Of a stretch of 64,000 nt of DNA, positions 1 to 64,000 are shown in pieces. This DNA is from Candidatus Latescibacterota bacterium (GTDB taxonomy: Bacteria > Latescibacterota > UBA2968 > UBA8231). Position 1 is the first letter of the stretch. Each line of letters begins with the position of its first letter. The stretch is from contig SLHA01000048.1 in assembly GCA_007136405.1 (NCBI GenBank), positions 1 through 64,000 of the forward strand, given 5' to 3'. The translations under genes and the position numbers were made by a program. A model generated the notes under the pieces. The model did not search any database. It was not told the origin of the DNA and saw only the letters and a list, made by a program, of their open reading frames with translations.

Positions 1-2878
1 AGGTTGTTGCCGGTACGCGGGTGCAGATCAGATTTCGGTCACCGCTGGCATTGTCCACCCGGCCCACGGCCGGCCAGAATTTGCTCTGACGCAACCATTC
101 GGCGGGCAGCGCCGCGCGTTCGCGGGTATACGGCCGATCCCAGTCCGTGGCACAGATCATCTCCACGGTATGCGGTGCCTGCGCCAGCAAGCTGTCCTTC
201 AGGTTTACCTGACCACGTTCTATCTCACCTATTTCTTGCCGTATGGCGATCATCGCATCGCAAAAACGATCCAGTTCAGCCTTGGATTCGGACTCGGTGG
301 GTTCCACCATGACGGTGCCGGGAACGGGAAACGAGACCGTAGGGGCATGGAAACCATAGTCCATCAGCCGCTTGGCGACATCCTCCACGGTTACGCCGGC
401 ACTATCTCGGAAGTGGCGCAGATCCAGAATGGCCTCGTGCGCCACATACCCGTTCTGCCCCTTGTACAGGACAGGATAGTACGGTCCAAGCCGGTGTGCG
501 ACATAGTTGGCGTTGAGAATCGCGACCTGCGTGGCGCGCGTCGCTCCCCGCCCGCCCAACAGTTTGAGATAGGCCCAGGAGATCAGCAGTACGAGTGCGC
601 TGCCCCACGGCGCAGCCGACACGGGACCGGTTCCCCGGGCTCCGCCCACGGACACTACAGGGTGTGTGGGCATCAGGTCGCGGAGATGTTCGGCGGCCGC
701 GATGGGGCCCATGCCCGGACCTCCGCCACCGTGCGGGATGCTGAACGTCTTGTGCAGATTGAGATGGCAGACATCCACGCCCAGATCACCAGGCCGGCAG
801 ATACCGACCAGAGCGTTCATGTTGGCGCCGTCCATGTACACCTGACCGCCATACTCGTGGACGATGGCGCAGATGTCGCCGATAGCCGCCTCGAATACCC
901 CGTGGGTGGAAGGGTAGGTAACCATCAAGGCGGCCAGCTGGTCGGCGTGTTTAACCGCCTTGTCGCGCAGATCGGCCACATCCACGTTGCCTTCCTCGTC
1001 GCATTCCACTACGACCACCCGCAGACCGGCCATGACCGCGCTGGCCGGATTGGTTCCATGGGCCGAGGCGGGAATGAGGCAGACATCCCGCTCCGCTTCT
1101 CCACACACTTCATGATAGCGCCGGATCACCATCAGACCGGTATATTCGCCCTGAGCTCCGGCATTGGGCTGCAACGATACGGCCGGTAGACCGGTGATGT
1201 CAGCCAGCATGCCCTGCAACTCCGTGAACATCAGGTGGTAGCCCCCCGCCTGTTCCGGTGGTGCAAACGGATGGAGATCGGTAAACTCCGGCCAGGTGAT
1301 GGGCAGCATCTCCACGGTCGCGTTCAGCTTCATGGTACACGAACCAAGAGGAATCATGGCTGTGGCCAGCGACAGATCACGCTGTTGCAGTCGGTTCATG
1401 TAGCGCAGCATCTCCGTTTCGGACCGATGCGAGCTGAACACTTCATGAGTCAGGTAGGGACTGGACCGAGTCAGTTCCGGCGGTAGTGCCGGCTCCCGGT
1501 GCGCGTGCACCAACTCATCCATGGCGAAGTCGATTCGTCCGGTGGGTGACAAGACCTTCAGCAGCTGCTCCAGAGCGCCAACAGAGGTGGATTCGTCCAC
1601 GGTGATTCCCACATCATGGGATCCCAGACGACGCAGGTTGATACGGGCAGCACGGGCCCGATCCAGGACGGCGTCGGCCTCCGGCAAGGCATGGCGCAGG
1701 CGTACGGTATCGAAGTAGCCAGGGTGTACCACCTGCATGCCCAGGCGCTGTGCTCCGGCCGCCAGAGCACAGGCGCATCGATGCACCCGTTCCGCGATCC
1801 GCCGGAGACCGTCTTTCCCGTGGTACACGGCATACATGCTGGCCACCACGGCCGGCAGCACCTCGGCGGTGCAGATGTTGCTGGTAGCTTTTTCGCGGCG
1901 AATGTGTTGCTCTCGCGTCTGAAGAGCCATACGCAAGGCAGGTTTTCCCTGCGAATCCACCGATACGCCGATGATGCGGCCCGGAACCTGCCGCTGATAT
2001 GCGGCCCTTGTGGCGAAATACGCGGCGTGCGGCCCGCCGTAACCCATGGGCATGCCGAATCTCTGCGTGCTGCCCACGACGACGTCGGCGTCGAACTCGC
2101 CGGGAGGCGTCAGCAGACACAGCGCCAGTGGATCCGCCGCCACGGCCACCAGTACGCCCTGTTCGTGGGCCTTCTGCACGAAGCCCGTGATGTCGACCGG
2201 CACAGCGCCGTCACTGGCCGGGTATTGCAGCAGGACGCCGAACACCGCTTCATCCATCTCCAGGCACCCCACGTCCCCTACCACCACCTCCCACCCCCGC
2301 CAGCAAGCCCGGGTCCGAACGACCTCGATCGTCTGTGGATGGCACTGGTCCGACACAAGGAACCGGTGTCCACCGCGTCGCCGCTGCAAGCTGGCCATCA
2401 TCGTCATGGCTTCGGCCGCTGCCGTGCCCTCGTCCAGCAGAGACGCATTGGCGATCTCCATGCCCGTCAGGTCGACGATCATGGTCTGGAAGTTCAGCAG
2501 GGCTTCGAGCCGCCCCTGAGCGATCTCCGCCTGATAGGGCGTATATTGGGTGTACCAGCCGGGATTCTCCAGTATGTTACGTTGTATCACCGGTGGCAGC
2601 ACGCATCCCGCATATCCCATTCCCATGTACGACCGAAACACCTGGTTCTGCTGGGCCACGGCTCGCATTTCGATCAGCATCTCATGCTCACTGCGCGGTT
2701 CGACCAGCTCGAGTTGTCCAGACAGCCTGATGTTGGCGGGAACGCTTACATCGATCAGATCATCCAGACTGCTCACCTGAAGCGATTCCAGCATGGCGGC
2801 AATGTCCTCGTCATCCGGGCCGATGTGCCTGTCGATGAACCGGTCCGTATACTCCAATCCCGTTTGATCGTTTTTCAT
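1..2878 (-). CDS. gcvP: Glycine dehydrogenase (P-protein of glycine cleavage system), 3' end cut by window edge
   Basis: PLP-dependent glycine decarboxylase that loads the aminomethyl group onto GcvH. The frame is open for 959 codons and runs off the left edge; full-length GcvP is about 957 aa, so only a few residues are missing. The PLP lysine sits in [20 protein letters not shown] at about residue 710, and the last residues ([11 protein letters not shown]) match the usual C-terminus. This is the one-chain type, not split gcvPA/gcvPB. ATG at 2878 has an AGGAG about 10 nt upstream. Odd: the frame continues upstream without a stop through coaE, so translation could yield a CoaE-GcvP fusion. 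gcvT and gcvH are not in view. Confidence 0.95.
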
Positions 2879-3517
2879 GGACAGCTGTCTCCTGATTTCC
2901 ATCCGGCCAGCGCGCCGCCGGTTGCCGTCGCGCCGTTCCAGTATCTGCATCCAAACACTCCGGGCCGCCTGTTCCAGCCCTGTCCGATCCCCGTCGTTGT
3001 TGACCACGAAGTCGGCGCGCGCCCGCTTTTCCGGCGCCGGAAGCTGGTACGCCGTGCGGCGCCTGATCTCTGCTGGCGTCAAACCGGTGCGTTGGCAAGC
3101 ACGACGCAGGCGGATCTGCTCCGCTGCATCAACGACCACGATGCAGTCGCAGCGTGTCTCGCAACCCCACTCCAGCAGCAGGGCCGCATCCAGCACCACG
3201 ATATCCGCAACCCTGGAGGCGGCCTCCACCCGTTCCCACAGGCGCCGTTCCAACTCCGGCCGCACGATGTCCTGCAACTGCCGCCAGGTCCGGGCGTTGG
3301 TGAAGGCGCGGCGTCCCAGCTCCGGTCGCAGCACACCGCCGTCGGCGTCGACGATGGCATCACCGAAGACTGCACGCAACGCAGCGATGACGCCACCATC
3401 CGTCAATACTTCATGGCCGATGCGGTCCGCATCCACGACGACGCCTCCCCAGGAGGCGAACAGCGAACACACGCTGGATTTGCCTGCACCCATCCCCCCG
3501 GTCACTCCGACCAGCAT
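2879..3517 (-). CDS. coaE: Dephospho-CoA kinase, in frame with gcvP and lacking its own stop codon
   Basis: Phosphorylates the ribose 3'-OH of dephospho-CoA in the last step of CoA synthesis. Translation from ATG 3517 gives a P-loop GGMGAGKSS (residues 7-15), [13 protein letters not shown], and the late family motif around [21 protein letters not shown] strong GGAGGTG lies 6 nt before the ATG. The 213 codons up to the gcvP ATG equal a complete CoaE (about 200-210 aa), but there is no stop codon before gcvP. The coordinates here mark the CoaE part only. Either the two are made as one polypeptide of more than 1170 aa, or gcvP re-initiates at its own RBS, or a stop was lost by a sequence error. 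Confidence 0.88.
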
Positions 3518-3561
3518 AGGTGTCACCTCCATGGTTCACGGCCGATCTGTCCGCACCGGAG

Positions 3562-3577
3562 CCGGCGGATCCGCCGG
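3562..3577. repeat. 16-bp perfect palindrome upstream of coaE
   Basis: CCGGCGGATCCGCCGG reads the same on both strands. It lies about 45 nt upstream of the coaE start in the 197-nt gap after pfkB. It could form a leader hairpin or act as an operator; no T-run follows on either strand, so it is not a typical intrinsic terminator. Confidence 0.45.
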
Positions 3578-3672
3578 GTGAGGTGCCGCGAGCAGAAACG
3601 CGCCGCTGGTTGCCGTGGCCGGTGAGGTGCCTGCGAGGCCTGATCCGGCAGGGTTCGCCGCAGGTCCCGTGT

Positions 3673-3700
3673 CTCAGCCGGTGACACTCAGCCGGTGACA
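3673..3700. repeat. Perfect tandem repeat of 14 bp (two copies)
   Basis: CTCAGCCGGTGACA occurs twice head to tail, just downstream of the pfkB stop codon (minus strand). Probably a local slippage duplication; no function is evident. Confidence 0.7.
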
Positions 3701-3714
3701 AGCGCCGGACACCA

Positions 3715-4629
3715 TCACGCCAGCAGCATGGGGGATAGCTCGATCAGCGCTTCTGGTCCGCGCCCCTGACTTGCCGTTCCGGCGACCCGGCAGGCTACCT
3801 GCAGGATGCGTTCCGGCGCCCAGGCGGACACCAAGCCGAGGCCCATGACCGCCAGAAAGACGTCGCCGCAGCCTGTCGGGTCTACGGCCTGGGGGCCGCT
3901 GGAAGGCTCCACCAATATATGACAGCCGATCGAATCTCTGATGGCTGCCATGGCGCCCTGAGCACCCCGTGTGATGACGACCATCCGCGGACCGTGGTTC
4001 AGCAACCGGCCGGCGAACTCCGCCAGTGCCTGGATGGATGGGTGGGCAAGACCCGCAAGCAGAGCGGCCTCCCGTTCATTCATCTGCAGTCCATCCACCG
4101 GCTCGATCCACTGAGGCCAGTCACAGGGCACATACTGGACCCGCTCACCGCCGGCCGCCGTGCGCAAGAGCAGGCTGTGCAGATCCATGATCAACGGGCC
4201 CTGAACCGCCTGGCGCAGGCCACGCAGCGTGGGTAGCTCGATTTCCCGGCCCGTGATGAAATTGATCAGCAAAGCATCCAGACTGGCGGCATACGGCTCA
4301 ACCTCATCCCAGGCAAGGGGAGGCAGGTCGCCGACAAGCTGTTCGCGTTTGCTGCCGTCGCTGCGGTAGGTCAGCTCACAGCGGTAGTTTGGCGCCGCAT
4401 CTACCCGGATCCCATCCTGGCGGATTCCCGGATATCTCTGGATGAGTGGGCGTACCACCTGAAAGGCATCCGCACCGATCCGGGACAGCAGCCAGATCTC
4501 AGCCCCGGGCGACAGACGGGACAACGCGCCCGCCGTGTATAGTGCTCCCCCGAATCCCCGGAAAACCTCCCCGCCGGGGCTCGTGATGACATCCGTATTC
4601 ACGCTGCCGATGATTCCGAATCGCATCAT
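3715..4629 (-). CDS. PfkB-family carbohydrate/nucleoside kinase
   Basis: Ribokinase-like sugar or nucleoside kinase, 304 aa, normal length for the family. The N-terminus (GIIGSVNTDVITSPGGEVFRGFGGA) shows the usual substrate-binding glycines. Near the C-terminus VDPTGCGDVFLAVMGLGL is the second PfkB signature; the Asp of GCGD is the catalytic base, with a Cys in place of the common Ala (GAGD). Substrate cannot be told from sequence. A consensus promoter lies immediately upstream, divergent from clpP, and coaE-gcvP follow on the same strand after 197 nt. ATG 4629 and ATG 4626 are adjacent start choices. Confidence 0.88.
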   Translation of the reverse strand: MMRFGIIGSVNTDVITSPGGEVFRGFGGALYTAGALSRLSPGAEIWLLSRIGADAFQVVRPLIQRYPGIRQDGIRVDAAPNYRCELTYRSDGSKREQLVGDLPPLAWDEVEPYAASLDALLINFITGREIELPTLRGLRQAVQGPLIMDLHSLLLRTAAGGERVQYVPCDWPQWIEPVDGLQMNEREAALLAGLAHPSIQALAEFAGRLLNHGPRMVVITRGAQGAMAAIRDSIGCHILVEPSSGPQAVDPTGCGDVFLAVMGLGLVSAWAPERILQVACRVAGTASQGRGPEALIELSPMLLA

Positions 4630-4646
4630 GATACACTTTCCGGCTC

Positions 4647-4675
4647 AATGTAGCGTCCACCCGGAAGGGTGTCAA
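4647..4675 (-). promoter_or_regulatory. Sigma-70 promoter for pfkB
   Basis: On the minus strand TTGACA (4675-4670), a 17-nt spacer and TACATT (4652-4647). The -10 box ends about 18 nt before the pfkB ATG, implying a very short leader. It is divergent from the clpP promoter 50 nt away. Confidence 0.7.
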
Positions 4676-4726
4676 ACCCCTGAAATGGAAGCCGCTGTCG
4701 ATGGTTCGATGTCGCCGTGGACCGAG

Positions 4727-4755
4727 TTGACACGGCCTGCGGGTTGGTTTATCGT
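4727..4755 (+). promoter_or_regulatory. Sigma-70 promoter for clpP
   Basis: TTGACA (4727-4732), 17-nt spacer, TATCGT (4750-4755). It is placed 44 nt before the clpP ATG, a normal leader length. Confidence 0.7.
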
Positions 4756-4798
4756 GTAAGCGGGTTTTGCACAACAACCAGATTACCAGCGGACTGTC

Positions 4799-5410
4799 AT
4801 GGCAATAGTACCTGTGGTTATCGAACAATCCGGACGGGGTGAACGCGCGTACGACATCTTCTCGCGCCTCCTGAAAGAACGCATCGTGTTCCTCGGCTCG
4901 GTCATCGACGACAATGAAGCCAATGTCGTCATCGCTCAGCTCCTTTTTCTGGCCTCAGAGGATCCCAATAAAGACATTTCCCTGTATATCAACAGTCCGG
5001 GAGGCAGCCTGACCGCCGGACTGGCGTTGTACGATACCATGCAGCACATCCCCTGCGACGTAGCCACGCTTTGCGTCGGTCAGGCCTTCAGCATGAGCGC
5101 TCTGCTGCTTGCGGGCGGCACCCGGGGCAAGCGCCACGCGCTACCCCATGCCAGGCTCATGCTGCATCAACCCTGGGGCGGGATCTCCGGCCAGGCCAGC
5201 GACATCGAGATCCATGCCCGGGAGATCATGAACTGGAAGAAACGCCTCACCCAGATCCTGGTGACGGACACAGGCCAGACGTTTGAACGGGTTCAGGCCG
5301 CCACGGAGCGGGACTGGTTCCTGGATGCTCAGGAGGCTAAGGAGTTCGGTCTGATCGACAGCATCCTGACCAACGCCAGCTCGATCGGCTCGGATTCGCC
5401 GCCGGCGTGA
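4799..5410 (+). CDS. clpP: ATP-dependent Clp protease proteolytic subunit ClpP
   Basis: Serine peptidase that forms the tetradecameric barrel used by ClpX or ClpA. At 203 aa it has normal length. The triad is intact: Ser98 in [15 protein letters not shown] (Phe replaces the usual second Ala of GQAAS), His123 in [10 protein letters not shown] and Asp172 in ATERDWF. There is no long propeptide. A consensus promoter lies 44 nt upstream. clpX is not adjacent but lies 2.3 kb away on the other strand. The stop codon directly abuts the stop of the convergent GGDEF gene, with no spacer. Confidence 0.96.
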
Positions 5411-6289
5411 TCAAGTATGCACTACCCTGTTGCGTCCTCGATGCTTGGCCTGGTACAGGCGTCGATCGGCGCGACGGACCAGCTCCTCGGCAGACTCCGG
5501 TGCATCCGCGGGATAGGTAGCCACACCGATGCTCACGGTGATACGGGCTTCGGTGTGGTCCTGGCAAAAGACGTGATCTGCCACCGCCGTACGGATCCTC
5601 TCCCCCAGCATCCACGCCCCACTCCTGTCCGTATGCGGTAGCAGCAAGGCGAATTCCTCACCGCCATATCGGGTCAGGGTGTCCTCAAGGCGTACCTGGC
5701 CACGGATCAACCTGCCCAGCTGGCGCAGGACGGCGTCACCGAAACGGTGACCGTGGCGGTCATTGATCAGTTTGAAGTAGTCGATATCCAGAATCGCGAA
5801 GCTGAAGGGATAGTGATAACGCCAGGCTTCCGCCAGTTGCGCCAGCAGGTGTGACTCCATGTAGCGGCGGTTGTAGACCCCCGTAGTCTGATCGACCACC
5901 GCATCTTCAGACAGCTGATCCAGGCGTCGCTTCAGGCGCAACTGCACCTTGATACGGGTCTTGAGCTCGGTGATTCGAACGTCAAGGGAGAGAAGGTCAT
6001 TCGCGCCCATATCCAGGTATCTCAGCGCTTCCGGGCTCGTTGCTGGCACCAGCACGATGACCGGAACATCCCTGGCCACCGCCGTCGCCAGCAGGCTTCG
6101 CAGGCGCTGAGGTGTGTCATGATCGGCACGCACATCGACCAGCATCACATCGGCCTGCAGGGCATCCGGAGAAACCGGCTCCGGTAAAGATTCCAGGATG
6201 GTGACTATAGCATCGGCGCCTACCTGCAGGGCATCGTATACTCTTTGCTGCAGTGTAGCATCCTGGGATACCAATACGAGTCTGTTCAT
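5411..6289 (-). CDS. Diguanylate cyclase with N-terminal receiver-like domain
   Basis: Predicted to make c-di-GMP from two GTP. Residues 1-120 resemble a receiver domain, with a possible phospho-acceptor Asp52 in VMLVDVR; typical acidic-pocket residues at the N-terminus are poor, so it may be a degenerate receiver. The C-terminal GGDEF domain has an intact active site (GGEEF, 209-213) and a product-inhibition I-site RLED (200-203) exactly five residues before it, as in PleD-type enzymes. No membrane segment. It overlaps the upstream epmA-like gene by 4 nt (ATGA), indicating translational coupling. Confidence 0.9.
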   Translation of the reverse strand: MNRLVLVSQDATLQQRVYDALQVGADAIVTILESLPEPVSPDALQADVMLVDVRADHDTPQRLRSLLATAVARDVPVIVLVPATSPEALRYLDMGANDLLSLDVRITELKTRIKVQLRLKRRLDQLSEDAVVDQTTGVYNRRYMESHLLAQLAEAWRYHYPFSFAILDIDYFKLINDRHGHRFGDAVLRQLGRLIRGQVRLEDTLTRYGGEEFALLLPHTDRSGAWMLGERIRTAVADHVFCQDHTEARITVSIGVATYPADAPESAEELVRRADRRLYQAKHRGRNRVVHT

Positions 6290-7638
6290 GGATCACCCCC
6301 CCCCAGGTCCGGGGGGAAAGCCACGACCTCGTCGATGCTGGTCGCTCCGGTACACAGCATCACCAGGCGATCGACTCCCATGGCCATGCCACCCGCAGGT
6401 GGCATGCCACATTGCAGCATGTGCAGGAAATCCACATCCGTGTTCACGGGGGGCAGACCAAAGGCCCTCCGGCGTTGCGCCTCCCGGCAAAAACGCTCCT
6501 CTTGTTCCGCGGCATCGTTGAGCTCGCTGTAACCATTGGCCAGTTCCATTCCCGCGATATAGGCTTCGGCGCGCTCTGCCAGGCCGCTGCAGCCGGGCTT
6601 GCGACGGGCCAGCGCACCCAATGCCACCGGGTAGTCCAGCAGGAATACGGCCCCCAGCTCCTTCAGACCAGGCTCGACCCTGTCGACCAGCACCTTGTGA
6701 AAGGCGTCTTCCCAACTATCCTGTTCAGTGATGCTCCGGTACCCGTGGGCCGCTGCGGCATGGCGCAGCGAGGTCGCGTCCGGGCAGGCTTGCAGTGAGA
6801 TGCCGGCATAGCGGCTATACGCCTCAGTTACCGTCAGCCGCGGCCATGGTGCGGCAAGCTCCACACGCTGGCCGCCATGCTCCAGCCAGTTCCGGCCGGA
6901 GACCTGATGACACACATACGCCACCAGTTTCTCCACGTCCTCCATGACCGCGTGGTAGTCAGCGTAGGCCCGGTACCATTCGAGCATGGTGAACTCCGGG
7001 AGATGGCAGGGCGAGCGTTCGCCGTTCCGAAAGCACCGAACCAGCTGAAAAATCCGCTCGAAACCAGCGCTGAGGAGCCGTTTCATGTGGTGCTCGGGCG
7101 AGGCAATCAGGACTCCGCGCAGGCGCTTGGCCGGTAGCCGTAACTCGCTCTCGAAGAAGTCGATATGTCCCTCATTGCCGGTTCCACTGACAAACTGGGG
7201 GGTTTCCACCTCCTGGAAACCCTGGTTACGGAAGTAGTCCCTGATGGCTGCCATGATCCGGGCGCGCACGAACAGCCGTTGCCGGAGCAGCCCGTCATGG
7301 CGCCGGAAACGCGTCCAGTCCGATGCAGCCTTCAAGGCGCCATGACCCGAAACCAACACCTGAATCGAATGCACATGCAACTGCCCGCCGCGCGCATAGC
7401 CGGTTAGCGCCGCTACATCTCCGGCTGCCGCGCCGCAGAGGCTGCGGTACCTGAAACGAATTTCGCCCGTTTCATCGGCAAGAATTCCCTCCCCCGTGGC
7501 GCACTGCAGGAGACGTCCTAAAAGGACTACATCCGGCGCATCCGCGGGAATCCGGCCGGCTCCATGGGTTCGGCGCGGCCAGGCTTCTGCCGGTCGACAT
7601 GGATCAGCCTGGAAACTCAGACGCGTCAATTCTTGCAC
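6286..7638 (-). CDS. epmA: EpmA/GenX-type class II lysyl-tRNA synthetase paralogue with N-terminal OB-like region
   Basis: EpmA attaches beta-lysine to a conserved lysine of elongation factor P. The class II catalytic core is present, with motif 2 FRNGERSPCHLPEFTMLEWY and motif 3 GGMAMGVDRLVML. Ala in GMAMG matches EpmA (GVALG), whereas true LysRS has Gly there. Unlike the 325-aa E. coli EpmA, this 450-aa protein keeps about 110 extra N-terminal residues with an OB-fold look (GRLLQCATGEGILADETG). GTG 7638 is preferred because AGGAG lies 5 nt before it; the upstream TTG falls in a terminator. EF-P and epmB are not in the window. A short LysRS variant is the main alternative. Confidence 0.78.
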   Translation of the reverse strand: MQELTRLSFQADPCRPAEAWPRRTHGAGRIPADAPDVVLLGRLLQCATGEGILADETGEIRFRYRSLCGAAAGDVAALTGYARGGQLHVHSIQVLVSGHGALKAASDWTRFRRHDGLLRQRLFVRARIMAAIRDYFRNQGFQEVETPQFVSGTGNEGHIDFFESELRLPAKRLRGVLIASPEHHMKRLLSAGFERIFQLVRCFRNGERSPCHLPEFTMLEWYRAYADYHAVMEDVEKLVAYVCHQVSGRNWLEHGGQRVELAAPWPRLTVTEAYSRYAGISLQACPDATSLRHAAAAHGYRSITEQDSWEDAFHKVLVDRVEPGLKELGAVFLLDYPVALGALARRKPGCSGLAERAEAYIAGMELANGYSELNDAAEQEERFCREAQRRRAFGLPPVNTDVDFLHMLQCGMPPAGGMAMGVDRLVMLCTGATSIDEVVAFPPDLGGGDP

Positions 7639-7656
7639 ACCGATACTCCTCGAATG

Positions 7657-7714
7657 CAAAAACGGCCCCGGCGAATGGACCTGCGTCGGCAGGCTCCGCC
7701 CGTGCGGGCCGTTT
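7657..7714 (-). terminator. Branched intrinsic terminator after clpX
   Basis: On the minus strand AAACGGCCC pairs with GGGCCGTTT, closed around a GC-rich loop that contains a second stem (CCTGC/GCAGG), followed by a T-run. It lies 45 nt after the clpX stop and just before the epmA-like start. Confidence 0.6.
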
Positions 7715-7759
7715 CCGGCACCAGTGGTGTCAGTAAGGCATTGGGTAGCAGCGGTACGA

Positions 7760-8989
7760 TCAGGCGCGTTTTTTACGGCTGACGTAGGTGGGCGGGCCCT
7801 TGGCTTCCACGAAATCCCTGGTTATGACACACTCCTGCACATCATCACGCGCCGGCAGCTCATACATGATCTGGAACATGGTCGTTTCCATCACCGCACG
7901 CAGACCGCGCGCTCCCATGGCCTTCTTACGAGCCAGTTCGACGACGTATTCCAGCGCCTCAGGCTCGAAACGCAGCTTCATACCGTCCATCTCGAAGAGC
8001 TTCTGGTATTGCTTGACCAACGCGTTCCTGGGCTCGACCAGTATGGCCATCATGGCGTCAGCGCTCAACGGATGCAGAGTGCTGACCACCGGTAACCGGC
8101 CGATCAGCTCCGGAATGAGACCGTATTGGATCAGGTCTTCCGGTTGCACCCGGGCCAGGGCACGACCCATCTCGAGCGCCTCTGCGCCGGCGACGTTGGC
8201 GCCAAACCCCATGGCCCGATGCCCGATGCGCTGGTTGATGATCCGTTCCAGTCCGTCAAATGCGCCACCGCAGATGAAGAGTATATTGCGGGTGTTGATC
8301 TGAACCAGAGGCTGTTCCGGGTGTTTACGCCCCCCCTTGGGAGGCACGCCGGCAACGGTACCCTCCAGGATCTTGAGCAGTTCCTGTTGAACGCCTTCAC
8401 CGGATACGTCCCGGGTGATGGACGGATTGCCGGACTTCCGTGCGACTTTGTCGAGCTCGTCAATGAACAGAATGCCGCGTTCCGCCTGACTGACGTCATA
8501 ATCCGCCGCCTGGAGTATACGCACCAATATGCTCTCTACATCCTCGCCGACATAACCGGCTTCCGTCAGAACCGTGGCATCGACGATGGCAAACGGCACC
8601 TTGAGAATGGAGGCAAGGCTCTCCGCCAACAGCGTTTTACCGGTTCCAGTGGGCCCGATCAGCAGGATGTTACTCTTGGTGAGTTCTACATCACTCAGGC
8701 CGGAATAGACCCGCTTGTAATGATTGTACACCGCTACTGAGAGCGACTTTTTGGCCCGCTCCTGACCGATGACATGCTGGTCGAGATGCTTCTTGATGTC
8801 CGCCGGTTTGGGCAGCGGAGCTCCATCCAGATTGGGTTCTTGCCTGTCCTCTGCCTCCAGAACCTCGTTGCACAGTCCGACGCACTCATTGCAGATATGC
8901 ACCGAAGGCCCCTGAATGATCTTTTCTACCTGATCGACTCCCTTGCCGCAGAACGAGCAAGCAAACGAGTTGTGCGGCTTCTTGAGCAT
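7760..8989 (-). CDS. clpX: ATP-dependent Clp protease ATP-binding subunit ClpX
   Basis: AAA+ unfoldase that feeds substrates to ClpP. At 409 aa it has the N-terminal zinc-binding domain (CSFCGKG ... ICNECV), Walker [13 protein letters not shown], Walker [10 protein letters not shown] and the GYVGEDVES pore-loop region. ATG 8989 is preceded by GAGGAGC. It lies 24 nt after a cold-shock-domain gene on the same strand and is probably cotranscribed with it. It is separated from clpP by two genes and sits on the opposite strand, unlike the usual clpP-clpX pair. Confidence 0.96.
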
Positions 8990-9013
8990 GCTCCTCGGTG
9001 TTCCTTTCCCGTG

Positions 9014-9625
9014 TCAACTCCCCGGCTCGATGTCTACAGATGCTCCCTCCGCTTCCTCACCAGCCGCGACATCCTGCTCCGGCTCCCCTGCCTGCGGTTC
9101 CCTGTTGAAGGCTTCTGCACCAGCCTGTGCCGCTGTCCTGGCTTGACCAGAGTCAGCCTCCTGACCTCCCTTCATGACATTGATGGCCTGAAAACCCTTG
9201 GCAGTGCGGGTGACCATAAACTCGACTTCGTCTCCCTGAGCAAGGCTGCGATCCCAGGAAGAGATGTCCCGCCAGTGGACGAAGACGTCGATATGGCTGT
9301 CCGTGGAGATAAATCCGTAGCCTTTGTCATTGTTGAACCACTTGACGACACCCGTAACCCAGGTGTTTTCGACCAGCGTGTCTCCTGCGGCTACGCCGGT
9401 TTCCGGACTGGCAGGGGTTGGCTTGCCGCTTTCGGCTTCCAGGATCTGACTGTGAATCAAGTCCCGCGTCTTGCTGCCGCCATCTGTACTCTCCAGAAGA
9501 AGCTCCAGTCCGGTGATCAAACCGATGACGTAGGACGAGTCTGCTCCGTACAACCGCCGGGCCTGGGCGATTTTCCCGGCCAGGCCGGAGATCGTGTCTG
9601 CTTCTATAAATATAGAACTGCCCAA
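9014..9625 (-). CDS. Cold-shock-domain protein with extra N-terminal domain and acidic tail
   Basis: About 203 aa. The centre (residues about 90-150) is a cold-shock domain: VTGVVKWFNNDKGYGFIS with RNP1 KGYGFI and RNP2 VFVHW. Ahead of it is an 85-residue domain I do not recognise (GLAGKIAQARRLYGADSSYV), and behind it a Glu/Ala-rich tail. Single CSD proteins are about 70 aa, so this is a composite. Likely a single-strand nucleic-acid binder. The start is uncertain: TTG 9625 is best spaced from AGGAGG; TTG 9634 is the alternative. A consensus promoter about 120 nt upstream gives a long leader, as in many cold-shock genes. Confidence 0.8.
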   Translation of the reverse strand: MGSSIFIEADTISGLAGKIAQARRLYGADSSYVIGLITGLELLLESTDGGSKTRDLIHSQILEAESGKPTPASPETGVAAGDTLVENTWVTGVVKWFNNDKGYGFISTDSHIDVFVHWRDISSWDRSLAQGDEVEFMVTRTAKGFQAINVMKGGQEADSGQARTAAQAGAEAFNREPQAGEPEQDVAAGEEAEGASVDIEPGS

Positions 9626-9745
9626 GGATAACAACCCTCCTGTGTACCGCTACACTGATGATCCGGAAACGCCGAACCGGCTGTTCATTGGCCTGCACCG
9701 GGACCTGGGCGTTCCGAGTTATCTGAGGAAACCCATTGGATACAT

Positions 9746-9774
9746 TATTAAGCACATCCTCCGTAATCTGTCAA
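9746..9774 (-). promoter_or_regulatory. Sigma-70 promoter for the cold-shock-domain gene
   Basis: Minus strand TTGACA (9774-9769), 17-nt spacer, TTAATA (9751-9746). The predicted transcript starts near 9739, leaving a leader of about 115 nt before the start codon. Confidence 0.65.
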
Positions 9775-9777
9775 CAA

Positions 9778-11202
9778 TTACGTTCTGTATCCTTTAAGTC
9801 CGGCATACAAAGTCTGGGCGCTGACTTTTGCGATGCCGAATAACGGGACGGCGATTAGCATGCCCACGATGCCCATCAGCTGGCTACCCACCATGACGGC
9901 GCCAAGGACTGCCAATGGATGCATCTTGACGCTGCGTGCTACGATGGTAGGCTGTACCAGGAAATTGTCAACGCCCTGCACGAACAGATACAGAACCACG
10001 ATCTGGCCCACCACTCCGATCCCTCCACCCGTGGCTACCGTCACTGCCGTGGCGGATATGATGCCGATGAGGGGGCCCAGAAAGGGGATCATGTTGGCGA
10101 TACCGGCCAGCAGCCCCAACGGAACAGCATAGTCCACCCCGATGATCTGCAGACCGATGATGCCCAGCGTGGCAACCACGCTGGTGGCCAGCAGTTGTCC
10201 ACGGAGGTATCCGCCGATCTGCTGGCTGATCTGGTGAAGCAGATCCAGACACAATTCGAAGTAGGCGTTGGGGACCAGCTCGATCACGCCGCGCGTCATG
10301 GCGTTGCCTTCCCGCAGGAAGAAAAACGCGATGAAAGGAACCAGTACGACGAAGGTCAAACCGGAGAACAGCCCGCCGAGTAATTCGGTGGTGCCGATCA
10401 GCAGGCGTTCGCTCAACACACTGCGACCGTGCAAGGCGACCAGCCGGCTCATGTCGAAATCTTCACCCAGGAACCGGTCCACGAGAGGCTGGATCGGGGT
10501 CAAACTCTGACTCAGATTCGTCAGCAGATTGGGTCCGGCCGTGCCGAAGTCCACCGCCCGCGCACCGACCAGCAGGTTTCCCACCTGCTCCGCCTGGTCC
10601 TCGGTTGCGGGATCGACTCCGGCCTTCTCCAGACCACCGTTACCACCCAAGGCCACCCGGGTCTGCTGCTGCCCTCCCTCTGTCTTGATGACCAGCATGG
10701 CGTACGCACCGGAGGTGTCCGGCGGAGTGAAGCGCAGACGAACCGTCCGGCTGGTGCCAGCCTCGAGTTCGAGGATTCCGTCCGTGGGATAGTCGATTCG
10801 AAATTCCTGCGCATCGTTCTCCAACACCAGACGTCCGACCAGAGGTTCGTTACCCAGATTGGTCAGGGAGAGTTCGCGTTCGGTGTATTCCCGGCGCAGG
10901 AGACGTTCACCCAGTTCGACGATCTCCCCCGTCAGACGGCCACCGGCCGTGACCGCCACCAGACCGACGACGACGAACACCGTCGCGAATATGATCAGGA
11001 TACTGGCTGTCCGCTCCAATCCACTGGCTTCCATGCGATCCACCAGAGGGGTCAGGATATAGGCCAGCACGAAACCCAGAAGAAACGGAGCCAGAACACC
11101 GCGGAATGCATATACCAGCCCGATGGCCGCCAACAGCCCCAACACGGCGAGTGTGATTCGAACAGGCGCTCCACCGGGGAAACCTGTGTCCAGCTGGCTC
11201 AT
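9778..11202 (-). CDS. AI-2E/PerM-family permease carrying an Ig-like (ASH/Hydin-type) insert
   Basis: Multi-pass inner-membrane protein of the AI-2E transporter superfamily. N-terminal segments (VLGLLAAIGLVYAF, LAPFLLGFVLAYILTPLVD) and the C-terminal core (GLLAGIANMIPFLGPLIG) fit the family. Between TM3 and the core, around residues 105-190, lies a soluble beta-rich stretch with the ASH/Hydin pattern: LTNLGNEPLVGRL, then LEAGTSRTVRLRFTPPDTSG. That is unusual for this family and would face outside the cytoplasm. ATG 11202 has GGAG 6 nt upstream; GTG 11211 overlapping the previous stop is possible. It follows the cNMP-binding gene without a gap. Substrate is unknown. Confidence 0.85.
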   Translation of the reverse strand: MSQLDTGFPGGAPVRITLAVLGLLAAIGLVYAFRGVLAPFLLGFVLAYILTPLVDRMEASGLERTASILIIFATVFVVVGLVAVTAGGRLTGEIVELGERLLRREYTERELSLTNLGNEPLVGRLVLENDAQEFRIDYPTDGILELEAGTSRTVRLRFTPPDTSGAYAMLVIKTEGGQQQTRVALGGNGGLEKAGVDPATEDQAEQVGNLLVGARAVDFGTAGPNLLTNLSQSLTPIQPLVDRFLGEDFDMSRLVALHGRSVLSERLLIGTTELLGGLFSGLTFVVLVPFIAFFFLREGNAMTRGVIELVPNAYFELCLDLLHQISQQIGGYLRGQLLATSVVATLGIIGLQIIGVDYAVPLGLLAGIANMIPFLGPLIGIISATAVTVATGGGIGVVGQIVVLYLFVQGVDNFLVQPTIVARSVKMHPLAVLGAVMVGSQLMGIVGMLIAVPLFGIAKVSAQTLYAGLKGYRT

Positions 11203-11207
11203 CGGAT

Positions 11208-11768
11208 TCACTCCGGACCGGTTTGATCCAGGCCGGCGCTCTGCTCCTGCTCGCTTTCCAGCTTTCGCACCCGCAGGCGGGCCTCTTTGAGCAGCCGGTT
11301 GGTGTGGCGCAGGCGCACGGAGATGATCTGCGACAGCCGCATTACGATATGCAGACCGCGCCGAGGGTTTTTCTCGATCAGATTGAGCAGATCGGGACGA
11401 AAAAAGCCAACCAACTCGCAGTTGTCTGTCGCCACTGCGGTCGCCGTCCTTGGGGTCTGATCCAGCAATGCCTGTTCCCCGAAAAAATCACCGGGCTGCA
11501 GATCAGCCAGGAGCTGCTCGCCACCATCCTCAGTCTGGTGGCTTACCCTGACCCGGCCGGAAAGGATGACGAACATTCCGGCTCCCATTTCCCCCTCCCG
11601 CACGATAACTTCTCCGGAATTGTACCTGCGGCGATAGAGTATGGCCTGCAGTTTTCGCAGTTCGCGCAGGCTCAGATCCTGGAAGATGGGCACCCGGTTG
11701 ATGGTCTCGTACACGGAGTCCTCAGGGTCCTCTCTACGCTTGAACAGGTTGCTCCAGATGGGATCCAC
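11208..11768 (-). CDS. Cyclic-nucleotide-binding domain protein (no DNA-binding domain)
   Basis: About 186 aa. One CRP-type beta-roll covers residues about 25-140 (IFQDLSLRELRKLQAILYRR, GEVIVREGEMGAGMFVILSG, GDFFGEQALLDQTPRTATAVA). The phosphate-binding cassette FFGEQALL...RTATA keeps the Glu and Arg used for cNMP. A helical or coiled C-terminus replaces the HTH of CRP, so it is a sensor or partner rather than a transcription factor. GTG 11768 with AAGGAG is favoured; a GTG/ATG further upstream is possible. It is coupled to the permease downstream, which suggests that the two work together. Confidence 0.85.
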   Translation of the reverse strand: MDPIWSNLFKRREDPEDSVYETINRVPIFQDLSLRELRKLQAILYRRRYNSGEVIVREGEMGAGMFVILSGRVRVSHQTEDGGEQLLADLQPGDFFGEQALLDQTPRTATAVATDNCELVGFFRPDLLNLIEKNPRRGLHIVMRLSQIISVRLRHTNRLLKEARLRVRKLESEQEQSAGLDQTGPE

Positions 11769-11878
11769 ACCAGTCTCCTTGCCGGGTCGACAGCCCCATA
11801 GACGGGCCAAAGACAAGCGACCCGTTTACCCGGAAAGGGCCGCTCTCCTCACAGTCCCTGGCTGTGCGCCACCCTGCT

Positions 11879-12208
11879 TCAAGTTGCCAGCACTTCTTCC
11901 AACTTGGCCTGAATCTGTTGTTTGGGCACGGCTCCGATCACCTGCCCGGCGACCTTGCCGTCCTTGAAAATCAGGAGGGTCGGGATGCTGCGAATGCCGA
12001 ACTGGGCCGCGTACTTCTGTGACTCGTCGACGTCCATCTTGCGAACCTTGACTCTGCCGCTGTATTCCTGGGCCAGTTCCTCCACGATCGGTGCGACCAT
12101 GCGGCACGGGCCACACCAGGCCGCCCAGAAGTCCACCAGAACCGGGGTATCTGATTCCAACACTTCGGCAGCGAAATTTTCATCATTGACAGCTAACGGT
12201 TCACTCAT
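11879..12208 (-). CDS. trxA: Thioredoxin
   Basis: Cytoplasmic dithiol oxidoreductase, 109 aa. The active site is WCGPC in VDFWAAWCGPCRMVAPI, and the cis-Pro loop is IRSIPTLLIF. The start is ATG 12208, since an in-frame upstream extension lacks family similarity and contains the promoter. A near-perfect promoter overlaps the end of holA, so it can be transcribed alone. Confidence 0.96.
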   Translation of the reverse strand: MSEPLAVNDENFAAEVLESDTPVLVDFWAAWCGPCRMVAPIVEELAQEYSGRVKVRKMDVDESQKYAAQFGIRSIPTLLIFKDGKVAGQVIGAVPKQQIQAKLEEVLAT

Positions 12209-12286
12209 GGGAAACCTCATTGGTAGGCAGTGGGTATTTCTGCAGAAGCCGCTTCCGCGGCCTGCCGTCAGTACCGGTATTTGCCG

Positions 12287-12315
12287 ATAATACCGAGGCA
12301 GTTCAGGAGTGTCAA
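12287..12315 (-). promoter_or_regulatory. Strong sigma-70 promoter for trxA
   Basis: Minus strand TTGACA (12315-12310), 17-nt spacer, TATTAT (12292-12287). It overlaps the last codons of holA, giving an about 70-nt leader. Confidence 0.8.
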
Positions 12316-13358
12316 GCCCGGCGGTATAGAGCCTGCACCGGGCAGAGATCAAGGATCAGCAACTCCAGTACCAACATGCCCTGACGCCGTCCCAGCGATT
12401 TGAGACGCGAATCGGCCTGCAACAAGGCGCCGATGGCCCGCCACGTGGCTTCCGGTGAACGTAGTTGCGCTTGCTCCATGTAGCCGTTGACGAAAAAAGT
12501 GGATATGCTCAGCTCCCTGGCGATGATCCTGGCGTCGCGCATGCCCCGGTCCATAAGGGACCGCGCCTGCAACAGCATGCGGTAATGCCGGGCCAGCATG
12601 GCGACGATGTGGATCGGTTGTTCGCCATGAGCGACCAACTGTCGTGCCAGCGCCAGGGAGCGCGCCATGTCTCCCTGACCCGTAGCATCTGCCAGAGCGA
12701 AGACGCTCGAACTGGCGGTGGCGCCTGTCACCTGGCGAACTGCATCCGGGGTGATGCATCCCCCCGCTCCGACAAAGGTCAGCGCTTTCTCGATTTCCGC
12801 CGCCAGGACCCGCAGGTTGCGGCCGATCAACAGGGCGAGCATGTCCGCTGCTGCCGGTTCGATACTGCCTCCCGCACGCCGGGCCCAGGACTGAATCCAT
12901 CCGGGCAGCTTTTCCTGGTAGGGTGTCCGGAACTCCACCACAAGCCCCTCGCGGTCCAGCTGCTGAAACAGCCGGCGGCGCATATCTACCTTGGTAGCGG
13001 TGGCGATGACTATCGTGGTCTCCATGGGGTGGTCCACCATGGCTTCCAGCTGCCGGCACGCCTCGGCGTTCAGGTGCTCGCAGCGGCGCAGCACCAGCAA
13101 ACGGTGTTGCGCCAACGTGGGGTAGGCGGCGTATACGGAGAGGATGTCACTGGCCTGAATATGCTCAGCGTCCAGGTAGTCTGTGTTGAAGTCCCGGGCG
13201 GCATCTGGCGCCAGCTGCTGTATCAACCAGTCCGTGGCGCGCTCACGGTCGAACCCCTCTTCGCCATACAGCAGGTAGAATCCCGCTTTTTTTCCCGCTT
13301 GTACGTGCGCCACCAGGTCAGCGGCAGACAGGCGTCGGCGTGCACTGCGCTTGCTCAC
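12312..13358 (-). CDS. holA: DNA polymerase III delta subunit
   Basis: Clamp-loader delta subunit that opens the beta clamp. The 348-aa product matches family length. It begins at GTG 13358, whose GTGA overlaps the stop of the small upstream gene. Recognisable parts are LYGEEGFDRERATDWL near the N-terminus, ARDFNTDYLDAE, and the C-terminal helical collar region (HYRMLLQARSLMDRG). A longer Arg-rich upstream extension in this frame is not protein-like and was discarded. Confidence 0.92.
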   Translation of the reverse strand: MSKRSARRRLSAADLVAHVQAGKKAGFYLLYGEEGFDRERATDWLIQQLAPDAARDFNTDYLDAEHIQASDILSVYAAYPTLAQHRLLVLRRCEHLNAEACRQLEAMVDHPMETTIVIATATKVDMRRRLFQQLDREGLVVEFRTPYQEKLPGWIQSWARRAGGSIEPAAADMLALLIGRNLRVLAAEIEKALTFVGAGGCITPDAVRQVTGATASSSVFALADATGQGDMARSLALARQLVAHGEQPIHIVAMLARHYRMLLQARSLMDRGMRDARIIARELSISTFFVNGYMEQAQLRSPEATWRAIGALLQADSRLKSLGRRQGMLVLELLILDLCPVQALYRRA

Positions 13359-13552
13359 GGGTCGTTTTCCCCGGGGGCGTCGACCTCGGTGAATTCGGCG
13401 TCGACGACGTTGGAACGGTCGATGGGAGAGGACCGGTGTCCGGCGGGTGCCGAATGTGCGTCGTCGCGCCCACCGTGTTGCCGCAGGCGGGCGCCTTTCC
13501 ATGCCTGGTACAATGCGTATATCGCTACGCACCAAGCGATCAGCCTGATCAC
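13355..13552 (-). CDS. Small single-span membrane protein of unknown function
   Basis: About 65 aa: one hydrophobic helix (IRLIAWCVAIYALYQAW) followed by a polar tail ending in NVVDAEFTEVD. GTG 13552 is chosen because AGGAAAGG precedes it, whereas the upstream ATG 13597 sits inside a hairpin. It lies between purM and holA and is coupled to holA by a GTGA overlap. I do not recognise the family. Confidence 0.6.
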   Translation of the reverse strand: MIRLIAWCVAIYALYQAWKGARLRQHGGRDDAHSAPAGHRSSPIDRSNVVDAEFTEVDAPGENDP

Positions 13553-13579
13553 GGAGAAACCACCTTTCCTGACCGATGC

Positions 13580-13597
13580 ATGCCCCGGACGGGGCAT
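13580..13597 (-). terminator. Perfect 7-bp hairpin between purM and the small membrane gene
   Basis: ATGCCCC and GGGGCAT pair around a 4-nt loop, 10 nt after the purM stop. No T-run follows, so it is more likely an mRNA stability or attenuation element than an efficient terminator. Confidence 0.4.
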
Positions 13598-13606
13598 ACC
13601 GGAGGC

Positions 13607-14644
13607 TTATTCCAGCACAACGCTCTGGCCTTCATCAGGCTCTACTTCCCCGATCAAGCGAGCATCCTCGCCGTGGGCGCGCAGCCCCTCCAGGGCGGCT
13701 TCACTGTCGGCAGGATCCACGAAGAGAACGAGTCCCAACCCCATATTGAAGACGTGGAACATCTCATGTTCGTCAATCTTGCCGGTTTCCTGCAGAAAGT
13801 CAAATACCGGAGGAATACTCCAGGTGCCGCGCCGTAGGCGAGCGCACAGACCGGCTGGTACCACCCGCGGCAGGTTGTCCCACACCCCACCGCCGGTGAT
13901 GTGGGCGATACCTTTGATACTCACGGTCTGCAGCAGTGCCAGCACCGACTGGACATAGGACCGGTGCGGACGCAGCAATTCCTCGGTAACGGTATGCCCA
14001 GTGGCGCCAAGTGGATCATCCGGTTCCAGTCCGGCCATGGTGAAGACGATCCGTCGTGCCAGGCTGTACCCGTTGGTATGCAGACCGTCGGACGCCAGTC
14101 CGATGATGGCATCGCCACAGGTCACCGAACGGCCGTCGATGATACCCTCGCGATCGACGATACCCACGATGCTTCCGGCCAGATCGTATTCCCCCGGCCG
14201 GTAGAAATCCGGCATCTCCGCCGTCTCTCCTCCGATCAGCGCGCAGCCCACATTGCGGCAGCCGGTCGCCACACCGCGCACGATGGCCTCGACCACGTCC
14301 GGATCATGCACGCCCATGGCCAGATAGTCCATGAAGAAAAGAGGACGCGCTCCCTGGACCAGGATATCGTTGGCGCAGTGGTGCACGATATCGATCCCGA
14401 CCGTGTCGTGGCGGCCGCTGGCAAACGCCAGGCGCAGCTTGGTACCGACACCGTCTATACTGCTCACCAGGACAGGATCCCGGTATTCCTTCCACGGCGG
14501 TGCGAACATACCCCCAAAACCGCCCGGACCACCAACCACCTCCGGACCGAACGTGGTGCGGACCAGTTCCTTGATGGTCCGGGTGGAGCGATTGGCTGCC
14601 TCGATGTCGACCCCAGCCGCGGCGTACGCGCTTTTCTTTTCCAT
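13607..14644 (-). CDS. purM: Phosphoribosylformylglycinamidine cyclo-ligase (AIR synthetase)
   Basis: Fifth step of purine synthesis: ATP-dependent closure of FGAM to AIR. The 345 aa from ATG 14644 equals the standard length. Motifs: SAYAAAGVDIEAANR near the start, SSIDGVGTKLRLAF, DILVQGARPLFFMDYLA, GGETAEMPDFY and the late ITGGGVWDNLPRV. GGAGGGG lies upstream. The 220 nt ahead of it (to rnr) holds no convincing gene. Confidence 0.96.
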   Translation of the reverse strand: MEKKSAYAAAGVDIEAANRSTRTIKELVRTTFGPEVVGGPGGFGGMFAPPWKEYRDPVLVSSIDGVGTKLRLAFASGRHDTVGIDIVHHCANDILVQGARPLFFMDYLAMGVHDPDVVEAIVRGVATGCRNVGCALIGGETAEMPDFYRPGEYDLAGSIVGIVDREGIIDGRSVTCGDAIIGLASDGLHTNGYSLARRIVFTMAGLEPDDPLGATGHTVTEELLRPHRSYVQSVLALLQTVSIKGIAHITGGGVWDNLPRVVPAGLCARLRRGTWSIPPVFDFLQETGKIDEHEMFHVFNMGLGLVLFVDPADSEAALEGLRAHGEDARLIGEVEPDEGQSVVLE

Positions 14645-14864
14645 CCGCCTGATCCCCTCCACAAATCAGCCGCGTTGCGCGCCGGCGTTGCGTTTTATGA
14701 GGCCGTACCAATCAGGGTATTCGGCCTGGTATTCCTTCCCATCCGCTACACCACTGCCGGCGTAGCGACCAAAGTACGACCGCGCCGCGGGCGGGTCAAT
14801 CGCAGGATCGCGGGTTCGAATCCGGAGGTTTATCCTGCCGGAAGCCATGACCGCGGCCAGGGCT

Positions 14865-17078
14865 TCAACGGCGACGCCGACGCGGCATGCGCCGGGGCTG
14901 TCCGCGTGTCTTGCGGGGGCGCGAAGAACGTTTACGGCGGAATGACGTACGGTGCGACGTACGATCATAGCTTGCCTCGATCAGCTGAAGGTCCATACGC
15001 TGCGCATTCCGGTCCACCCTGCTGATGCGCACCCGGACGGCAATTCCGGTGCGGATGCTCTGCCCGGTATCCAGGTTCGTCAACCTTTGTCGTCGAGGAT
15101 CGTACTCGAAATATCCATCCATCGCTCTCAATGAGCAGAACCCTTCCATCATGCTGCCAGTCAGCTCCACGAAAAATCCGTTCCGCAGCACGGCGGACAC
15201 CATACCGGAGCACTCCTCTCCCAGCCGTTGCTCCATGTAGCGCAGCTGCTTGAGCGCTCTGTACGTACGCTCTGCCGTTTCCGCGCGCTGCTCGCACTGC
15301 GAGCACCAACGGGCGAGCCATGACAGGTTCCCTGGCCGCTCCTCGCGACTGCTCGCATCCCGGTCCCGGCGCAGCGCGGCTTTGACCACCCGATGCACGA
15401 ACAGGTCCGGATATCGACGGATGGGTGCGGTAAAGTGCAGGTAGCGCGGCAACGCCAGACCATAGTGGCCCGCGTTCCGCTCGGCGTAGACAGCCCGGGT
15501 CATGGCCTGAAGCAGCCGTTTCTTCCACAGGTGCGCGTCTTCGCGCTCGGTGATACTGCTCAACCACTCCTGCAGCCGCTCCGGTTCAATCCGGGACTCG
15601 TGCCCGAGGGTCAGACTCGGGGCGGCCGCGGCCAGGCGGCGCAGTTTGGCCGCATCAGGGGGAGGATGCACGCGATATAGCACGGGCAGCTGGTGACGGG
15701 CGGCAAATTGCCCCACACACTCATTGGCCAGCAGCATGAATTCCTCGATGATGCGATGGCTGGCGAGCCGCGGCTGCCGACCCAACGCCAAGGGCATGCC
15801 GGCCGCGTCCAGGTCCACCCGGGGTTCGGGCAGATCGAGGTCCAGTGCGCCGCGTTGTTCCCGCGACAGCCGCAGACGAGCACTCAGTTCATCCATCAGC
15901 CGCAACAGCACCGTCCACGGCGCCGCGGCACCGCCCGCCCCGTCCAGGGCCGTCTGAACCTGCTGGTAGTCCAGGCGGGCCGCACTCCGGATCACGGATT
16001 CGGTGATTGTGAAAGCCTTGATCCGGCCGTCCGGGTCCAGATCGATCAGAACGGACACGCTCAACCGGTCTTTGCCGCACTGCAGCGAACACGCGCCAGC
16101 TGCCAGGTCATCGGGCAGCATGTGCACGACATGATCCAGCAGGTACACGCTGCACCCCCGTCTGCAAGCCTCGAGGTCCAGCTCTGTTCCGGGCTGTACG
16201 AAATGACTCACATCGGCTATGTGGACACCCAGATGATAGCCGCCTTTCGGCGAACGCTGCAAAGAGACGGCGTCATCGAAGTCTCGCGCTCCTGGCGGGT
16301 CCACCGTCACACAACATTGCGCCCGAAGGTCCAGACGCTGCGACAGCGAGGATGCAACCGGATCCATGCCGACCGAGCGGGCCACGGCCTGGGCGGCGGC
16401 GGGGTAGTCAACCGGCAGATCGAAACGGTGCACCACCGCGGCGAAGTCCAGGGCAGGATCGTCACCGGAGCCCAGATGCTGCACGATCCGCCCCTTCAGG
16501 CCATCGAATCCCCAGCCTCTGTCCGTGACCTGGACGACGACCCGCGCCCCCGGGTCCATACTGTCCGGCAAGCGGTCCCGCAGGTACACATCGCGCTGTA
16601 TTGCCGGGTCGTCCACTTCCACTGCGGCCCGATCACCACGCCGGACCAGCGTGCCCACCAGTGTGCGCGCTGCCGGACGAACCACGCTGACGATGCGCCC
16701 TTCCGGTCCTCGCCCGTCCGCGTCCTGGCCGGTAATCTCAGCCTGCACTTCATCACCATCGATGGCCGCGCCCAACGCCCCCCTGGGGATGTACAGGTCG
16801 GCCTGCTGACCGGCAGATACGACAAAACCGAAGCCGCGAGGATGAACCCTGAGTTGGCCTGCGACAAGATGATGCTCCCCTGCCAGAGCAAAGCGATTGG
16901 AACGAAGGCGAACGAGCAGCCCTTCGGCCTCGAGTTCCCGTACCAGCTGCCGAAAGCTCCGGTAAGACCGTGGCGCCACACCGATCTCGCGGGCCAGATC
17001 CTTCATGCGGCACGCCTGGAACCCAGGTTGGCGCATGTGGCGCAGAAGCTGTTCCCGCGTGACGTCGTCCGGGGGCAT
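14865..17078 (-). CDS. rnr: Ribonuclease R (RNB-family 3'-5' exoribonuclease)
   Basis: Processive exoribonuclease for structured RNA and mRNA turnover, about 737 aa from ATG 17078. Order: N-terminal winged-helix-like and cold-shock domains (HPRGFGFVV; YIPRG), RNB domain with the metal-site motif DPPGARDFDDAVSL and HIADVSHFV, then the TAPIRRYPDLFVHR signature, a C-terminal S1 domain and a strongly basic Arg/Lys tail. An intrinsic terminator at 17103-17137 lies upstream of this ATG, which rules out the longer in-frame start at 17240. Confidence 0.95.
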   Translation of the reverse strand: MPPDDVTREQLLRHMRQPGFQACRMKDLAREIGVAPRSYRSFRQLVRELEAEGLLVRLRSNRFALAGEHHLVAGQLRVHPRGFGFVVSAGQQADLYIPRGALGAAIDGDEVQAEITGQDADGRGPEGRIVSVVRPAARTLVGTLVRRGDRAAVEVDDPAIQRDVYLRDRLPDSMDPGARVVVQVTDRGWGFDGLKGRIVQHLGSGDDPALDFAAVVHRFDLPVDYPAAAQAVARSVGMDPVASSLSQRLDLRAQCCVTVDPPGARDFDDAVSLQRSPKGGYHLGVHIADVSHFVQPGTELDLEACRRGCSVYLLDHVVHMLPDDLAAGACSLQCGKDRLSVSVLIDLDPDGRIKAFTITESVIRSAARLDYQQVQTALDGAGGAAAPWTVLLRLMDELSARLRLSREQRGALDLDLPEPRVDLDAAGMPLALGRQPRLASHRIIEEFMLLANECVGQFAARHQLPVLYRVHPPPDAAKLRRLAAAAPSLTLGHESRIEPERLQEWLSSITEREDAHLWKKRLLQAMTRAVYAERNAGHYGLALPRYLHFTAPIRRYPDLFVHRVVKAALRRDRDASSREERPGNLSWLARWCSQCEQRAETAERTYRALKQLRYMEQRLGEECSGMVSAVLRNGFFVELTGSMMEGFCSLRAMDGYFEYDPRRQRLTNLDTGQSIRTGIAVRVRISRVDRNAQRMDLQLIEASYDRTSHRTSFRRKRSSRPRKTRGQPRRMPRRRRR

Positions 17079-17102
17079 GCGTGTAATACTCCGTGTGGGC
17101 AT

Positions 17103-17137
17103 AAAAAAGCAGCTCCCGGCCCTTGCCGGGGCTGCTT
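17103..17137 (-). terminator. Rho-independent terminator after the 17.2-kb lipoprotein gene
   Basis: Minus strand AAGCAGC-CCCGGC pairs with GCCGGG-(T)-GCTGCTT around a 4-nt loop, followed by six T. It separates the upstream lipoprotein gene from rnr. Confidence 0.85.
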
Positions 17138-17187
17138 GCCAGATCGTTTCCCTTCCTATGCCAAAATGCTTGATCGGGCCCGGATTG

Positions 17188-17643
17188 TCAATCCGTGCTA
17201 CCCGGCCAGACCAGCGGGAATGATTGAGGGATGCCCTCACGCTCCCACATGCGGGCGAAATTGTTGATCACCACGGTCATCTCACTGCCAACGACCCGCA
17301 ACGCGCGCTCCGCGTTAGGGACGAATGTGGGAAAATCCGGTTCCACCAGTCTACGCAGTGCTTCGTCCAGCGAGCGAATCATGGAATTGTGCAGAGCCCT
17401 GATGTGCTTGTTGGCCGGCATGCCGATGGCCGATATGCTGTCCCGGTATGCCGTCAGCACCTGGGCGACGTCCGCGGCTTTGTCTGCCATTCCCTCGGTA
17501 CGGAGATAATTCTTGTATTGCACGATGGTCCGGTTGAAATGGCTAAGTTCGTGCAATTGGTTCACATACGGTGTCAGTTCATCCGGTGCCTCTCCACATC
17601 CCCATACAACGCCCAGTATGAAAAGGAATCCAGCTCGCCGCAT
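17188..17643 (-). CDS. Putative lipoprotein of unknown function
   Basis: 151 aa. A short N-terminal hydrophobic stretch ends in VVWGCGEAPDE, a plausible but non-ideal lipobox (Trp at -2). The mature part is mostly helical and polar, with heptad-like segments (MIRSLDEALRRLVEP). No known domain recognised. It has its own promoter with an adjacent palindrome and its own terminator, so it is monocistronic. Confidence 0.7.
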   Translation of the reverse strand: MRRAGFLFILGVVWGCGEAPDELTPYVNQLHELSHFNRTIVQYKNYLRTEGMADKAADVAQVLTAYRDSISAIGMPANKHIRALHNSMIRSLDEALRRLVEPDFPTFVPNAERALRVVGSEMTVVINNFARMWEREGIPQSFPLVWPGSTD

Positions 17644-17694
17644 TGCACGCTCCCTCCGTCTGCGGTATGGCCTGTAGTTCCGCCTACGCCAGAC

Positions 17695-17724
17695 AAGATA
17701 CTAACATCCAGGGGGGGCTGTCAA
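17695..17724 (-). promoter_or_regulatory. Promoter for the 17.2-kb lipoprotein gene
   Basis: Minus strand TTGACA (17724-17719), 18-nt spacer, TATCTT (17700-17695), about 50 nt before the start codon. Confidence 0.55.
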
Positions 17725-17726
17725 GC

Positions 17727-17738
17727 TGTACATGTACA
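17727..17738. promoter_or_regulatory. 12-bp palindrome next to the -35 box
   Basis: TGTACATGTACA is a perfect palindrome 2 nt upstream of the lipoprotein -35 box. The position suits an activator or repressor operator; the cognate regulator is unknown. Confidence 0.4.
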
Positions 17739-17839
17739 AGCACACGGGATCCTTCCGGTGTTCTGCAACCGATCTGCGACTAGGGATGCGGCGAGGCGTC
17801 CCCGCCGGGAGAAGGTACGGCCACTGCACCGCGAGCCGG

Positions 17840-18682
17840 TCAAGCCGGTCCCAGAATGCGTTGCCGAAGGTCAACCAGCAACTGCAGCGCCGCTGCCAGG
17901 TCCCCGGCCTGATCCGGAGAGTATTCCCGTTCCAGGGTCAACGGGCCATGGTAGCCCAGCGTATCCAGTTTGCGCAGGAAGGCTTCTATGTCCACGTCCC
18001 CGGATCCCAGCGGCGCATCCTCGTGCCATGGCTGCTCCGGACGGCGTGTCCACACAGCGTCCTTGCAGTGCACGCTGCGCACATACGCACCGATGCGGTC
18101 CAGAGCTTCCAGCGGATCGCCGACGCGGTACAAGATCATGTTGGCTGGATCGAAGTTGACCCGGAGATTGTCGCGTTCGACTTCCTGGATGAACGCCAGC
18201 AACTCGTCCGCCGTTTCCTGGCCGGTTTCCAGATGGAAGAACTGGTGGTTCTGCAGGCAATGATCGCACACGGTGCGCGTGGCCTGAACCACGCGATCGT
18301 ATTCCGGGTCGTTCCGATCCGGGGGGACAAAGCCCAGATGCATGCCGATGGCATCCACTCCGAGCTCCGCAGCGAAATCAGCCACTTCCAGCGTCTGCCG
18401 TACCCGGTCCTCCCGGGTGAAGCGCGGTACCAATCCCACGGTCTGCTGAACGTGCTCGATGGTGGAATAGTCTTCTTCTTCAAAACCGACGAAAACAACA
18501 GTGATCGTCAATTCCGCCGCTGCGAACTGTTCCTTGAGCTGAGCGGTGCGCTCCTGAGTGCGATACTCCGGTGTAGGGGCATGGAGCTGAACGGTCGGCA
18601 CCTGGAGTTGCTTTACGGCCTCCAGGCCGGCCCCCAGCCCACCGTGTACCGAGGTGAATATACCGGTGGCCCATCGTTCCAT
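17840..18682 (-). CDS. Xylose-isomerase-like TIM-barrel (sugar phosphate isomerase/epimerase family)
   Basis: 280 aa from ATG 18682 (GAAGGGACG upstream). AP endonuclease 2-type barrel with likely metal and substrate residues in FFHLETGQETADELL, VNFDPANMILYR, VRSVHCKDAVW and LTLEREYSP (Glu, Asp, His, Glu). Substrate unknown; relatives act on keto sugars or inositols. A second member of the fold lies at 42806-43672. The neighbours do not define a pathway. Confidence 0.82.
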   Translation of the reverse strand: MERWATGIFTSVHGGLGAGLEAVKQLQVPTVQLHAPTPEYRTQERTAQLKEQFAAAELTITVVFVGFEEEDYSTIEHVQQTVGLVPRFTREDRVRQTLEVADFAAELGVDAIGMHLGFVPPDRNDPEYDRVVQATRTVCDHCLQNHQFFHLETGQETADELLAFIQEVERDNLRVNFDPANMILYRVGDPLEALDRIGAYVRSVHCKDAVWTRRPEQPWHEDAPLGSGDVDIEAFLRKLDTLGYHGPLTLEREYSPDQAGDLAAALQLLVDLRQRILGPA

Positions 18683-18825
18683 GGTGGACGTCCCTTCGCT
18701 CTGCGTGTGGATGATGACACCGTGAACAGATTGCCGGGAATAAAACCGAAATCCCCCACCCCGGCAAGACGGGCGAAGGGGAGCAGACGACACCCCCCTT
18801 CGGTTCACTGGCGCCTTTACACGGC

Positions 18826-18984
18826 TCAGGCTGCTTTCGTAGCGGTACCGGTCTCAGCCGGTTGTTTCCGCCGTGATTCGATGTCCGTCAGCAACGTTCT
18901 GACACGCTCCCGAAAAGCCTGGATTCTGGCGTCGATCTCATCCATGGAGCGAATCAGCTTGTCTTCCTGGGTTTCGTCAATCAT
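18826..18984 (-). CDS. Small 52-aa charged helical protein
   Basis: Starts MIDETQEDKLIRSMDEID, continues RIQAFRERVRTLLTD and ends TATKAA. It is predicted to be one long amphipathic helix with heptad-like spacing. The ATG has a very good SD (AGGAGAGG) 4 nt upstream. It lies 143 nt before the isomerase-like gene on the same strand. Family not recognised; the RBS and composition make it a believable gene. Confidence 0.55.
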   Translation of the reverse strand: MIDETQEDKLIRSMDEIDARIQAFRERVRTLLTDIESRRKQPAETGTATKAA

Positions 18985-19357
18985 AGACCTCTCCTGACAC
19001 GAGACATGGGGCAGACGGGGAGATGCATGATCGGGGAGATTCAGCGCGATGAGCTCTGTACCGCTACCGGAAGGGGAAAGCCCGGTATAAGAACGGTATG
19101 GGAGGCATACTCCCGTTGGGAAACGGGAATGAGGGTTGACGCGCGCTCAGGGACGTTGTGCCAACACGCGCGACCGGCCGGCGCCCCGGGTACAATCCTG
19201 CACAACGAAACCCCATTTGTCAACAGCCAGCGCCGGCGGACCGGTCACGTGCAGAGTTGGCCAGCCCGGAATCCTCCGCCGACCCATTACGCCATGCGGC
19301 ATGCGATCAGCGAGCCTGCCTGCGGCCCGACATGCAACGGTATGCAACGCCGGCGGT
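18985..19357. other. Intergenic region between the sigma factor stop and the 52-aa gene
   Basis: No gene seen. It contains a 7-bp hairpin with a GGGA loop at 19111-19128 (TCCCGTT/AACGGGA) and, on the minus strand, an isolated TTGACA at 19220-19215 without a good -10 box at the right distance. It may carry the leader of the 52-aa gene. Confidence 0.4.
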
Positions 19358-20218
19358 TCAGCCGCCCCGATAGGGCCTGAGATGATCAAACCGGACTGGA
19401 TTGCGCAGCCGGTGCAGGGCTTTCTCCTTGATCTGACGGACTCGTTCGCGCGTGAGACCGAAACGCACGCCGATCTGGTCAAGCGTCAGCGGAGCTTCAT
19501 CATCCAAACCGTAGTACAGCCTGAGCACCTGAGCTTCCCGGCCTACCAGGTTCTTCATGGCCGCAGTCAATTGGATCCGCAACGAAGCGCGCATGACCTG
19601 GACTTCCGGCGATTCTTCCCGCTCGTCCGCCAGAATATCCATCAGGCTGCGTTCCTCTCCTTCGCGCACCGCAGCATGCAGCGAACACGCAGGCCGGCCG
19701 CATTTCAGGGTGTCCTCCACCTCGTCCACGGGCACGTTGAGGTGCCGGGCAATGTCCTCCGCACCGGGAACCTCAGCCAGGCTCTGCTGCAACAGCCGGT
19801 GAACCTTGGATATTTTATACAGCAAGCCAACTTTGTTCAACGGCAACCGGACGGTCCGGGACTGCTCCGCCAGGGTCTGCAGAATAGCCTGCCGTATCCA
19901 CCAGACGGCATACGATATGAATTTGAACCCTTTTTTTTCGTCGAAACGCTCGGCCGCAGTGATGAGTCCCACATTGCCCGAGCTGATCAGGTCAGCCAGA
20001 GGCACACCCCTGTTCTGGTATTCCTTGGCGACGCTGACGACGAAACGCAGATTGGACTCCACCAGCAGGTTTCTGGCTGCCTGATCCCCCTGCTTGATCT
20101 TTCTGGCAAGCTCGACCTCTTCAGCCGCCCTAAGCGGCTTGCTATGGGCGATCTCTGCCAGGTAGCTACCGAGCGAGTCCTCTCCATCCCATGACGACGT
20201 CTTGCCGGTCTCCGCCAT
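19358..20218 (-). CDS. RpoD/RpoS-type sigma-70 factor lacking region 1.1 (first of two)
   Basis: 286 aa. Region 1.2 (SLGSYLAEIAHSKPL), region 2 (NLRFVVSVAKEYQNRGVPL, ERFDEKKGFKFISYAVWWIRQAI), region 3, and region 4 ending in LTRERVRQIKEKALHRLR. It recognises -10/-35 promoters and is a group 1 or 2 factor; without region 1.1 either primary or stationary-phase roles fit. ATG 20218 is favoured over ATG 20227 because AGGA is better placed. It has its own strong promoter. A paralogue lies at 60898-61746. Confidence 0.93.
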   Translation of the reverse strand: MAETGKTSSWDGEDSLGSYLAEIAHSKPLRAAEEVELARKIKQGDQAARNLLVESNLRFVVSVAKEYQNRGVPLADLISSGNVGLITAAERFDEKKGFKFISYAVWWIRQAILQTLAEQSRTVRLPLNKVGLLYKISKVHRLLQQSLAEVPGAEDIARHLNVPVDEVEDTLKCGRPACSLHAAVREGEERSLMDILADEREESPEVQVMRASLRIQLTAAMKNLVGREAQVLRLYYGLDDEAPLTLDQIGVRFGLTRERVRQIKEKALHRLRNPVRFDHLRPYRGG

Positions 20219-20292
20219 ACAGATCATCCTGTGTTTCCGTGTTGACCTGCGGAGCTGAAACTATCTTCAGCTTAAAGGGCCCGACCTGCTTA

Positions 20293-20321
20293 AACATAGA
20301 TCGACACAGTACTACTGTCAA
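20293..20321 (-). promoter_or_regulatory. Sigma-70 promoter for the first sigma factor gene
   Basis: Minus strand TTGACA (20321-20316), 17-nt spacer, TATGTT (20298-20293), about 75 nt before the start codon and 20 nt after the rph stop. Confidence 0.75.
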
Positions 20322-20340
20322 CGTTTTTTGGCAACACCCG

Positions 20341-21066
20341 CTAGACTCCCAGAGCTGCGGTCTGGACCGCGTGCAGCTGGCGTATACCATCTGCGGCAAG
20401 GTCCAGCATGGAATCCATCTGGGTGCGGGTAAAGGGGCGCCCCTCCGCCGTACCCTGAACCTCCACCATGCCGCCGTCCCCGGTCATGACCACATTCATG
20501 TCCGTCTCCGCACCGGCATCCTCTCTATAACACAGATCCAGCAGCGCCTGACCGGCGACGATTCCCACGCTGACCGCAGCGAGCGACTGCCGCAGCGGAT
20601 TCTGTGGCAGTCGTGTCTCCCGGCGCAGATGGCGGACTGCGTCCACCAGCGCCACATAGGCTCCCGTGATAGCCGCCGTTCGGGTACCGCCGTCAGCCTG
20701 AATCACGTCACAATCCACGTGCAGAGTACGCTCACCGAGTGCGCTCAGATCGATGACCGAACGCAGTGAACGACCGATGAGACGCTGGATCTCGCGGGTC
20801 CGCCCGTTGACCTTGCCGGTAGCGGATTCACGCGGGATCCGCTGTGGTGATGCTCCGGGCAGCATGCCGTATTCAGCGGTCAACCATCCGCTGTTGCGTC
20901 CCTCCAGGAACGGCGGCACGCGGTTTTCCGGCGAAACCGTGCACAGCACGCGCGTTCTACCGCATTCGATATGCACGGCGCCAGGCGCCGTATCCAGGTA
21001 ATTCCTGGTGATGATTACGGGCCGCAACTCGTCAGCCCGCCTGCCGTCAGTTCTGGTGCGGCTCAT
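20341..21066 (-). CDS. rph: Ribonuclease PH
   Basis: Phosphate-dependent 3' exoribonuclease that trims tRNA 3' ends; 241 aa from ATG 21066. The family start is seen ([13 protein letters not shown]), then [19 protein letters not shown], the basic [20 protein letters not shown] stretch and [24 protein letters not shown] at 21093 would overlap the upstream gene, but the ATG fits the family start. Third gene of a smpB / DnaC-like / rph operon. Because the tRNAs here encode CCA, RNase PH would act on their trailers. Confidence 0.95.
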
Positions 21067-21073
21067 ATCCTGT

Positions 21074-21910
21074 TCACCATAGCCGATGCTCACGGTAGTC
21101 CACCTTCCCCATGTCGATCATTTTACACATCTCCTGCAACCTCGAGTAGACTCGACCCTGCGAGATGTCCTTGATGTCCTCCAGGGACTTGTTGGTGGTA
21201 ACGATAGTGAAGCGTTCATCGCCGTAGCGGGCATCGACAAGGTTGTACAGCATCTCCAGTTCCCAGTCCGTGTTGCGCTGAATACCCAGGTCATCCAGCA
21301 TGAGGAAGGGCATGTTGCACAGTTCCTGCATGATCCGCCAGGTGTGACCGTAGTGCTCGCTCTCTTCCGAGTACGTGTCCCGCAGGCGTTCGAAATACCG
21401 GCGCGAGAGGTTGAGAAACCTGGCCGGCTTGCACCAGCGCAACATCAACTCGTTCAGCATGATACAACCGAGCAAGGTCTTTCCTGAGCCTGGAGCTCCA
21501 TACAGGAGATAGCCGCGACGCGGCCGCCGGGTGCTGTCGACCAGTCCCTCGACCTCCACCATGACCCGATCTGCCAGGGGAATGATGGTTCCATCTTCCG
21601 CCTGGCGATGGAAGTCGTCCTGAAAGGTCCACCGGTAGCGCTCAGGTATTTCGGCCAGGCTGAAAAGCCGGCTGGTCTCCGCCAGACGCTGGCTGAACGG
21701 ACGACACGGACACCAGTACCGGCGCGAGTCTTCACCCCAGTACTGATACGGCCTGACCCCGTCACAACGGCAGTGGCGCGTGATGCACTCGCACAAACGC
21801 AAACGCCCGTAGCGTCCGATTTCCACGGTCCGATCATAGTAGATACCGACGCCCGCGCAACGTTCGCAGGCCCGTACGACCGACTGAATATCCGTATCTG
21901 GTTGAGTCAA
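21074..21910 (-). CDS. DnaC/IstB-like AAA+ ATPase with cysteine-rich N-terminus
   Basis: 278 aa. Residues 10-75 hold eight cysteines ([22 protein letters not shown]), likely a zinc-binding module. The AAA+ core follows: Walker [13 protein letters not shown], Walker [11 protein letters not shown], sensor 1 IVTTNKS and an Arg near SRLQEM. Helicase loaders of this type help DnaB onto DNA. No phage or transposase genes are nearby, and it is coupled to smpB (TTGA overlap; TTG start with AAGGAACGGAG), suggesting a chromosomal role. An IstB-type transposition helper is less likely for lack of a transposase. Confidence 0.82.
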
Positions 21911-22404
21911 TGGCTCCGTTCCTTCAATGCCCTCTGAACCTCCCGCGCCGCATCCCGCTGGGCCAGGTTCTGCCTTTTATCGTATTGTTTCCTGCCTCGC
22001 GCCAGGGCCAGTTCCACCTTGGCTTTCCCGTCCCTGAAGTACAGACTGAGCGGTATCAGGGTCAACCCCTGCTGCTGTGTACGGCCGATTAGGCGGCGTA
22101 TTTCCGCCCGGTGAAGCAGCAGCTTGCGGTCGCGCTCCGGTTCGTGATTGAACCGGTTACCGGGTTCATAGGCACTGATATGGGCATGTAACAGGAACAC
22201 CTCACCCCTGTCAACCGCAGCGTAGCTGTCCTTCAGGTTGACGTTGCCCGCGCGGAGAGCCTTCACCTCCGTTCCGGTGAGAACGATGCCGGCCTCCATG
22301 CGCTCCATGATCTCGTACTCATGACGCGCCCGCCGGTTGCGGGTAACAAGACGTATGTGACCGGCAGCATCCGTTGCAGACTTTGCAGATGCCATCTTTC
22401 CCAT
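21907..22404 (-). CDS. smpB: SsrA-binding protein SmpB
   Basis: tmRNA partner in ribosome rescue, 165 aa. Typical features: RRARHEYEIMERMEAGIVLTG, TEVKALRAGNVNLKDSY, PERDRKLLLHRAEI, and the basic C-terminal tail with KQYDKRQNLAQRDA that enters the mRNA channel. ATG 22404 with AGGAG at -8. tmRNA itself was not found in this window. Confidence 0.96.
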   Translation of the reverse strand: MGKMASAKSATDAAGHIRLVTRNRRARHEYEIMERMEAGIVLTGTEVKALRAGNVNLKDSYAAVDRGEVFLLHAHISAYEPGNRFNHEPERDRKLLLHRAEIRRLIGRTQQQGLTLIPLSLYFRDGKAKVELALARGRKQYDKRQNLAQRDAAREVQRALKERSH

Positions 22405-22439
22405 GGCTGGCTCCTTCAGAGTGGGGGCCGCTTCAGGCC

Positions 22440-22468
22440 TTGACTGTAAGCGAAGCGCTGTTTAACTT
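22440..22468 (+). promoter_or_regulatory. Promoter for tRNA-Leu
   Basis: TTGACT (22440-22445), 17-nt spacer, TAACTT (22463-22468); the transcript would start about 5-10 nt before the mature tRNA. Confidence 0.65.
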
Positions 22469-22478
22469 ACTTGTGCAG

Positions 22479-22567
22479 GCCGAAGTGGCGAAATTGGTAG
22501 ACGCGCTAGGTTCAGGACCTAGTGGGGATTATACCCCGTGGAGGTTCGAGTCCTCTCTTCGGCACCA
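22479..22567 (+). tRNA. tRNA-Leu (anticodon CAG)
   Basis: Class II tRNA. The acceptor GCCGAAG pairs with CTTCGGC. The anticodon arm CTAGG-TTCAGGA-CCTAG places CAG at 34-36. A long variable arm (GGGG/CCCC type) is present, the T-arm holds GTTCGAGTC, and the CCA is encoded at 22565-22567. Confidence 0.95.
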
Positions 22568-22601
22568 TAGCTTTCTACCGGTCAAGGTCGTGACCGGGTC
22601 C

Positions 22602-22636
22602 AACCCAGGCAATGGCTTTGTCTGGGTTTCTTGTTT
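22602..22636 (+). terminator. Intrinsic terminator after tRNA-Leu
   Basis: AACCCAG pairs with CTGGGTT around a 13-nt loop, followed by a T-rich stretch. A second 7-bp hairpin (CCGGTCA/TGACCGG) lies just before it. Confidence 0.65.
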
Positions 22637-22705
22637 GGGGGTATGCAACCGCCCCCCCTTCGTCGCGACCTGCCGCTCTCGATACCCCAGAAGGAAGGAT
22701 AACTC

Positions 22706-23083
22706 ATGGCCCGTCTGCTGCATACCCGTATCCGCGTCAGCGACCTGGACCGCTCCGTAGCATTCTACTGTGACAAACTCGGTTTCCAGGTCAAGAGCCG
22801 GAATGACCAATCTCCCGCCGGGAACCATATAGCTCACCTGGAGCTGCCGGGTAACGCCCACACTCTGGAACTCACCTGGTCGGCGGACTACGTCCTCGAG
22901 GTTCCCGAAGACCTCATGCACCTGGCCATCGCGGTGCCGGATCTCATCGCCTTCTGCGACCAGCTCGAACAGCAGGGTGTCGAAATCTGGCCAGGAGACT
23001 GGCGTCAGAAATTTCCCAGCGGCCGCAAGATGGCCTTCATCGACGATCCGGATGGATACGAGATCGAACTCCTGGAAGGCTGA
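22706..23083 (+). CDS. VOC-family metalloprotein, lactoylglutathione lyase (glyoxalase I)-like
   Basis: 125 aa, two beta-alpha-beta-beta-beta modules. Candidate metal ligands follow the GloA pattern: His6 (LLHTRIRVSD), Glu55 (HTLELTW), His72 (LMHLAIAV) and Glu121 (DPDGYEIELLEG). This supports glyoxalase I, which isomerises the methylglyoxal-thiol hemithioacetal; other VOC enzymes share the fold, so the thiol cofactor and exact reaction are open. RBS AAGGAAGG. Monocistronic between tRNA-Leu and a MerR-like gene. Confidence 0.85.
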   Translation: MARLLHTRIRVSDLDRSVAFYCDKLGFQVKSRNDQSPAGNHIAHLELPGNAHTLELTWSADYVLEVPEDLMHLAIAVPDLIAFCDQLEQQGVEIWPGDWRQKFPSGRKMAFIDDPDGYEIELLEG

Positions 23084-23161
23084 ACCAGAACCCATCAGCG
23101 CGGAAAAAACGGGCAAACCTATCAAGGTCCGGGCAGCCCTGCCGATTATTGTAGTAGCACT

Positions 23162-23170
23162 TGGTATTAT
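23162..23170 (+). promoter_or_regulatory. Extended -10 promoter for the MerR-like gene
   Basis: TGG-TATTAT fits an extended -10 (TGn plus hexamer) 37 nt before the ATG; no good -35 is seen. Confidence 0.4.
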
Positions 23171-23206
23171 CTGGCATGCCCACCCGGGACAAGGAGGTCT
23201 GGACTG

Positions 23207-23464
23207 ATGGCTGCTAGCAAAGCAAAACTGATAGGCATCGATGAGGCCGCCGCCCTTTTCGGTAAATCCGTGCACCAGATGCGCCAGTACAAAGCCAAGG
23301 GGTTGCTCAAGGTAGCAGACTGTGCCGGCAACAAGGACCTGTACAACATGGCGGAGGTCATCCTCCTGAAATACCTGATACGCGAACTGCGCGTTAACGA
23401 AGGTCTGTCGCTGGCGCAGATATCCCGGCGGCTGGACCAGATGATGGGCAGGGCAGCAGCCTAG
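23207..23464 (+). CDS. Small MerR-type helix-turn-helix protein
   Basis: 85 aa. The winged HTH covers IGIDEAAALFGKSVHQMRQY and KGLLKVADCAGNKDLYNMAE, then LRVNEGLSLAQISRRLDQMM. There is no effector domain, so it is only the DNA-binding part of the MerR fold, like excisionase or small regulatory MerR proteins. ATG 23207 is preceded by AAGGAGG. Its target is unknown; a J-domain gene converges on it. Confidence 0.75.
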   Translation: MAASKAKLIGIDEAAALFGKSVHQMRQYKAKGLLKVADCAGNKDLYNMAEVILLKYLIRELRVNEGLSLAQISRRLDQMMGRAAA

Positions 23465-23500
23465 TTGCCCAGCATGCCGGCATGGGTGCGTGGGACCCGC

Positions 23501-24685
23501 TCACGGTTGCAGCCGGTCACAGGCCTCATTGACCATCGCCAGGATCTGGTCGCACATATGCTGAGCCCAGTCTGGAAGCTGTTTGACACGATCCGGGTGA
23601 AATATGACGGCGAAGCGTCGGCGCACCTCGCCTATCTGCGCCGCCGTCGCCTCGTCGTCCAGACCCAGCACCCTTCCGGCGGGCATGTTGCGCATGGCAT
23701 CGATATCGACGACCAGCGGCGATGCCCCGGCAGGCTCATGCGCTCGCGCCAGACGGGACGCCATGTCCTGCATCCGCCGGTCCAGTTTCACATATTCATG
23801 CTGCAGGTGGGTCAGTTCCTTCTGTGCGGTGGTCACTTCGCGTTCCAGGCGAATGCGCATGCGACGTTCCTGGCGCAGCTTGTCCGCCGCATCAGCCATC
23901 TCCCGCAGCTGGCGTCTCGAGGCGTCAGCTGCGGTTTCCAGCTTCCTGATGCGCTGGTGGGCCCGATGGGCTCGATCCTCGGCAAACTCCAGGTCCCCTT
24001 CCAGACCGGTCCTGTCCCGCCGTAGTTGATCCATCTCGATCTGCAACTTTACCACGTCCGCGCTCCCGGCCTGACTTCCGCCCTCTCCCACCGGTAACGG
24101 TACAGCCGCGCAAAGATCGTCCAGGAACGATCCCGCTACCTGCTCCCATGCGCTGGGCCCCTGCTGGTCACCAGGGGTATCTTGTTGCGCGCGGGCGACG
24201 ATCCAGTCCATGTGGCGCCGGTAATAACGGCGGAGCAACGGGAAGAATCCCGCCTTCTGTCTGGACGCCAGCCGGGTGTCCAGCAGACAACGGTACAGCA
24301 GCGTTCTGTTGACTTCTCCGCTGATTAACAGAGGATCGGGGGACAGCAGATGCAGCTCGGGCCACTCCCCGGCCAGTGTCTCGCACGCAGCGATCTCAAA
24401 AGCTGCCGCTACATCACTCTGTGGGTAGACGCCATCACCGCGACTGCACAGGACACGCTCGACCCAATGGCGCAGTTCGACCAGACCCGTCTGACTGCGA
24501 ACCCGGCGGCCGTAATCGAACTGACGGCGCAGGGAGCGCAGTGAACGGGCTTCGACAAGCGCGACGAACTGCTGATACTCTTCAGGAGAGATGGCCGCAT
24601 GCCTCCATGGTGACACGTTGAGAGGACAGCCCGGAAACAGGTCCGGGTCTTCATCCGGATCGCGCCCCAGGGCAGCGCGGTTCAC
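23501..24685 (-). CDS. Coiled-coil protein with C-terminal J-like domain
   Basis: About 394 aa. A helical N-terminal half of unknown type (SPEEYQQFVALVEARSLRSL) is followed by a long charged coiled coil (LRRDRTGLEGDLEFAEDRAH to QHEYVKLDRRMQDM). The C-terminal about 60 residues read as a J domain: RVLGLDDEATAAQIGEVRRR, then FAVIFHPDRVKQL with the HPD that stimulates DnaK. J domains are usually N-terminal, so the order is inverted. GTG 24685 is a tentative start. Possibly a specialised DnaK co-chaperone; client unknown. Confidence 0.72.
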   Translation of the reverse strand: MNRAALGRDPDEDPDLFPGCPLNVSPWRHAAISPEEYQQFVALVEARSLRSLRRQFDYGRRVRSQTGLVELRHWVERVLCSRGDGVYPQSDVAAAFEIAACETLAGEWPELHLLSPDPLLISGEVNRTLLYRCLLDTRLASRQKAGFFPLLRRYYRRHMDWIVARAQQDTPGDQQGPSAWEQVAGSFLDDLCAAVPLPVGEGGSQAGSADVVKLQIEMDQLRRDRTGLEGDLEFAEDRAHRAHQRIRKLETAADASRRQLREMADAADKLRQERRMRIRLEREVTTAQKELTHLQHEYVKLDRRMQDMASRLARAHEPAGASPLVVDIDAMRNMPAGRVLGLDDEATAAQIGEVRRRFAVIFHPDRVKQLPDWAQHMCDQILAMVNEACDRLQP

Positions 24686-24812
24686 TCCGGTTGCAGTGCG
24701 CCGGAGTGATTCCGAATGACGACCCGCTTGACGCCGCGCCGATGCTCGTGTTGGGCAGGGAAACCGCAACGAAGGTGAAGTCGGCACAGGCACGGCTACG
24801 GCGACCTACCAG

Positions 24813-24852
24813 ACAAGGGGTCAAGGAGCGTCTGCACTCCATGACCCCTTGT
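24813..24852. other. Long hairpin downstream of tRNA-Arg
   Basis: ACAAGGGGTCA pairs with TGACCCCTTGT (11 bp), extended inward by GGAG/CTCC across one A-A mismatch. It lies 7 nt past the tRNA 3' end on the minus strand with no T-run, so it may be a processing or attenuation structure rather than a classic terminator. Confidence 0.5.
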
Positions 24853-24858
24853 CCTCTG

Positions 24859-24935
24859 TGGTACCCCCGGCGGGATTCGAACCCACGACCCACAGATTAG
24901 GAATCTGTTGCTCTATCCGGCTGAGCTACGAGGGC
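24859..24935 (-). tRNA. tRNA-Arg (anticodon CCT)
   Basis: Acceptor GCCCTCG pairs with CGGGGGT (with a G-U closing pair and one internal T-G). The anticodon stem ACAGA/TCTGT has loop TTCCTAA, placing CCT. The T-arm is GTGGG-TTCGAAT-CCCGC. The CCA is encoded. Confidence 0.92.
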
Positions 24936-25084
24936 ATGTAACAACGCTCCCGGCACGCTGATGCAGCACGGGCCCGGTGTGGTTAATTCCAGCTGATCGT
25001 TCCGTGTGGCCCCAGATAAGGTAGCATCAGCAACAATGAGTCGTCAAGTAGCGTCACCCGCGCCCGGAGGTACTACCATGCCGC

Positions 25085-25489
25085 CTACTCTGCTGTGCCG
25101 CCACCATCGAAATCATCCAGCGGCGGGACGAGGAACCGGGTCAGAACGAGGATGGCCGACTGGGACACGACGACAAATTTCTCCTGATCGAACTTGATTT
25201 CCACGGCATCTTTGCGCAGGAAAATGGCATGGTCTCCTGGACGCATCTGCAGCGGGATGTACCGCATCTGCGGCTCCTCTCCCTTCTTCCAGGGGACGTC
25301 TTCATCATCGTACTTGGGTGGCAATGGGATACCGGGTCCTACCTCCTCGATGACCCCGGACTGAACGGTTTCCTTCTCCAGGGCCGTTGGCGGCAGGTAC
25401 AGGCCGACTTGGGTGCGTTCTTCCTTGTCATCGACGCGAATCAGTACCCGGTCTCCCACTACGTGCAGTTCCCTGTCACCACGAATCAT
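25085..25489 (-). CDS. GroES/Cpn10-like protein
   Basis: 134 aa, longer than the about 95-aa GroES. The core GDRVLIRVDDKEERTQVGLYLP and SGVIEEVGPG matches the Cpn10 fold and mobile-loop region (EERTQVGLYLPPTALEK). An insert (PPKYDDEDVPWKKGEEP) and a C-terminal extension (LTRFLVPPLDDFDGGGTAE) are unusual. No groEL is adjacent, so this may be a specialised paralogue and not the main co-chaperonin. Strong RBS GAGGAAGG. Confidence 0.8.
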   Translation of the reverse strand: MIRGDRELHVVGDRVLIRVDDKEERTQVGLYLPPTALEKETVQSGVIEEVGPGIPLPPKYDDEDVPWKKGEEPQMRYIPLQMRPGDHAIFLRKDAVEIKFDQEKFVVVSQSAILVLTRFLVPPLDDFDGGGTAE

Positions 25490-25844
25490 ATCTGCCTTCC
25501 TCTTCGGTGCGACCCGGACTACGGTCCGCTATGAAATTGCCGGCAAGTCAACCTGCTGGACTAAAGAAATATGCTCTTCAGGGCGTATGGAGGAAAGCCC
25601 TTTCGAGACTCTACGCAAGCTCAGCGTTCCCGGCGGCCCACCGGCAGACGGCCGTTATACCGATAATCGGCCCGCTGCCCTCAGTCGATCGCATAGCATC
25701 ACGCCCGGGGGCTCTACATTCGACACAGAGGTATTTACCGCATCCTGCCGATAGTATAGTGTCCAGTCAACTATATGGAGCAGCATTCGACACACCGTCA
25801 CCCTGTTGGCTGGACGGTGATGAAGCTCACACGAGAGGTAGATC
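25490..25844. other. Divergent intergenic region between groES-like gene and fliG
   Basis: 355 nt without a gene. A possible -10 box TATAGT (25755-25760) for fliG has no good -35. No sigma-28 or sigma-54 consensus was found before fliG by eye. Confidence 0.35.
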
Positions 25845-26888
25845 ATGGCACAATACGAACCGGGTGAAGGTGTCCGGCAGGAAGACGACAGAGAGGCCGA
25901 AATGCCGCTGACCCAGAAGGTAGCCATCGCCATGGTTGCATTGGGAGAAGAGGTGTCCGGAGAGGTGATGAAACACCTGTCGGATGTGGAGATGGAGGAA
26001 ATCACCCAGGCCATCGCTGCATTGAAAAACATCTCGAGCGATGTCACAGACCGCGTTCTGGAGGAATTCGAGCAACACCTGCTGGCGGGTGAGTGGGTCA
26101 GTACTGGTGGTGTGGATTTCGCTCGAGCCGCACTGGAACGTGCGGTAGGCCCACGCAAGGCCCAGGAAATACTGGAGCGCGTCACTTCACGCGTGTCCTC
26201 GGGATTCTACATGCTCAAGAACGTAGCTCCGGACCAGATCGCCCCGTTCATCTCCCACGAGCACCCTCAGACAGTGGCCCTGATTCTGTCTCAGCTGGAG
26301 GCGGCTCAGGCCTCCGGAATCCTGTCACAGCTGCCCGAGCGCATGCAGTCTGACGTGGCATATCGGATTGCCACCATGGAGAACATCACCCCTAATGTCA
26401 TCAAGCAGATCGAAGAAAGCTTGGAGTCATCGCTGCGTGACATTCTGGGCGGCAACCAGGATGTCGGTGGCCCCAAGGTGGTAGCCGACATCCTCAACCT
26501 GACCGGATCGTCGACGGAGAAGAACGTGCTGGACCAGATGGACGCCCAGGATCCGGAGGTGGCGGAATCCGTGCGCAACCTGATGTTTGTCTTTGGAGAT
26601 ATCGCCAGACTCACGGATCGCGAGATCCAGACTCTGCTTCGCGAGGTGGATCAGAAAGATCTGGTGATCGCTCTGAAGGCCGCGGACGACGAACTCAAGG
26701 AAAAGGTATTGAGCAACATGTCGGAACGGGTGCGCACCTTCATCAACGAGGAAATGGAATACCTCGGTCCGATGCGCCTGAGTGAGGTAGAGGAAGTCCA
26801 ACTACGTATCGTTCAGCAGGTCCGGCAACTGGAGGAACAGGGTCAGATTACCATCGTGCGAGGGGAAGCCGATGACCAGTTTGTCTGA
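25845..26888 (+). CDS. fliG: Flagellar motor switch protein FliG
   Basis: C-ring protein linking MS ring, FliM and the MotA stator; 347 aa, normal length. The middle-domain EHPQ motif is at 139-142 (FISHEHPQTVALILSQL). The C-terminal torque helix keeps charged residues (FVFGDIARLTDREIQTLLREV) and DQKDLVIALK follows. It is isolated: no fliF, fliH or fliI beside it. It converges on fapA, another flagellar-associated gene. RBS AGAGG at -8. Confidence 0.95.
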   Translation: MAQYEPGEGVRQEDDREAEMPLTQKVAIAMVALGEEVSGEVMKHLSDVEMEEITQAIAALKNISSDVTDRVLEEFEQHLLAGEWVSTGGVDFARAALERAVGPRKAQEILERVTSRVSSGFYMLKNVAPDQIAPFISHEHPQTVALILSQLEAAQASGILSQLPERMQSDVAYRIATMENITPNVIKQIEESLESSLRDILGGNQDVGGPKVVADILNLTGSSTEKNVLDQMDAQDPEVAESVRNLMFVFGDIARLTDREIQTLLREVDQKDLVIALKAADDELKEKVLSNMSERVRTFINEEMEYLGPMRLSEVEEVQLRIVQQVRQLEEQGQITIVRGEADDQFV

Positions 26889-26991
26889 TGCACGGCTGCG
26901 GGACCGTGTGCCCATGTGACCATGACGACCGGGCCGGCGCAACAAGCCGGCGTTCGGGGCTGATGCGTACCAGACCGGCGGCTTTCGCCGT

Positions 26992-29070
26992 TTATGACAA
27001 TCCCAGCACTGCTGCCGCGCTGATAGGGCCCATGATCATACCATTCAGCTGTTCGCGCACCGCTTCATCCCGCTGCCAGGGGACGGGTGGAGTGGCGTTT
27101 CGTTGTAGACTGAAACATCCCCTGGCGCCCTCAGCCCGCATCTCGACTGTTACGTTCCTCTGAGGTTCGGCTACACGTGCTGCGGTACGCACGAAGATTT
27201 TACCCGGTTCACGGGCCTTGACGGTGAGCACCGCCGCAATCCGCAACTCGGGGCACTCTTCCGTATCCAGGAATACCACCGGTAACTCGAACGTCTTGTC
27301 CTCGATGTCCGGCGCTGAGGGTCGTTTCTCCTGTCCCTCGAACATTTTGTTTATGGCCGCCTTCTTCTCCTCCAACCAGAGGTTCTGCTGCTCGCAGTAC
27401 TGACGCACCTGCCGGGTCAGGATGCCTTTTGCTTTGCCGAGAGTTGATCTGAGGTACTCGTTGCCGTCATGCTCGAATCTGACGGACAGATCATCGTCAT
27501 CCGCAGTCATTTCCCGCACGATCTCGAAGCCCACATCCAGGAACAACGTTCCCCCCACCGTAACGGTGGCACTCTGCTGTCGGGCCGCCACCTGCAGGCC
27601 TTTGAGTTCTGCCGACAACCGGGCCAGAGCTTCTTTGACGCCTTTGATCTGTCTGGACAGGGTACGCTTCGCATTCAGGAACTCCACGAACTGCTGCAGA
27701 GCTCGGGTCTGCATGCGGGTCTTGGGGTGATGCCGCTCACCCTGCAACAGAGACGCCCAGAAACCATCCGCTTTGGCGCGCTTTTCCGCCCGCTTGTCCA
27801 GTTCCTCTGTCTGCCGTTGCAGTTCGGACTGCTGATCCCGATAGCGGTGTGCGGCAGCAGTTATTTTCTTCCTGCGACGCTCACCCACCCCGTGCGCCGG
27901 CAGGATGATGATGGTCTTGCTGCCCTCCCCTGCGGTACCTAGATCCCCAACCACCCGCAGCAAGGCATGGCATCTGATCTGGCCTCCACGAAGGCTGCCA
28001 TCGACCCTCGCATCCTCCTCGCACTCCATCTGGGCGAACTGGCAATCCCGGCGCACCAGAATGAGCCCCGCGTCGATCTGGCGATTGAGCACTTCGCTGG
28101 CGGCCATCAGTCCGTCGACCTCCAATGGAGGCAGGCGACTACCGCTTTCACCCACAATCCTGCCGGCGACGACGAGATTGCCAGCCTGCACACTGCAGCG
28201 TCCGTCTATACCCCCTCCCGACTCTCCGGTGCCCACGAACAAAGACTCTGTGGTAGCCACGCCCGCACCCGTGATGCTCCCCTCTACCAGGACATTCGCT
28301 CCGCTGATCCCGGTCTCCGGAACCCGGCCAGTGACCTGGTCCACCCTGGGCACCTGGATCTGAGCAATGACCCGGAGTTGTCCCTGAGCGTTTTCCTCGC
28401 AGACTCCGTCGCAGCTGGCCAGCAGGTTGGTACCGTCGATCCGGGTGTTGTCTCCGGCGATCTGCTCCAGCGTTGGCGGGTTGGCTCCACCAACGGTAGG
28501 GGGTTCAACGTTTTCGCCCCGCACGGTAATCCCTTTTCTGGGCGCCACGGGAGGACGCAGCGTGGCGATCACGTCTTCCGCATTGACGACCGTGCAGTGT
28601 CGCCGGTTGCTTGTGTCGTCCAGGCCCGCGAGTTCCCTGAAGGCTTTACTGCGGTAGTTCAGTGCATATTCGATGTGCGCCGGATCACCGGAATGCGGCG
28701 CTTCACCCAGAGCGATCCTGTGAGCAACAATGCGCTGTTCACCCGCCGCGACGCTCTGCACGAATTCTTCGACCGTCGCGGACAGGGCATCGTCCTGCAC
28801 ACCGTAACTGATGCCGGCGCGCTGGATGGCCCGCTCTACCTGGCCGCGAACGGCAGCGGCCAGACGTGGCCTGCCGTCCGCCTCCTGGAACAGGCGCTGT
28901 AACACCTGGAAATCCAGACACCGGATACCGATGCCCCCTATCATGCCGTTACTGTGAACCCCGGCCTTGACCTGCAGGGCCGCGGCGATCTTCTGTATCG
29001 TGGGTTCAGCGTCCGGCGGACTGTGTTCGACCCGAGGATCGCCTTCTCTGGTCTCAGCCGTTTCTGTCAT
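26992..29070 (-). CDS. FapA-family (DUF342) flagellar assembly protein A
   Basis: About 692 aa. The DUF342 hallmarks are a central right-handed beta-helix of polymer-binding type with repeated short strands (VLVEGSITGAGVATTESLFV, GNLVVAGRIVGESGSRLPPL) and a coiled coil (RYRDQQSELQRQTEELDKRA) before a C-terminal domain. FapA proteins affect flagellar assembly or polar localisation; biochemistry is poorly known. ATG 29070 with AAAGGTG is chosen; a TTG at 29217 lacks an RBS. A sigma-54-type promoter lies about 190 nt upstream. Confidence 0.85.
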   Translation of the reverse strand: MTETAETREGDPRVEHSPPDAEPTIQKIAAALQVKAGVHSNGMIGGIGIRCLDFQVLQRLFQEADGRPRLAAAVRGQVERAIQRAGISYGVQDDALSATVEEFVQSVAAGEQRIVAHRIALGEAPHSGDPAHIEYALNYRSKAFRELAGLDDTSNRRHCTVVNAEDVIATLRPPVAPRKGITVRGENVEPPTVGGANPPTLEQIAGDNTRIDGTNLLASCDGVCEENAQGQLRVIAQIQVPRVDQVTGRVPETGISGANVLVEGSITGAGVATTESLFVGTGESGGGIDGRCSVQAGNLVVAGRIVGESGSRLPPLEVDGLMAASEVLNRQIDAGLILVRRDCQFAQMECEEDARVDGSLRGGQIRCHALLRVVGDLGTAGEGSKTIIILPAHGVGERRRKKITAAAHRYRDQQSELQRQTEELDKRAEKRAKADGFWASLLQGERHHPKTRMQTRALQQFVEFLNAKRTLSRQIKGVKEALARLSAELKGLQVAARQQSATVTVGGTLFLDVGFEIVREMTADDDDLSVRFEHDGNEYLRSTLGKAKGILTRQVRQYCEQQNLWLEEKKAAINKMFEGQEKRPSAPDIEDKTFELPVVFLDTEECPELRIAAVLTVKAREPGKIFVRTAARVAEPQRNVTVEMRAEGARGCFSLQRNATPPVPWQRDEAVREQLNGMIMGPISAAAVLGLS

Positions 29071-29584
29071 AAGGCACCTTTCATTCTTACAGGATTCGAT
29101 GGGCCAACCGTCACACGGACGGACAACCCACCTCCAGCCCTGCGGTGCAAACTGTGGGAGTTCACCGCACCAACAAAAGAGGGTCTCTCTGCATGTCCAT
29201 CCGTCTGGCGTCCGCAAGAGTCCGATGGCACTCCAGACGTGTCTGGGGTTGTAGGTGGATTACATAGCAATATGAGTGCCAATAGCCCGGAAAACAGACC
29301 ATATCCAGCTCTATCCCAGTTAGATGTCTGCTATAAAACCAATTTACAACCATCCTGCATAACCCCTAGCAGGACCTGAAAACGCGCGACGTCGTCGGCG
29401 AGATGACGACATGCTGCGGCTGTCCGCGCAACCGGTTCCGGTATACCGCCGGCCTGGTTTCCTGACTATCTTTGCCGTTCACCAGCGGAACTCGCTTGCT
29501 CGGCCCAGCACCCAGGCGGCCAGGTGCAGGGCGATGACGCTGGACCTACCGGCAACCCGCTCACCTTTCACCGGGAGATCACGC
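29071..29584. other. Intergenic region between fapA and the PIG-L deacetylase
   Basis: 514 nt with no supported gene; in-frame upstream extensions of both flanking genes lack an RBS. It contains the sigma-54-like promoter at 29266-29282. The stretch near 29325-29350 is AT-rich. Confidence 0.4.
29266..29282 (-). promoter_or_regulatory. Sigma-54 (RpoN) -24/-12 promoter ahead of fapA
   Basis: Minus strand TTGGCAC-TCATA-TTGCT matches the RpoN consensus (TGGCAC-N5-TTGCW) with exact GG-to-GC spacing. Transcription would start near 29255, giving a leader of about 185 nt to the fapA ATG. An enhancer-binding regulator is not in view. Confidence 0.6.
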
Positions 29585-30508
29585 ATGTCGATTTTCGGGT
29601 ATCGCGAAGACACCACCCATGGTCCGGTGCAGTTGGACCGGTACGATTCCTCCCGCCCGCACGAAGGCAAGGTCCTGGCCGTAGTCCAGGCACATGCGGA
29701 CGACCTGCCCCTGATGTCCGGGGGCCTTGTTGCCAAACTGGTGGATGAAGGATATGCGGCGTATCTCATCCAGACCACCAACGACGAAAAATGTGGTCCG
29801 ACACCAAGCATCGGTGACACCATTCGACGCAATGAAGAGGATGTGGCCCAGCTCGTCGACGTGCTCGGTATTCGCGCCGCCTTCAACCTGGGGTACCGCA
29901 ACCATCGGCTGGATGAAGCATCACCACTGGAGTTGCGCTGCCGCTTGATATTCCTGTTCCGCTATCTACAGGTAGATACCGTAATCACCTTCAATCCGTG
30001 GGGCGATGTGGAAGAGAATCCGGACCATTATGTCACAGGCCGGGCCGCGGAGGCTGCCTGCTGGATGGCTGGTGCGGGGAAAGACTATCCGGAGCAGGTG
30101 CAGGCAGGTATCAAACCCCATAGTGTGGCGGACAAATACTACTGGACCATGCGCCCTGGTCAGCCGTATAACCTGGTCACGGATATAGGCACGCATCTCG
30201 AACAAAAAATAGCTTCCATGAGTGCCAACAAGGCACAGGGACCCGCGGGTTCACAGGGTCGCCGGTTGCGCGCCCGGCTGGCCGCTGAAGGCCGCAAGTT
30301 GAGCCTTCTGGGAGACGACGACGAAACCGCGGACCGTGAGTATATCCGCCATTTCGGTCTGGAGGAATACCGGAGGATGGGGCAACCATACGGCATGGAA
30401 TATGCGGAATACCACTACTATGTGCCGCGCGGTGGATACGCGGTCCATACCGGTCTGCAGGAACGTCTGGAACGATACATCGCGGAGCATGCAGAGCCAC
30501 TGGATTGA
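29585..30508 (+). CDS. PIG-L/LmbE-family deacetylase
   Basis: Zn-dependent N-acetyl-sugar or related deacetylase, 307 aa. The metal motif AHPDD appears as QAHADDLPLMSGG (Ala for Pro) and the third ligand motif as PDHYVTGRAAEAACW. TTNDEKCG fits the family. The start ATG 29585 has GGGAG at -8; the upstream extension is not conserved-looking. PIG-L paralogues are numerous in the suspected relatives and often act on GlcNAc-type compounds; no substrate clue from neighbours. Confidence 0.88.
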   Translation: MSIFGYREDTTHGPVQLDRYDSSRPHEGKVLAVVQAHADDLPLMSGGLVAKLVDEGYAAYLIQTTNDEKCGPTPSIGDTIRRNEEDVAQLVDVLGIRAAFNLGYRNHRLDEASPLELRCRLIFLFRYLQVDTVITFNPWGDVEENPDHYVTGRAAEAACWMAGAGKDYPEQVQAGIKPHSVADKYYWTMRPGQPYNLVTDIGTHLEQKIASMSANKAQGPAGSQGRRLRARLAAEGRKLSLLGDDDETADREYIRHFGLEEYRRMGQPYGMEYAEYHYYVPRGGYAVHTGLQERLERYIAEHAEPLD

Positions 30509-30539
30509 CCGTTGCCTGCGCGGGTGGTTTGCTACCGGT

Positions 30540-30581
30540 AAAAAGAGCGCGGATGGGGTCCGATGCAGGAGCCCCATCCGC
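30540..30581 (-). terminator. Intrinsic terminator after the 109-aa gene (minus strand)
   Basis: GCGGATGGGG and CCCCATCCGC form a perfect 10-bp stem with a 13-nt loop; on the minus strand GCTC and a five-T run follow. It may also act as a hairpin after the convergent deacetylase gene. Confidence 0.65.
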
Positions 30582-30707
30582 CACCTGGAACGGGTACCGA
30601 CAGCCTGCATACAGGTAGCTCTCAGACGGTTGGTACCGGAATCCGACTGCTCGATACGCTAGTTGCTGCGGTTCTCAGGCGACATTGCCCGCCGCCGCGA
30701 ACCATGC

Positions 30708-31037
30708 CTAGCGGCCGCGCGACGCCTTTACTTTGTCTCCCCGTTCCTTGTTTTTGCGTTTCTTGTCGTCAAATTCCTGCTTGGTTATCCGGTGAAACTC
30801 AAGCACGTTCTCACCTCGCTTGCGCCGAACAGTGAGGTATTGCCGGCTCTGTTCAGCAGCTTCAAGCAGCGCGCGTCGACCAAGCCGGATATCTTCATCT
30901 TCTCCGAACACAAGGCGGCCGAGTTCAGTTTTCCCAAGCTGGTTTATATACTGCGTGTACTGTTCGACCAGCGCCGGATCCACACCCTTTGCCGTTGCTT
31001 TGCCTTCCTCGATGGGGACCTTCTCGAATAAGGGCAT
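30708..31037 (-). CDS. Conserved-looking hypothetical protein, 109 aa
   Basis: Mainly helical and charged: VDPALVEQYTQYINQLGK, then GRRALLEAAEQSRQYL and a basic C-terminus (KKRKNKERGDKVKASRGR). No signal or membrane segment. Very good RBS (AGGAGGAAGAA) before the ATG, its own terminator, and a palindrome-overlapped promoter about 120 nt upstream. The basic tail suggests nucleic-acid or ribosome contact, but that is only a guess. Family not recognised. Confidence 0.7.
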   Translation of the reverse strand: MPLFEKVPIEEGKATAKGVDPALVEQYTQYINQLGKTELGRLVFGEDEDIRLGRRALLEAAEQSRQYLTVRRKRGENVLEFHRITKQEFDDKKRKNKERGDKVKASRGR

Positions 31038-31760
31038 TTCTTCCTCCTGAATTATTTAGTGAACGCCCGGCGGTACCATCCAAGCGCACGGTTGCCGGGG
31101 TTATGATCTTGCCATGTCACCGTGTGCGCGCGGGTTGCTGATTAAGATAATGTACGACCTTGCTTGTACACAAGCAATTATTTTGTGAAACCGTAATACC
31201 ACTTACCCGAACACCAGGTCTCGGTCAGCATACCGGATGAATTTCTGTCACGAACGCAGGCATGGAAAAGGCGTGCTGGAGATGAGCAATAGGTGATGCG
31301 TAGATCACGGTGCAGGCGTGGTACAATGGCCGGTTACTGTATCTGTCAGCATGAAAAATACCTGGGAGATGGGACAGAGGAAATGTGGACTTTGCGGCGC
31401 AATGCCAACGGACAGGTCGTCAATGACCTACTCATGTCCGATCAGGTGAAGAAAAAAAACAGATGGCTATATGGGCCGCTCTGGAGCCGCTGGAGGCCCA
31501 TCTTTCAAGGCCCTGGAGGCAGGACACAGCGACAACACCACGGTGCAGCAGAGTGGAATCGGGAAATACACGCGGATGGAAGCGGAGTGTTTTCTACAGA
31601 CGAAAACGCAGGATGCCAAGCGCCGTGGATCGGATGCCGGCCGCAAACGGTTGTCGGGATGCGAGCATACACCGTCTGCGGCCGGGTTGTACTGGAGAGA
31701 TGTGCCAGGATGCCAGGCTCAACAGGGCCGTGACTCAACCGTGCCGCGGCTCCGGATGGA
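31038..31760. other. 723-nt region without a confident gene
   Basis: Holds the operator-like palindrome and promoter of the 109-aa gene at its left. On the plus strand a short frame at 31351 begins MKNTWEMGQRKCGLCGAM, reaches a TGA near 31447 and then stays open for another 120 codons; an eight-A run lies beside this TGA. None of the overlapping frames here has a convincing RBS or composition. No tmRNA, RNase P or SRP signature was recognised. Confidence 0.4.
31160..31177. promoter_or_regulatory. 18-bp inverted repeat overlapping a promoter for the 109-aa gene
   Basis: TTGCTTGT-AC-ACAAGCAA: 8-bp arms with a 2-bp centre. On the minus strand the same bases supply a -35-like TTGCTT, followed at 17 nt by TACATT. 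This is the layout of a dimeric repressor operator. Confidence 0.5.
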
Positions 31761-33335
31761 TCATTCGGTCATCTGGAAGGACAGGTACCGCTTCTGGCCG
31801 TCGAGATAGATGAACATCCCGTGGGTCCCAATCTCTACGGCGTACCCGTTCAGCGTCCCGACCAGCGCACTCTGGGCCAGATTCCCGCTAAAGGACAGTG
31901 TTCCATCCGCGAGCCCATCCACGGCGATGTCCCCCACCCCGAACCGCGTGGTCACGCCGGTCAGGGTGGGCGGACGTGCGGTGGTCACTCGGCCGGCCAT
32001 GGACCAATCTACGCCATCTTTCACCCGCTCTGTTTTAAGCGCACCATTCACCAGCGTTGCGGTAAACTCGCTGGTCATTCCGTTCTCGCGCACCAGGTAT
32101 TTTCCGGCATATCCGCCAATGGATGGATTGAGTTCAAGCCAGTAGCCTTTGTCACTGTTCGCATACGGATAGTCGGTATCCAGGTTTTCCGGATTCGTGT
32201 TGCCGGAATACCACAGGGCGTTGATGCTCCGGTACTTCGGGGTTCCGACGTAGTCTCGACGCACGTCCGTGAGTTCAACCGTCGAGTTGGCGCCGGCCAT
32301 CAAATACCACACCGATATCGCATGATGCTCGGTCTGTTCCTTGAGACCATTTCCACTATTGTTCGACCACTTGTCCTCGAAACCCGTGATGATCCGGCGC
32401 TGGAGTCCGCCTCGCCGTTCGCGGCCGTACAGCACACCACGACCGCTGATTCCGTTTCCTTCCTCGACCTCGCTGTAGTATTCCTTGGCCTCCAGCCCCC
32501 TGGGTTCTCCCGGTCCGGAGCTGGCGTATTCCACCTCCAGGAACGATACCGAATTCCAGATCGTGGGTCCCGATTCGGGTTCCGGTGCAGCGTTCAACTG
32601 AGAATTGGAGGACAACCATCCCCGGTTCCCGGAGAGGAAGAAACTCAAGGGCGGAACGCGGTAGGTCGTGGACTCGGGATCCAGCGACGTGGCCAGGAGT
32701 TCCCGGGTGCCCGTGCTGCCCTCGGCGTAGAACTCACGCCATTCGGCGTAACGGTAAGGTCTCTTTTCCCCTGTTTGGTCGAAATCCACATATGTCCAAC
32801 CTGTATCGTCTTTCTGGACCCAGTACCGGTATTCGACCCGGTCCATGCCCAGATCGAGATCATGGGTCATGGTCTGTTCGATCTCGTAATAATCTCCGTG
32901 CGAAGGCCGCAGCCTGATGGTCATCTGCTGATGCGAACCGTAGTTGCCCAGGTTCGGGCCGAATGTGCGCCAATCATTGCCGCCCGTGAGATCATTATAT
33001 AATTCCTTCGGACTGCGCCCACCGAGTTCAGCCAGCTGGGGATCCACGGACTGCACGGCCGCCGGTTTGGTTGCCGCGGATGACGTCCCCAGCGTCCGGC
33101 CGGCCTGCATCAGCGGCAGCAAGGTGGCCAGTTGCTCTCCGGCTTGCGCCAGCAGCGGGTACTCCTCCCGCGCCGCCGATGCAGGAAACTGCCCCCACTG
33201 CATGGGCTCATCCAGCTTGCGCTGGACGTGTGCCGGCACCGAGGGAACCTGGGCTCCGGGCTCGCTGCGGGTAGGCGATGAGCAGCCGGCCGCCACGAAG
33301 CCGAGGGCTAAACAACCAGCTAAATACCTGTTCAT
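31761..33335 (-). CDS. Large putative lipoprotein of unknown function
   Basis: 524 aa from ATG 33335 (AGGAGAAGCAGAT before it). Signal peptide with lipobox LGFVAAGCSSP. The mature protein is rich in Tyr/Trp/Gly beta strands (YRYWVQKDDTGWTYVDFDQT, WLSSNSQLNA) and ends in a beta-rich domain (GTLNGYAVEIGTHGMFIYLD). No known domain recognised. Likely anchored in the outer membrane with a soluble beta-sandwich or barrel-like body. Next on the strand, after 400 nt, is another lipoprotein gene. Confidence 0.75.
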   Translation of the reverse strand: MNRYLAGCLALGFVAAGCSSPTRSEPGAQVPSVPAHVQRKLDEPMQWGQFPASAAREEYPLLAQAGEQLATLLPLMQAGRTLGTSSAATKPAAVQSVDPQLAELGGRSPKELYNDLTGGNDWRTFGPNLGNYGSHQQMTIRLRPSHGDYYEIEQTMTHDLDLGMDRVEYRYWVQKDDTGWTYVDFDQTGEKRPYRYAEWREFYAEGSTGTRELLATSLDPESTTYRVPPLSFFLSGNRGWLSSNSQLNAAPEPESGPTIWNSVSFLEVEYASSGPGEPRGLEAKEYYSEVEEGNGISGRGVLYGRERRGGLQRRIITGFEDKWSNNSGNGLKEQTEHHAISVWYLMAGANSTVELTDVRRDYVGTPKYRSINALWYSGNTNPENLDTDYPYANSDKGYWLELNPSIGGYAGKYLVRENGMTSEFTATLVNGALKTERVKDGVDWSMAGRVTTARPPTLTGVTTRFGVGDIAVDGLADGTLSFSGNLAQSALVGTLNGYAVEIGTHGMFIYLDGQKRYLSFQMTE

Positions 33336-33734
33336 ATCTGCTTCTCCTGTAATAGTACGAGCGTACAGTTGAAACACTACGCCATGATGGAACCCTGTTC
33401 GTGAAGTGACATGCCGGGTATCGGGCGCCGTACCGACGGCGAGTCAACGTTGCATTGAAACCGCACCGACCCAGTGCAGGCACTTCCTTGCCGCGGCACA
33501 GACACTCCTCCGATAGTCTGCTGACTTCATATTCACGCCATGTCGACCTCGACAAAACCTCGACAGGTCAATTCCATCACGCAACCGCATCCCCCGTGAG
33601 CGCGGCGCATTGCCGTAATCCGAGCGTACAGCCTCTGCGGCGGTGCGCGCTCCTACCGGAGAAGCGAAGCGATGTCCGCGACGCGACAGGTTCGTGGCCC
33701 GGAAAATCGGGCGCCAATTCCCAGGCCATGCAGT
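33336..33734. other. Intergenic region between two lipoprotein genes
   Basis: 399 nt, no gene seen. It carries the RBS of the large lipoprotein gene at its left edge. No clear terminator or consensus promoter by eye. Confidence 0.35.
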
Positions 33735-34784
33735 TCATTCCCCGGAGGCGCGCTTGAGCAACTCCAGCCGGTCACCGGGTGCGATTTGGTCTGCCCCCTG
33801 CAGCACGCGTACACTGGCCAGACGAGCACCGACGACCTGGATGACCTCGATCAGCCCCACAGGGGCGTCGACAGGCGAGTCGCCGGACTCTGGCTGATCA
33901 AGTGCCCGGTGCACGACGAAACGGAATCCCTGCCGTACTCCGTGTTCACTGCCGACATTGATATAGACTTCATCGTCGTATACGGACAGTATCTGCGCAT
34001 CCCGGCCGTGCAATACCAGATCCCGGGGTTGAAGGGTCCCAACGAGCTCCGTCACCAGCTGGTCAATGGCGGCTATCGTGGCCGCCCCCAGCACTGTTTC
34101 CTCGAATTCTTCCGAGCCGAATTCCATCTTGCCCAGATTCATGAACTGCAGATCCTGATCTCGTGGTTTGCCCAGAAGATCCAATCCCAGATCCCTGTCT
34201 GTCAGGTCGGCATGCCCCATGCCGCGCCCGATCTCGACACCATCTTCCACTCTCAGGGCCACGACCTGGAATTGGGCCACACCGTTGTACGATTTGTACC
34301 CGCCGATCAGCGGATCCCCGGCACTGAACCGGCTCATGTTGTAATCGAGGATGGTGCCTTGCAGCACGATGTCTGCCTGGAGCCCTGCTCCCCAGGCCAC
34401 CGCCTCCCGGGGGTACATCAGGCGTTGTCCGGCCACGGTCAAGGCGACAACCTCATGCGGCACCATTTCCCAATCAGGGTAGTCGGCCAGGCGTTCACTG
34501 AGCATTTCAGCCATGACCAGCGGCAGATTCCATATTCCCCGGCGGAAACCCGAGTCGTCCGCCATGGGCAGTACGGCGATATAGGGACTGGTGCTCTGCG
34601 AGTCCTGGCCTTCTGCCGCACGACGCTGGAAATAACGCTGTACTGCCTCCTCCTCCGAGGCCATGGCGGTAGCGACCGTTTCCGCGGTGGCCGCGGCAGA
34701 AGGCGACCGCCGTAACGACAGCGGGACGCAGGCAGTACCCATAAAGGCAGCGCATAGCAGGATCATGATCAGATGTGACAGCAT
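33735..34784 (-). CDS. CsgG/FlgT-like lipoprotein
   Basis: About 349 aa. N-terminal signal with MGTACVPLSL as a likely lipobox. The core (YIAVLPMADDSGFRRGIWNL, SERLADYPDWEMVPHEVV, GAGLQADIVLQGTILDYNMS) has the TolB/CsgG-type nucleotide-fold pattern. The end (EVYINVGSEHGVRQGFRFVV, GADQIAPGDRLELL) resembles the FlgT/SH3-like C-terminal domain of outer-membrane flagellar and secretion lipoproteins. A role in outer-membrane assembly or the flagellar outer ring is possible but inferred. ATG 34784 preferred over 34811. Confidence 0.7.
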   Translation of the reverse strand: MLSHLIMILLCAAFMGTACVPLSLRRSPSAAATAETVATAMASEEEAVQRYFQRRAAEGQDSQSTSPYIAVLPMADDSGFRRGIWNLPLVMAEMLSERLADYPDWEMVPHEVVALTVAGQRLMYPREAVAWGAGLQADIVLQGTILDYNMSRFSAGDPLIGGYKSYNGVAQFQVVALRVEDGVEIGRGMGHADLTDRDLGLDLLGKPRDQDLQFMNLGKMEFGSEEFEETVLGAATIAAIDQLVTELVGTLQPRDLVLHGRDAQILSVYDDEVYINVGSEHGVRQGFRFVVHRALDQPESGDSPVDAPVGLIEVIQVVGARLASVRVLQGADQIAPGDRLELLKRASGE

Positions 34785-35207
34785 CGTACGACTCTCTCTC
34801 AAGTGGGCCATGGGCGGTATGAACAGACAGGATGCACAGGTTGCTGAGGATTGGGAACCGATGCGAGCGCCTGTCTGCGCACCACCGCATGCCGGGGCTT
34901 CGAATCAATGGGCCACGTGCAATGAAGCCGGCAAGGATCTTCAGCACGATACCGGTACCGAATATACTAAAGAATCTACGTGCTATGGCCGGATGTGGGT
35001 GCGTTCGGGACAAGCGCCTCCGCTCGTTCTCGCGCGCGAGCCCTGATGCGCGAGAACGAGCGCGACACCCTGCCACGGCCACGGTCCTGTTCAAGGGCGT
35101 CGCGAACCTGCGTCGGCATTTCCTCCGAACGCCATCGGCCAGCTCAATGTAGTGGCATCGTAGTGGCCGCAATAGTGCCTGGGATCTCAACACTGCCAGG
35201 CCTGTTG
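34785..35207. other. Intergenic region with a long inverted repeat
   Basis: 423 nt between the phosphodiesterase stop and the CsgG-like start; no convincing gene. The main structure is the 15-bp inverted repeat at 35021-35062. Confidence 0.4.
35021..35062. repeat. Perfect 15-bp inverted repeat
   Basis: CGCTCGTTCTCGCGC (35021-35035) and GCGCGAGAACGAGCG (35048-35062) separated by 12 nt. It would form a very stable hairpin on either strand. No T-run, so it may be an mRNA 3'-end stabiliser for the upstream gene, a Rho-related stop, or a protein-binding site. Confidence 0.6.
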
Positions 35208-36908
35208 TCAAAATGACAAACGGATGCCCATACTGTTGAAATCAGTGACTTTGAGCTTGATACTGTCCGTCAAACGATATCCGACCGAAAAAGCATGATT
35301 CCCCGACGTTTTCAGTATGCCCACCATATCATACCTGCCGTAACCGGTGTTGTACTTGAGCATGAAGAAAGGATCCTGCGCATCCGCCGACCATTGCCAA
35401 CCCGCACCCAGCCAGAGTCGTGAAAGATAGGAGCGCTGCATATCATAGGCGCCCCAGACGGATCCCTTTTCCGGCACCGAGCCTCGCCCTACGGTCAACT
35501 CTGCCCCCGCCTGGTAGCGGTACACAGGCGACAGCGTCAACCCCAACGTCGCCTCAACCCTGGATACATGGCTGTGTACGCGCAAGGTGTGCCTGTCACG
35601 TCTTGGTTCAGAGAGAAAGTCGAATTCGTAGACTTCGGAGAATAACTCTTCTAGCCAGATCACCCGGTGGTCCTTGATGTTCTCCACATCAGGACCCCGT
35701 GCCATCACCGGCACGACCATCTCTCGTGCGGTGAAACCACCGTGATTTCCCATCCGAGTGTAGAGGGTTTCAGCGAATTTGGTGGCATCGAAGGAAACCA
35801 CGATTTCACTCGCATTCGGGTTCTTCAAAAACCTGGACACGATGACCGGTGTAGCCGGATAATCGTGGTCGATGGTCAACTCCAGCCATTCATCAGCCGA
35901 ACGATATTCACCACCGTAGCCCAGATCCCCATAGCCCAGGGCATCTCTACCGTTACAGATCAGTCGATATCTGTCTTCGATGCGGTGTACGAACAATTCC
36001 GCTCCCTGGGCAAACCCCTTTACCCAGTTTTCGTCGACACGAAAGAAGGCAAAATCAAGCGGTGTTTCATCCACCATTCGACGGGCGATCTCTTCTTTCC
36101 GGCCGGCATCCTTCAAGTAGAGCAGCGGATACGAAAAAACTTCTATATCTTCAGCGAACAAGTCGTCAACGAGGTCGTAAATTGGGACACCTTCACCAAA
36201 AACCATTCCATGATCGGAGTAGATAATCACGTTTACATCGCAATCCAACCGTTCGATGTACCGCCCGAGGACTCTGTCGAAATTCCTGAGATGCTGAAGA
36301 TAGGATTCTTTGCCTTGCTGATGCCCGTAAATATCGATGGTATACCAGTAAAATTCAAGCACGCGATATTCGTCGAAATATTCTACGGTGTTCATCAACG
36401 CCGGTTCTGCCAGCCCATCGAATGTGGGCAAGCCGTACATCAAGTTGGATCTGGCCAGCCTATGCTTGCTCTTGGCCATCAAGATGAATGTGTTGGTCAT
36501 CTGCAGTGATTCGTAATCTTGGTACATCGGAATATCCCACCCGACGACAAGCCCTTCGCTGACCGATTTCGCGTCACGAATGCTGGAAATCACAAAAGGT
36601 GTTTTGCTGGGGAAGTACGTCAGCCCCTGTCTGATCAACCCCCTCCTGTGGAAATGGTGGTCTATGTTGGGCAGGTTGCCTCTGTCGATCTCTTTCTGCA
36701 TGAGATCGAAGGCCACGGCGTCCACATGGATCAGGATCAGCTTAGGCCCTTGTGCCCTGTCCCGGGCGCTCCCGTGCGCCGCAGGCACGATGAGGCTTAG
36801 CGACAACCCGATGGCCATGAACCACGGAAGGAGCCGCTCGGACAGGTCCGGTCTCTGTACGTCTCGCGGTGCCGCGGAACCGGACTGCTGGTAGGAGGAC
36901 CTGTGCAT
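35208..36908 (-). CDS. Alkaline-phosphatase-superfamily phosphodiesterase with C-terminal beta-barrel-like region
   Basis: 566 aa. A hydrophobic segment at 30-47 (FMAIGLSLSLIVPAAHG) is a signal peptide or anchor. Residues about 55-440 match type I phosphodiesterase/nucleotide pyrophosphatase: ILIHVDAVAFDLM, FPSKTPFVISS, IIYSDHGMVFGEG and MGNHGGFTAREMVVPVMARG (metal Asp/His). The last about 120 residues (SRVEATLGLTLSPVYRYQAG ... TDFNSMGIRLSF) show alternating hydrophobic strands and a terminal Phe, the outer-membrane barrel signature. This is an unusual combination. It is 8 nt after the outer-membrane protein gene, so they are cotranscribed. Confidence 0.78.
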   Translation of the reverse strand: MHRSSYQQSGSAAPRDVQRPDLSERLLPWFMAIGLSLSLIVPAAHGSARDRAQGPKLILIHVDAVAFDLMQKEIDRGNLPNIDHHFHRRGLIRQGLTYFPSKTPFVISSIRDAKSVSEGLVVGWDIPMYQDYESLQMTNTFILMAKSKHRLARSNLMYGLPTFDGLAEPALMNTVEYFDEYRVLEFYWYTIDIYGHQQGKESYLQHLRNFDRVLGRYIERLDCDVNVIIYSDHGMVFGEGVPIYDLVDDLFAEDIEVFSYPLLYLKDAGRKEEIARRMVDETPLDFAFFRVDENWVKGFAQGAELFVHRIEDRYRLICNGRDALGYGDLGYGGEYRSADEWLELTIDHDYPATPVIVSRFLKNPNASEIVVSFDATKFAETLYTRMGNHGGFTAREMVVPVMARGPDVENIKDHRVIWLEELFSEVYEFDFLSEPRRDRHTLRVHSHVSRVEATLGLTLSPVYRYQAGAELTVGRGSVPEKGSVWGAYDMQRSYLSRLWLGAGWQWSADAQDPFFMLKYNTGYGRYDMVGILKTSGNHAFSVGYRLTDSIKLKVTDFNSMGIRLSF

Positions 36909-36916
36909 AGGCTGTG

Positions 36917-37438
36917 TTATTCGAACAGGACGACACTCAACCCTGCGGCTGGCCGGAAGTGATGGCTGTTGTCGACATAGGTCCAGCGCGCTTCGACGAA
37001 CCAGCGCAACAACCGTTCAGGCCGGCGGACGCCTGTCTGCTGCAACCGGAGGAAAAGGTTGTATCCGACCTGGATGCCCTGTTTGCCGAAACGGGCGCCG
37101 TCGGCGACAGTGAGTCCCACACCGCGCCAAAGCAATGGTCTTCTGACCATCATGTCCGCATTGGCCTGCCAGTACAGGCTGTCGCCGAGGAACAGTTCAA
37201 CGGCCGGAGAAAAAACGCGTAATCCACCTATGGGCAAGAGGCTGTGAAGGCCAACCCCCGGAGCATCCGCCTGGTAATCATATGCCCCATGTACACCGAT
37301 GGCCGGTGCCATGGCCCGCCGATCGCTCCTTCCCGAAGCGATCAGAGGGCGCACTTCCCGACTCCATGCCGCATCAGCCGGGCGTGCGCACAGGGCGGAC
37401 CATCCGATCACGATGTACAGGAGCAGACCCAGCGACAT
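36917..37438 (-). CDS. Small outer-membrane beta-barrel-like protein
   Basis: 173 aa from ATG 37438. Signal peptide MSLGLLLYIVIGWSALCA ending ARPADAAWS. The mature part has strand pairs of barrel type (SLYWQANADMMVRR, IQVGYNLFLRLQQTGV, WFVEARWTYVDNS) and ends GLSVVLFE. It is immediately upstream of the phosphodiesterase with barrel-like tail, which suggests a shared outer-membrane complex. Not assigned to a named family. The leader has stacked hairpins that could hide the RBS. Confidence 0.68.
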   Translation of the reverse strand: MSLGLLLYIVIGWSALCARPADAAWSREVRPLIASGRSDRRAMAPAIGVHGAYDYQADAPGVGLHSLLPIGGLRVFSPAVELFLGDSLYWQANADMMVRRPLLWRGVGLTVADGARFGKQGIQVGYNLFLRLQQTGVRRPERLLRWFVEARWTYVDNSHHFRPAAGLSVVLFE

Positions 37439-37779
37439 ACGGAACCCCGCTCGGCCGGGGGTAACAGATCTCCGAGCCGGGCAGCCCCAGCTTGGGGTGA
37501 CTCCAGGGGCTGCCGTGGTGTGGCAACAACCGTTGAACGCCTCGACGCCCGCAAGTACCGCCTTCAGGACGATCGGGACACCCGCCTGGTTTCCCACGCA
37601 ACCTCTCCAAGATCTCAGCATGCCGCCATGTACCCGGGAATCCTTGTCATCGACAAGACTCATCATGCACCATCGTACGGTGAGCCGACGATCCGCCTTG
37701 CGACCGGAATACAGATGGACAGCCCGTTGGCCCGGCGTATAAGGCATGGATGTGCCATGATGTCATCGGATGACGACTA
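37439..37779. other. Structured leader between tRNA-Lys and the outer-membrane protein gene
   Basis: 341 nt with no gene supported. CCCCG/CGGGG (37445-37460) lies over the RBS of the downstream gene on the minus strand. GCAGCCCC (37481-37488) can pair with GGGGCTGC (37506-37513) or alternatively CCCC with the nearby GGGG (37485-37497), so two exclusive hairpins exist. No known riboswitch motif recognised. Confidence 0.4.
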
Positions 37780-37855
37780 TGGCGAGCCCGGCGGGAATCG
37801 AACCCGCGACCAACGGATTAAAAGTCCGCTGCTCTACCAGCTGAGCTACGGGCTC
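37780..37855 (-). tRNA. tRNA-Lys (anticodon TTT)
   Basis: Acceptor GAGCCCG pairs with CGGGCTC; D-arm AGCTCAGCTGGTAGAGC; anticodon loop CTTTTAA; T-arm GCGGG-TTCGATT-CCCGC; CCA encoded at 37782-37780. Confidence 0.95.
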
Positions 37856-37923
37856 ACACGGAGGGAGGAATCTGCACGATAAAAACAGGGAACTGGACGC
37901 CGGCACCCTGCAGGCAGCTTTTT

Positions 37924-37952
37924 AACATACGGGCCGGATACCGCTGCGTCAA
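37924..37952 (-). promoter_or_regulatory. Candidate promoter for tRNA-Lys
   Basis: Minus strand TTGACG (37952-37947), 17-nt spacer, TATGTT (37929-37924), about 70 nt before the mature tRNA. Confidence 0.5.
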
Positions 37953-38087
37953 CATCAGGCGATCATCTCGACAAGCTCGCCACTGACAGTTACGAATTGG
38001 GCGAGGCCTGACAACTTGTGGTCACCCAGCTCCCAACCTATGCTCTTGATCCCGGACGTGGCGCCAACCCGAACGCGGAGAAGAGGA

Positions 38088-38903
38088 ATGTATGCGCAGT
38101 CGTACGACGGTAGTGGCAGGAAGATCATGTGGCAGGAAATGTGGCGTCAGGAATTCCTCGACGCTCTGGAACTTGCCCCCGTGGTTATCGTCCCGGTAGG
38201 TTCGGTGGAGCAGCATGGGCCGCACTGCCCCATGGATGTGGATATTTCGGCACCTTTCTACATGGCGGCTGCGGTCGCACGACGGGTGGATGAGTTTCCC
38301 GTAATCGTGGCCCCACCGGTGTGGTCGGGCCTGGCCCACTACAATATGGGCTTCCCGGGTACCATCAGCGTGCGCCTGGAGACCTTTCAGATGCTGCTGG
38401 CCGATATCGTCCGGAGCATTCACGCCAATGGCTTCGAACGGATCGTCTGCCTCAATGGCCACGGTGGCAACTTCGGACCGAGCCGTGCCGTGTGCTGGGA
38501 ACTGGCCAGGGAAGACATCTTTTCCCTGCACTTCAACTGGTGGAATATGGTCAGCGAGGAACTGCGGGCCTGGGGCGAGTCCGATACCGGCGTGGGGCAC
38601 GGAGGCGAATGGGAGACCTCCGTGCAGTTGCATCTGCGGGGCCATATGGTGGACTGGCAGCATGCCGTGCGCGATGAAACGGGGACTCAGCCGTTCTCCG
38701 CCGAAGCGTCCTTCGCCGAATTTGCCGAACGCCGGCGCGACACGGTGAACAACACCGGGGTCATGGGCGATGCGTTGGCTGCCACGGCAGAAAAGGGCAG
38801 ACGGATCTTCGACCTGGCGTGCCAGCGCCTGGAAAAGCTGGTGCGCGAATACCATGAGTTACCGGTACGCCACTACCGCGAGTTCGGCAGTCACTGTCCC
38901 TGA
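38088..38903 (+). CDS. Creatininase-family amidohydrolase (first of two)
   Basis: 271 aa from ATG 38088. The creatininase/MftE-type metal motifs are complete: VPVGSVEQHGPHCPMDVD (Glu, His, Asp), CLNGHGGN and GVGHGGEWETSVQL. Enzymes of this family cleave cyclic amides such as creatinine or formamidopyrimidines, and many members have unknown substrates. It borders the sugar-acid type cluster that follows, with the enolase genes converging on it. It has a long tail (RRIFDLACQRLEKLVREYHE). Confidence 0.87.
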   Translation: MYAQSYDGSGRKIMWQEMWRQEFLDALELAPVVIVPVGSVEQHGPHCPMDVDISAPFYMAAAVARRVDEFPVIVAPPVWSGLAHYNMGFPGTISVRLETFQMLLADIVRSIHANGFERIVCLNGHGGNFGPSRAVCWELAREDIFSLHFNWWNMVSEELRAWGESDTGVGHGGEWETSVQLHLRGHMVDWQHAVRDETGTQPFSAEASFAEFAERRRDTVNNTGVMGDALAATAEKGRRIFDLACQRLEKLVREYHELPVRHYREFGSHCP

Positions 38904-39068
38904 GCGGTGCAGGCCGGAGCAGGTGCACTCCGTTGCCGGCGAGCTACCGGCCCATGCGTGTCCTTTGTGCGCCCCCCCGCCGGTGTCCGCAAGCAACCGG
39001 CCCTCCGCCCGATCCCGCTCACTGCTGCCGGCGAGCGCAGACGCGGAGGGCCGTTGGGTCGCCGCACA

Positions 39069-40079
39069 TCATCCCACCCGGTAGTGCTCGACGGCATCCA
39101 TATCCAGTTCGACACCCAGTCCAGGCCTGTCCGGCACCTCTACAAAGCCGTCCTTCGGTATCAAGGCGCCACCGATGAGGTCATTCTCCCGCGTGAAGTG
39201 CAGGACATCCGACGGGATGGTGGCGTTGCGCACCACCGCATGCACGTGGGTGCCATAGGCCCCCGAAACGCCCAGCCCCAACCCGACAACCTGCAACCAG
39301 ACCGGCAGACCGGCGGCTTCGGCCATGCCGGCGTTGATCAACACGGTTTCCACGCTGCCGCCGGTATTGAACATGTCGGCAGCTTCGGCCCGGATAGCGC
39401 TCATGATCTGGCGCGAATCGTACAGATGCGGCGCCAGAGCGATGCGCGTATGGCGGCGAAAATCCCGGTACTGGTGCCAGCCGGGCAGATACTGAAAAGG
39501 ATCCTCGAAGGCCTGCACGTTGTACTTTTCCAGCTGCCCCGCCAGACGCAGACTGGTCTGCAGATCGCCGAAGGTGAAGTTGGGATCGACGATGATGCCG
39601 TAGTCCGGTCCGGCCGCCTTGGTCATCAGTGCGACGGTCTCGACGATATTCCAGGGCCGTGCCTTCAGTTTGTGCGTCCGGTACCCCTGACGCGCCCCCT
39701 CTTCCGCCATGGCGGCAAACTGGGCCGGTTCCAGCGGGGGCGACCAGTAGCCCACCGGGACACGATCCCAGTGTCTTGTACCCATCAGGCGGTACGCCGG
39801 TACGCCCAGCGCCTTGCCGGCAATGTCGAACAACGCCATGGCCATGGCGCCGCCCATGCTGGTCAGGTTCTGCGCCAGAGGATCCGCGTCCAGCCAGCGG
39901 TCGGCCAGATCGTCCAGGCGCTGGCCGCGCCCCCCCTCTCCGAACCCGGTGATGCCCTCGTCGGTGTGTACGCGGATAATGGGTATGGGACGTTCGCGAA
40001 AATCATCCGGCCGGCTCTGCTGAATGGCCGGAATATGCGGAACAGCGGTGATGAACTGCTCGATGCGGGTGATCTTCAT
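39069..40079 (-). CDS. Enolase-superfamily dehydratase/racemase (mandelate racemase-like), copy 1
   Basis: 336 aa, capping domain plus TIM barrel. The KxK base motif is seen as THKLKARPW, then metal ligands Asp in GIIVDPNFTFGD and Glu in QAFEDPFQYL. The third ligand position reads RIALAPHLYDS, with no obvious Glu/Asp/Asn, which is unusual. A later conserved-looking His is in YGTHVHAVVRN. Likely acts on an acid sugar or related carboxylate. Last gene of a four-gene minus-strand series. Confidence 0.84.
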   Translation of the reverse strand: MKITRIEQFITAVPHIPAIQQSRPDDFRERPIPIIRVHTDEGITGFGEGGRGQRLDDLADRWLDADPLAQNLTSMGGAMAMALFDIAGKALGVPAYRLMGTRHWDRVPVGYWSPPLEPAQFAAMAEEGARQGYRTHKLKARPWNIVETVALMTKAAGPDYGIIVDPNFTFGDLQTSLRLAGQLEKYNVQAFEDPFQYLPGWHQYRDFRRHTRIALAPHLYDSRQIMSAIRAEAADMFNTGGSVETVLINAGMAEAAGLPVWLQVVGLGLGVSGAYGTHVHAVVRNATIPSDVLHFTRENDLIGGALIPKDGFVEVPDRPGLGVELDMDAVEHYRVG

Positions 40080-40297
40080 GATAGGGTTGTCCTGTCATTC
40101 CAATGAGCACTCGTTCCGGTAATGATACAGACGGCGCTGTGTCGGCAGCATATCAACGGCCGGCCTGCCGTCCCTCGGTATGTTAGGATCCAACGTTGCC
40201 GCGACACGGCCCCAGCCCCGCGTGTCGACCTCAGTGCCGCATTCGTTCCAGGCGGCTGAGTCACCGCGGGGGCAGAGGCGCAGACCGCGACTTCCGG

Positions 40298-41536
40298 TCA
40301 CCGCGTGGCCTGGTAATAGCGTCGAAAGGCACGGGCTTCCAGACCGCGCGGATTGAGCTTCACGCCGACTCCGGGGTCCTTTGGAACCGGCAGGATCCCG
40401 TCCCGGGCGATCACCGGCTCCGGATCCTCCAGGATCTCCCCGGCCAACGCCTCCTCCGCCTCATTGCCCACGGTTTCCAGTATGTGCCCGTTGCGGATGC
40501 TGCACATGGCCTGGAGTCCCTGGGCCACGGCTAGCGGGCCGTTGGGATTGTGTGGCGCCATGGCCACATTGTGGCTGGCCGCCAACGCCGCCAGCTCGTG
40601 AAACTGTCCGTACCCGCCGCAGTTGCCCAGATCCGGCTGGAAGATGTCGACGGCACGTCCGGTGACCATACTGGTCATATTGCTGTCGTACACCGTGGCG
40701 GTACGTTCACCGCCGCTCAGGCGCGGGCCGCCGCAGGCATACGATGCTTCCCTGAGCTGCCTCAACCCCGCGATATCCTCCGGCGGCACCGGCTCCTCGA
40801 TCAGATCCACCAGCCCCTTCAGGCGGTGAACCAGCTGTACGGCCGTAGCCGCGCTCAGACGGGCATGGCAGTCGACCCATATCTCCATCGCATCACCGTG
40901 GACCTTTCGAGCCTGGGCGAAAAAGCCGATCACCTGGCTGATGATCCGCGCGTCCGTCCATTGGTGCTCGTTGTGACTGCCGTCAACCAGGCCCTTGGTG
41001 CCGGAATACGCGGCTCCGTCGATATGGTATTCGGCTCCATCCTGCGAGACCCGCTGCACCTGGCCGTAGTACACCGGCAGGGTGGTCTTGGCCACGCGGT
41101 AGCCCCGTTGCCGGGCCGCACCGATGTTGGCGGCGAACTCGTCCGGACTGCTGCCCCCGGGTACGTGGCAGTAGACCGGCACCTGGTCAAAGGTGGGACC
41201 ACCGAACAATTCATGGATGGGCCGGCCCAATTCCTTGCCCTTGATATCCCACATGGCCATCTCGATGGCACTGATGGCCGAAACCGCTACGGTGCCGATG
41301 GTCCACTGGTTGTCACGATACATCCGCTCGAAATGCAGCGCCGGCCGGCGGGGGTCTGTACCGATCAGGCCAATGTTCTCCGTCAGGTTGCGGATGCCCT
41401 GCAGCGTTGCATCATCGAAACGCTTGGTGACGACCTCGGAGATGCCGGTAATGCCCGCATCCGTGTGGATCTGGGTGATGATCAGGTTGCGAAAATTCGC
41501 ATCGATCAGCCGCGCATCGACTGCTGTGATCTTCAT
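40298..41536 (-). CDS. Enolase-superfamily sugar acid dehydratase, copy 2 (galactonate/mannonate dehydratase-like)
   Basis: 412 aa from ATG 41536 (GAGAAAGG before it). Metal triad Asp (EIWVDCHARL), Glu (LIEEPVPPED) and Glu (LSGGERTATV) is intact. FQPDLGNCGGY and MAPHNPNGPLA give the Asp-His dyad of the glucarate/galactonate-type enzymes. Predicted to remove water from a sugar acid to give a 2-keto-3-deoxy acid. An Asn/His-rich insert (GSHNEHQW) is longer than in the mandelate racemase core. It sits between copy 1 and the Gfo/Idh/MocA gene. Confidence 0.87.
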   Translation of the reverse strand: MKITAVDARLIDANFRNLIITQIHTDAGITGISEVVTKRFDDATLQGIRNLTENIGLIGTDPRRPALHFERMYRDNQWTIGTVAVSAISAIEMAMWDIKGKELGRPIHELFGGPTFDQVPVYCHVPGGSSPDEFAANIGAARQRGYRVAKTTLPVYYGQVQRVSQDGAEYHIDGAAYSGTKGLVDGSHNEHQWTDARIISQVIGFFAQARKVHGDAMEIWVDCHARLSAATAVQLVHRLKGLVDLIEEPVPPEDIAGLRQLREASYACGGPRLSGGERTATVYDSNMTSMVTGRAVDIFQPDLGNCGGYGQFHELAALAASHNVAMAPHNPNGPLAVAQGLQAMCSIRNGHILETVGNEAEEALAGEILEDPEPVIARDGILPVPKDPGVGVKLNPRGLEARAFRRYYQATR

Positions 41537-41621
41537 GCTCTGCCTTTCTCCGCCAGAAGCCGGGCTGCTGGCGCGCAGGTTGATATGCCGGATCCGGCGT
41601 CCGCTGGCACGGCGGCGGAAA

Positions 41622-42614
41622 TCAGCGATTGATGTCCACTTCCACCGGCACGCCCTCCCGGGCCGACCGGTAGATATGTTCGAGCAGGGCGACGGTGCGG
41701 CGCCCTTCGCGGCCGTCGACGCGCACCGGCACCCCCTGGTTGACGGCGCGCACCATGTCTTCCATGGCGCTATGCACCGGATTATCCACTTGCTGCAGCC
41801 TGTCCTCCAGCTCTTCGCCGAAGACCCGCATGGTCCCGTCCAGGGCGGCATCGATGAGCACGGCGCCTTCCGTACCGTGCACTTCGGCAGCGAAGTAGAC
41901 ACTGGTCGGAAAGGTGGTGGTTCCGACGATGGTGCCTGTGGCTCCACTGGGAAAACTCAGCAGGACAGCGCCCACGTCCTCGGTCTCGATCTGGTGCGAC
42001 ATGATGGCGGTCTCGGCGTACAACCGCCGCGGATCGCCCATGAACCACAACAGCAGGTCCAGCAGGTGCGATCCCTGGTTGGCCAGTGAGCCACCGCCGT
42101 CCATGGCCCAGGTGCCGCGCCAGCCGTCATTGTGGTCATAGTAATCCTGCGAGCGGAACCACTTGAACCGTACCTCACCGATGATCGGCTGTCCCAGCCA
42201 ACCCTGTCGCATGGCTTCGGCCACACGCACGTTGTTGTCGACGTACCGGCTCTGATAGTCCACGCCCAGGATCACACCGGCCTCGTCCGCGGCCTGGATC
42301 AGCCGGTCACAGGCGGCAGTGGTCACATCCATGGGCTTGGTGGTCAACACGTGCTTGCCGGCTCGGGCAGCCCGCACCCCCACTTCGGCGTGCACCCCGC
42401 TCGGGGTCATCACCATGACCACATCCACGTCGTCCCGGGTCAGGGCGTCTTCCAGACGGGTGGACCAGTCGCAATCCAGCTCTGCGGCCACCTCACGGGC
42501 CAGATCCTCCTTCAAGTCGACCACGATCCGCAATTCGGCGCCTTCGGTCTGATGCTGGATCTGGCGGGCACGACTGCGTCCCATACCCAGACCGATCACG
42601 GCAAATCCTGTCAT
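41622..42614 (-). CDS. Gfo/Idh/MocA-family NAD(P)-dependent oxidoreductase
   Basis: 330 aa. Rossmann motif GLGMGRSRARQ near the start, then VMTPSGVHAEVGVRAARAGK and the catalytic Lys in TTKPMDVTT. The C-terminal domain has NQGSHLLDLLLWFMGDP with the conserved His/Asp. Oxidises a sugar, inositol or related alcohol. RBS GAGGAG. Together with the isomerase gene upstream and the dehydratases downstream it outlines a catabolic module. Confidence 0.9.
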   Translation of the reverse strand: MTGFAVIGLGMGRSRARQIQHQTEGAELRIVVDLKEDLAREVAAELDCDWSTRLEDALTRDDVDVVMVMTPSGVHAEVGVRAARAGKHVLTTKPMDVTTAACDRLIQAADEAGVILGVDYQSRYVDNNVRVAEAMRQGWLGQPIIGEVRFKWFRSQDYYDHNDGWRGTWAMDGGGSLANQGSHLLDLLLWFMGDPRRLYAETAIMSHQIETEDVGAVLLSFPSGATGTIVGTTTFPTSVYFAAEVHGTEGAVLIDAALDGTMRVFGEELEDRLQQVDNPVHSAMEDMVRAVNQGVPVRVDGREGRRTVALLEHIYRSAREGVPVEVDINR

Positions 42615-42805
42615 CTGTTACTCCTCTCATCGTTTGAGGACCGTCGCCGGTGCGAACGACCCGGGGTTTCCTGTCCTGGTAGAGGACGGTGGTCCACCGG
42701 GGATAGCCATCACTGGCGACCTCCGCACATGCGCTCCAAGCAAGGGAAAGACGCCACAACCAGGGGATACGCGCCACACCCACCGCCGGCAGTCGGCCGC
42801 TGCGT

Positions 42806-43672
42806 TCACCGTCCGTCGATGAACTGATCGATATAGTCCCGCGACCGCAGGATGCCCTCCTGCTGCAACTCCGGTGTAGCCCAATAGTAGTGATCCTCGA
42901 GTTCGATGCTGAGCACGCCATCATAACCGGCATCCTGCAGACGGTGCAGCACGGCCACCCACTCCACCTCCCCCTCTCCGGGGATGGTATACCGCCACCA
43001 TCCTTCACCGCACACATAAGCCCGGCCGAACGACTCCCCGGCGATACCCATCTCGTACAGCTTTTCTGCCTGGATCTCGGCATCTTTCAGATGCACATGG
43101 CGGACGCGGTCGCCGAACTCCTGAAGAACTCGCAGGTAGTCGATCTGCAGACGCACGAAGTGCGACGGATCGTAGCAGATGCCCAGGTTCGGTGAGGGTA
43201 TGGCCGCGAAGATGCGCCGCAACGTCTCCGGTGAACAGCCCAGGTTGCCGTAGAAGGGACGGGGACCGGGCCACGGTTCGATGGCGATCTGCACGTTGCA
43301 TTGTTCGGCATGCTCCACGACCTCCGGATAGACCTGGGTGAAGATCTGGAAGGTCTTTTCCCGAGGTTGCGCCGGGTCATCCGGAGCCAGCACGGCGAAA
43401 TACGTACTGCCGCCGTGTTCGGCGATGGCCGAGAGGTCTGCTTTCAAGCTGTCCAGCCCCTCCTGGCGCCTGCCGGCATCCGCACTCAACAAGCCAGGCG
43501 CCCGGCCGTCACAGGTGCCTATGGCCACTCCCGCCTGCCTGCAGGTGGCGGCTATGGCCGCGCTCAGCGGCGGTGTATCGACGGCTTGCAGTCCATTGTC
43601 GGCCAGCCACTCCACATACGCCTCAAAACCCAGGTCACGCGCAAACGGCGGCATGCGTGTTCCGATGATCAT
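42806..43672 (-). CDS. Sugar phosphate isomerase/epimerase-like TIM barrel (second copy of fold)
   Basis: 288 aa from ATG 43672 (GAGAGG before it). Metal or substrate positions: IAIEPWPGPRPF (Glu), ICYDPSHFVRL (Asp, His), VRHVHLKDAEI (His, Asp) and GVLSIELEDHYYW (Glu). Fits xylose isomerase-like or inosose-processing enzymes. First of the minus-strand series that continues with Gfo/Idh/MocA and two enolase-type genes, hence a likely isomerisation step on the same substrate. Confidence 0.86.
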   Translation of the reverse strand: MIIGTRMPPFARDLGFEAYVEWLADNGLQAVDTPPLSAAIAATCRQAGVAIGTCDGRAPGLLSADAGRRQEGLDSLKADLSAIAEHGGSTYFAVLAPDDPAQPREKTFQIFTQVYPEVVEHAEQCNVQIAIEPWPGPRPFYGNLGCSPETLRRIFAAIPSPNLGICYDPSHFVRLQIDYLRVLQEFGDRVRHVHLKDAEIQAEKLYEMGIAGESFGRAYVCGEGWWRYTIPGEGEVEWVAVLHRLQDAGYDGVLSIELEDHYYWATPELQQEGILRSRDYIDQFIDGR

Positions 43673-44216
43673 GGGATCCTCTCTTGAATGGAAGGTCTGA
43701 GCATTCAACCTTGGAGTAAACAGCGTTCACCAGCGATACCGCGTCAAGGCATAGGTGACGAATCCAATACCGCCAGCCGAGGGACAGGGGGCCAGCCGTC
43801 ATGAAAGCCAGCCGCAGGCGATGCCGGCGCACGGCTGCCGGCCGTGCCACCGCACCGTGGTGCCGGCAGTGCCGGCAGACGGGCGGGGTCAACCCCGGCG
43901 AGCTTCTTTGAGACCAACCACGCCTGGCGCTCCCCTGGCGGAAGTAGTCCGGCCAACGGCCGGGGAGTGCTTGACACCTGACGCCGCCGCAGATTGCTTG
44001 TGGGGCGATGTCCCGGTATTCGCGCTGGCCCGATCAGGCAGGGAATGCATGCTATGCGGCAACCGGTCGTTCGCGTGCAGCCGATGCCAACGCCGGATCC
44101 CGTATCAGCGAACGGTTACATCGACCTTGTGAAACATGACGGGTCAGCATGGCACCCGTACCACACGCACCGCTCTACAGCGGCCCACACCCGCCCTTTC
44201 AGGAAAGGCCATCGAC
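43673..44216. other. Divergent GC-rich intergenic region of the catabolic cluster
   Basis: 544 nt between the isomerase-like gene (minus) and the second creatininase gene (plus). GC-rich repeats of CCGGC type occur near 43825-43880. A TTGACA at about 43972 lacks a convincing -10. The open plus frame here with two CxxC pairs has no RBS and is not called. Confidence 0.35.
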
Positions 44217-44960
44217 ATGGCGGACCAGCGCATCTATGCAGGTGATTTGACCCGGCAGGAATTCGCCGAACGGGTAGATCAGGGCAACCTCCGGGCAGCC
44301 ATCGTGCCGACCGGCGCTACCGAGCAACACAATGAACACCTGGAGATGATTCACGACACCCTGCACGTCACTCACATCGCCGGACAGGCAGCGCTTCGGC
44401 TTTTTCCGCAGGTGGTTGTGGCCACACCCATACCCATCGGCGTTTCCGAACACTGGATGGCCCACAGAGGCACCCTCACGGTGCGTCCGGAGATCTTCTG
44501 CGAGTATGTTTTCGATGTCTGTCACTCGCTGCAACGCGCCGGTATCCGCAACATTCTCATTCTCAACGGACATGGCGGCAATGTCAAACCGCTGATGCGC
44601 AGGCTGGAGGAATACCAGGACAAGCTGCAGGTCAACCTGCGGTTCAACTCGTACTGGGACGTGTACGATCCCGTCCTGGTCCGGCAGTACATGGAGCTGG
44701 GCCGGTTGCCCGGACATGCCTGCGAATACGAGACCTCCACCATGCTGGCCCTGGAACCCCAGCGCGTCCACGTCGCGGCCATACGCAACGAAGGAGCGGC
44801 AGCGGCCACTCGGGACAAAGGTGAAGCGCTGCTCGAGCCGGCCATTGCCGGAGTAGCCGATGTGCTTCGCCGGATGATCGCCGGCGAGGAGATAGACCTT
44901 CCCCCGGTCACCTTTCGGGCGGAAGGCCGCGTCCACATGCTCACCGGCGAGGTGCTCTGA
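44217..44960 (+). CDS. Creatininase-family amidohydrolase (second of two)
   Basis: 247 aa from ATG 44217 (AGGAAAGG at -10). Metal motifs: VPTGATEQHNEHLEMIHDT (Glu, His, Asp), LILNGHGGNVKP and GHACEYETSTMLAL. It is clearly divergent from the first copy at 38088, so different substrates are likely. Lone plus-strand gene between the isomerase-like and SDR genes. Confidence 0.88.
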   Translation: MADQRIYAGDLTRQEFAERVDQGNLRAAIVPTGATEQHNEHLEMIHDTLHVTHIAGQAALRLFPQVVVATPIPIGVSEHWMAHRGTLTVRPEIFCEYVFDVCHSLQRAGIRNILILNGHGGNVKPLMRRLEEYQDKLQVNLRFNSYWDVYDPVLVRQYMELGRLPGHACEYETSTMLALEPQRVHVAAIRNEGAAAATRDKGEALLEPAIAGVADVLRRMIAGEEIDLPPVTFRAEGRVHMLTGEVL

Positions 44961-45098
44961 ACCACGGAGATCGCGCTGACTGCCGTTACAGAGGGCGCCG
45001 GCCTGAGGTATGGCCGCATTGCGGCGATCCGGCTCCTGAACCGCAGGGAAACCGGGGCGCCATCCGCTCAGCCGCAGCCGGAATTGGCGCCGGTGGAG

Positions 45099-45863
45099 TC
45101 ATTTCTTGCGCTCGGCGGCGATCAGGCCGCCGTCGACGCGCAGCGTGGCTGATGTCACATAGTCGGCGTCATCCGAGACCAGAAAAGCGACGGCGCGGCC
45201 GATGTCCTCTGCCTGCCCTACCCGCCCCCAGGGAATGAGCTCCTTTTCCAGCCGGGCGATCTCTTCCGGCGTCCGGTCTCCCGTACTTCCCGGCGTCAGC
45301 ACCCAGCCAGGCTCCAGGGCATTGACGCGTATCCTGTACGGTGCCAGCTCAATGCCCAGGGTGCGGGCGAAATGATTGAGACCCGCCTTGGTGAAATTGT
45401 AGATCGAGCTGCGCGGATAGGCACTCTCCGCATGAACCGAAGTGATCATGACGATGCTGCCGCCGCGTTCCTTCATGACCGGCAGCGCCGCCTGGCACAG
45501 GTTGAAGGTGCCGAAGAAATTGACATCCACGCAACGCCTCGCCGCTTCTTCCGATGTCGCTTCGAAGGCGGTGAAGGTGTTGATCCCCGCATTGCAGATC
45601 AGTATGTCGACGCGGCCGAATTCGTGCTTCGCTGCCTCCACCAGCTGATCACAGATATCCCTGCCGGCCGCATCACCGGGGACACCGACAGCACGCCGGC
45701 CCAGCGCGCGAATCTCGGCAACGGCGTCATCCACGCTTTGTGCCGAAGCACTGTTCATCACCAGGTCGGCGCCTTCACCGGCCAGAACCCGGGCGATTCC
45801 CCGTCCCATGCCTTTTTTTCTGCCTACCGCGGTGACGACAGCCACTCGGTCCTTCAGTTTCAT
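45099..45863 (-). CDS. Short-chain dehydrogenase/reductase
   Basis: 254 aa from ATG 45863 with an excellent SD (AAGGAGA). NAD(P) motif VTAVGRKKGMGRGIA; NAG motif ILICNAGINTF; catalytic Ser/Tyr/Lys in ITSVHAES and YNFTKAGLNHFART; ends DGGLIAAERKK. Likely oxidises or reduces a polyol or keto acid in the surrounding cluster. It is followed upstream on the strand by the zinc-type dehydrogenase gene. Confidence 0.9.
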   Translation of the reverse strand: MKLKDRVAVVTAVGRKKGMGRGIARVLAGEGADLVMNSASAQSVDDAVAEIRALGRRAVGVPGDAAGRDICDQLVEAAKHEFGRVDILICNAGINTFTAFEATSEEAARRCVDVNFFGTFNLCQAALPVMKERGGSIVMITSVHAESAYPRSSIYNFTKAGLNHFARTLGIELAPYRIRVNALEPGWVLTPGSTGDRTPEEIARLEKELIPWGRVGQAEDIGRAVAFLVSDDADYVTSATLRVDGGLIAAERKK

Positions 45864-46014
45864 TCGTATCTCCTTGTCTGCATATTGGCTACCAGTGTTG
45901 CGCGTGCTTCGGAAAGGCGCGCCCAGGCCCGTTGTGCCACGCCGCGTTGGTGACGGTCGACGCGTCTCCGAAACTCTCCGCCGTCCCAGACACGGACTGC
46001 GACCATGCAAACGC

Positions 46015-47055
46015 TCAAGGCTTGAGAATCACACCTATGGCTTCATCCGGGTTGTCCACCAGGACATCAACAGCCCGGCCTATATCCGCCAGGGCGAATT
46101 CGTGGGTCAGAAGCGGCGTTATCTGCAGCTTGCCGGAAGCCATGGCACGCATACACTCTGCGAGGTTGCGCTGCGTGGTCCAGGGCACGAACACCGGCGG
46201 ATAGGCGCAGCCGTGCTCATACGCCGCGTCGTGATACCCAGGCCCCGTGCGCGCCGCACTGCGGACATCGACATTGCCCAGACTGGCGGCGAACTCGTGG
46301 TTGATGCGAGCCCCACCGACGATGACTATCCGGCCCATGCGGTGCCCGTCCGGTGTCATCTTCAGGCTCTGATACATTTGTTCGAAGGCCTGGCTGGCAT
46401 CCCCGCCGAAGGCGATTATGCCAAAATCGATTCCCCACCCCCGGCTGAATTCCGCCGCCACAGCGACCGGATCCTCCGTGTCGGCCTGGACCACGCGCTC
46501 GACACCCACCGCTTGCGCCACCCGGGTACGCAGGGGCAGCGGATCCACTCCCATGGCATGGCAACCGCACAACTGCGCCAATTGGGCGCACAACTGCCCC
46601 ACCAGCCCCAGCCCCATGACCATGGTGTTTTCGCCGAATTCCGCTTCAGCCCGGCGTATGGCCTGCAGAGCGGTGGCCGCCAGATGCGTCGCTGTGGCGA
46701 TTTCCATGGACACTCCCGGGGGTACGTCGACGCACAGGTTCTGTGGTACGCAGGCGTAGTCGGTGTGCAACGCATACCCCGCCCCCATACAGGCGACCCG
46801 GTCACCCACCTTGAACTGTTCTACCCCCGCCCCCAGCTTCTCGACCACTCCGGCGCCGGCATAACCGAACGGCCGCGGTGGCTTATCCGGTTCAGGGTTC
46901 AGTCGCTGCACCGGTACACCGCGCAGTTCAGTACCAGGACTGATCAATGAGGCGTGCACACGCACGCCCACTTCGCCCGCCTGCACCTGGGGTGCCTCCG
47001 CCTGGATGCATACGCCTCTGCCCCGCCCGTCGATGCTTCCAACTGTGCGTTTCAT
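46015..47055 (-). CDS. Medium-chain (alcohol/sorbitol-type) dehydrogenase
   Basis: 346 aa. GroES-like N-domain (SLISPGTELRGV, FGYAGAGVVEKLG) and Rossmann domain (VMGLGLVGQLCAQLAQLCG). The usual catalytic Cys-His-Glu zinc site and the structural four-Cys lobe are not obvious, so it may be a zinc-free member. Probably NAD(P)-dependent. RBS AAAGG. Shares the strand with the SDR, which lies about 150 nt downstream. Confidence 0.86.
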   Translation of the reverse strand: MKRTVGSIDGRGRGVCIQAEAPQVQAGEVGVRVHASLISPGTELRGVPVQRLNPEPDKPPRPFGYAGAGVVEKLGAGVEQFKVGDRVACMGAGYALHTDYACVPQNLCVDVPPGVSMEIATATHLAATALQAIRRAEAEFGENTMVMGLGLVGQLCAQLAQLCGCHAMGVDPLPLRTRVAQAVGVERVVQADTEDPVAVAAEFSRGWGIDFGIIAFGGDASQAFEQMYQSLKMTPDGHRMGRIVIVGGARINHEFAASLGNVDVRSAARTGPGYHDAAYEHGCAYPPVFVPWTTQRNLAECMRAMASGKLQITPLLTHEFALADIGRAVDVLVDNPDEAIGVILKP

Positions 47056-47175
47056 ATACCGTACCTTTCTACTGAGATCGTCTGAGACCGCCTTGGTGAT
47101 ACCGGATGGTAAATTTGGTCCTGCGGTCCGCTGCTGGCAAACTCGCCATTACCGCGGTGATTCCCAACCCGATAT

Positions 47176-47205
47176 TTGCGCTGGTTTGCCTGTTCTTCGT
47201 ATACT
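47176..47205 (+). promoter_or_regulatory. Promoter for the coiled-coil gene pair
   Basis: TTGCGC (47176-47181), 18-nt spacer, TATACT (47200-47205), about 55 nt before the GTG start. Confidence 0.5.
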
Positions 47206-47259
47206 ATTTGTAGACCGTTTTGCCTGCCACAGTCCGGTGCCCATCGGGGAGTTGCATCT

Positions 47260-48042
47260 GTGAATACCATGATTGCTGCAGTAGTCGCAGCGCTGCTGCT
47301 GTTATGGGGCGGAATCGCCGGTCTGCTCAGGACGGTAGACCTGTTCGAGCGCAAACACATGCTGTTTCTGGGCGGCTACTGCACGCTGGTCGCCGGCAGC
47401 GTTTTGGCGTTGGTACTCTACATCAGCGCGGAGCGGCAGAGAGCCCATCGCCAGGATCTGCAGGCCCAGATGGAGGCTTTTGCCGGGCGCCTCAACCAGT
47501 TGAGTGAAAGCCTGATTCAGCAACTGGACGAAAAAGCGCAACTGACGGCATCAGAGTTCGAGATCCGGGTCAAGCTGCAGAACGAGATCCGTCATCACGC
47601 CCGCACGCGGGAAGAACTGGACGCAAAGTTTCAGGCCTACAACGAACTCAAGCGAACACTGGACCAGGAGCTGGAATCGCACCGGCACTACCGTGCCGGA
47701 ATCGAGCAGCGCCTGCAGGAACGGTTCGAACAGGAAGAAGCCCGGTACCGCGATCTCCATGACAATCTGCAGGCACAGAGGCGACTGCTACAAAATACCC
47801 ATCAGCAAATTGGAGCAGCGCAGGAGGATCTGGCCCGCATAAAAACGCAGACGGCCGGTATCCAGCAGACACAGACCAACCTTCTGGCCACGGTCAACAG
47901 TCACGTGGAGGTGTTTGGCAATCGCACTCAGGAGTTGGCGAACAAGCTGGATGCCCTGATCGCCAGCCAGGCGGAATCTCACGAGGCTATCAGCGTGGTC
48001 AAAAGCCAGGTTGACAGTCTTTACCAGTGGGAGGCCCAGTAG
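47260..48042 (+). CDS. Membrane-anchored coiled-coil protein of unknown function
   Basis: About 260 aa. Two N-terminal hydrophobic helices (MIAAVVAALLLLWGGIAGLL and FLGGYCTLVAGSVLALVLYI) are followed by a long coiled coil from RQDLQAQMEAFAGRLNQ to SQVDSLYQWEAQ, rich in Gln/Glu/Arg. GTG 47260 with GGGGAG upstream; ATG 47269 possible. No enzyme motif. It is paired with the coiled-coil lipoprotein 72 nt downstream, suggesting a two-component envelope scaffold. Confidence 0.72.
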   Translation: MNTMIAAVVAALLLLWGGIAGLLRTVDLFERKHMLFLGGYCTLVAGSVLALVLYISAERQRAHRQDLQAQMEAFAGRLNQLSESLIQQLDEKAQLTASEFEIRVKLQNEIRHHARTREELDAKFQAYNELKRTLDQELESHRHYRAGIEQRLQERFEQEEARYRDLHDNLQAQRRLLQNTHQQIGAAQEDLARIKTQTAGIQQTQTNLLATVNSHVEVFGNRTQELANKLDALIASQAESHEAISVVKSQVDSLYQWEAQ

Positions 48043-48114
48043 CCCGTCCCGGAGACCCCCAAGCCCGTCGCTTGACGGATTTCTCTCCTTACCCCGAACA
48101 ACAGGAGTTCCCGT

Positions 48115-48945
48115 ATGCTACGCAGACACGCTGTCTGGCTCGTGGGTCTGGCCCTTGCGGCCGGCTTTCACGGTTGCGGTCCCAGTGAGGAAGAGCTGGC
48201 GCTGGCCCAGCTCGAGCAGGATATGGCTGAAGCCCATGCCGTTATCGACTCGCTAAACTATACCGTGGAATCGTCCAATCTGTTGATCAACGACCTGCGG
48301 GCCCAGGTGGACAGCACTCAGGAGGTCAACGAAAAGCTGCTGGCGTCCGTGCAGAACCTCAGCCGCGAAGTACGGGAATGGCGCCAGCTGGCCACGGAGT
48401 ACAGGCAGAGCAACGAGCGACTCACCGGAGAAATCGCGCAGCTCAGGGAGGCCAGACAAGCGGACCAGCGGACCATCGCCGCGTTGCGCAACGAAACAGA
48501 CAGCCTGACCACGGCCATGATGGAGGCCCACACCAACATCCGGCGCCAGAGCGACCAGATCCGGCAGATGGAAGAGCAGCTTACTATGGCGCATGATGAG
48601 GCTGATATGCTGCGCAGGGCGGACCGGGGCATCAGCCTGTTCGTGGGATCGGAGGATTTCCTGCGCGCCAATGGCTACCTGGATGTGAGCCGTTCGTTCG
48701 GCCGGGCGCTGCGACGCGTTTACCGCATGACCGCCAACCTGGATCCTAGCGCACCGGATGTGCGCGTGGTCGAGATCGGTGAGAGCTTCGTCCTCGAGGG
48801 TAATCTGGACTCCCTGGTGGACCGGTACGGGAAGCTGGACCGGGGCAATGATTACCGGGTGGATCGGATGAACGGGGCGGTCACGGTCACGTTCATCAAC
48901 AACCTGCTCGGCGGTGCCGACGTGGTGGCCATATTGCGCGACTGA
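48115..48945 (+). CDS. Coiled-coil lipoprotein of unknown function
   Basis: 276 aa. Signal peptide with lipobox ALAAGFHGCGPSEEE. Residues about 25-170 are a continuous coiled coil (LAQLEQDMAEAHAVIDSLNY ... RQMEEQLTMAHDEADMLRRA). The C-terminal globular part (FVGSEDFLRANGYLDVSRSF, VVEIGESFVLEGNLDSLVDR) ends in TFINNLLGGADVVAILRD. Not recognised. It is followed by a strong terminator and is likely cotranscribed with the preceding membrane coiled-coil gene. Confidence 0.72.
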   Translation: MLRRHAVWLVGLALAAGFHGCGPSEEELALAQLEQDMAEAHAVIDSLNYTVESSNLLINDLRAQVDSTQEVNEKLLASVQNLSREVREWRQLATEYRQSNERLTGEIAQLREARQADQRTIAALRNETDSLTTAMMEAHTNIRRQSDQIRQMEEQLTMAHDEADMLRRADRGISLFVGSEDFLRANGYLDVSRSFGRALRRVYRMTANLDPSAPDVRVVEIGESFVLEGNLDSLVDRYGKLDRGNDYRVDRMNGAVTVTFINNLLGGADVVAILRD

Positions 48946-48995
48946 TCTCGTCTGGTTACAGTCGCAGGCAGTCCTTCCCTTCAGGTGCACACCTC

Positions 48996-49042
48996 AAGGC
49001 CATGGCCCTCTCGGAGATCATGCCGAGGGCCATGGCCTTTTT
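48996..49042 (+). terminator. Strong Rho-independent terminator
   Basis: AAGGCCATGGCCCTC pairs with GAGGGCCATGGCCTT (a two-base bulge near the loop), followed by TTTTT on the plus strand. It ends the coiled-coil gene pair; the ExbD-like gene converges from the other side. Confidence 0.9.
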
Positions 49043-49086
49043 AATGGAGCATCCCTGTTACGACGGAGCATCACTGCTGGCGTTCG

Positions 49087-49506
49087 TTACCAGGCATGCA
49101 CATATACTCCAGAGCGCACCTTCTTGCCCCGTTGGTCCACCGACAGCAGAGAATCGGCGTACATGGCGTGCTTGATCACGGTTTCCCTGCTGCCCCCGCG
49201 GACGAACAGGTGCAGATCGACCTCGGGTTCGGCAACCAGGCGTCTGACCATGCGCCTGAAGTCCCATTCGCTCATCTCCTGGGTCAAGGTATAACCATCG
49301 CGCGACAGACCCATGGCACTGCGGGTATAGATCATCACCACATCACCCTCAGCCGGATCATGCCGGTGCACGCGCCATACGGGTTGGGTGACGTTGAGAA
49401 TCATGATTCCCAGACTGAGCATCAGCATCATGATCCCTAGGAAGAGTTCCTTGCTGACATCGTGTTCTTCCGCCTGGTCTCCCACGCGTTGTATGAAGCG
49501 ACTCAT
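49087..49506 (-). CDS. ExbD/TolR-like protein
   Basis: 139 aa. One N-terminal membrane helix (LFLGIMMLMLSLGIMILNV) and a periplasmic domain (EVDLHLFVRGGSRETVIKHA). Topology and gene order match ExbD/TolR, which use proton flow to energise outer-membrane processes. The conserved TM aspartate is not where expected; Glu20 or Asp16 just before the helix might replace it (inference). Coupled to the ExbB-like gene by ATGA. No tonB is nearby. Confidence 0.75.
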   Translation of the reverse strand: MSRFIQRVGDQAEEHDVSKELFLGIMMLMLSLGIMILNVTQPVWRVHRHDPAEGDVVMIYTRSAMGLSRDGYTLTQEMSEWDFRRMVRRLVAEPEVDLHLFVRGGSRETVIKHAMYADSLLSVDQRGKKVRSGVYVHAW

Positions 49507-50282
49507 AATTCCAGCTCCGCGTCGTCACGCAGTTGTGTCCACTGCTCCTCCAGCAACCCTACTCTCTCGATCAGCGAGTCCACTATCTTGCGCAGCGGCA
49601 GATACGTGAGCAAGCCGGCCAGTGTGGTGGCAAAAGCAAGGACCAGACCTCCGGCCATGGCGCCCAAAACCCGAAAAGTCTCCGTGGCTGCGTCGATTCG
49701 CCCCAGTTCCTGCGCCACGAGCAGAATACCGCAAACCGTTCCCAGGTAACCATACAACGGTATGCGACCCATGTCGCGGCGGGCATTGGCCAGCGGAGTG
49801 CCCAGAAATCCGATGAGTTCCTCGATCAAGGCATCATCGCGCGTCTTCAGATCCGCATATTGGCGATGCCGCCGGCGCAGCCGATCCAGGACGCGGCGTC
49901 GCCGGTAACCCAGCGTGTACCGTCCGTATTGTTCCGGCTGACGCCACCCCCGTTCCTCCGCACGTAACAGCAGACCGCTGTGAATCAGATTGAACAGGTG
50001 GCTGCTGCCGGCCCAGGCGATGAGGACGTAGGAAAAGCGCCCCACCCACTCGATCCAGTGCACCTGGATATTCAGCGAGAGAAAATAGGCGCCCAGACTC
50101 CCGATGATCAGGCCGGCCATCACCCCGATGATGACCGCAATCAGTTGCAGATACGGAGCCTGTACTCCATAGGCCCGTTCGCGCTGGCGCATACGACGGG
50201 CCCGCAACAGCATGACCAAACCGCCAGTGGCTCCGCAGGCCACCAGAGCGAGTACACCGATAGTCACGATCAGCCAATTCAC
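49503..50282 (-). CDS. ExbB/TolQ/MotA-family proton channel protein
   Basis: 259 aa. Membrane helices around 5-26, 44-70, 176-193 and 207-229. The family core is GYLGTVCGIL (178-187) and AFATTLAGLLTYLP (216-229), with Thr219/Thr220 in the channel. A large basic cytoplasmic loop lies at about 105-170. GTG start overlaps the upstream stop (GTGA). It forms the channel with the ExbD-like product. Partners upstream (jelly-roll-like anchor and TPR protein) are not the usual TonB or Tol-Pal set. Confidence 0.85.
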   Translation of the reverse strand: MNWLIVTIGVLALVACGATGGLVMLLRARRMRQRERAYGVQAPYLQLIAVIIGVMAGLIIGSLGAYFLSLNIQVHWIEWVGRFSYVLIAWAGSSHLFNLIHSGLLLRAEERGWRQPEQYGRYTLGYRRRRVLDRLRRRHRQYADLKTRDDALIEELIGFLGTPLANARRDMGRIPLYGYLGTVCGILLVAQELGRIDAATETFRVLGAMAGGLVLAFATTLAGLLTYLPLRKIVDSLIERVGLLEEQWTQLRDDAELEL

Positions 50283-51487
50283 GTTTTCCAGACCTCATGG
50301 TTGAATTCCCGCCTCCAGCCCCAACCGATAACCAGTACATATATCCCCAGTCCGGTTGCTGCCGCGATCAACCCCCAGTTTTGTCGTCTGTGGGCCACCG
50401 GCCGCTGCAGTTCCGTCACGACGAGTTCCCAGACCGTGACGCCCTCCCGCACCGGACCCCGCTCCGGAGGAGGCTGGTAATCCGTTCTGCGGTCTTCCTC
50501 GCCTTCGGCCTCGGGTGGCCGGATGTCCTCGGCCGGGGTGGCCACCTCGACGCCTTTGAGTTCGCGCGGTTCGCGGAACAGCAGTTGCTGTTGCTTCGAG
50601 GGCAGTTCCTGCGCCCAGCTCTCCAGGTTTTCCGCCAGGGCCATGCTGTGCTCTTCGGCAAGGGGTCCGGCCTCACCCAGGCTGAACGCCAGCCTGCCCC
50701 GCATGCGGCCTTCGTAGCGGACTCCGGGTTGCTGGTGTTGCCAACGCGCGAGTGCCGCAGCAAGCTGGCGGCGACGCTCCTGCAGCTGGACCAGCCTGCT
50801 GACCACGTCGTGTCCCTGCATGCGCTGCTGTTCCATCCGCGCAGGAGGCTGAACAGGAGCCGTACGGGCGGCTCGCGTCACTGCACTACCGGAAAACTGG
50901 GCCTCCAGCTCTACGCTACCGAACAAATGCGCCCCCCAGATCACCCGAGCGCCGGGTATGTCCGGCAGACTGTGAGCATAGTAAATCTCGCTGGCGGGTT
51001 GACCCGCTGTCCACCAGCCATCCCTGCGTGTGGTCAGGACCGGACGCAGGCCGCTGTGATCACGCAGGTAGAACCCGGCCATGAAACCGCTTTCCACCCG
51101 GTCCGTGTCCCAACAGTGAGCCCTGACCCGGTTGACTTCCCGCAGGTAGATCGTCGGGATCTCTACGAGTATCGGAGTCAGGCGCGTGCTGCCCACATGA
51201 AAACCATTCAGGTAGACCCGGGCCTCGTCATCGGCCCAGAAGATCAGAACCAGATCGAATCCAGCCGGTACGACACCCTCTCCGGGACGTGATCGCGCCG
51301 CCAGATTTTCCAGATGGTCGCCCCCATGCAGGCGTGCCAGAGTGTCGATGCTGGCTGCCACCTGGTTGTACTCGCGGCGCAATTGCAGCAATTCGTCAGC
51401 CGCGCCCGCAGCAGGGGCGAACAGCCCCCACAAGCAGATCAACGGGATTGCCGCGATCAACGGATAGCGTCTCAGGTGCTCATTCAT
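50279..51487 (-). CDS. Periplasmic protein with jelly-roll-like module and C-terminal membrane anchor
   Basis: About 402 aa. Signal peptide MNEHLRRYPLIAAIPLICLW ending in PAAGA. A beta-rich region (LIFWADDEARVYLNGFHVGS, VRAHCWDTDRVESGFMAGFY) resembles galactose-binding or jelly-roll modules of glycosidases. A helical middle (SRLVQLQERRRQLAAALARW) and Pro/Glu-rich linker precede a C-terminal TM helix (WGLIAAATGLGIYVLVIGWG). Topology suits a periplasmic sensor or effector held by the inner membrane and driven by the ExbB/ExbD-like proteins. Family not recognised. Confidence 0.7.
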   Translation of the reverse strand: MNEHLRRYPLIAAIPLICLWGLFAPAAGAADELLQLRREYNQVAASIDTLARLHGGDHLENLAARSRPGEGVVPAGFDLVLIFWADDEARVYLNGFHVGSTRLTPILVEIPTIYLREVNRVRAHCWDTDRVESGFMAGFYLRDHSGLRPVLTTRRDGWWTAGQPASEIYYAHSLPDIPGARVIWGAHLFGSVELEAQFSGSAVTRAARTAPVQPPARMEQQRMQGHDVVSRLVQLQERRRQLAAALARWQHQQPGVRYEGRMRGRLAFSLGEAGPLAEEHSMALAENLESWAQELPSKQQQLLFREPRELKGVEVATPAEDIRPPEAEGEEDRRTDYQPPPERGPVREGVTVWELVVTELQRPVAHRRQNWGLIAAATGLGIYVLVIGWGWRREFNHEVWKT

Positions 51488-52559
51488 CGGGATCAGCATC
51501 GGTATCGGCATCATCAGCGGGCTCTTCGAGCTGATCGTGCAGTTCCTCCAGAGCCAGTCGTTGCTGGTTGAGACTGGCGCCCCGTTGCGGGCTTGTGGTA
51601 ACCTCCTCCAGCAGCTCCAACCGGAGAATCTCTCGCCTCAGAGAACCGAGTACCGCAGCGGCCATTTCCGGCTGCTCCAGGTCCCGCAGCGCTTCGATCA
51701 ACTGACGGTAGTCATCCGCCGTTGGCGCGTAGAAGCCGACCATGCGCTGCATTCGACGCACGGCTAACGGCAGACCGCTTGCCTCCTGAGCCGGCTGCAA
51801 AATGGTATCCGAACAGGCCGCCGCGTCTCCATCCACAGCGCACCAGTCCTCACGCAGGTTCTCCGCAAGATCCAGCCAGGCTTGCGCTTCGTCCTGGTAA
51901 CGCCGGGCATGGCTCTCTGCCACGATCTCTGCCATCGCGTGCAGTTCTCGGCTCCGCGCCATAGCGGCATGGATGATTTCCAGAGCACCGTCATGGTCTT
52001 CCAGGAAAGTATGGATATGGAACAGCGAAAGGAAGTCGGCACGACTTCTGGGATAGAAAGCGATCTCTGTGCGGGCTTGAGCCGCGCGACGGCGCATTTC
52101 GCCCAACATGCTCTGCAGGAGAGGATCCCATACCCGGTGCTGCAGGTCCGGCATCACCGCGGTAGCGCCTTCCAGCGCCTCCCGAGCCCGGGACGGTGCC
52201 CCCTTGTGATAATAAGCTCGAGCCAGATAGACCCAGATTTCGGCCTTGTACGGGTACGAGGCCACCGCCTCCTCGAACCGCTGGACCGCCTCCGCGAAAT
52301 CACGCGTGTCGTAGCTCAACCGCTTGTCGACGCCGAAACGGAGGCCGACGCCGGAATGGGTGTAATCGGCGTGCCGGTAGTGCTGTGAATCCGGAATCGG
52401 CAGGCGCTCATCGAAAAAATCCACCACTTCAACCACAGGATACGCGTCACGCGCATAGGGCGGCTCCGCATCCGGCGCTTGCGCCGCGGCGACCTGACCG
52501 ATGATCAACACCAGCAGACCGATCCACCAGACCAACCCGTGATGAACGTTCCCGCGCAC
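51480..52559 (-). CDS. Exported TPR-repeat protein
   Basis: About 359 aa from a tentative GTG 52559. Signal peptide GLVWWIGLLVLIIGQVAAAQ. TPR-type helices: FAEAVQRFEEAVASYPYKAE, IWVYLARAYYHKGAPSRARE and later repeats. C-terminal acidic tail (EEPADDADTDADPDE). First gene of the tightly overlapping series with the jelly-roll-like, ExbB-like and ExbD-like genes, so it is likely a periplasmic scaffold of that system. An ATG/GTG further upstream would overlap the SDR gene and is less likely. Confidence 0.75.
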   Translation of the reverse strand: MRGNVHHGLVWWIGLLVLIIGQVAAAQAPDAEPPYARDAYPVVEVVDFFDERLPIPDSQHYRHADYTHSGVGLRFGVDKRLSYDTRDFAEAVQRFEEAVASYPYKAEIWVYLARAYYHKGAPSRAREALEGATAVMPDLQHRVWDPLLQSMLGEMRRRAAQARTEIAFYPRSRADFLSLFHIHTFLEDHDGALEIIHAAMARSRELHAMAEIVAESHARRYQDEAQAWLDLAENLREDWCAVDGDAAACSDTILQPAQEASGLPLAVRRMQRMVGFYAPTADDYRQLIEALRDLEQPEMAAAVLGSLRREILRLELLEEVTTSPQRGASLNQQRLALEELHDQLEEPADDADTDADPDE

Positions 52560-52635
52560 ACCGGGCACGCGTCCCCCGCACCAAGGCGGCGCCTCCGGCC
52601 GGGCACGTTCCTGCCAGCCGGCAGGACCGAACGGT

Positions 52636-53406
52636 CTAGATGTTCGAACGAGACTGCCCACCGTCGACATTGATACAACTGCCGGTCACCCAGCTTGCCC
52701 GGGTAGAGGCCAGAAACACGACCACATCCGCCACCTCCTCCGGGGTTCCCAGACGCCCCCAGGGAACGTTGGTTGCAATGAACTCCTGGATCTTCTCCGG
52801 GTTTTCCCGCATGCGGCGATCCCAGCTGCCCCCTGGAAAGAGGATGGACCCCGGAGCTACCGAATTCACGCGTATGCTCCGGGCGGCCAGCTCCTGAGCC
52901 AGATTGGACGTCATGCTGATCAACGCCGCCTTGGCCGCGTTGTACGAAACCGGCCCACCGATCTCCCGTCCGAACAGCGACGCTATGTTGACGATGCTGC
53001 CCTCTTCCTGCCCATCCATCAAGGGCAGTGCAGCCCGGGTAACACGCACAGCCGAAAAAAAACTCATGGAAAAGACCCTGTCCCACTCCGCATCGCTGAT
53101 CTCGGCAAACGGCGTCCATGCCGATCCCCCGACATTGTTGACCAGCACATCCAGACCGCCATAGCGCTCCCGGACCGCGCCGATTACGTCTTCCACGCCC
53201 TGCGGAGTGGTGACGTCCGCAACGACGCCGACAATCTCAGCACCCGCGGCCCGCAAGTCCGCCACTGCCTTGTCCAGCCCCTCCGTGCCCCGGGCACAGA
53301 TACACAGGTTGGCCCCCTCACGCGCCAGGGCCAGGGCGATACGGTTGCCGATGCCCCTGCTGGCCCCGGTGACCAGGGCGGTCTTGCCAGTCAATTCCAG
53401 ATCCAT
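52636..53406 (-). CDS. Short-chain dehydrogenase/reductase (second copy)
   Basis: 256 aa from ATG 53406 (GGGAGG upstream). TGASRGIG cofactor motif at residues 12-19; NNVGGSAW; Ser/Tyr/Lys in NIASLFGREIGGPVSYNAAK; ends with NVDGGQSRSNI, typical of FabG-like SDRs. Substrate unknown. It lies between the Ca/Na exchanger gene and the TPR-ExbB operon on the same strand. Confidence 0.92.
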   Translation of the reverse strand: MDLELTGKTALVTGASRGIGNRIALALAREGANLCICARGTEGLDKAVADLRAAGAEIVGVVADVTTPQGVEDVIGAVRERYGGLDVLVNNVGGSAWTPFAEISDAEWDRVFSMSFFSAVRVTRAALPLMDGQEEGSIVNIASLFGREIGGPVSYNAAKAALISMTSNLAQELAARSIRVNSVAPGSILFPGGSWDRRMRENPEKIQEFIATNVPWGRLGTPEEVADVVVFLASTRASWVTGSCINVDGGQSRSNI

Positions 53407-53484
53407 ATGCACCTCCCGGGTCCGCGGACCGTGCCGATCGGTAGCGGCCAGCGGCCGGCGGACCATGTTTGTAGCGAGTGGAAA

Positions 53485-54486
53485 TCAGCGCGCGGCGGCT
53501 ATCGATGGAAAGAAGCGAAACAACAGCACCAGGTACACGCCGAGCAATCCCAGAAGCACCAGCCCATGCCAGCGTTCCAGCGTGTATCTCCAGCGCATCA
53601 TACCGAGCATGGCCAGCACGATGACGATCATGGCTGGAAACATGAAGTTGATCACCTCCGGGCTCACGTGCAGGGGATTGACCATGGCCGAAGCGCCGGC
53701 TATCCAGCAGATGTTGAGAATATCCGCCCCGAGGATGTTGCCGACCGCCAGACTCCCCTGCCCCTTGCGAGCGGCAATGATGCAGGTGGCGATCTCCGGA
53801 ACGGAGGTTCCCAGGGCAACCGCCACGAGGGCGATGATCACGGGGGGAATACCCAGGTGCACGGCGACATCTGTGGCTGCCACGACGATCCAGTGGCCGC
53901 TGATGACGACCCCGCCCAGCCCGGCGGCGAACAGCAGCACGATCTTTCTCCATGAACGCTGCGCTGCCGTGTCCAGTTCCTGCCGTATCGCCGGGGAGAT
54001 CCCCGCATTCCGGTGGTACCGCTGCTCGTAATACGAGTATATCAGGTAAGCGACAAAACCGAACACCAGCACGGCACCTTCGCGCCGGCCCAGGACACCG
54101 TCCAGGGCCAACAGATAGGCGACCAGGTGAATGGAAACGAGAAATATTGCCGACGAACGCAGAACGGTGCGGTCGATCACGATAGCGGTTGGGGCCAGCA
54201 GAGCCGCCAGAGCCAGGGCCAATCCGTCGTCATAGATCACCGATCCGACAGCATTACCCAGCGCCATTTCCGCCTCACCCTTGAGCGCGGCGGCCACCGA
54301 TACCGCCAGCTCCGGCGCGGTGGTGCCGACGCTGACGATGACGATACCGATCAAAATGGGCGGCATATGGAGCTTTTGCGCTACCCCGACCGCGCCTTCG
54401 ACGAACCAGTCGGCGCACAGGGCCAGGACGGCGAACAACAGCGCCATCAGCCCCGCCGCATGCCAGAAGCTCAGCGTGGTTTCCAC
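53485..54486 (-). CDS. Ca2+/Na+ exchanger-like protein (CaCA family, YrbG type)
   Basis: About 333 aa with around 10 TM helices. Two alpha-repeats: VSVGTTAPELAVSVAAALKG with GNAVGSVIYD, and VALGTSVPEIATCIIAARKG with GNILGADILN; the Glu of each PE pair is the ion ligand. The Asn of the first GSN is replaced (GSVIYD), which may alter selectivity. GTG 54486 has GAGGG at good spacing; a TTG overlapping the previous stop is the alternative. Coupled with the amidohydrolase gene. Confidence 0.88.
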   Translation of the reverse strand: METTLSFWHAAGLMALLFAVLALCADWFVEGAVGVAQKLHMPPILIGIVIVSVGTTAPELAVSVAAALKGEAEMALGNAVGSVIYDDGLALALAALLAPTAIVIDRTVLRSSAIFLVSIHLVAYLLALDGVLGRREGAVLVFGFVAYLIYSYYEQRYHRNAGISPAIRQELDTAAQRSWRKIVLLFAAGLGGVVISGHWIVVAATDVAVHLGIPPVIIALVAVALGTSVPEIATCIIAARKGQGSLAVGNILGADILNICWIAGASAMVNPLHVSPEVINFMFPAMIVIVLAMLGMMRWRYTLERWHGLVLLGLLGVYLVLLFRFFPSIAAAR

Positions 54487-54488
54487 AC

Positions 54489-55367
54489 TCAACCCTCGCT
54501 GGGGTATTCGGCGAGCAATCTCAGGGCATTGCCTGCTTTCAGTTTATCGAGTACAGTGGCAGGCAACTGGAGACCCGTCAGGAATTCCATCAACCGCGCA
54601 TCGAAATAGTCCCGGGCGAACAGCAACCGATCCTGAAACTCCAGGATGAACTGCCTGGCATGAGCGGTATCCCGCTGCAGCGCCCGCAAGGCGGAACCGG
54701 CGGACAGGTCAGCCCATAGATTGGGATACGAGCGCAGCAGTTGTGGCACACGACCGCCTGGAACTATGGGACCGTCCGGGTAGACCACCTTGTCATGTTG
54801 CCCGTCGGCCGAGATGTGGGCCCAGAAGCCGGGGGCGTGTCCGACGAATATGGTCCCTCGACAAGCGCACAGCGACCGCTCCAGGGCCTCTATGCTGCCT
54901 CCGTACCACCAGTTGGGGCGGGGATATGAACCCCGGCCGTGATCGATGGGATAATCCAGGTGAATGGTCACCGGCAGCCGGGCCGAACCGCAGTAATCGT
55001 ACAACCGCAGGGCATCCGGATCGTCGAACGGCAGGCGCACCTTGAGTTCGCCGGCCAGGCGGATACCGTGTATCTCCACCGCCGCTTTCAAGCGATCGAC
55101 GGCATCACGGCGCTTGGGGTGAGGGATATATCCTGGCACGAAGCGGTCCGGCGCCTCCCGCGTCACCGCCAGTACGTCAGCCAGCGGTATACCTGAACCT
55201 GCCGGTGGCAGCACGGCGTGGTACGATGGATCGTATTCATCTTCTGGCGCCTCCCAGGCAAGCAGCCACATCTGATCGATGTCATGCTCGTCCATGTTCC
55301 TGAGAATTCGCGCGGCATCATGTCCGTGCCAGTTGGGATGATTGTGGGCATCGATCAGCATGGCCAA
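54489..55367 (-). CDS. TIM-barrel amidohydrolase (ACMSD/amidohydrolase 2 type)
   Basis: 292 aa. HxH-type motif IDAHNHPNWHG at the N-terminus, His in VTIHLDYPIDHG, His in IFVGHAPGFWAH and late Asp in LLFARDYFDARL complete a mononuclear metal site. Related enzymes decarboxylate or hydrolyse aromatic and sugar acids. A TTG start with GGAG at -6 is favoured; ATG 55361 is close. The role is not apparent from the exchanger gene downstream. Confidence 0.85.
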   Translation of the reverse strand: MAMLIDAHNHPNWHGHDAARILRNMDEHDIDQMWLLAWEAPEDEYDPSYHAVLPPAGSGIPLADVLAVTREAPDRFVPGYIPHPKRRDAVDRLKAAVEIHGIRLAGELKVRLPFDDPDALRLYDYCGSARLPVTIHLDYPIDHGRGSYPRPNWWYGGSIEALERSLCACRGTIFVGHAPGFWAHISADGQHDKVVYPDGPIVPGGRVPQLLRSYPNLWADLSAGSALRALQRDTAHARQFILEFQDRLLFARDYFDARLMEFLTGLQLPATVLDKLKAGNALRLLAEYPSEG

Positions 55368-55522
55368 TGGGTTCTCCGGTGGCGAATTTACGAGAAAAGT
55401 CCTTCATATATACACTGTTACAGCACCATCACAGCTTTCAGAACGACGGCAATGTAGGTCAGCCGTAAGGCGGTGTCAAGCACGCCCGGATCCATCCGGG
55501 TGGCGGGATCTTGCCGTTCATA

Positions 55523-55551
55523 TTGACATTTTGTTCACTTCTGGTGATAAT
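55523..55551 (+). promoter_or_regulatory. Sigma-70 promoter for the 101-aa membrane protein
   Basis: TTGACA (55523-55528), 17-nt spacer, GATAAT (55546-55551), about 80 nt before the ATG. Confidence 0.75.
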
Positions 55552-55633
55552 GAATTCAAGTTTATGCGATTGACGCCGATACATCGGGTACCGGGTTCCG
55601 GTTCGATACGGTTCACTGCCAGGCGGTGAGTCC

Positions 55634-55939
55634 ATGCTTGATCAGTTTCTCACCCAGCTGCTGATCGCCGTCATCGCCTTGGATGTCGTCGGTGCTGTGG
55701 TTTATTTCGTCCTGGAAGCCATGGCCCAACGCAAACGGCGCATTCTGGAGCCATACCCGCTGGAGCTGTTCCATGCTGCTCGCCGCAGAAGCCGTGACGC
55801 CGGCGGATCCAGGTGGTTCTCCGGCCGTCTGGGCCGACTTTTACAGTTGCGTCGGCGGCCGGCCGTTCCACCGGCCACTGAAGCTGATTTCGTCCGCCTT
55901 CGGAAAATCCTCTCCAGCTTCAACGAGGGTCTGGCCTGA
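55634..55939 (+). CDS. Small membrane protein of unknown function
   Basis: 101 aa. One N-terminal helix (LLIAVIALDVVGAVVYFVLE), then a strongly basic cytoplasmic region (RRRSRDAGGSRWFSGRLGRL) and a short helix at the end (FVRLRKILSSFNEGLA). Own consensus promoter and a usable RBS (AGGCGGTGAG). Family not recognised; lies upstream of argG. Confidence 0.65.
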   Translation: MLDQFLTQLLIAVIALDVVGAVVYFVLEAMAQRKRRILEPYPLELFHAARRRSRDAGGSRWFSGRLGRLLQLRRRPAVPPATEADFVRLRKILSSFNEGLA

Positions 55940-56124
55940 CATCCCGGCCGCATGTCGAGCGCGCGCTCTGGTAGTGTTACCGTGACGCGGGTCCAGACCG
56001 GCACGACTTGTAGATATCCCGTCTGACATCGATATTTATGCCCGTTCAACGCATTGCTCCCGGTGCCGCGCCGTTTCGACGCGCACTGGTTGAAGCAGAC
56101 CTCAAGCTACCTGAAAGGCTCAGC

Positions 56125-57363
56125 ATGGAAGTTCAGGATCTCAAGGGACAGAAAGTGATGATGGCGGTGTCCGGCGGTCTGGACAGCTGCACCATCACGC
56201 ACTGGCTGACAGGCCATGGTGTGGAAGTCATCGGCTACACGGCGGACCTCGGGCAACCGGATGAGCAGGACATCGAGGACATCCGTCAGCGCATGCTGGC
56301 GTGCGGCGCTGCTCATATGATACTGGCCGACCTGAAATCGGCCATCTGCCAGGCCGGCATACAGGTCATCCAGTCGATGGCGCGTTACGAGGGTGGTTAC
56401 TGGAACACCACCGGCATTGCCAGGCATGTGGTGGTCGAAGGTATGATCGCGGCACTGCGCCAGCACGGGATCACGGTAGCCGGGCATGGCGCCACGGGAC
56501 GCGGCAACGATCAGGTGCGCTTCCAGCTGGCCACCCAGATGTTGGATCCGCGGATTCGGGTGTACGCCCCCTGGCGGGATTCGGCATTTCTGCGCGCGTT
56601 CGGCGGACGGCGGGAGATGATCGACTATTGCGAGCGCCATGATCTGCCCATCACCGCCTCGCGCGAAAAACCGTATTCCACGGACGCCAACATCCTGGGG
56701 TTGACCCACGAAGCCGGCGAACTGGAGGCGCTGAGTACACCCGCCCGGCGTATCGATCCGGGCATGGGCGTGTTTCCCGAACAGGCGCCGGACTCCCCGG
56801 AGGTCTTCACCGTGCGGTTCGAGCATGGACAGCCGGTAAGCTGCAACGATACAACGGTGGATCCCCGCACTGCCTTTGTGCTGAGCAACCAGATAGCCGG
56901 ACGCCACGGCGTGGGTATCGGTCTGCATACGGTGGAAAACCGCTTTGTGGGCATCAAATCACGCGGAGTCTACGAGGCCCCGGGCATGGAACTGCTGGGA
57001 ACCTGTTACACCTATCTCCTGCAGCTGGTGCTCGATCGCCGGGCCCGCCGGCTGTTCGAACCCATATCCGCATTGCTGGCGGAACAAATATACCAGGGCT
57101 ATTGGTTTGACACGGCCAGCCAGGCTGCCTGGAAGGCGGTGGAACACATCAACCAGCTGGCCACGGGGACCATCTCGGTGGCTCTGTACCGTGGCAATAT
57201 CACGTTCCATGCCGCAGAGGATGTACCCCACACGCTGTACAGCGAAGATACGGCCTCCATGGAGGCCATCGGGGACTTCGACCATCGGGATTCTGAGGGA
57301 TTTCTCGGAGTGCTGGGGGTCGGCGTCCGCGCTTTGAGCACATCAGGACAGGTGCGGCGCTGA
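56125..57363 (+). CDS. argG: Argininosuccinate synthase
   Basis: ATP-dependent joining of citrulline and aspartate. 412 aa from ATG 56125, close to standard length. P-loop MMAVSGGLDSCTITHWL; VIGYTADLGQ; citrulline and Asp region GYWNTTGIARHVVVEG, GHGATGRGNDQVRF; TDANILGLTHEAGELE; late VENRFVGIKSRGVYEAPG. AAAGG RBS. No other arginine genes are nearby, so it is a stand-alone unit. Confidence 0.95.
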   Translation: MEVQDLKGQKVMMAVSGGLDSCTITHWLTGHGVEVIGYTADLGQPDEQDIEDIRQRMLACGAAHMILADLKSAICQAGIQVIQSMARYEGGYWNTTGIARHVVVEGMIAALRQHGITVAGHGATGRGNDQVRFQLATQMLDPRIRVYAPWRDSAFLRAFGGRREMIDYCERHDLPITASREKPYSTDANILGLTHEAGELEALSTPARRIDPGMGVFPEQAPDSPEVFTVRFEHGQPVSCNDTTVDPRTAFVLSNQIAGRHGVGIGLHTVENRFVGIKSRGVYEAPGMELLGTCYTYLLQLVLDRRARRLFEPISALLAEQIYQGYWFDTASQAAWKAVEHINQLATGTISVALYRGNITFHAAEDVPHTLYSEDTASMEAIGDFDHRDSEGFLGVLGVGVRALSTSGQVRR

Positions 57364-57421
57364 GCGAGTCGCAGCGGCTGGCGCTCTCCACCGGCAGGCG
57401 CCAGCCGCTGCGGCCTTGGCA

Positions 57422-58129
57422 TCAGCCCGTTCCGTTGCCTCGTTCCGTCTGGGACCCTGCGTCCTGGCGCAGCTGATCGCGGCAGCCATGTTCCGCCAGG
57501 TCGGCGACTTGGCGCAAGCCCGGCAGCACACGTCCTCCGCCGGCAACCAACCGCTGGGGATGCTGGTGACCGGACGGCACCAGCGCATGTTCCGCCCCCA
57601 TGGCCGCAGCGACATCGCGATCATGCAGCGTGTCCCCCACCAGAAGCACGGAGCTCGGGTCACATCCCAGTGCGGCAATGCGTTGCCTGCCGCGCTCGAC
57701 CTTGCCCATACCGTACGGATTGTTCACACCGATCACCCCATCGAAATACCGGGTCAGGTTACGGCGCTCCACCACCTCCAGCAGCAGACGCTGATCATAG
57801 GCGGACAATACGGACTGCCGGATACCGAGGCCCGCGATACGTTCCAGTGCGTCCATCGCACCGGAACGCAGATGACACTCGGCCCGTCGTTTCTCGTAGC
57901 GCGTCCTGAAGGCATCACTCAACCGCTCATAGCCGGCACGATCCAGCTCAAAACCCAGTTTGCGGCAATACTCATCCAGTGGAAAGCCAAAGACCCAGGA
58001 ATAGCGTAAGGGAGACAGCTCCGGCAGACCGTGCTCGCGCAGCAGGCTGTTGATGACCTCCAGACAGAGCCAGGCGTCGTCCAGCAGGGTGCCGTTCCAG
58101 TCCCACATGACATGAACGAAACCGTTCAT
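57422..58129 (-). CDS. HAD-superfamily phosphatase (phosphoglycolate phosphatase-like)
   Basis: 235 aa from ATG 58129, which overlaps the methyltransferase stop (ATGA). Motif I VMWDWNGTLLDDAW with the two Asp as WDWNGT, a variant of DxDxT; motif II SVLSAYDQRL; motif III Lys in YGMGKVERG; motif IV VLLVGDTLHDRDVAAAMG. The cap (helical, residues 15-85) resembles Gph. Dephosphorylates a small metabolite. Confidence 0.85.
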   Translation of the reverse strand: MNGFVHVMWDWNGTLLDDAWLCLEVINSLLREHGLPELSPLRYSWVFGFPLDEYCRKLGFELDRAGYERLSDAFRTRYEKRRAECHLRSGAMDALERIAGLGIRQSVLSAYDQRLLLEVVERRNLTRYFDGVIGVNNPYGMGKVERGRQRIAALGCDPSSVLLVGDTLHDRDVAAAMGAEHALVPSGHQHPQRLVAGGGRVLPGLRQVADLAEHGCRDQLRQDAGSQTERGNGTG

Positions 58130-58899
58130 GCTTCGGCGCTCCGGCGAGCTACCCATACCTGGTTTCCGTAGCCTGGATAGAGGCTGTCGTGGAAGTCTCC
58201 GCTTAGTTCCTCGACGCAGAAACCGCAGTTTTCGAGCAGGTAGATCATCTCCTGCTGAGGCGTGTAGCGCAATACCAATTGGGCGTGCGTGCGTGCGCAC
58301 GAGCGGCCATCCGCGTCCAGCGCTTCGAAAACGAGATGCTGTTCCAGCAGTTGCATCTCCAGGTCCACCTGGCGCGTGTACCACACCATGACACGCTGGC
58401 CACTGCCGGGATCCAGGAAGTCCGTATCGAGCCGCAGGGGCGTCTGCACACCGTCGCGCAGCATCTCCTGGAGAGGATCGAACGTGTCCATCAGCAGCAG
58501 GCCGTCCGGCTGCAGGTGCGCGTGGATGCGGCTAAGGGCCTCCACCTGATCAACCGGCGTCAGTAGATGCTGAAAAGTCCGGTACGGAATCAAGACCGCG
58601 GCAAAAGTCTCGCCCAGATCCAGTTCCTCCATTCGGCCCGGCAGCAGGCAGGTCTGCTGCCGGGTGCCTCGCGACGCCTGGCTCAGCCGCTGGCGGGCCA
58701 GTGCCAGCAGATCAGCATCAGGTTCGATTCCTACAACCGGTACACCCGCCGCAGCCAGGGGGAGCAACACCCGGCCGGTACCGGCACCCAGTTCGAGCAC
58801 TCTGCCACCGGTGGACAGCGCGCGCCGGGTATAGAACGCTACATCGCCCGGAACTCCGACGAAATAGGCATCATAATATGCAGGTGGGTAGGCCAGCAT
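58126..58899 (-). CDS. Class I SAM-dependent methyltransferase
   Basis: 257 aa. Motif I VLELGAGTGRVLLPLAAAGV, motif II acidic VVGIEPDADLLALA, and post-motif LLMDTFDPLQEML. Substrate not deducible. Translationally coupled to the HAD phosphatase downstream, and 43 nt after mdh on the same strand. Confidence 0.88.
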   Translation of the reverse strand: MLAYPPAYYDAYFVGVPGDVAFYTRRALSTGGRVLELGAGTGRVLLPLAAAGVPVVGIEPDADLLALARQRLSQASRGTRQQTCLLPGRMEELDLGETFAAVLIPYRTFQHLLTPVDQVEALSRIHAHLQPDGLLLMDTFDPLQEMLRDGVQTPLRLDTDFLDPGSGQRVMVWYTRQVDLEMQLLEQHLVFEALDADGRSCARTHAQLVLRYTPQQEMIYLLENCGFCVEELSGDFHDSLYPGYGNQVWVARRSAEA

Positions 58900-58942
58900 G
58901 ACTGATCAGGACTCGATTCCGGCAGACGGTATTCGGCGCCGG

Positions 58943-59935
58943 TCACAGGGGTAGAAGGTCGGCAATCAGTTGGCGTTCGGACTCCAGTTCGGCGGTGGTG
59001 GCCGCCAGTTTCCCAGCGGCAAAATCACTGATCGGCAGATCCTGGACGATCTCCCACTGCCCCTTGCCGTGGCTACGCAGGGGCAGAGAATACACCAGGC
59101 CCGCCGGAATTCCGTAACTTCCGTCAGTAGCGACAGCTGCCGAAAACCAGTCGTCAGAGACGGTGGGCGTTTCCATGCTGATCACGTGGTCCAGCGCGGC
59201 GCCGGCCGCAGAAGCGGCGGAAGACAGCCCGCGCGCCGCGATCACCGCGGCGCCACGCTGCTGGACCGTCTCGATGAACGGACCGCGCAGCCAGTCAAGG
59301 TCGCCGACGGTCTGCGGAGCGGGAAGACCGTTGATGCAGGCGTTTTCGCCGTCAGGATACTGGGTGGCGCTATGGTTGCCCCAGATGGTCATGCGGGTGA
59401 CCTTGTGCACGGGCACTCCGGCCTTCCGCGCCAGTTGGGCCTGCGCGCGGTTCTGGTCCAGCCTGGTCATGGCCGCAAAGCGTGCCGGGGGGATACCGTC
59501 GCATTCGGCATGGCGCATGGCGATGAAGCAATTGGTGTTGGCCGGATTGCCCACGACCAGTACCTGAACGTCATCAGCGGCTCGGGACAGGGCTTTTCCC
59601 TGTCCAACGAAAATCGGGCCGTTGTCCCGTATAAGGTCACTGCGTTCCATCCCCCTGCCACGCGGCTTGGAGCCGATGAGCAGGGCCCAGTTGACTCCGT
59701 CGAAGGCTACCTTGGCATCATCCGTGGCGTCGATGGACTCCAGCAGCGGGAAGGCACAATCCTGCAGCTCCATGACCACACCTTCCAAAGCCGGCAGGGC
59801 CTGAGCCACCTCCAGCAACCGAAGGTGCACCCGGGTCTGTTGTCCGAACACCTCGCCGGACACGAGCCGGGGTAGTATGGCGTACCCGATTTGACCAGCA
59901 GCGCCGGTCACGGCAACTGTGAGCGTGGAGCCCAT
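58943..59935 (-). CDS. mdh: Malate dehydrogenase (cytosolic type)
   Basis: Interconverts malate and oxaloacetate with NAD. 330 aa from ATG 59935 (ACAGGAGA upstream). VTGAAGQIGYAILPRL; LLIGSKPRGRGMERSDLI with the substrate Arg residues; VVGNPANTNCFIAM; LDQNRAQAQLARKAG; catalytic His in IWGNHSATQYPD. The NxANTN/GNHS pattern marks the cytosolic-type (MDH group 1) family. Confidence 0.95.
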   Translation of the reverse strand: MGSTLTVAVTGAAGQIGYAILPRLVSGEVFGQQTRVHLRLLEVAQALPALEGVVMELQDCAFPLLESIDATDDAKVAFDGVNWALLIGSKPRGRGMERSDLIRDNGPIFVGQGKALSRAADDVQVLVVGNPANTNCFIAMRHAECDGIPPARFAAMTRLDQNRAQAQLARKAGVPVHKVTRMTIWGNHSATQYPDGENACINGLPAPQTVGDLDWLRGPFIETVQQRGAAVIAARGLSSAASAAGAALDHVISMETPTVSDDWFSAAVATDGSYGIPAGLVYSLPLRSHGKGQWEIVQDLPISDFAAGKLAATTAELESERQLIADLLPL

Positions 59936-60622
59936 CTCATTCTCCTGTCGTAGGTACATGCACCTCGCACTACCCCCCCTGGGAGCCGTCCACCAGACAA
60001 ATCTGCAACACAACTCCGGCAGGAGCAACCCGGTCCCATCTGCTACCCACTTCTCTCCGGTCGAGGCGCCCCCCTCCGGGCGTGAGGCTGTTCCTGCCCA
60101 TGGGAGGGATCGGTGCCGCCGCAGCGTCAAGGTCGTTCCACCGCAGCGTCAAGGTCTTCCAGATCAGCGCTACCGCGCGAAACCGATGATGCAGTGCTGT
60201 GTCACAACGGAGTCAAAAAAACGGCATACCTTAACAGCCAAGTTGTTATTTGAGATAGTTTCCTTATATTGAATAACTGTGCGCGGTCGTGTATCCACCG
60301 GGTATCGACGAGCGTTCCTGCCGGGAGACGCCATGGGTCATGAATGAAAGAGAGTGGAAACCGCGCTCTTCGCAATAGCGACCCCGGACAAGGTTGAAGC
60401 ATCTTCCGCTTTCCAGAATCCTCTGCCGGAAGGCGCGGTCCCCTGTGCCTCCGGCGCTTTGGTTAGGTGGATCCGGTTGACGCTGCCATCGCGGTATCTT
60501 ACTTCCTGCTTGGTTGCTGGAAAAATCACCCAACGTCATGTATCTCCATATCGACTGCTCGCTGAGGCAGTTTGATCGTATCCACCGAGGTGTTTCAAGC
60601 GTGACGCTATAGGAGTGTGTCT
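59936..60622. other. 687-nt divergent intergenic region between mdh and the omega gene
   Basis: No supported gene. A 63-codon minus-strand frame at 60338-60529 (starts GTG; YRDGSVNRIHLTKAPEAQ) is a weak candidate without a clear RBS. The region holds the direct repeats at 60119-60156 and an AT-rich tract near 60235-60285 likely to carry the omega/sigma promoter (TTGTTA then TATATT). Confidence 0.4.
60119..60156. repeat. Two direct repeats of 16 bp with 22-bp period upstream of mdh
   Basis: CCGCAGCGTCAAGGTC at 60119-60134 and 60141-60156. On the minus strand each copy contains CTTGACG. Spacing of two helical turns places both copies on one DNA face, as for tandem regulator binding. Confidence 0.6.
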
Positions 60623-60850
60623 ATGGCCATATCTATCTTCGATCGCGAGGTTTTTTTCAAAATGGAGCAGCTGGGCAACCCATTCGTGGCTGCGCGGGCT
60701 TTGTCCAAGCGAGCCCGGGAGGTTAACTCGAAACAGACCGAACAAGATGAGGAAGAGACCCTCTCCGCTCCGGCGTTAGCCCTGGATGACTACCTGGAAG
60801 GGCGAATCGAGTTTACGGATGCAGGGGAAGATGCACCACTCGACCAGTAG
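60623..60850 (+). CDS. rpoZ: Omega-like RNA polymerase subunit (RpoZ/RPB6 family)
   Basis: 75 aa from ATG 60623 (AGGAG at -7). The conserved omega core NPFVAARALSKRAREVNSKQ matches the basic helix that clamps the beta-prime C-terminus, then an acidic stretch and LDDYLEGRIEF. Omega aids polymerase assembly. The call rests on this short motif, so a different small protein is possible. It lies 47 nt before an RpoD-like sigma gene, with which it is likely cotranscribed. Confidence 0.65.
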   Translation: MAISIFDREVFFKMEQLGNPFVAARALSKRAREVNSKQTEQDEEETLSAPALALDDYLEGRIEFTDAGEDAPLDQ

Positions 60851-60897
60851 TTCCTCGCCAGCGCACGCTAACAGGGCCAACGGAGATCCGAGGTCTC

Positions 60898-61746
60898 ATG
60901 CACAGTTATCAGGATGAAGAAAGCACGCTGCGACTTTATTTTGACGACATCGCATCATCCAAACCCCTCTCGCGGGAACGTGAAGTCGAACTGGCCGCAC
61001 GTATCCAGGACGGCGATATGGTTGCCCGGGATGAAATGGTTCAGGCCAACCTGCGTTTCGTCGTCGATGTGGCCAAGAAATACCAGAACCGGGGTCTTTC
61101 TCTTTCAGACCTTATCAGCGCCGGCAATCTGGGGCTGCTGACCGCAGCCGAACGTTTCGACGGTACCAAGGGCTACAAGTTCATCTCGTATGCGGTGTGG
61201 TGGATCCGTCAGTCCATACTGCAGTCCATCGCCGAGCACGCCCGCACGGTACGCCTGCCGTTAAACAAGGTCAGTCTGCTCAAGGATATATCCAAAGCCT
61301 CCCGCAAACTGGGTCAAGGGCGCGAGAGTGATCCCGGCATCGACGAAATTGCGGCTGAATTGGATGTGCCAGCTGACGAAGTGCTGGAAACCATGCTCAG
61401 TGCGCGAGCGGTGCGTTCGCTGGACGAGTCCTTTGAAGAGGACGACGAACGCAGCCTACTCAACATCCTGGCTGACAGTAGCCAACAGACGCCCGATGCC
61501 GATGTCCTGCGGGATTCGGCCAGATTGCAGCTGGAGGAAGTACTGACCAGCCTGGACGATCGCGAGCTTCGGATCATCCGGTTGTATTTTGGTCTGGACG
61601 GCAACGAGGCCCTGACTCTGGAACAGATCGGCGGTCTGATGGGTTTGACGCGGGAACGCATACGCCAGCTGAAGGAACGCGCCCTGGGCAAACTCCGTCA
61701 CCCAACCCGCAACCAGTCGCTGAAAACCCTGGCTGACGGGGATTGA
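60898..61746 (+). CDS. RpoD/RpoS-type sigma-70 factor lacking region 1.1 (second of two)
   Basis: 282 aa. Region 1.2 STLRLYFDDIASSKPLSRER, region 2 NLRFVVDVAKKYQNRGLSL and ERFDGTKGYKFISYAVWWIR, region 3, region 4 ending LTRERIRQLKERALGKLRHP. Closely related to the factor at 19358-20218 over region 2 but with a different region 3-4 linker (RSLDESFEEDDERSLLNILA), which is more typical of SigA/RpoD. The short acidic linker suggests this is the principal factor, though region 1.1 is missing. Confidence 0.94.
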   Translation: MHSYQDEESTLRLYFDDIASSKPLSREREVELAARIQDGDMVARDEMVQANLRFVVDVAKKYQNRGLSLSDLISAGNLGLLTAAERFDGTKGYKFISYAVWWIRQSILQSIAEHARTVRLPLNKVSLLKDISKASRKLGQGRESDPGIDEIAAELDVPADEVLETMLSARAVRSLDESFEEDDERSLLNILADSSQQTPDADVLRDSARLQLEEVLTSLDDRELRIIRLYFGLDGNEALTLEQIGGLMGLTRERIRQLKERALGKLRHPTRNQSLKTLADGD

Positions 61747-61760
61747 ATGGCCGCAGGCCA

Positions 61761-61789
61761 TTGACAGTCTGGGCATGCTAGCCTAAAAT
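61761..61789 (+). promoter_or_regulatory. Consensus promoter for tRNA-Tyr
   Basis: TTGACA (61761-61766), 17-nt spacer, TAAAAT (61784-61789), about 20 nt before the mature tRNA. Confidence 0.8.
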
Positions 61790-61808
61790 ATAGGGCTGAT
61801 GTTGACGT

Positions 61809-61894
61809 GGGGAGATACTCAAGCGGTCAACGAGGGCAGACTGTAAATCTGCTGGCGCATGCCTACGGAGGTTCGAATCCTCCTCTCCCCACCA
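61809..61894 (+). tRNA. tRNA-Tyr (anticodon GTA)
   Basis: Class II type. Acceptor GGGGAGA pairs with TCTCCCC; anticodon loop ACTGTAAAT context gives GTA; long variable arm; T-arm GTTCGAATC; CCA encoded at 61892-61894. Confidence 0.93.
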
Positions 61895-61904
61895 CTTGCA
61901 GCAC

Positions 61905-61940
61905 AACGGGTTACGCTAATTCCGCGCGCGTAGCCCGTTT
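61905..61940 (+). terminator. Hairpin terminator after tRNA-Tyr
   Basis: AACGGGTTACGC pairs with GCGTAGCCCGTT (one G-T pair) and a short T-run follows. Confidence 0.55.
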
Positions 61941-62098
61941 GTCGTTCCAGCGGTCGTTCTAGCCCCATTGCCTGCTTGTTCGAGCCAGAAAAACCCTTCT
62001 TACTCGGCCAAGCCATTCGTCGCGTTCCAGACCGGTTCACACCCTCTGAGCATGAGCGCAGGGCCTGCCCCGAACGAACGCACAGCCGGCAATACTGC

Positions 62099-62132
62099 GT
62101 AGATCCCACACTATTGTAGATCCCACACTATT
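62099..62132. repeat. Perfect tandem repeat of 17 bp (two copies)
   Basis: GTAGATCCCACACTATT occurs twice directly after each other, 5 nt before the SulP stop codon, at the boundary where codon usage changes. It may mark an insertion or recombination junction. Confidence 0.7.
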
Positions 62133-62137
62133 ACTGT

Positions 62138-64000
62138 TTAGGGATGAAGGTTCATCGCTATCCTGTTGGCTATCCTGAATCTCATGGAGAGTTCTCTTGT
62201 TATCCCCAGAATCAGCTTATAGGCCAGGCCGGGTCTTTTTTTCTCGATATTAGCCATCGAATCGACTGCCAGGAATAAACACTTCGCCTGACCCTCTGCG
62301 ACCACTGTGGCGGATCTCGGCTTTCCGTCTATGGTTGACATCTCGCCGAAAACCGCGCCGGCGACAAGGGTGCCGACCCTGTGCCCGCTGACGCCGGAGC
62401 CCGTGATCACGTGCATTCTGCCCTTCAAAATAAAGTACATACCATCGGGCTCGTCATCCCACCTGAATACGGTTTCTCCAGGCTTGAACTCCTTCATAAT
62501 CAGGTGCTTTGAGATCAGGCGGAGCTCCAGCTTATCGAAATCGCTGAATATGCCGAGATCGGTTAGCGCGAGTTCCCTGTCCATGATCGGAGGACTCACA
62601 CGAGCCCTTATCAGACTGTCTTCCGCCCAGGCCAGGGCATAATCTGTTTTTTCGAATACAATATTTTTTCCGAATATCTCATATATCCCCAGAGATTCAA
62701 GAAACGATCCAAGGCGGGATCTCTTGTCAAGCGAACTGAGAGCCAGGGATATACCGCGCTTTTCGCACCGTTCTCTGATCTGCGAGAGTATGTTGGCTCC
62801 GGTGCTGTCGATCTCGCTTACCCGTTTCAGGTCCAGTATGAGATAGTCTGGTGCGTTTTGGCTGATGATCCTGTCAATATAGACGGCCAGCTTGTCAGCG
62901 GTTCCGAAGAAGAGAGCTCCGTCAAGTTCGAGTATTCTTATCCGCTCGCCGCACTTAGATAGAAAATTCAGTTCATCTCTGGATCTGTGTATGCTGGATT
63001 GGATATCGGCGCCGGTCAGATCGCGTCGTACGATATCCTTGCCCATTTTCACCGTGAAAACAACAAGTGATATGAGTATTCCCGCCGCAACCGCCTGGAA
63101 TATGCCGAAACCCACCAGGATAGCGGCGACTGCCGCCATAATCAGGAGATCGACCCAAACGTGCCCGGTTTTACATTTTCCACACCTCAGACGCGTTACC
63201 AGTTCCAGGCTCCACCTATCGAAGGCGGTCAGACCGAACATCAGTATCACCGCGGCGAGGATAATCTTCGGCAGGAGTGAAATGAGAGGAGAAAAAAACA
63301 GTAAAATCGAGAGCGCGCCCGCGGCGGCGGCGAGCTTTGACCATCTTGACCGACCGCCATAGAGGTAGTTCGTTGTGGAGCCGCTCCCTAGACCGGCTCC
63401 GCTTATCCCGCCGAATACAGCCGAGAGCATGTTACCTGCCCCCTGTCCGCAAAGCTCACGGTTGGTATCGGTGCGCTCTCCCGCGATCGAATCCACCGAG
63501 ACAGCGGTTATCAGGGTCCGCAGGGAGTTGACCACAGCTATACTCAAAGCCAGAGGGATAAGCATCATGAGAATCTGCACAGGATCCAGCTCGGAAGAAT
63601 AGGATAACCCGGCAAGATTCATCGGTCTTGGAATACCCCCCTGCAGTCTCCCGATGACCCGGACACTCTCAGATGGAATTCCGGAAACACGCACGAGAAG
63701 GTACGCTGAAACCCCTGCAAACATACCGGTAAGGGGAGGTGGAATGCTCCTGAGGAATTTTTTTCCGACAATAATCCCGCACACGGTCACCGCCGCCAAC
63801 ACCAGTGGGAGCGCTTCGGCCGCTGAAGAAAACAGCCCGCTGCCAAGCCCGCCAAGATCGATGATGTTGTGCGCCTGGGAGAGAACGATCGTGAAAGCGG
63901 TACCGTTGAGTAGCCCAGACATGACCGGGTAAGGAATGTACTGTGCCAGATGCCCCATTTTGAGGAGCCCGAAGCCCGCCTGCATGAGGCCGCTGAGAAA
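62138..64000 (-). CDS. SulP-family anion transporter with STAS and cyclic-nucleotide-binding domains (5' end beyond window)
   Basis: The C-terminal 620 codons are visible. SulP membrane part: IPYPVMSGLLNGTAFTIVLS, LVLAAVTVCGIIVGKKFL, GERTDTNRELCGQGAGNMLS. Then a STAS domain (LDGALFFGTADKLAVYIDRI, LDLKRVSEIDSTGANILSQI) and a CRP-type cNMP domain (KPGETVFRWDDEPDGMYFIL, GAVFGEMSTIDGKPRSATVV). Moves sulfate, bicarbonate or similar anions, probably gated by the fused domains. Codons such as AGA, AGG and ATA are frequent here but scarce in the rest of the window, implying horizontal origin or a contig join. Confidence 0.9.
   Translation of the reverse strand, partial: FLSGLMQAGFGLLKMGHLAQYIPYPVMSGLLNGTAFTIVLSQAHNIIDLGGLGSGLFSSAAEALPLVLAAVTVCGIIVGKKFLRSIPPPLTGMFAGVSAYLLVRVSGIPSESVRVIGRLQGGIPRPMNLAGLSYSSELDPVQILMMLIPLALSIAVVNSLRTLITAVSVDSIAGERTDTNRELCGQGAGNMLSAVFGGISGAGLGSGSTTNYLYGGRSRWSKLAAAAGALSILLFFSPLISLLPKIILAAVILMFGLTAFDRWSLELVTRLRCGKCKTGHVWVDLLIMAAVAAILVGFGIFQAVAAGILISLVVFTVKMGKDIVRRDLTGADIQSSIHRSRDELNFLSKCGERIRILELDGALFFGTADKLAVYIDRIISQNAPDYLILDLKRVSEIDSTGANILSQIRERCEKRGISLALSSLDKRSRLGSFLESLGIYEIFGKNIVFEKTDYALAWAEDSLIRARVSPPIMDRELALTDLGIFSDFDKLELRLISKHLIMKEFKPGETVFRWDDEPDGMYFILKGRMHVITGSGVSGHRVGTLVAGAVFGEMSTIDGKPRSATVVAEGQAKCLFLAVDSMANIEKKRPGLAYKLILGITRELSMRFRIANRIAMNLHP

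Follow-up and report, generated by a model that had tools for sequence, protein, structure and literature searches.

Background

To our knowledge, the substrates and the regulation of most permeases of the AI-2E family (PF01594) are unsettled, and one member of the family, TqsA (7nb6), is reportedly a pentamer. The UPF0118 protein of H. andaensis, which belongs to the same family, is a Na+(Li+)/H+ antiporter, and the accessible part of the article describing it mentions no insert of the kind presented here (PMC7221264). ASH/PapD-like domains, for their part, are beta-sandwiches found in CEP192 (SPD-2), HYDIN, MSP proteins and fimbrial chaperones. A literature search, with most subscription journals outside its reach, returned nothing on an AI-2E transporter with an Ig-like insertion, nothing joining AI-2E/PF01594 with cyclic nucleotide-binding/PF00027 proteins, and nothing on a bacterial PapD-like ASH domain.

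Here we describe an AI-2E permease carrying such a domain, encoded in a stretch of 64,000 nucleotides of Candidatus Latescibacterota bacterium (contig SLHA01000048.1, positions 1 to 64,000, assembly GCA_007136405.1; hereafter the window). The features discussed below are the following.

9778..11202, reverse strand: whole gene of the AI-2E permease with the ASH insert, from its ATG start (an in-frame GTG lies 9 bases upstream, at 11211)
10897..11172, reverse strand: residues 14-105, helices 14-35, 37-62 and 67-105, read as TM1-TM3 plus a helical extension (DSSP of the model; N-terminal stretch of PF01594)
10633..10896, reverse strand: residues 106-193, core of the ASH domain, its strands taken as B to G (Pfam, models, structure matches)
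10594..10632, reverse strand: residues 194-206, linker, read as a new connection from strand G to strand A, as the model and the alignment suggest
10528..10593, reverse strand: residues 207-228, segment with the 'vdFG' motif of ASH domains, probably strand A in a displaced position (models, profile test, conservation)
9781..10527, reverse strand: residues 229-477, permease core, preceded by the remaining helical part of the native loop (Pfam, alignment, model)
11208..11816, reverse strand: gene of a 202-aa cyclic-nucleotide-binding (CNB) protein, directly upstream of the permease (PF00027, E 9.2e-28)

Results

An AI-2E permease with an additional domain

The permease frame (9778..11211, reverse strand) has no internal stop and codes for 477 amino acids from the GTG at 11211, or for 474 from the ATG at 11202. 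Since a GGAG is located 8 bases 5' of this ATG, the latter, already given as the start in the original prediction, is probably the true one; residues are nonetheless numbered here with the GTG as residue 1 (subtract 3 for the ATG form). The protein matches PF01594 with E 2.5e-52 (178.5 bits, for a curated cut-off of 34.3) in two stretches, the better one being residues 267-466, and the profile search of the genome likewise places the two stretches at 10936-11151 and 9814-10413, with the insert between them. An AlphaFold2 model of the whole permease, built from 46 sequences (mean pLDDT 89.8, pTM 0.80), superimposes on E. coli TqsA with Z 20.3 (rmsd 5.7, 328 residues aligned of 340) and on E. 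coli YdiK (7ot9) with Z 9.8 over 207 residues. The permease thus shares the PF01594 match and the fold with both proteins, and differs from them and from the AI-2E family by an extra domain of about 122 residues in the loop between TM3 and TM4. Two further AI-2E genes of the same genome (on contigs C137 and C72) are both without it. A sequencing error or frameshift was considered and rejected, given an open frame of 569 codons and relatives with the same architecture, and so was contamination, given the recurrence of the insert through the class of the window.

The insert has a predicted ASH/PapD-like fold

In the model, the helix 67-105 and the helix 229-248 are separated by seven strands (110-118, 124-131, 137-141, 146-149, 154-161, 169-177 and 183-190) and, after a linker, by three short ones (208-210, 213-215 and 219-221). 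The insert modelled alone (AlphaFold2, 12 sequences) has the same strands, with pLDDT 86.7 and pTM 0.80. The best match of residues 108-200 among solved structures is the SPD-2 domain of human CEP192 (7ptb; Z 9.5, rmsd 1.7, 87 residues; Z 9.3 for the insert modelled alone), followed by ciliary central-pair proteins, HYDIN (2e6j, Z 7.8), MSP proteins and fimbrial chaperones. Z values run from 9.5 to 6.8 over the ASH/PapD-like matches listed, a range in which Z below 8 may mean merely a common arrangement and Z of 8-9 for a beta-sandwich is modestly above unrelated models. At the sequence level, the insert matches Cep192_D4 (E 2.4e-5, residues 110-193), HYDIN_VesB (0.041) and, as a fragment, ASH (0.041), all below the curated cut-offs (best score 24.9 bits as a whole and 29.1 as a fragment, for a cut-off of 35.5); the insert of a relative (L044) passes the cut-off of HYDIN_VesB_CFA65-like_Ig, with 37.0 against 25.5 bits. 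Beyond residue 229 the permease realigns with the ordinary AI-2E loop, which has 52-76 residues in most of the best 80 AI-2E loci, so that we are dealing with an insertion and not with a replacement.

As modelled, then, an ASH/PapD-like beta-sandwich is lodged in the TM3-TM4 loop of an AI-2E permease. This agrees with the original prediction of an ASH/Hydin-type domain in the loop that joins the N-terminal helices to the core: structure prediction, which it had proposed as a check, gives a confident independent sandwich at 105-190, where the lack of one had been named as the refuting outcome. The profile search, also proposed there, leads to the right group of domains and passes a cut-off in L044, whereas the copy of the window stays under the cut-offs. 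The predicted extent of about 85 residues (105-190) does contain the sandwich but is too short, the module covering residues 106 to 228 or so (about 122 residues), including a linker and, at the C-terminal end, a strand segment, both absent from the original list.

A probable circular permutation

In a canonical ASH domain strand A comes first. In the model of the permease there is no strand between the helix 67-105 and the strand 110-118, strand A being absent from the N-terminus of the insert, and the Pfam profile is matched from its position 22 (of 112) onwards. A strand A pattern, LLVGARAVDFG, is present instead after strand G, behind the linker. The corresponding region is modelled with confidence, block pLDDT being 94 at 211-220 in the whole model and 94 at 210-219 in the insert alone, where the neighbouring blocks have 84-85.

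When the segment was put in front of the core and rescored with Pfam profiles (five sequences, one shuffled control each), the outcome was mixed: L038 gained 3.8 bits over its shuffled control and passed the cut-off, L044 gained 1.1 with one profile and scored lower with another, L036 improved with two profiles and lost score with another, and the window and L041 were about unchanged. For this reason we built a profile specific to the lineage and tested it on 21 homologues. This profile rests on 88 canonical domains from ASH proteins of related genomes (a few maybe counted twice, as L115 and L143 overlap), has 110 positions with strand A starting as 'elslspssldfG', and replaces an earlier one of 77 positions from which most of strand A was missing. 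With the 24 residues ending at 229 placed before the core, the score increased in all 21 homologues, which are related and not independent, by 1.2 to 9.6 bits (on average 5.1 over the core alone and 4.8 over shuffled segments), and the match then began at profile position 4-12 in place of 22-27. The same segment joined behind the core changed the score by just -1.1 to +1.9. Shuffled controls reached the score in at most 5 cases out of 200 for 16 homologues and in 15-24 out of 200 for the other five; when some 300 further stretches of 24 residues were taken from each protein, between 0 and 29 of them scored as well, with at least one doing so in 17 of 21. The gain obtained with the segment in front leads us to think that the domain is probably circularly permuted, strand A having moved to its C-terminal end. 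From model confidence and profile scores taken together, we infer that the displaced strand pairs with the sandwich.

Distribution, conservation and selection

The original prediction had suggested looking for the same insert in AI-2E homologues of relatives, and it is indeed there, in 39 of the 47 genomes examined in the class of the window (Latescibacterota), spread over four families. A single match spans the insert in 34 genomes (with a stop codon inside the match in G018, and cut off at 432 in G004), while in five (G010, G011, G036, G039 and G042) the insert comes in two pieces, wholly or partly covered. Seven of the 47 (G014, G038, G040, G041, G043, G044 and G045) yielded no insert-bearing copy: six of them contain just a shorter match to AI-2E, and the seventh has no match at the threshold used; G033, in which the permease is visible only from 269 on, is left out of both tallies. 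No insert was seen in the 17 genomes examined from the rest of the phylum, although nine of these do match AI-2E (E<=1e-60).

Searching the best 80 AI-2E loci, which come from named-species genomes and are not a census of all bacteria, with the lineage ASH profile gives 12 matches (E<=1.1e-4), all within L035-L047, the best match outside these carriers having E 1.8; in this count L042 is a truncated locus (E 1.1), and truncation or masking also affects L048 and L049. Several of the 80 loci are the same contigs as in the class genomes, so the two sets are not independent. Seven records that hold this gene (L036, L038, L040-L042, L045 and L049) are labelled Gemmatimonas, Gemmatimonadaceae, Gemmatimonadetes or Gemmatimonadota; those of them that figure in the tree group with Latescibacterota rows, so that the labels may be wrong.

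The insert is the part of the permease that changes fastest (16-32% identity to the window, for 43-65% in the membrane core). Its dN/dS is 0.11-0.40 in ten of 12 pairs, dS being saturated in the other two; that of the permease core is 0 to 0.25, and the insert exceeds the core in all ten measurable pairs, some of which are near saturation and some of which share one sequence. Residues N118, F161, P163, L173, G190, N191, F222, G223 and P227 are invariant or nearly so in the 21 homologues. These look like residues of the fold, N118, F161, P163, F222 and G223 standing at places typical of ASH; compared with a canonical ASH domain, the insert is distinguished by its C-terminal strand A segment after a linker and by being embedded in a multi-pass transporter.

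In a tree of the permease (a quick method, 82 rows, some long branches, insert columns left out), the insert carriers do not form one group: L050, which has no insert, falls beside the group of the window, inside the carriers (SH-aLRT 88, not starred). One must therefore assume that L050 lost the insert, that it was gained twice or that the tree is in error. Different longer TM3-TM4 loops also exist at this place, in three records, one of Bacteroidota and two of Bdellovibrionota, which make up a single clade. These loops (L062, residues 114-227 of a stop-to-stop frame; L071, 98-223; L095, 61-168) are mutually alike, and none has an ASH match at E<=1 to the lineage profile. Yet another long loop, unlike the ASH insert, is seen in a record labelled Competibacteraceae (L098, residues 104-225 of its frame).

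ASH repeats elsewhere in these genomes

Each of 30 genomes contains between 1 and 33 ASH matches (which may include the insert itself), and HYDIN-type matches number 6 in the genome of the window and up to 33 in relatives. One protein of the same genome (L115 2018-4861, reverse strand, contig C111), of 947 amino acids, reads by eye as a series of ASH-like repeats behind what looks like a signal sequence. Only a few residues separate its repeats, and the linker preceding residues 207-228 of the permease is longer than that (again by eye).

An upstream gene for a cyclic-nucleotide-binding protein

The stop codon of the CNB gene overlaps the permease GTG, leaving 5 bases before the permease ATG. 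The CNB protein has the cyclic-nucleotide-binding domain of Crp/Fnr-type transcription factors and not their C-terminal HTH (no HTH family was found in Pfam at E<=1). It shares with PF00027 proteins this domain, including the Glu and Arg of the binding motif, and differs from them in having no HTH match and in being paired with a transporter gene. A CNB homologue lies upstream, on the same strand and within 400 bases, in 30 of the best 80 AI-2E loci; several of the remaining 50 are cut near the permease (L042, L048 and L056 among them), and L049, at 427 bases, missed the limit. The pairing is found in 23 of 23 examined insert-bearing loci of relatives, a count that leaves out L013, L015, L016, L022, L026 and L028 (of 29). 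In 32 partner CNB proteins the Glu of the binding pocket is kept in 28 and the Arg in 31, two residues which we take to contact the nucleotide; the genome has one match to a class III cyclase.

The pairing also occurs without the insert, in L050, L051, L054, L055, L057-L063, L066, L069, L071, L072, L076, L077 and L086, and the paired rows of the tree bear about nine phylum labels, Latescibacterota, Calditrichota, Spirochaetota, Fibrobacterota, Glassiibacteriota, Thermodesulfobacteriota, Bdellovibrionota, Bacteroidota and KSB1, plus Gemmatimonadota. Two changes of state account for it on the permease tree, five rows of unknown state being left out. Its presence without the insert in other lineages, and in L050 within Latescibacterota, suggests that the CNB-permease pairing is older than the insert. 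A cyclic-nucleotide-binding protein described from Bdellovibrio is a different protein and, in the accessible part of the article, has HTH domains (PMC12750041).

As to the neighbourhood, positions 4799-17240 of the window carry genes that read as RNase R-like, HolA-like, thioredoxin-like, CNB, permease, cold-shock, ClpX-like, EpmA-like and ClpP-like, in an order largely kept in the close relatives L035-L042 (the names EpmA, HolA, PurM, RNase R, Trx, ClpX, ClpP and GGDEF were assigned by eye from translations). The cold-shock gene (9014-9634, reverse strand) codes for a 206-aa protein with the cold-shock domain at residues 94-155, while its N- and C-terminal parts carry no assignment; in seven loci (54-63% identity) it adjoins the permease. 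Contig C137, which bears another of the AI-2E paralogues of this genome, also has a CNB match close to that paralogue, on the opposite strand and cut by the edge of the locus (L001 2-451, forward strand).

Topology

The TM2/3 loop, the TM4/5 loop and the C-terminus are net positive (K+R > D+E) in both alignments (21 and 46 rows), and every part of the TM3/4 loop is net negative in both. With three helices before the insert, these charges support a location of the ASH domain outside the cytoplasm, if the N-terminus is inside. The original prediction that it faces outside is thus backed by the loop charges together with the helix count of the model, but two details do not fit the charge rule, namely R37 in the TM1/2 turn and an N-terminus that is slightly negative in the 21-row set. 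For the UPF0118 protein of H. andaensis, the accessible part of the published work reports a cytoplasmic N-terminus by PhoA fusion and places the C-terminus outside, the latter being something that the charges do not suggest here (PMC7221264).

Discussion

We propose, with a probability of roughly 0.53, that a circularly permuted ASH domain entered the extracytoplasmic TM3-TM4 loop of a CNB-paired AI-2E permease, where it would serve for docking on the outer side while the CNB protein regulates the transporter from within. The insertion would have taken place in the ancestor of one class of Latescibacterota, in a permease already paired with the CNB gene. The inserted domain would have the strand order B-C-C'-D-E-F-G, linker, A, so that both ends of the sandwich come to its A/B edge, and it could fit between two helices with the permease fold unbroken. 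Its source may have been a tandem ASH array cut out of register, running from strand B of a repeat to strand A of the following one, an origin with which the many ASH matches in these genomes fit well.

The rival that we take most seriously, and still regard as unlikely, also starts from such an array: the insert would be a plain ASH domain deprived of strand A, with the stump of a second one behind it; the sandwich would not be completed by residues 207-228, and there would be no permutation. The multi-repeat ASH proteins of these genomes are a plausible source for a cut-down array, the test with Pfam profiles was mixed, and profile scores alone cannot tell a displaced strand from a stump. 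It is harder to see why a stump should be modelled as strands with a block pLDDT well over that of its surroundings in the isolated domain, why F222, G223 and P227 should be nearly invariant while the rest of the insert diverges, or why the linker should be longer than the inter-repeat gaps of L115. Residues 207-228 could also complete the sandwich of a neighbouring protomer, a strand swap that would tie the ASH domains into a ring. Donor-strand exchange occurs in PapD-like systems, the length of the linker is variable and the relative TqsA is reportedly oligomeric; however, monomer models cannot tell a swap from pairing within the chain, nothing speaks positively for a swap, and we hold it to be improbable.

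Another possibility concerns function, or rather its absence: the insert may be a neutral spacer or decoration, without specific role, in a loop that tolerates insertions. Its fast divergence, the dN/dS that exceeds that of the core, the different longer loops of L062, L071 and L095 at the same place and the seven class genomes without an insert-bearing copy all go in this direction. We nevertheless judge it an unlikely account of a domain kept in 39 of 47 genomes and four families, at dN/dS values of 0.11-0.40 and with fold residues invariant or nearly so. Least probable of all, to our mind, is that the ASH domain lies in the cytoplasm and touches the CNB protein directly. The CNB gene does adjoin the permease in every insert-bearing locus examined, and its product is presumably cytoplasmic, but records with other phylum labels show the same pairing and no insert, the loop charges favour the outside, and the ASH-repeat protein L115 of the same genome begins with what appears, by eye, to be a signal sequence.

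Returning to the permuted domain on the outer face, five copies of it would crown this face if the permease were a pentamer like TqsA. We imagine it as a rigid docking module, which would hold the transporter to a partner in the envelope or steer access to the outer opening; a conserved fold with a variable surface argues for the docking of a protein rather than of a common small ligand. The original prediction, which names neither the probable permutation nor the CNB gene, had suggested that the domain could bind a partner or ligand. On the inner side, the CNB protein would report the level of cyclic nucleotide to the cytoplasmic face of the permease and so regulate transport, whatever substrate this may concern. 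A bolder version, in which a cytoplasmic CNB subunit gates the permease while a ring of five permuted, possibly strand-swapped, ASH domains couples this Latescibacterota transporter to its envelope partner, is one that we mention as a long shot.

Conclusion

Inserts of this sort are given wrong boundaries by a linear domain search. If the permutation is real, we have here a natural case in which the displacement of one strand lets a domain with distant ends sit inside a membrane protein, and capture from a tandem repeat out of register is perhaps a possible route for such inserts. The conserved pairing with a CNB gene offers a testable handle on the regulation of AI-2E permeases, also in Bdellovibrio relatives. 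Finally, if the bolder version of our proposal is true, a signal from inside and a contact on the outside would together control one AI-2E transporter under the command of a second messenger.

Follow-up and report, generated by a model that had tools for sequence, protein, structure and literature searches.

We describe here a locus of a Latescibacterota bacterium whose constant core is a row of three genes, for a jelly-roll protein (JR), an ExbB-like channel protein and an ExbD-like protein, with two convergent genes for coiled-coil proteins, CC2 and CC1, beside it. Relatives in the ExbB/ExbD family drive iron uptake and flagella, and the trio may be a divergent ion-driven 5:2 motor in which JR would be the transducer and CC1 and CC2 the linkers; we consider the chances of this reading to be evenly balanced. 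An envelope module of the ExbB/ExbD type without a known client, as proposed in a preliminary description of this DNA, is still the best reading of the locus, although the make-up of the unit and the term "proton-driven" both have to be amended. The module always comes with a putative transducer that resembles neither TonB nor TolA, and in a phylum that has no genetics it points to an envelope function not yet described.

The locus and its constant core

The window (the whole stretch of 64,000 nucleotides analysed here) belongs to a Latescibacterota MAG of 4.29 Mb. Four ORFs lie on its minus strand at 49087-52559 and overlap end to end by 8, 4 and 4 nt, as first described; they are real genes, because relatives in other genera encode them (35-74% identity). 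The gene list of the preliminary description omitted the conserved CC2 and CC1 on the opposite strand. The features, with the evidence used for each in brackets, are:

47260-48042, plus strand: CC1 coiled-coil protein, GTG start inferred from relatives (alignments, co-occurrence)
48115-48945, plus strand: CC2 coiled-coil protein (alignment, alignment of the C-terminal domain, co-occurrence)
48996-49037, plus strand: terminator-like hairpin and U run in the gap where the two sets of genes converge (RNA fold -32.7 kcal/mol, z -4.0)
49087-49506, minus strand: ExbD-like protein, 139 aa (AF2 model, Foldseek, alignment)
49503-50282, minus strand: ExbB-like channel protein, 259 aa, GTG start (Pfam, PDB profile, alignment, hydropathy)
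50279-51487, minus strand: JR, the jelly-roll protein, 402 aa (AF2, Foldseek, PDB profile search, alignment, hydropathy)
51480-52559, minus strand: TPR protein, 359 aa, GTG start, signal-peptide-like start (Pfam TPR, presence or absence in relatives)

The hairpin is not listed by a consensus terminator scan, whose stem rule its stem exceeds. Many relatives have a possible 4-nt overlap of the ExbB-like and ExbD-like genes, or one of 1-13 nt between the JR and ExbB-like genes.

Our comparison set consists of 64 Latescibacterota genomes, all of them MAGs, 17 of which lie outside the class of the window. JR and the ExbB-like protein occur in the same 37 of the 64, and the ExbD-like protein in 36 of these 37, being missing only in G005, where the end of the contig cuts the locus. 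All 37 genomes belong to the window's class, the trio being found in none of the 17 from other classes, and in the loci read the order JR, ExbB-like, ExbD-like is kept and the genes are always adjacent. Of these 37, 36 have CC2 and 35 have CC1, the misses falling on short contigs; within the class the co-occurrence of motor and CC2 gives a Fisher p of about 0.001, which is not an independent-sample test since the genomes are related. The genes for an SDR, a CaCA exchanger, an amidohydrolase and an MDR protein that flank the locus are conserved in the window's own family only, and we have rejected them as members of the system for that reason; the flanks differ in two further families, f3 and f4, and CC2-CC1 still lies near the ExbD-like gene there.

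Two genera are informative about how tightly the parts belong together. In genus g16 the trio, CC1 and CC2 stand at three separate sites (in G062 at 4.60, 4.86 and 1.42 Mb), and 10 of the 11 genomes retain all of them despite this separation, which looks like one event on the tree of ExbB plus ExbD. The g16 site of CC2 is distant from both the trio and CC1, and at L177 5065-7558, L178 5491-7899 and L179 5200-7639 the lone CC2 follows what appears, by eye, to be an outer-membrane efflux lipoprotein gene. Efflux genes of the RND or outer-membrane kind that adjoin ExbD or CC2 in g16 are no general feature and were rejected too. In genus g5 (G014-G017) the locus consists of TPR followed by converging CC2-CC1, and JR-ExbB-ExbD was found neither there nor elsewhere in these genomes; because f3 and f4 have the trio, its loss in g5 is the simplest explanation. 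The TPR and CC2 ends touch at the g5 loci (L180 5326-8794, L181, L182, L183), as in a clean loss of the trio. That g5 keeps CC1, CC2 and TPR implies a function for these three in the absence of the motor, and any claim of a single obligate machine is limited by this.

The TPR partner of the preliminary description does carry a TPR domain (Pfam TPR_19, 37.4 bits), but its gene is an optional accessory and not a constant member, since seven genomes of the own family and all f3/f4 loci lack it, and it persists without the motor in g5. The proposed four-gene operon thus stands as a set of real genes, whereas the conserved unit is the trio with convergent CC2/CC1.

A scan of genome contigs with the single ExbB-like protein returned nothing, and an ExbD alignment was required to find relatives; among plasmids the ExbB-like protein had no match. 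The scan of named genomes used two short peptide motifs as queries, and would therefore miss distant relatives outside the phylum. The records found are labelled Latescibacterota or, for older ones, Gemmatimonadetes; we do not take the latter name as evidence of another phylum, identical contigs belonging to genomes placed in Latescibacterota. In UBA6620 (L072 7529-8285) the ExbD-like gene is split over two overlapping frames, by an assembly indel or as a broken gene.

The ExbB-like channel, the putative axle and the aspartate position

The assignment of an ExbB/TolQ-like channel is borne out. The protein matches Pfam MotA_ExbB (PF01618) at 27.8 bits, above the curated cut-off of 22.9, and its last two transmembrane helices align with TolQ (PDB profile search, E 0.003); Thr182 and Thr220, which align with the pore threonines of TolQ/ExbB, are invariant in 48 sequences from three families. 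Hydropathy suggests about five transmembrane stretches, two more than in ExbB.

For the ExbD-like protein, the predicted fold supports the first assignment while every sequence profile fails. It has no match in Pfam, NCBIfam or PDB profile searches, what the PDB search returned (designed repeat proteins included) being rejected as chance. PF02472 does not match any of 27 members at E 1, and in a genome scan at E 0.1 it finds five other ExbDs and not this one; hhalign against ExbD is not significant. The AF2 model, built from 27 sequences (pLDDT 79), begins with a long helix and continues with a b-b-b-a-b-a-b domain; TolR tops its Foldseek list, with several ExbD/TolR periplasmic domains at probability 0.5-0.9, all at E >0.05. 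On this model an ExbD/TolR fold is likely but not proven. The alignment also contains an invariant motif, HDxSKE(L/I)FLGIMM.

The single N-terminal transmembrane stretch (21-39) carries no charged residue in 27 of 27 aligned sequences, the nearest acid being Glu20, invariant in all of them. When the register is set by the length of the helix that follows the aspartate of ExbD, the invariant Gly24 falls at the position of that residue and Glu20 one turn lower, and in this likeliest register Gly24 would replace the essential Asp; an alternative register puts Glu20 itself at the position, and the Asp is absent in either. Among 47 canonical ExbDs encoded by this genome and its relatives the same column holds Asp in 42 and Asn in five. 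According to a review, ExbD, TolR and PomB, like MotB, have an absolute requirement for the transmembrane Asp (PMC12905483). The description of the machine as "proton-driven", which is an inference, is weakened by the absence of this residue.

The main rival explanation starts from the same observation. If Asp has been changed to Gly and the helix is uncharged in every sequence, the trio could be a non-conducting relative of ExbBD, that is, a structural or sensory scaffold tethering JR and both coiled-coil proteins to the inner membrane. We think that this is a serious possibility of about half the weight of the motor. Against it, a dead channel would not need both pore threonines, invariant over three families, and the invariant Glu20 lies a single turn away from where the Asp is usually found. 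Moreover, the acid may sit elsewhere in such motors: in GldLM the essential one is a glutamate of the ring protein (GldL Glu49) and not an axle aspartate (PMC8986121). If the trio is a motor, Glu20 may be the residue that carries ions. A strongly conserved relative without the "required" Asp and with an invariant Glu nearby amounts to a natural experiment on proton handling in motors.

It could also be argued that we are dealing with an ordinary extra ExbB/ExbD pair, which energises a TonB encoded elsewhere and has JR, TPR and the coiled-coil genes as chance neighbours. The locus itself has no TonB, TolA, TolB or Pal, as first reported, and TonB_C and OmpA-domain genes do exist elsewhere in the genome. 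TonB_C, however, is found only on contigs C8 and C128, and the TonB on C8 adjoins its own ExbB and two ExbDs, in a separate and conventional TPR-ExbB-ExbD-ExbD-TonB system (G000:C8:37580-39515; L001, L190). Beyond this TonB system, three further genes of the MotA/ExbB family lie elsewhere: an ExbB/ExbD pair on contig C99 and, separately on the same contig, a MotA-like gene next to one for an OmpA-domain protein, and an ExbB-ExbD-ExbD set on contig C75. With those on C8, C99 (two) and C75, the set of the window is a fifth, distinct one. Since JR is never apart from the ExbB-like protein in 37 genomes, the ExbD-like protein is distant from the ExbDs encoded alongside it in these genomes, and JR-free copies beside TonB have so far been absent in relatives, we regard the ordinary pair as the least probable of the explanations discussed here, and a very improbable one.

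The jelly-roll protein, the coiled coils and a possible mechanism

The jelly-roll-like module and the C-terminal anchor proposed for JR have both held up, the first by the predicted fold and weakly by profile, the second as a hydrophobic stretch at 372-390 in the hydropathy plot. The protein begins with a signal-peptide-like start and a helix, continues with a predicted beta-sandwich (about 78-199) and coil regions, and ends in the C-terminal transmembrane helix; the alignment also contains a conserved RRxDYxPP stretch. Foldseek matches the model to a GH2 beta-glucuronidase (E 0.006), and residues ~77-150 match the GH2 sugar-binding domain 7sf2 in a PDB profile search (E 0.13). Fold and profile agree, each being weak alone, and together they point to a jelly-roll resembling the sugar-binding domains of GH2 enzymes. 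Two of 23 JR members also touch Pfam DUF4982.

CC1 has two N-terminal transmembrane stretches and a long coiled coil, and CC2 a conserved C-terminal domain (residues 168-276) that has no relative in Pfam or PDB and that may resemble Bacteroidota coiled-coil lipoproteins. Weak matches of CC1 and CC2 to SMC/Rad50 models were set aside as coiled-coil composition. In most of the own family CC2 starts like a lipoprotein, and in f3/f4 it has a transmembrane anchor, so that the type of anchor changes within one orthologous family (window 48115-48945; L068 9282-10229); the lipobox in the window, FHGC, is non-canonical. A further CC2 paralogue of lipoprotein-like character lies outside the motor locus in family f3 (L184 6378-7196, L185 6594-7412). 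A gene that looks by eye like a sigma-70-type factor lies just past CC1, on the same strand, in f3/f4 (L059 10508-11362, L068 11679-12539, L070 3442-4302, L071 10659-11612, L072 10250-11095).

The lipoprotein-like start of CC2, together with TolR at the head of the fold matches to the ExbD-like protein, could suggest a Tol-Pal-like or gliding-like machine for envelope constriction or surface movement, with JR in the place of TolA or Glt and CC2 as Pal or another outer-membrane lipoprotein. We find this improbable, though less so than the ordinary pair: TolA, TolB and Pal are absent from the locus, in which no gene is recognisable as Glt-like either, JR and CC2 have no TolA, TolB or Pal match in Pfam, CC2 is membrane-anchored in f3/f4, and separate OmpA-domain genes on other contigs of the genome could be Pal. 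A search of 20 relatives for the GldM family gave no match, which is weak evidence because the search also missed its Bacteroidota control.

We thus return to the motor. The trio would encode an inner-membrane, ion-driven motor of the ExbBD/TolQR type (5:2), with ExbB-like subunits as the pore ring and two ExbD-like chains as the axle, bearing periplasmic domains of the ExbD/TolR type. TonB and TolA are anchored at the N terminus; JR would replace them as force transducer with reversed polarity, its membrane helix being C-terminal, and CC1 in the inner membrane and CC2, lipoprotein or membrane-anchored, may connect the motor to a client in the cell wall, the glycans or the outer membrane. This reading is supported by the shared distribution and constant adjacency of the three genes, by the MotA_ExbB match, the invariant threonines and glutamate and the TolR/ExbD-like model, by the agreement of fold and profile on a sugar-binding-like domain in JR, and by CC1 and CC2, which accompany the trio in three families while other neighbours change and persist in g16 without linkage to it. 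It is weakened by the lack of the transmembrane Asp (PMC12905483), by Foldseek E values above 0.05 and the failure of every profile to recognise the ExbD-like protein, and by g5, where CC1, CC2 and TPR do not strictly depend on the trio.

Comparison with known systems

In the neighbourhoods of 32 named loci and in the 64 genomes we recognised these genes as part of no TonB, Tol-Pal, Agl/Glt or gliding system already on record, and no described system matching the JR-ExbB-ExbD module was found in the open-licence literature. We would go one step further only tentatively, and suggest a separate class of ion-driven envelope motor. It would be restricted to one class of Latescibacterota; its proton carrier may have moved to a Glu one turn below the Asp position, and a lectin-like, C-anchored transducer with two coiled-coil linkers may serve a glycan or cell-wall client.

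The Vibrio TonB2 system, which adds TtpC, a TPR protein and DUF3450 to ExbB-ExbD-TonB (PMC6957404), is similar in having extra envelope partners, a TPR protein among them. The set of the window, in contrast, has no TonB and no DUF3450 match above the cut-off. We know of no counterpart of JR in the Vibrio system. With ExbB-ExbD(-TonB) in general it shares adjacent channel and axle genes and ExbD periplasmic domains among the fold matches, but it lacks TonB, is not recognised by PF02472 and has no transmembrane Asp, the TonB system of this genome being on another contig. The likeness to TolQ-TolR(-TolA) lies in the alignment of the ExbB-like protein with TolQ, both pore threonines included, and in TolR as the top PDB fold match; TolA, TolB, Pal and the transmembrane Asp are absent, however, and a C-anchored JR stands in place of TolA, with convergent coiled-coil partners. 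GldL-GldM is a precedent for a motor of similar shape, driven by the proton-motive force, whose essential acid is not an axle Asp (PMC8986121), whereas the ExbD-like protein of the window is short, with a predicted ExbD/TolR-like domain and no GldM shaft. Finally, JR matches the sugar-binding jelly-roll of GH2 enzymes (PDB 7sf2, 8dhv) by profile and by fold, but it has no glycosidase domain, and its sandwich would be carried by a periplasmic protein with a predicted membrane anchor.
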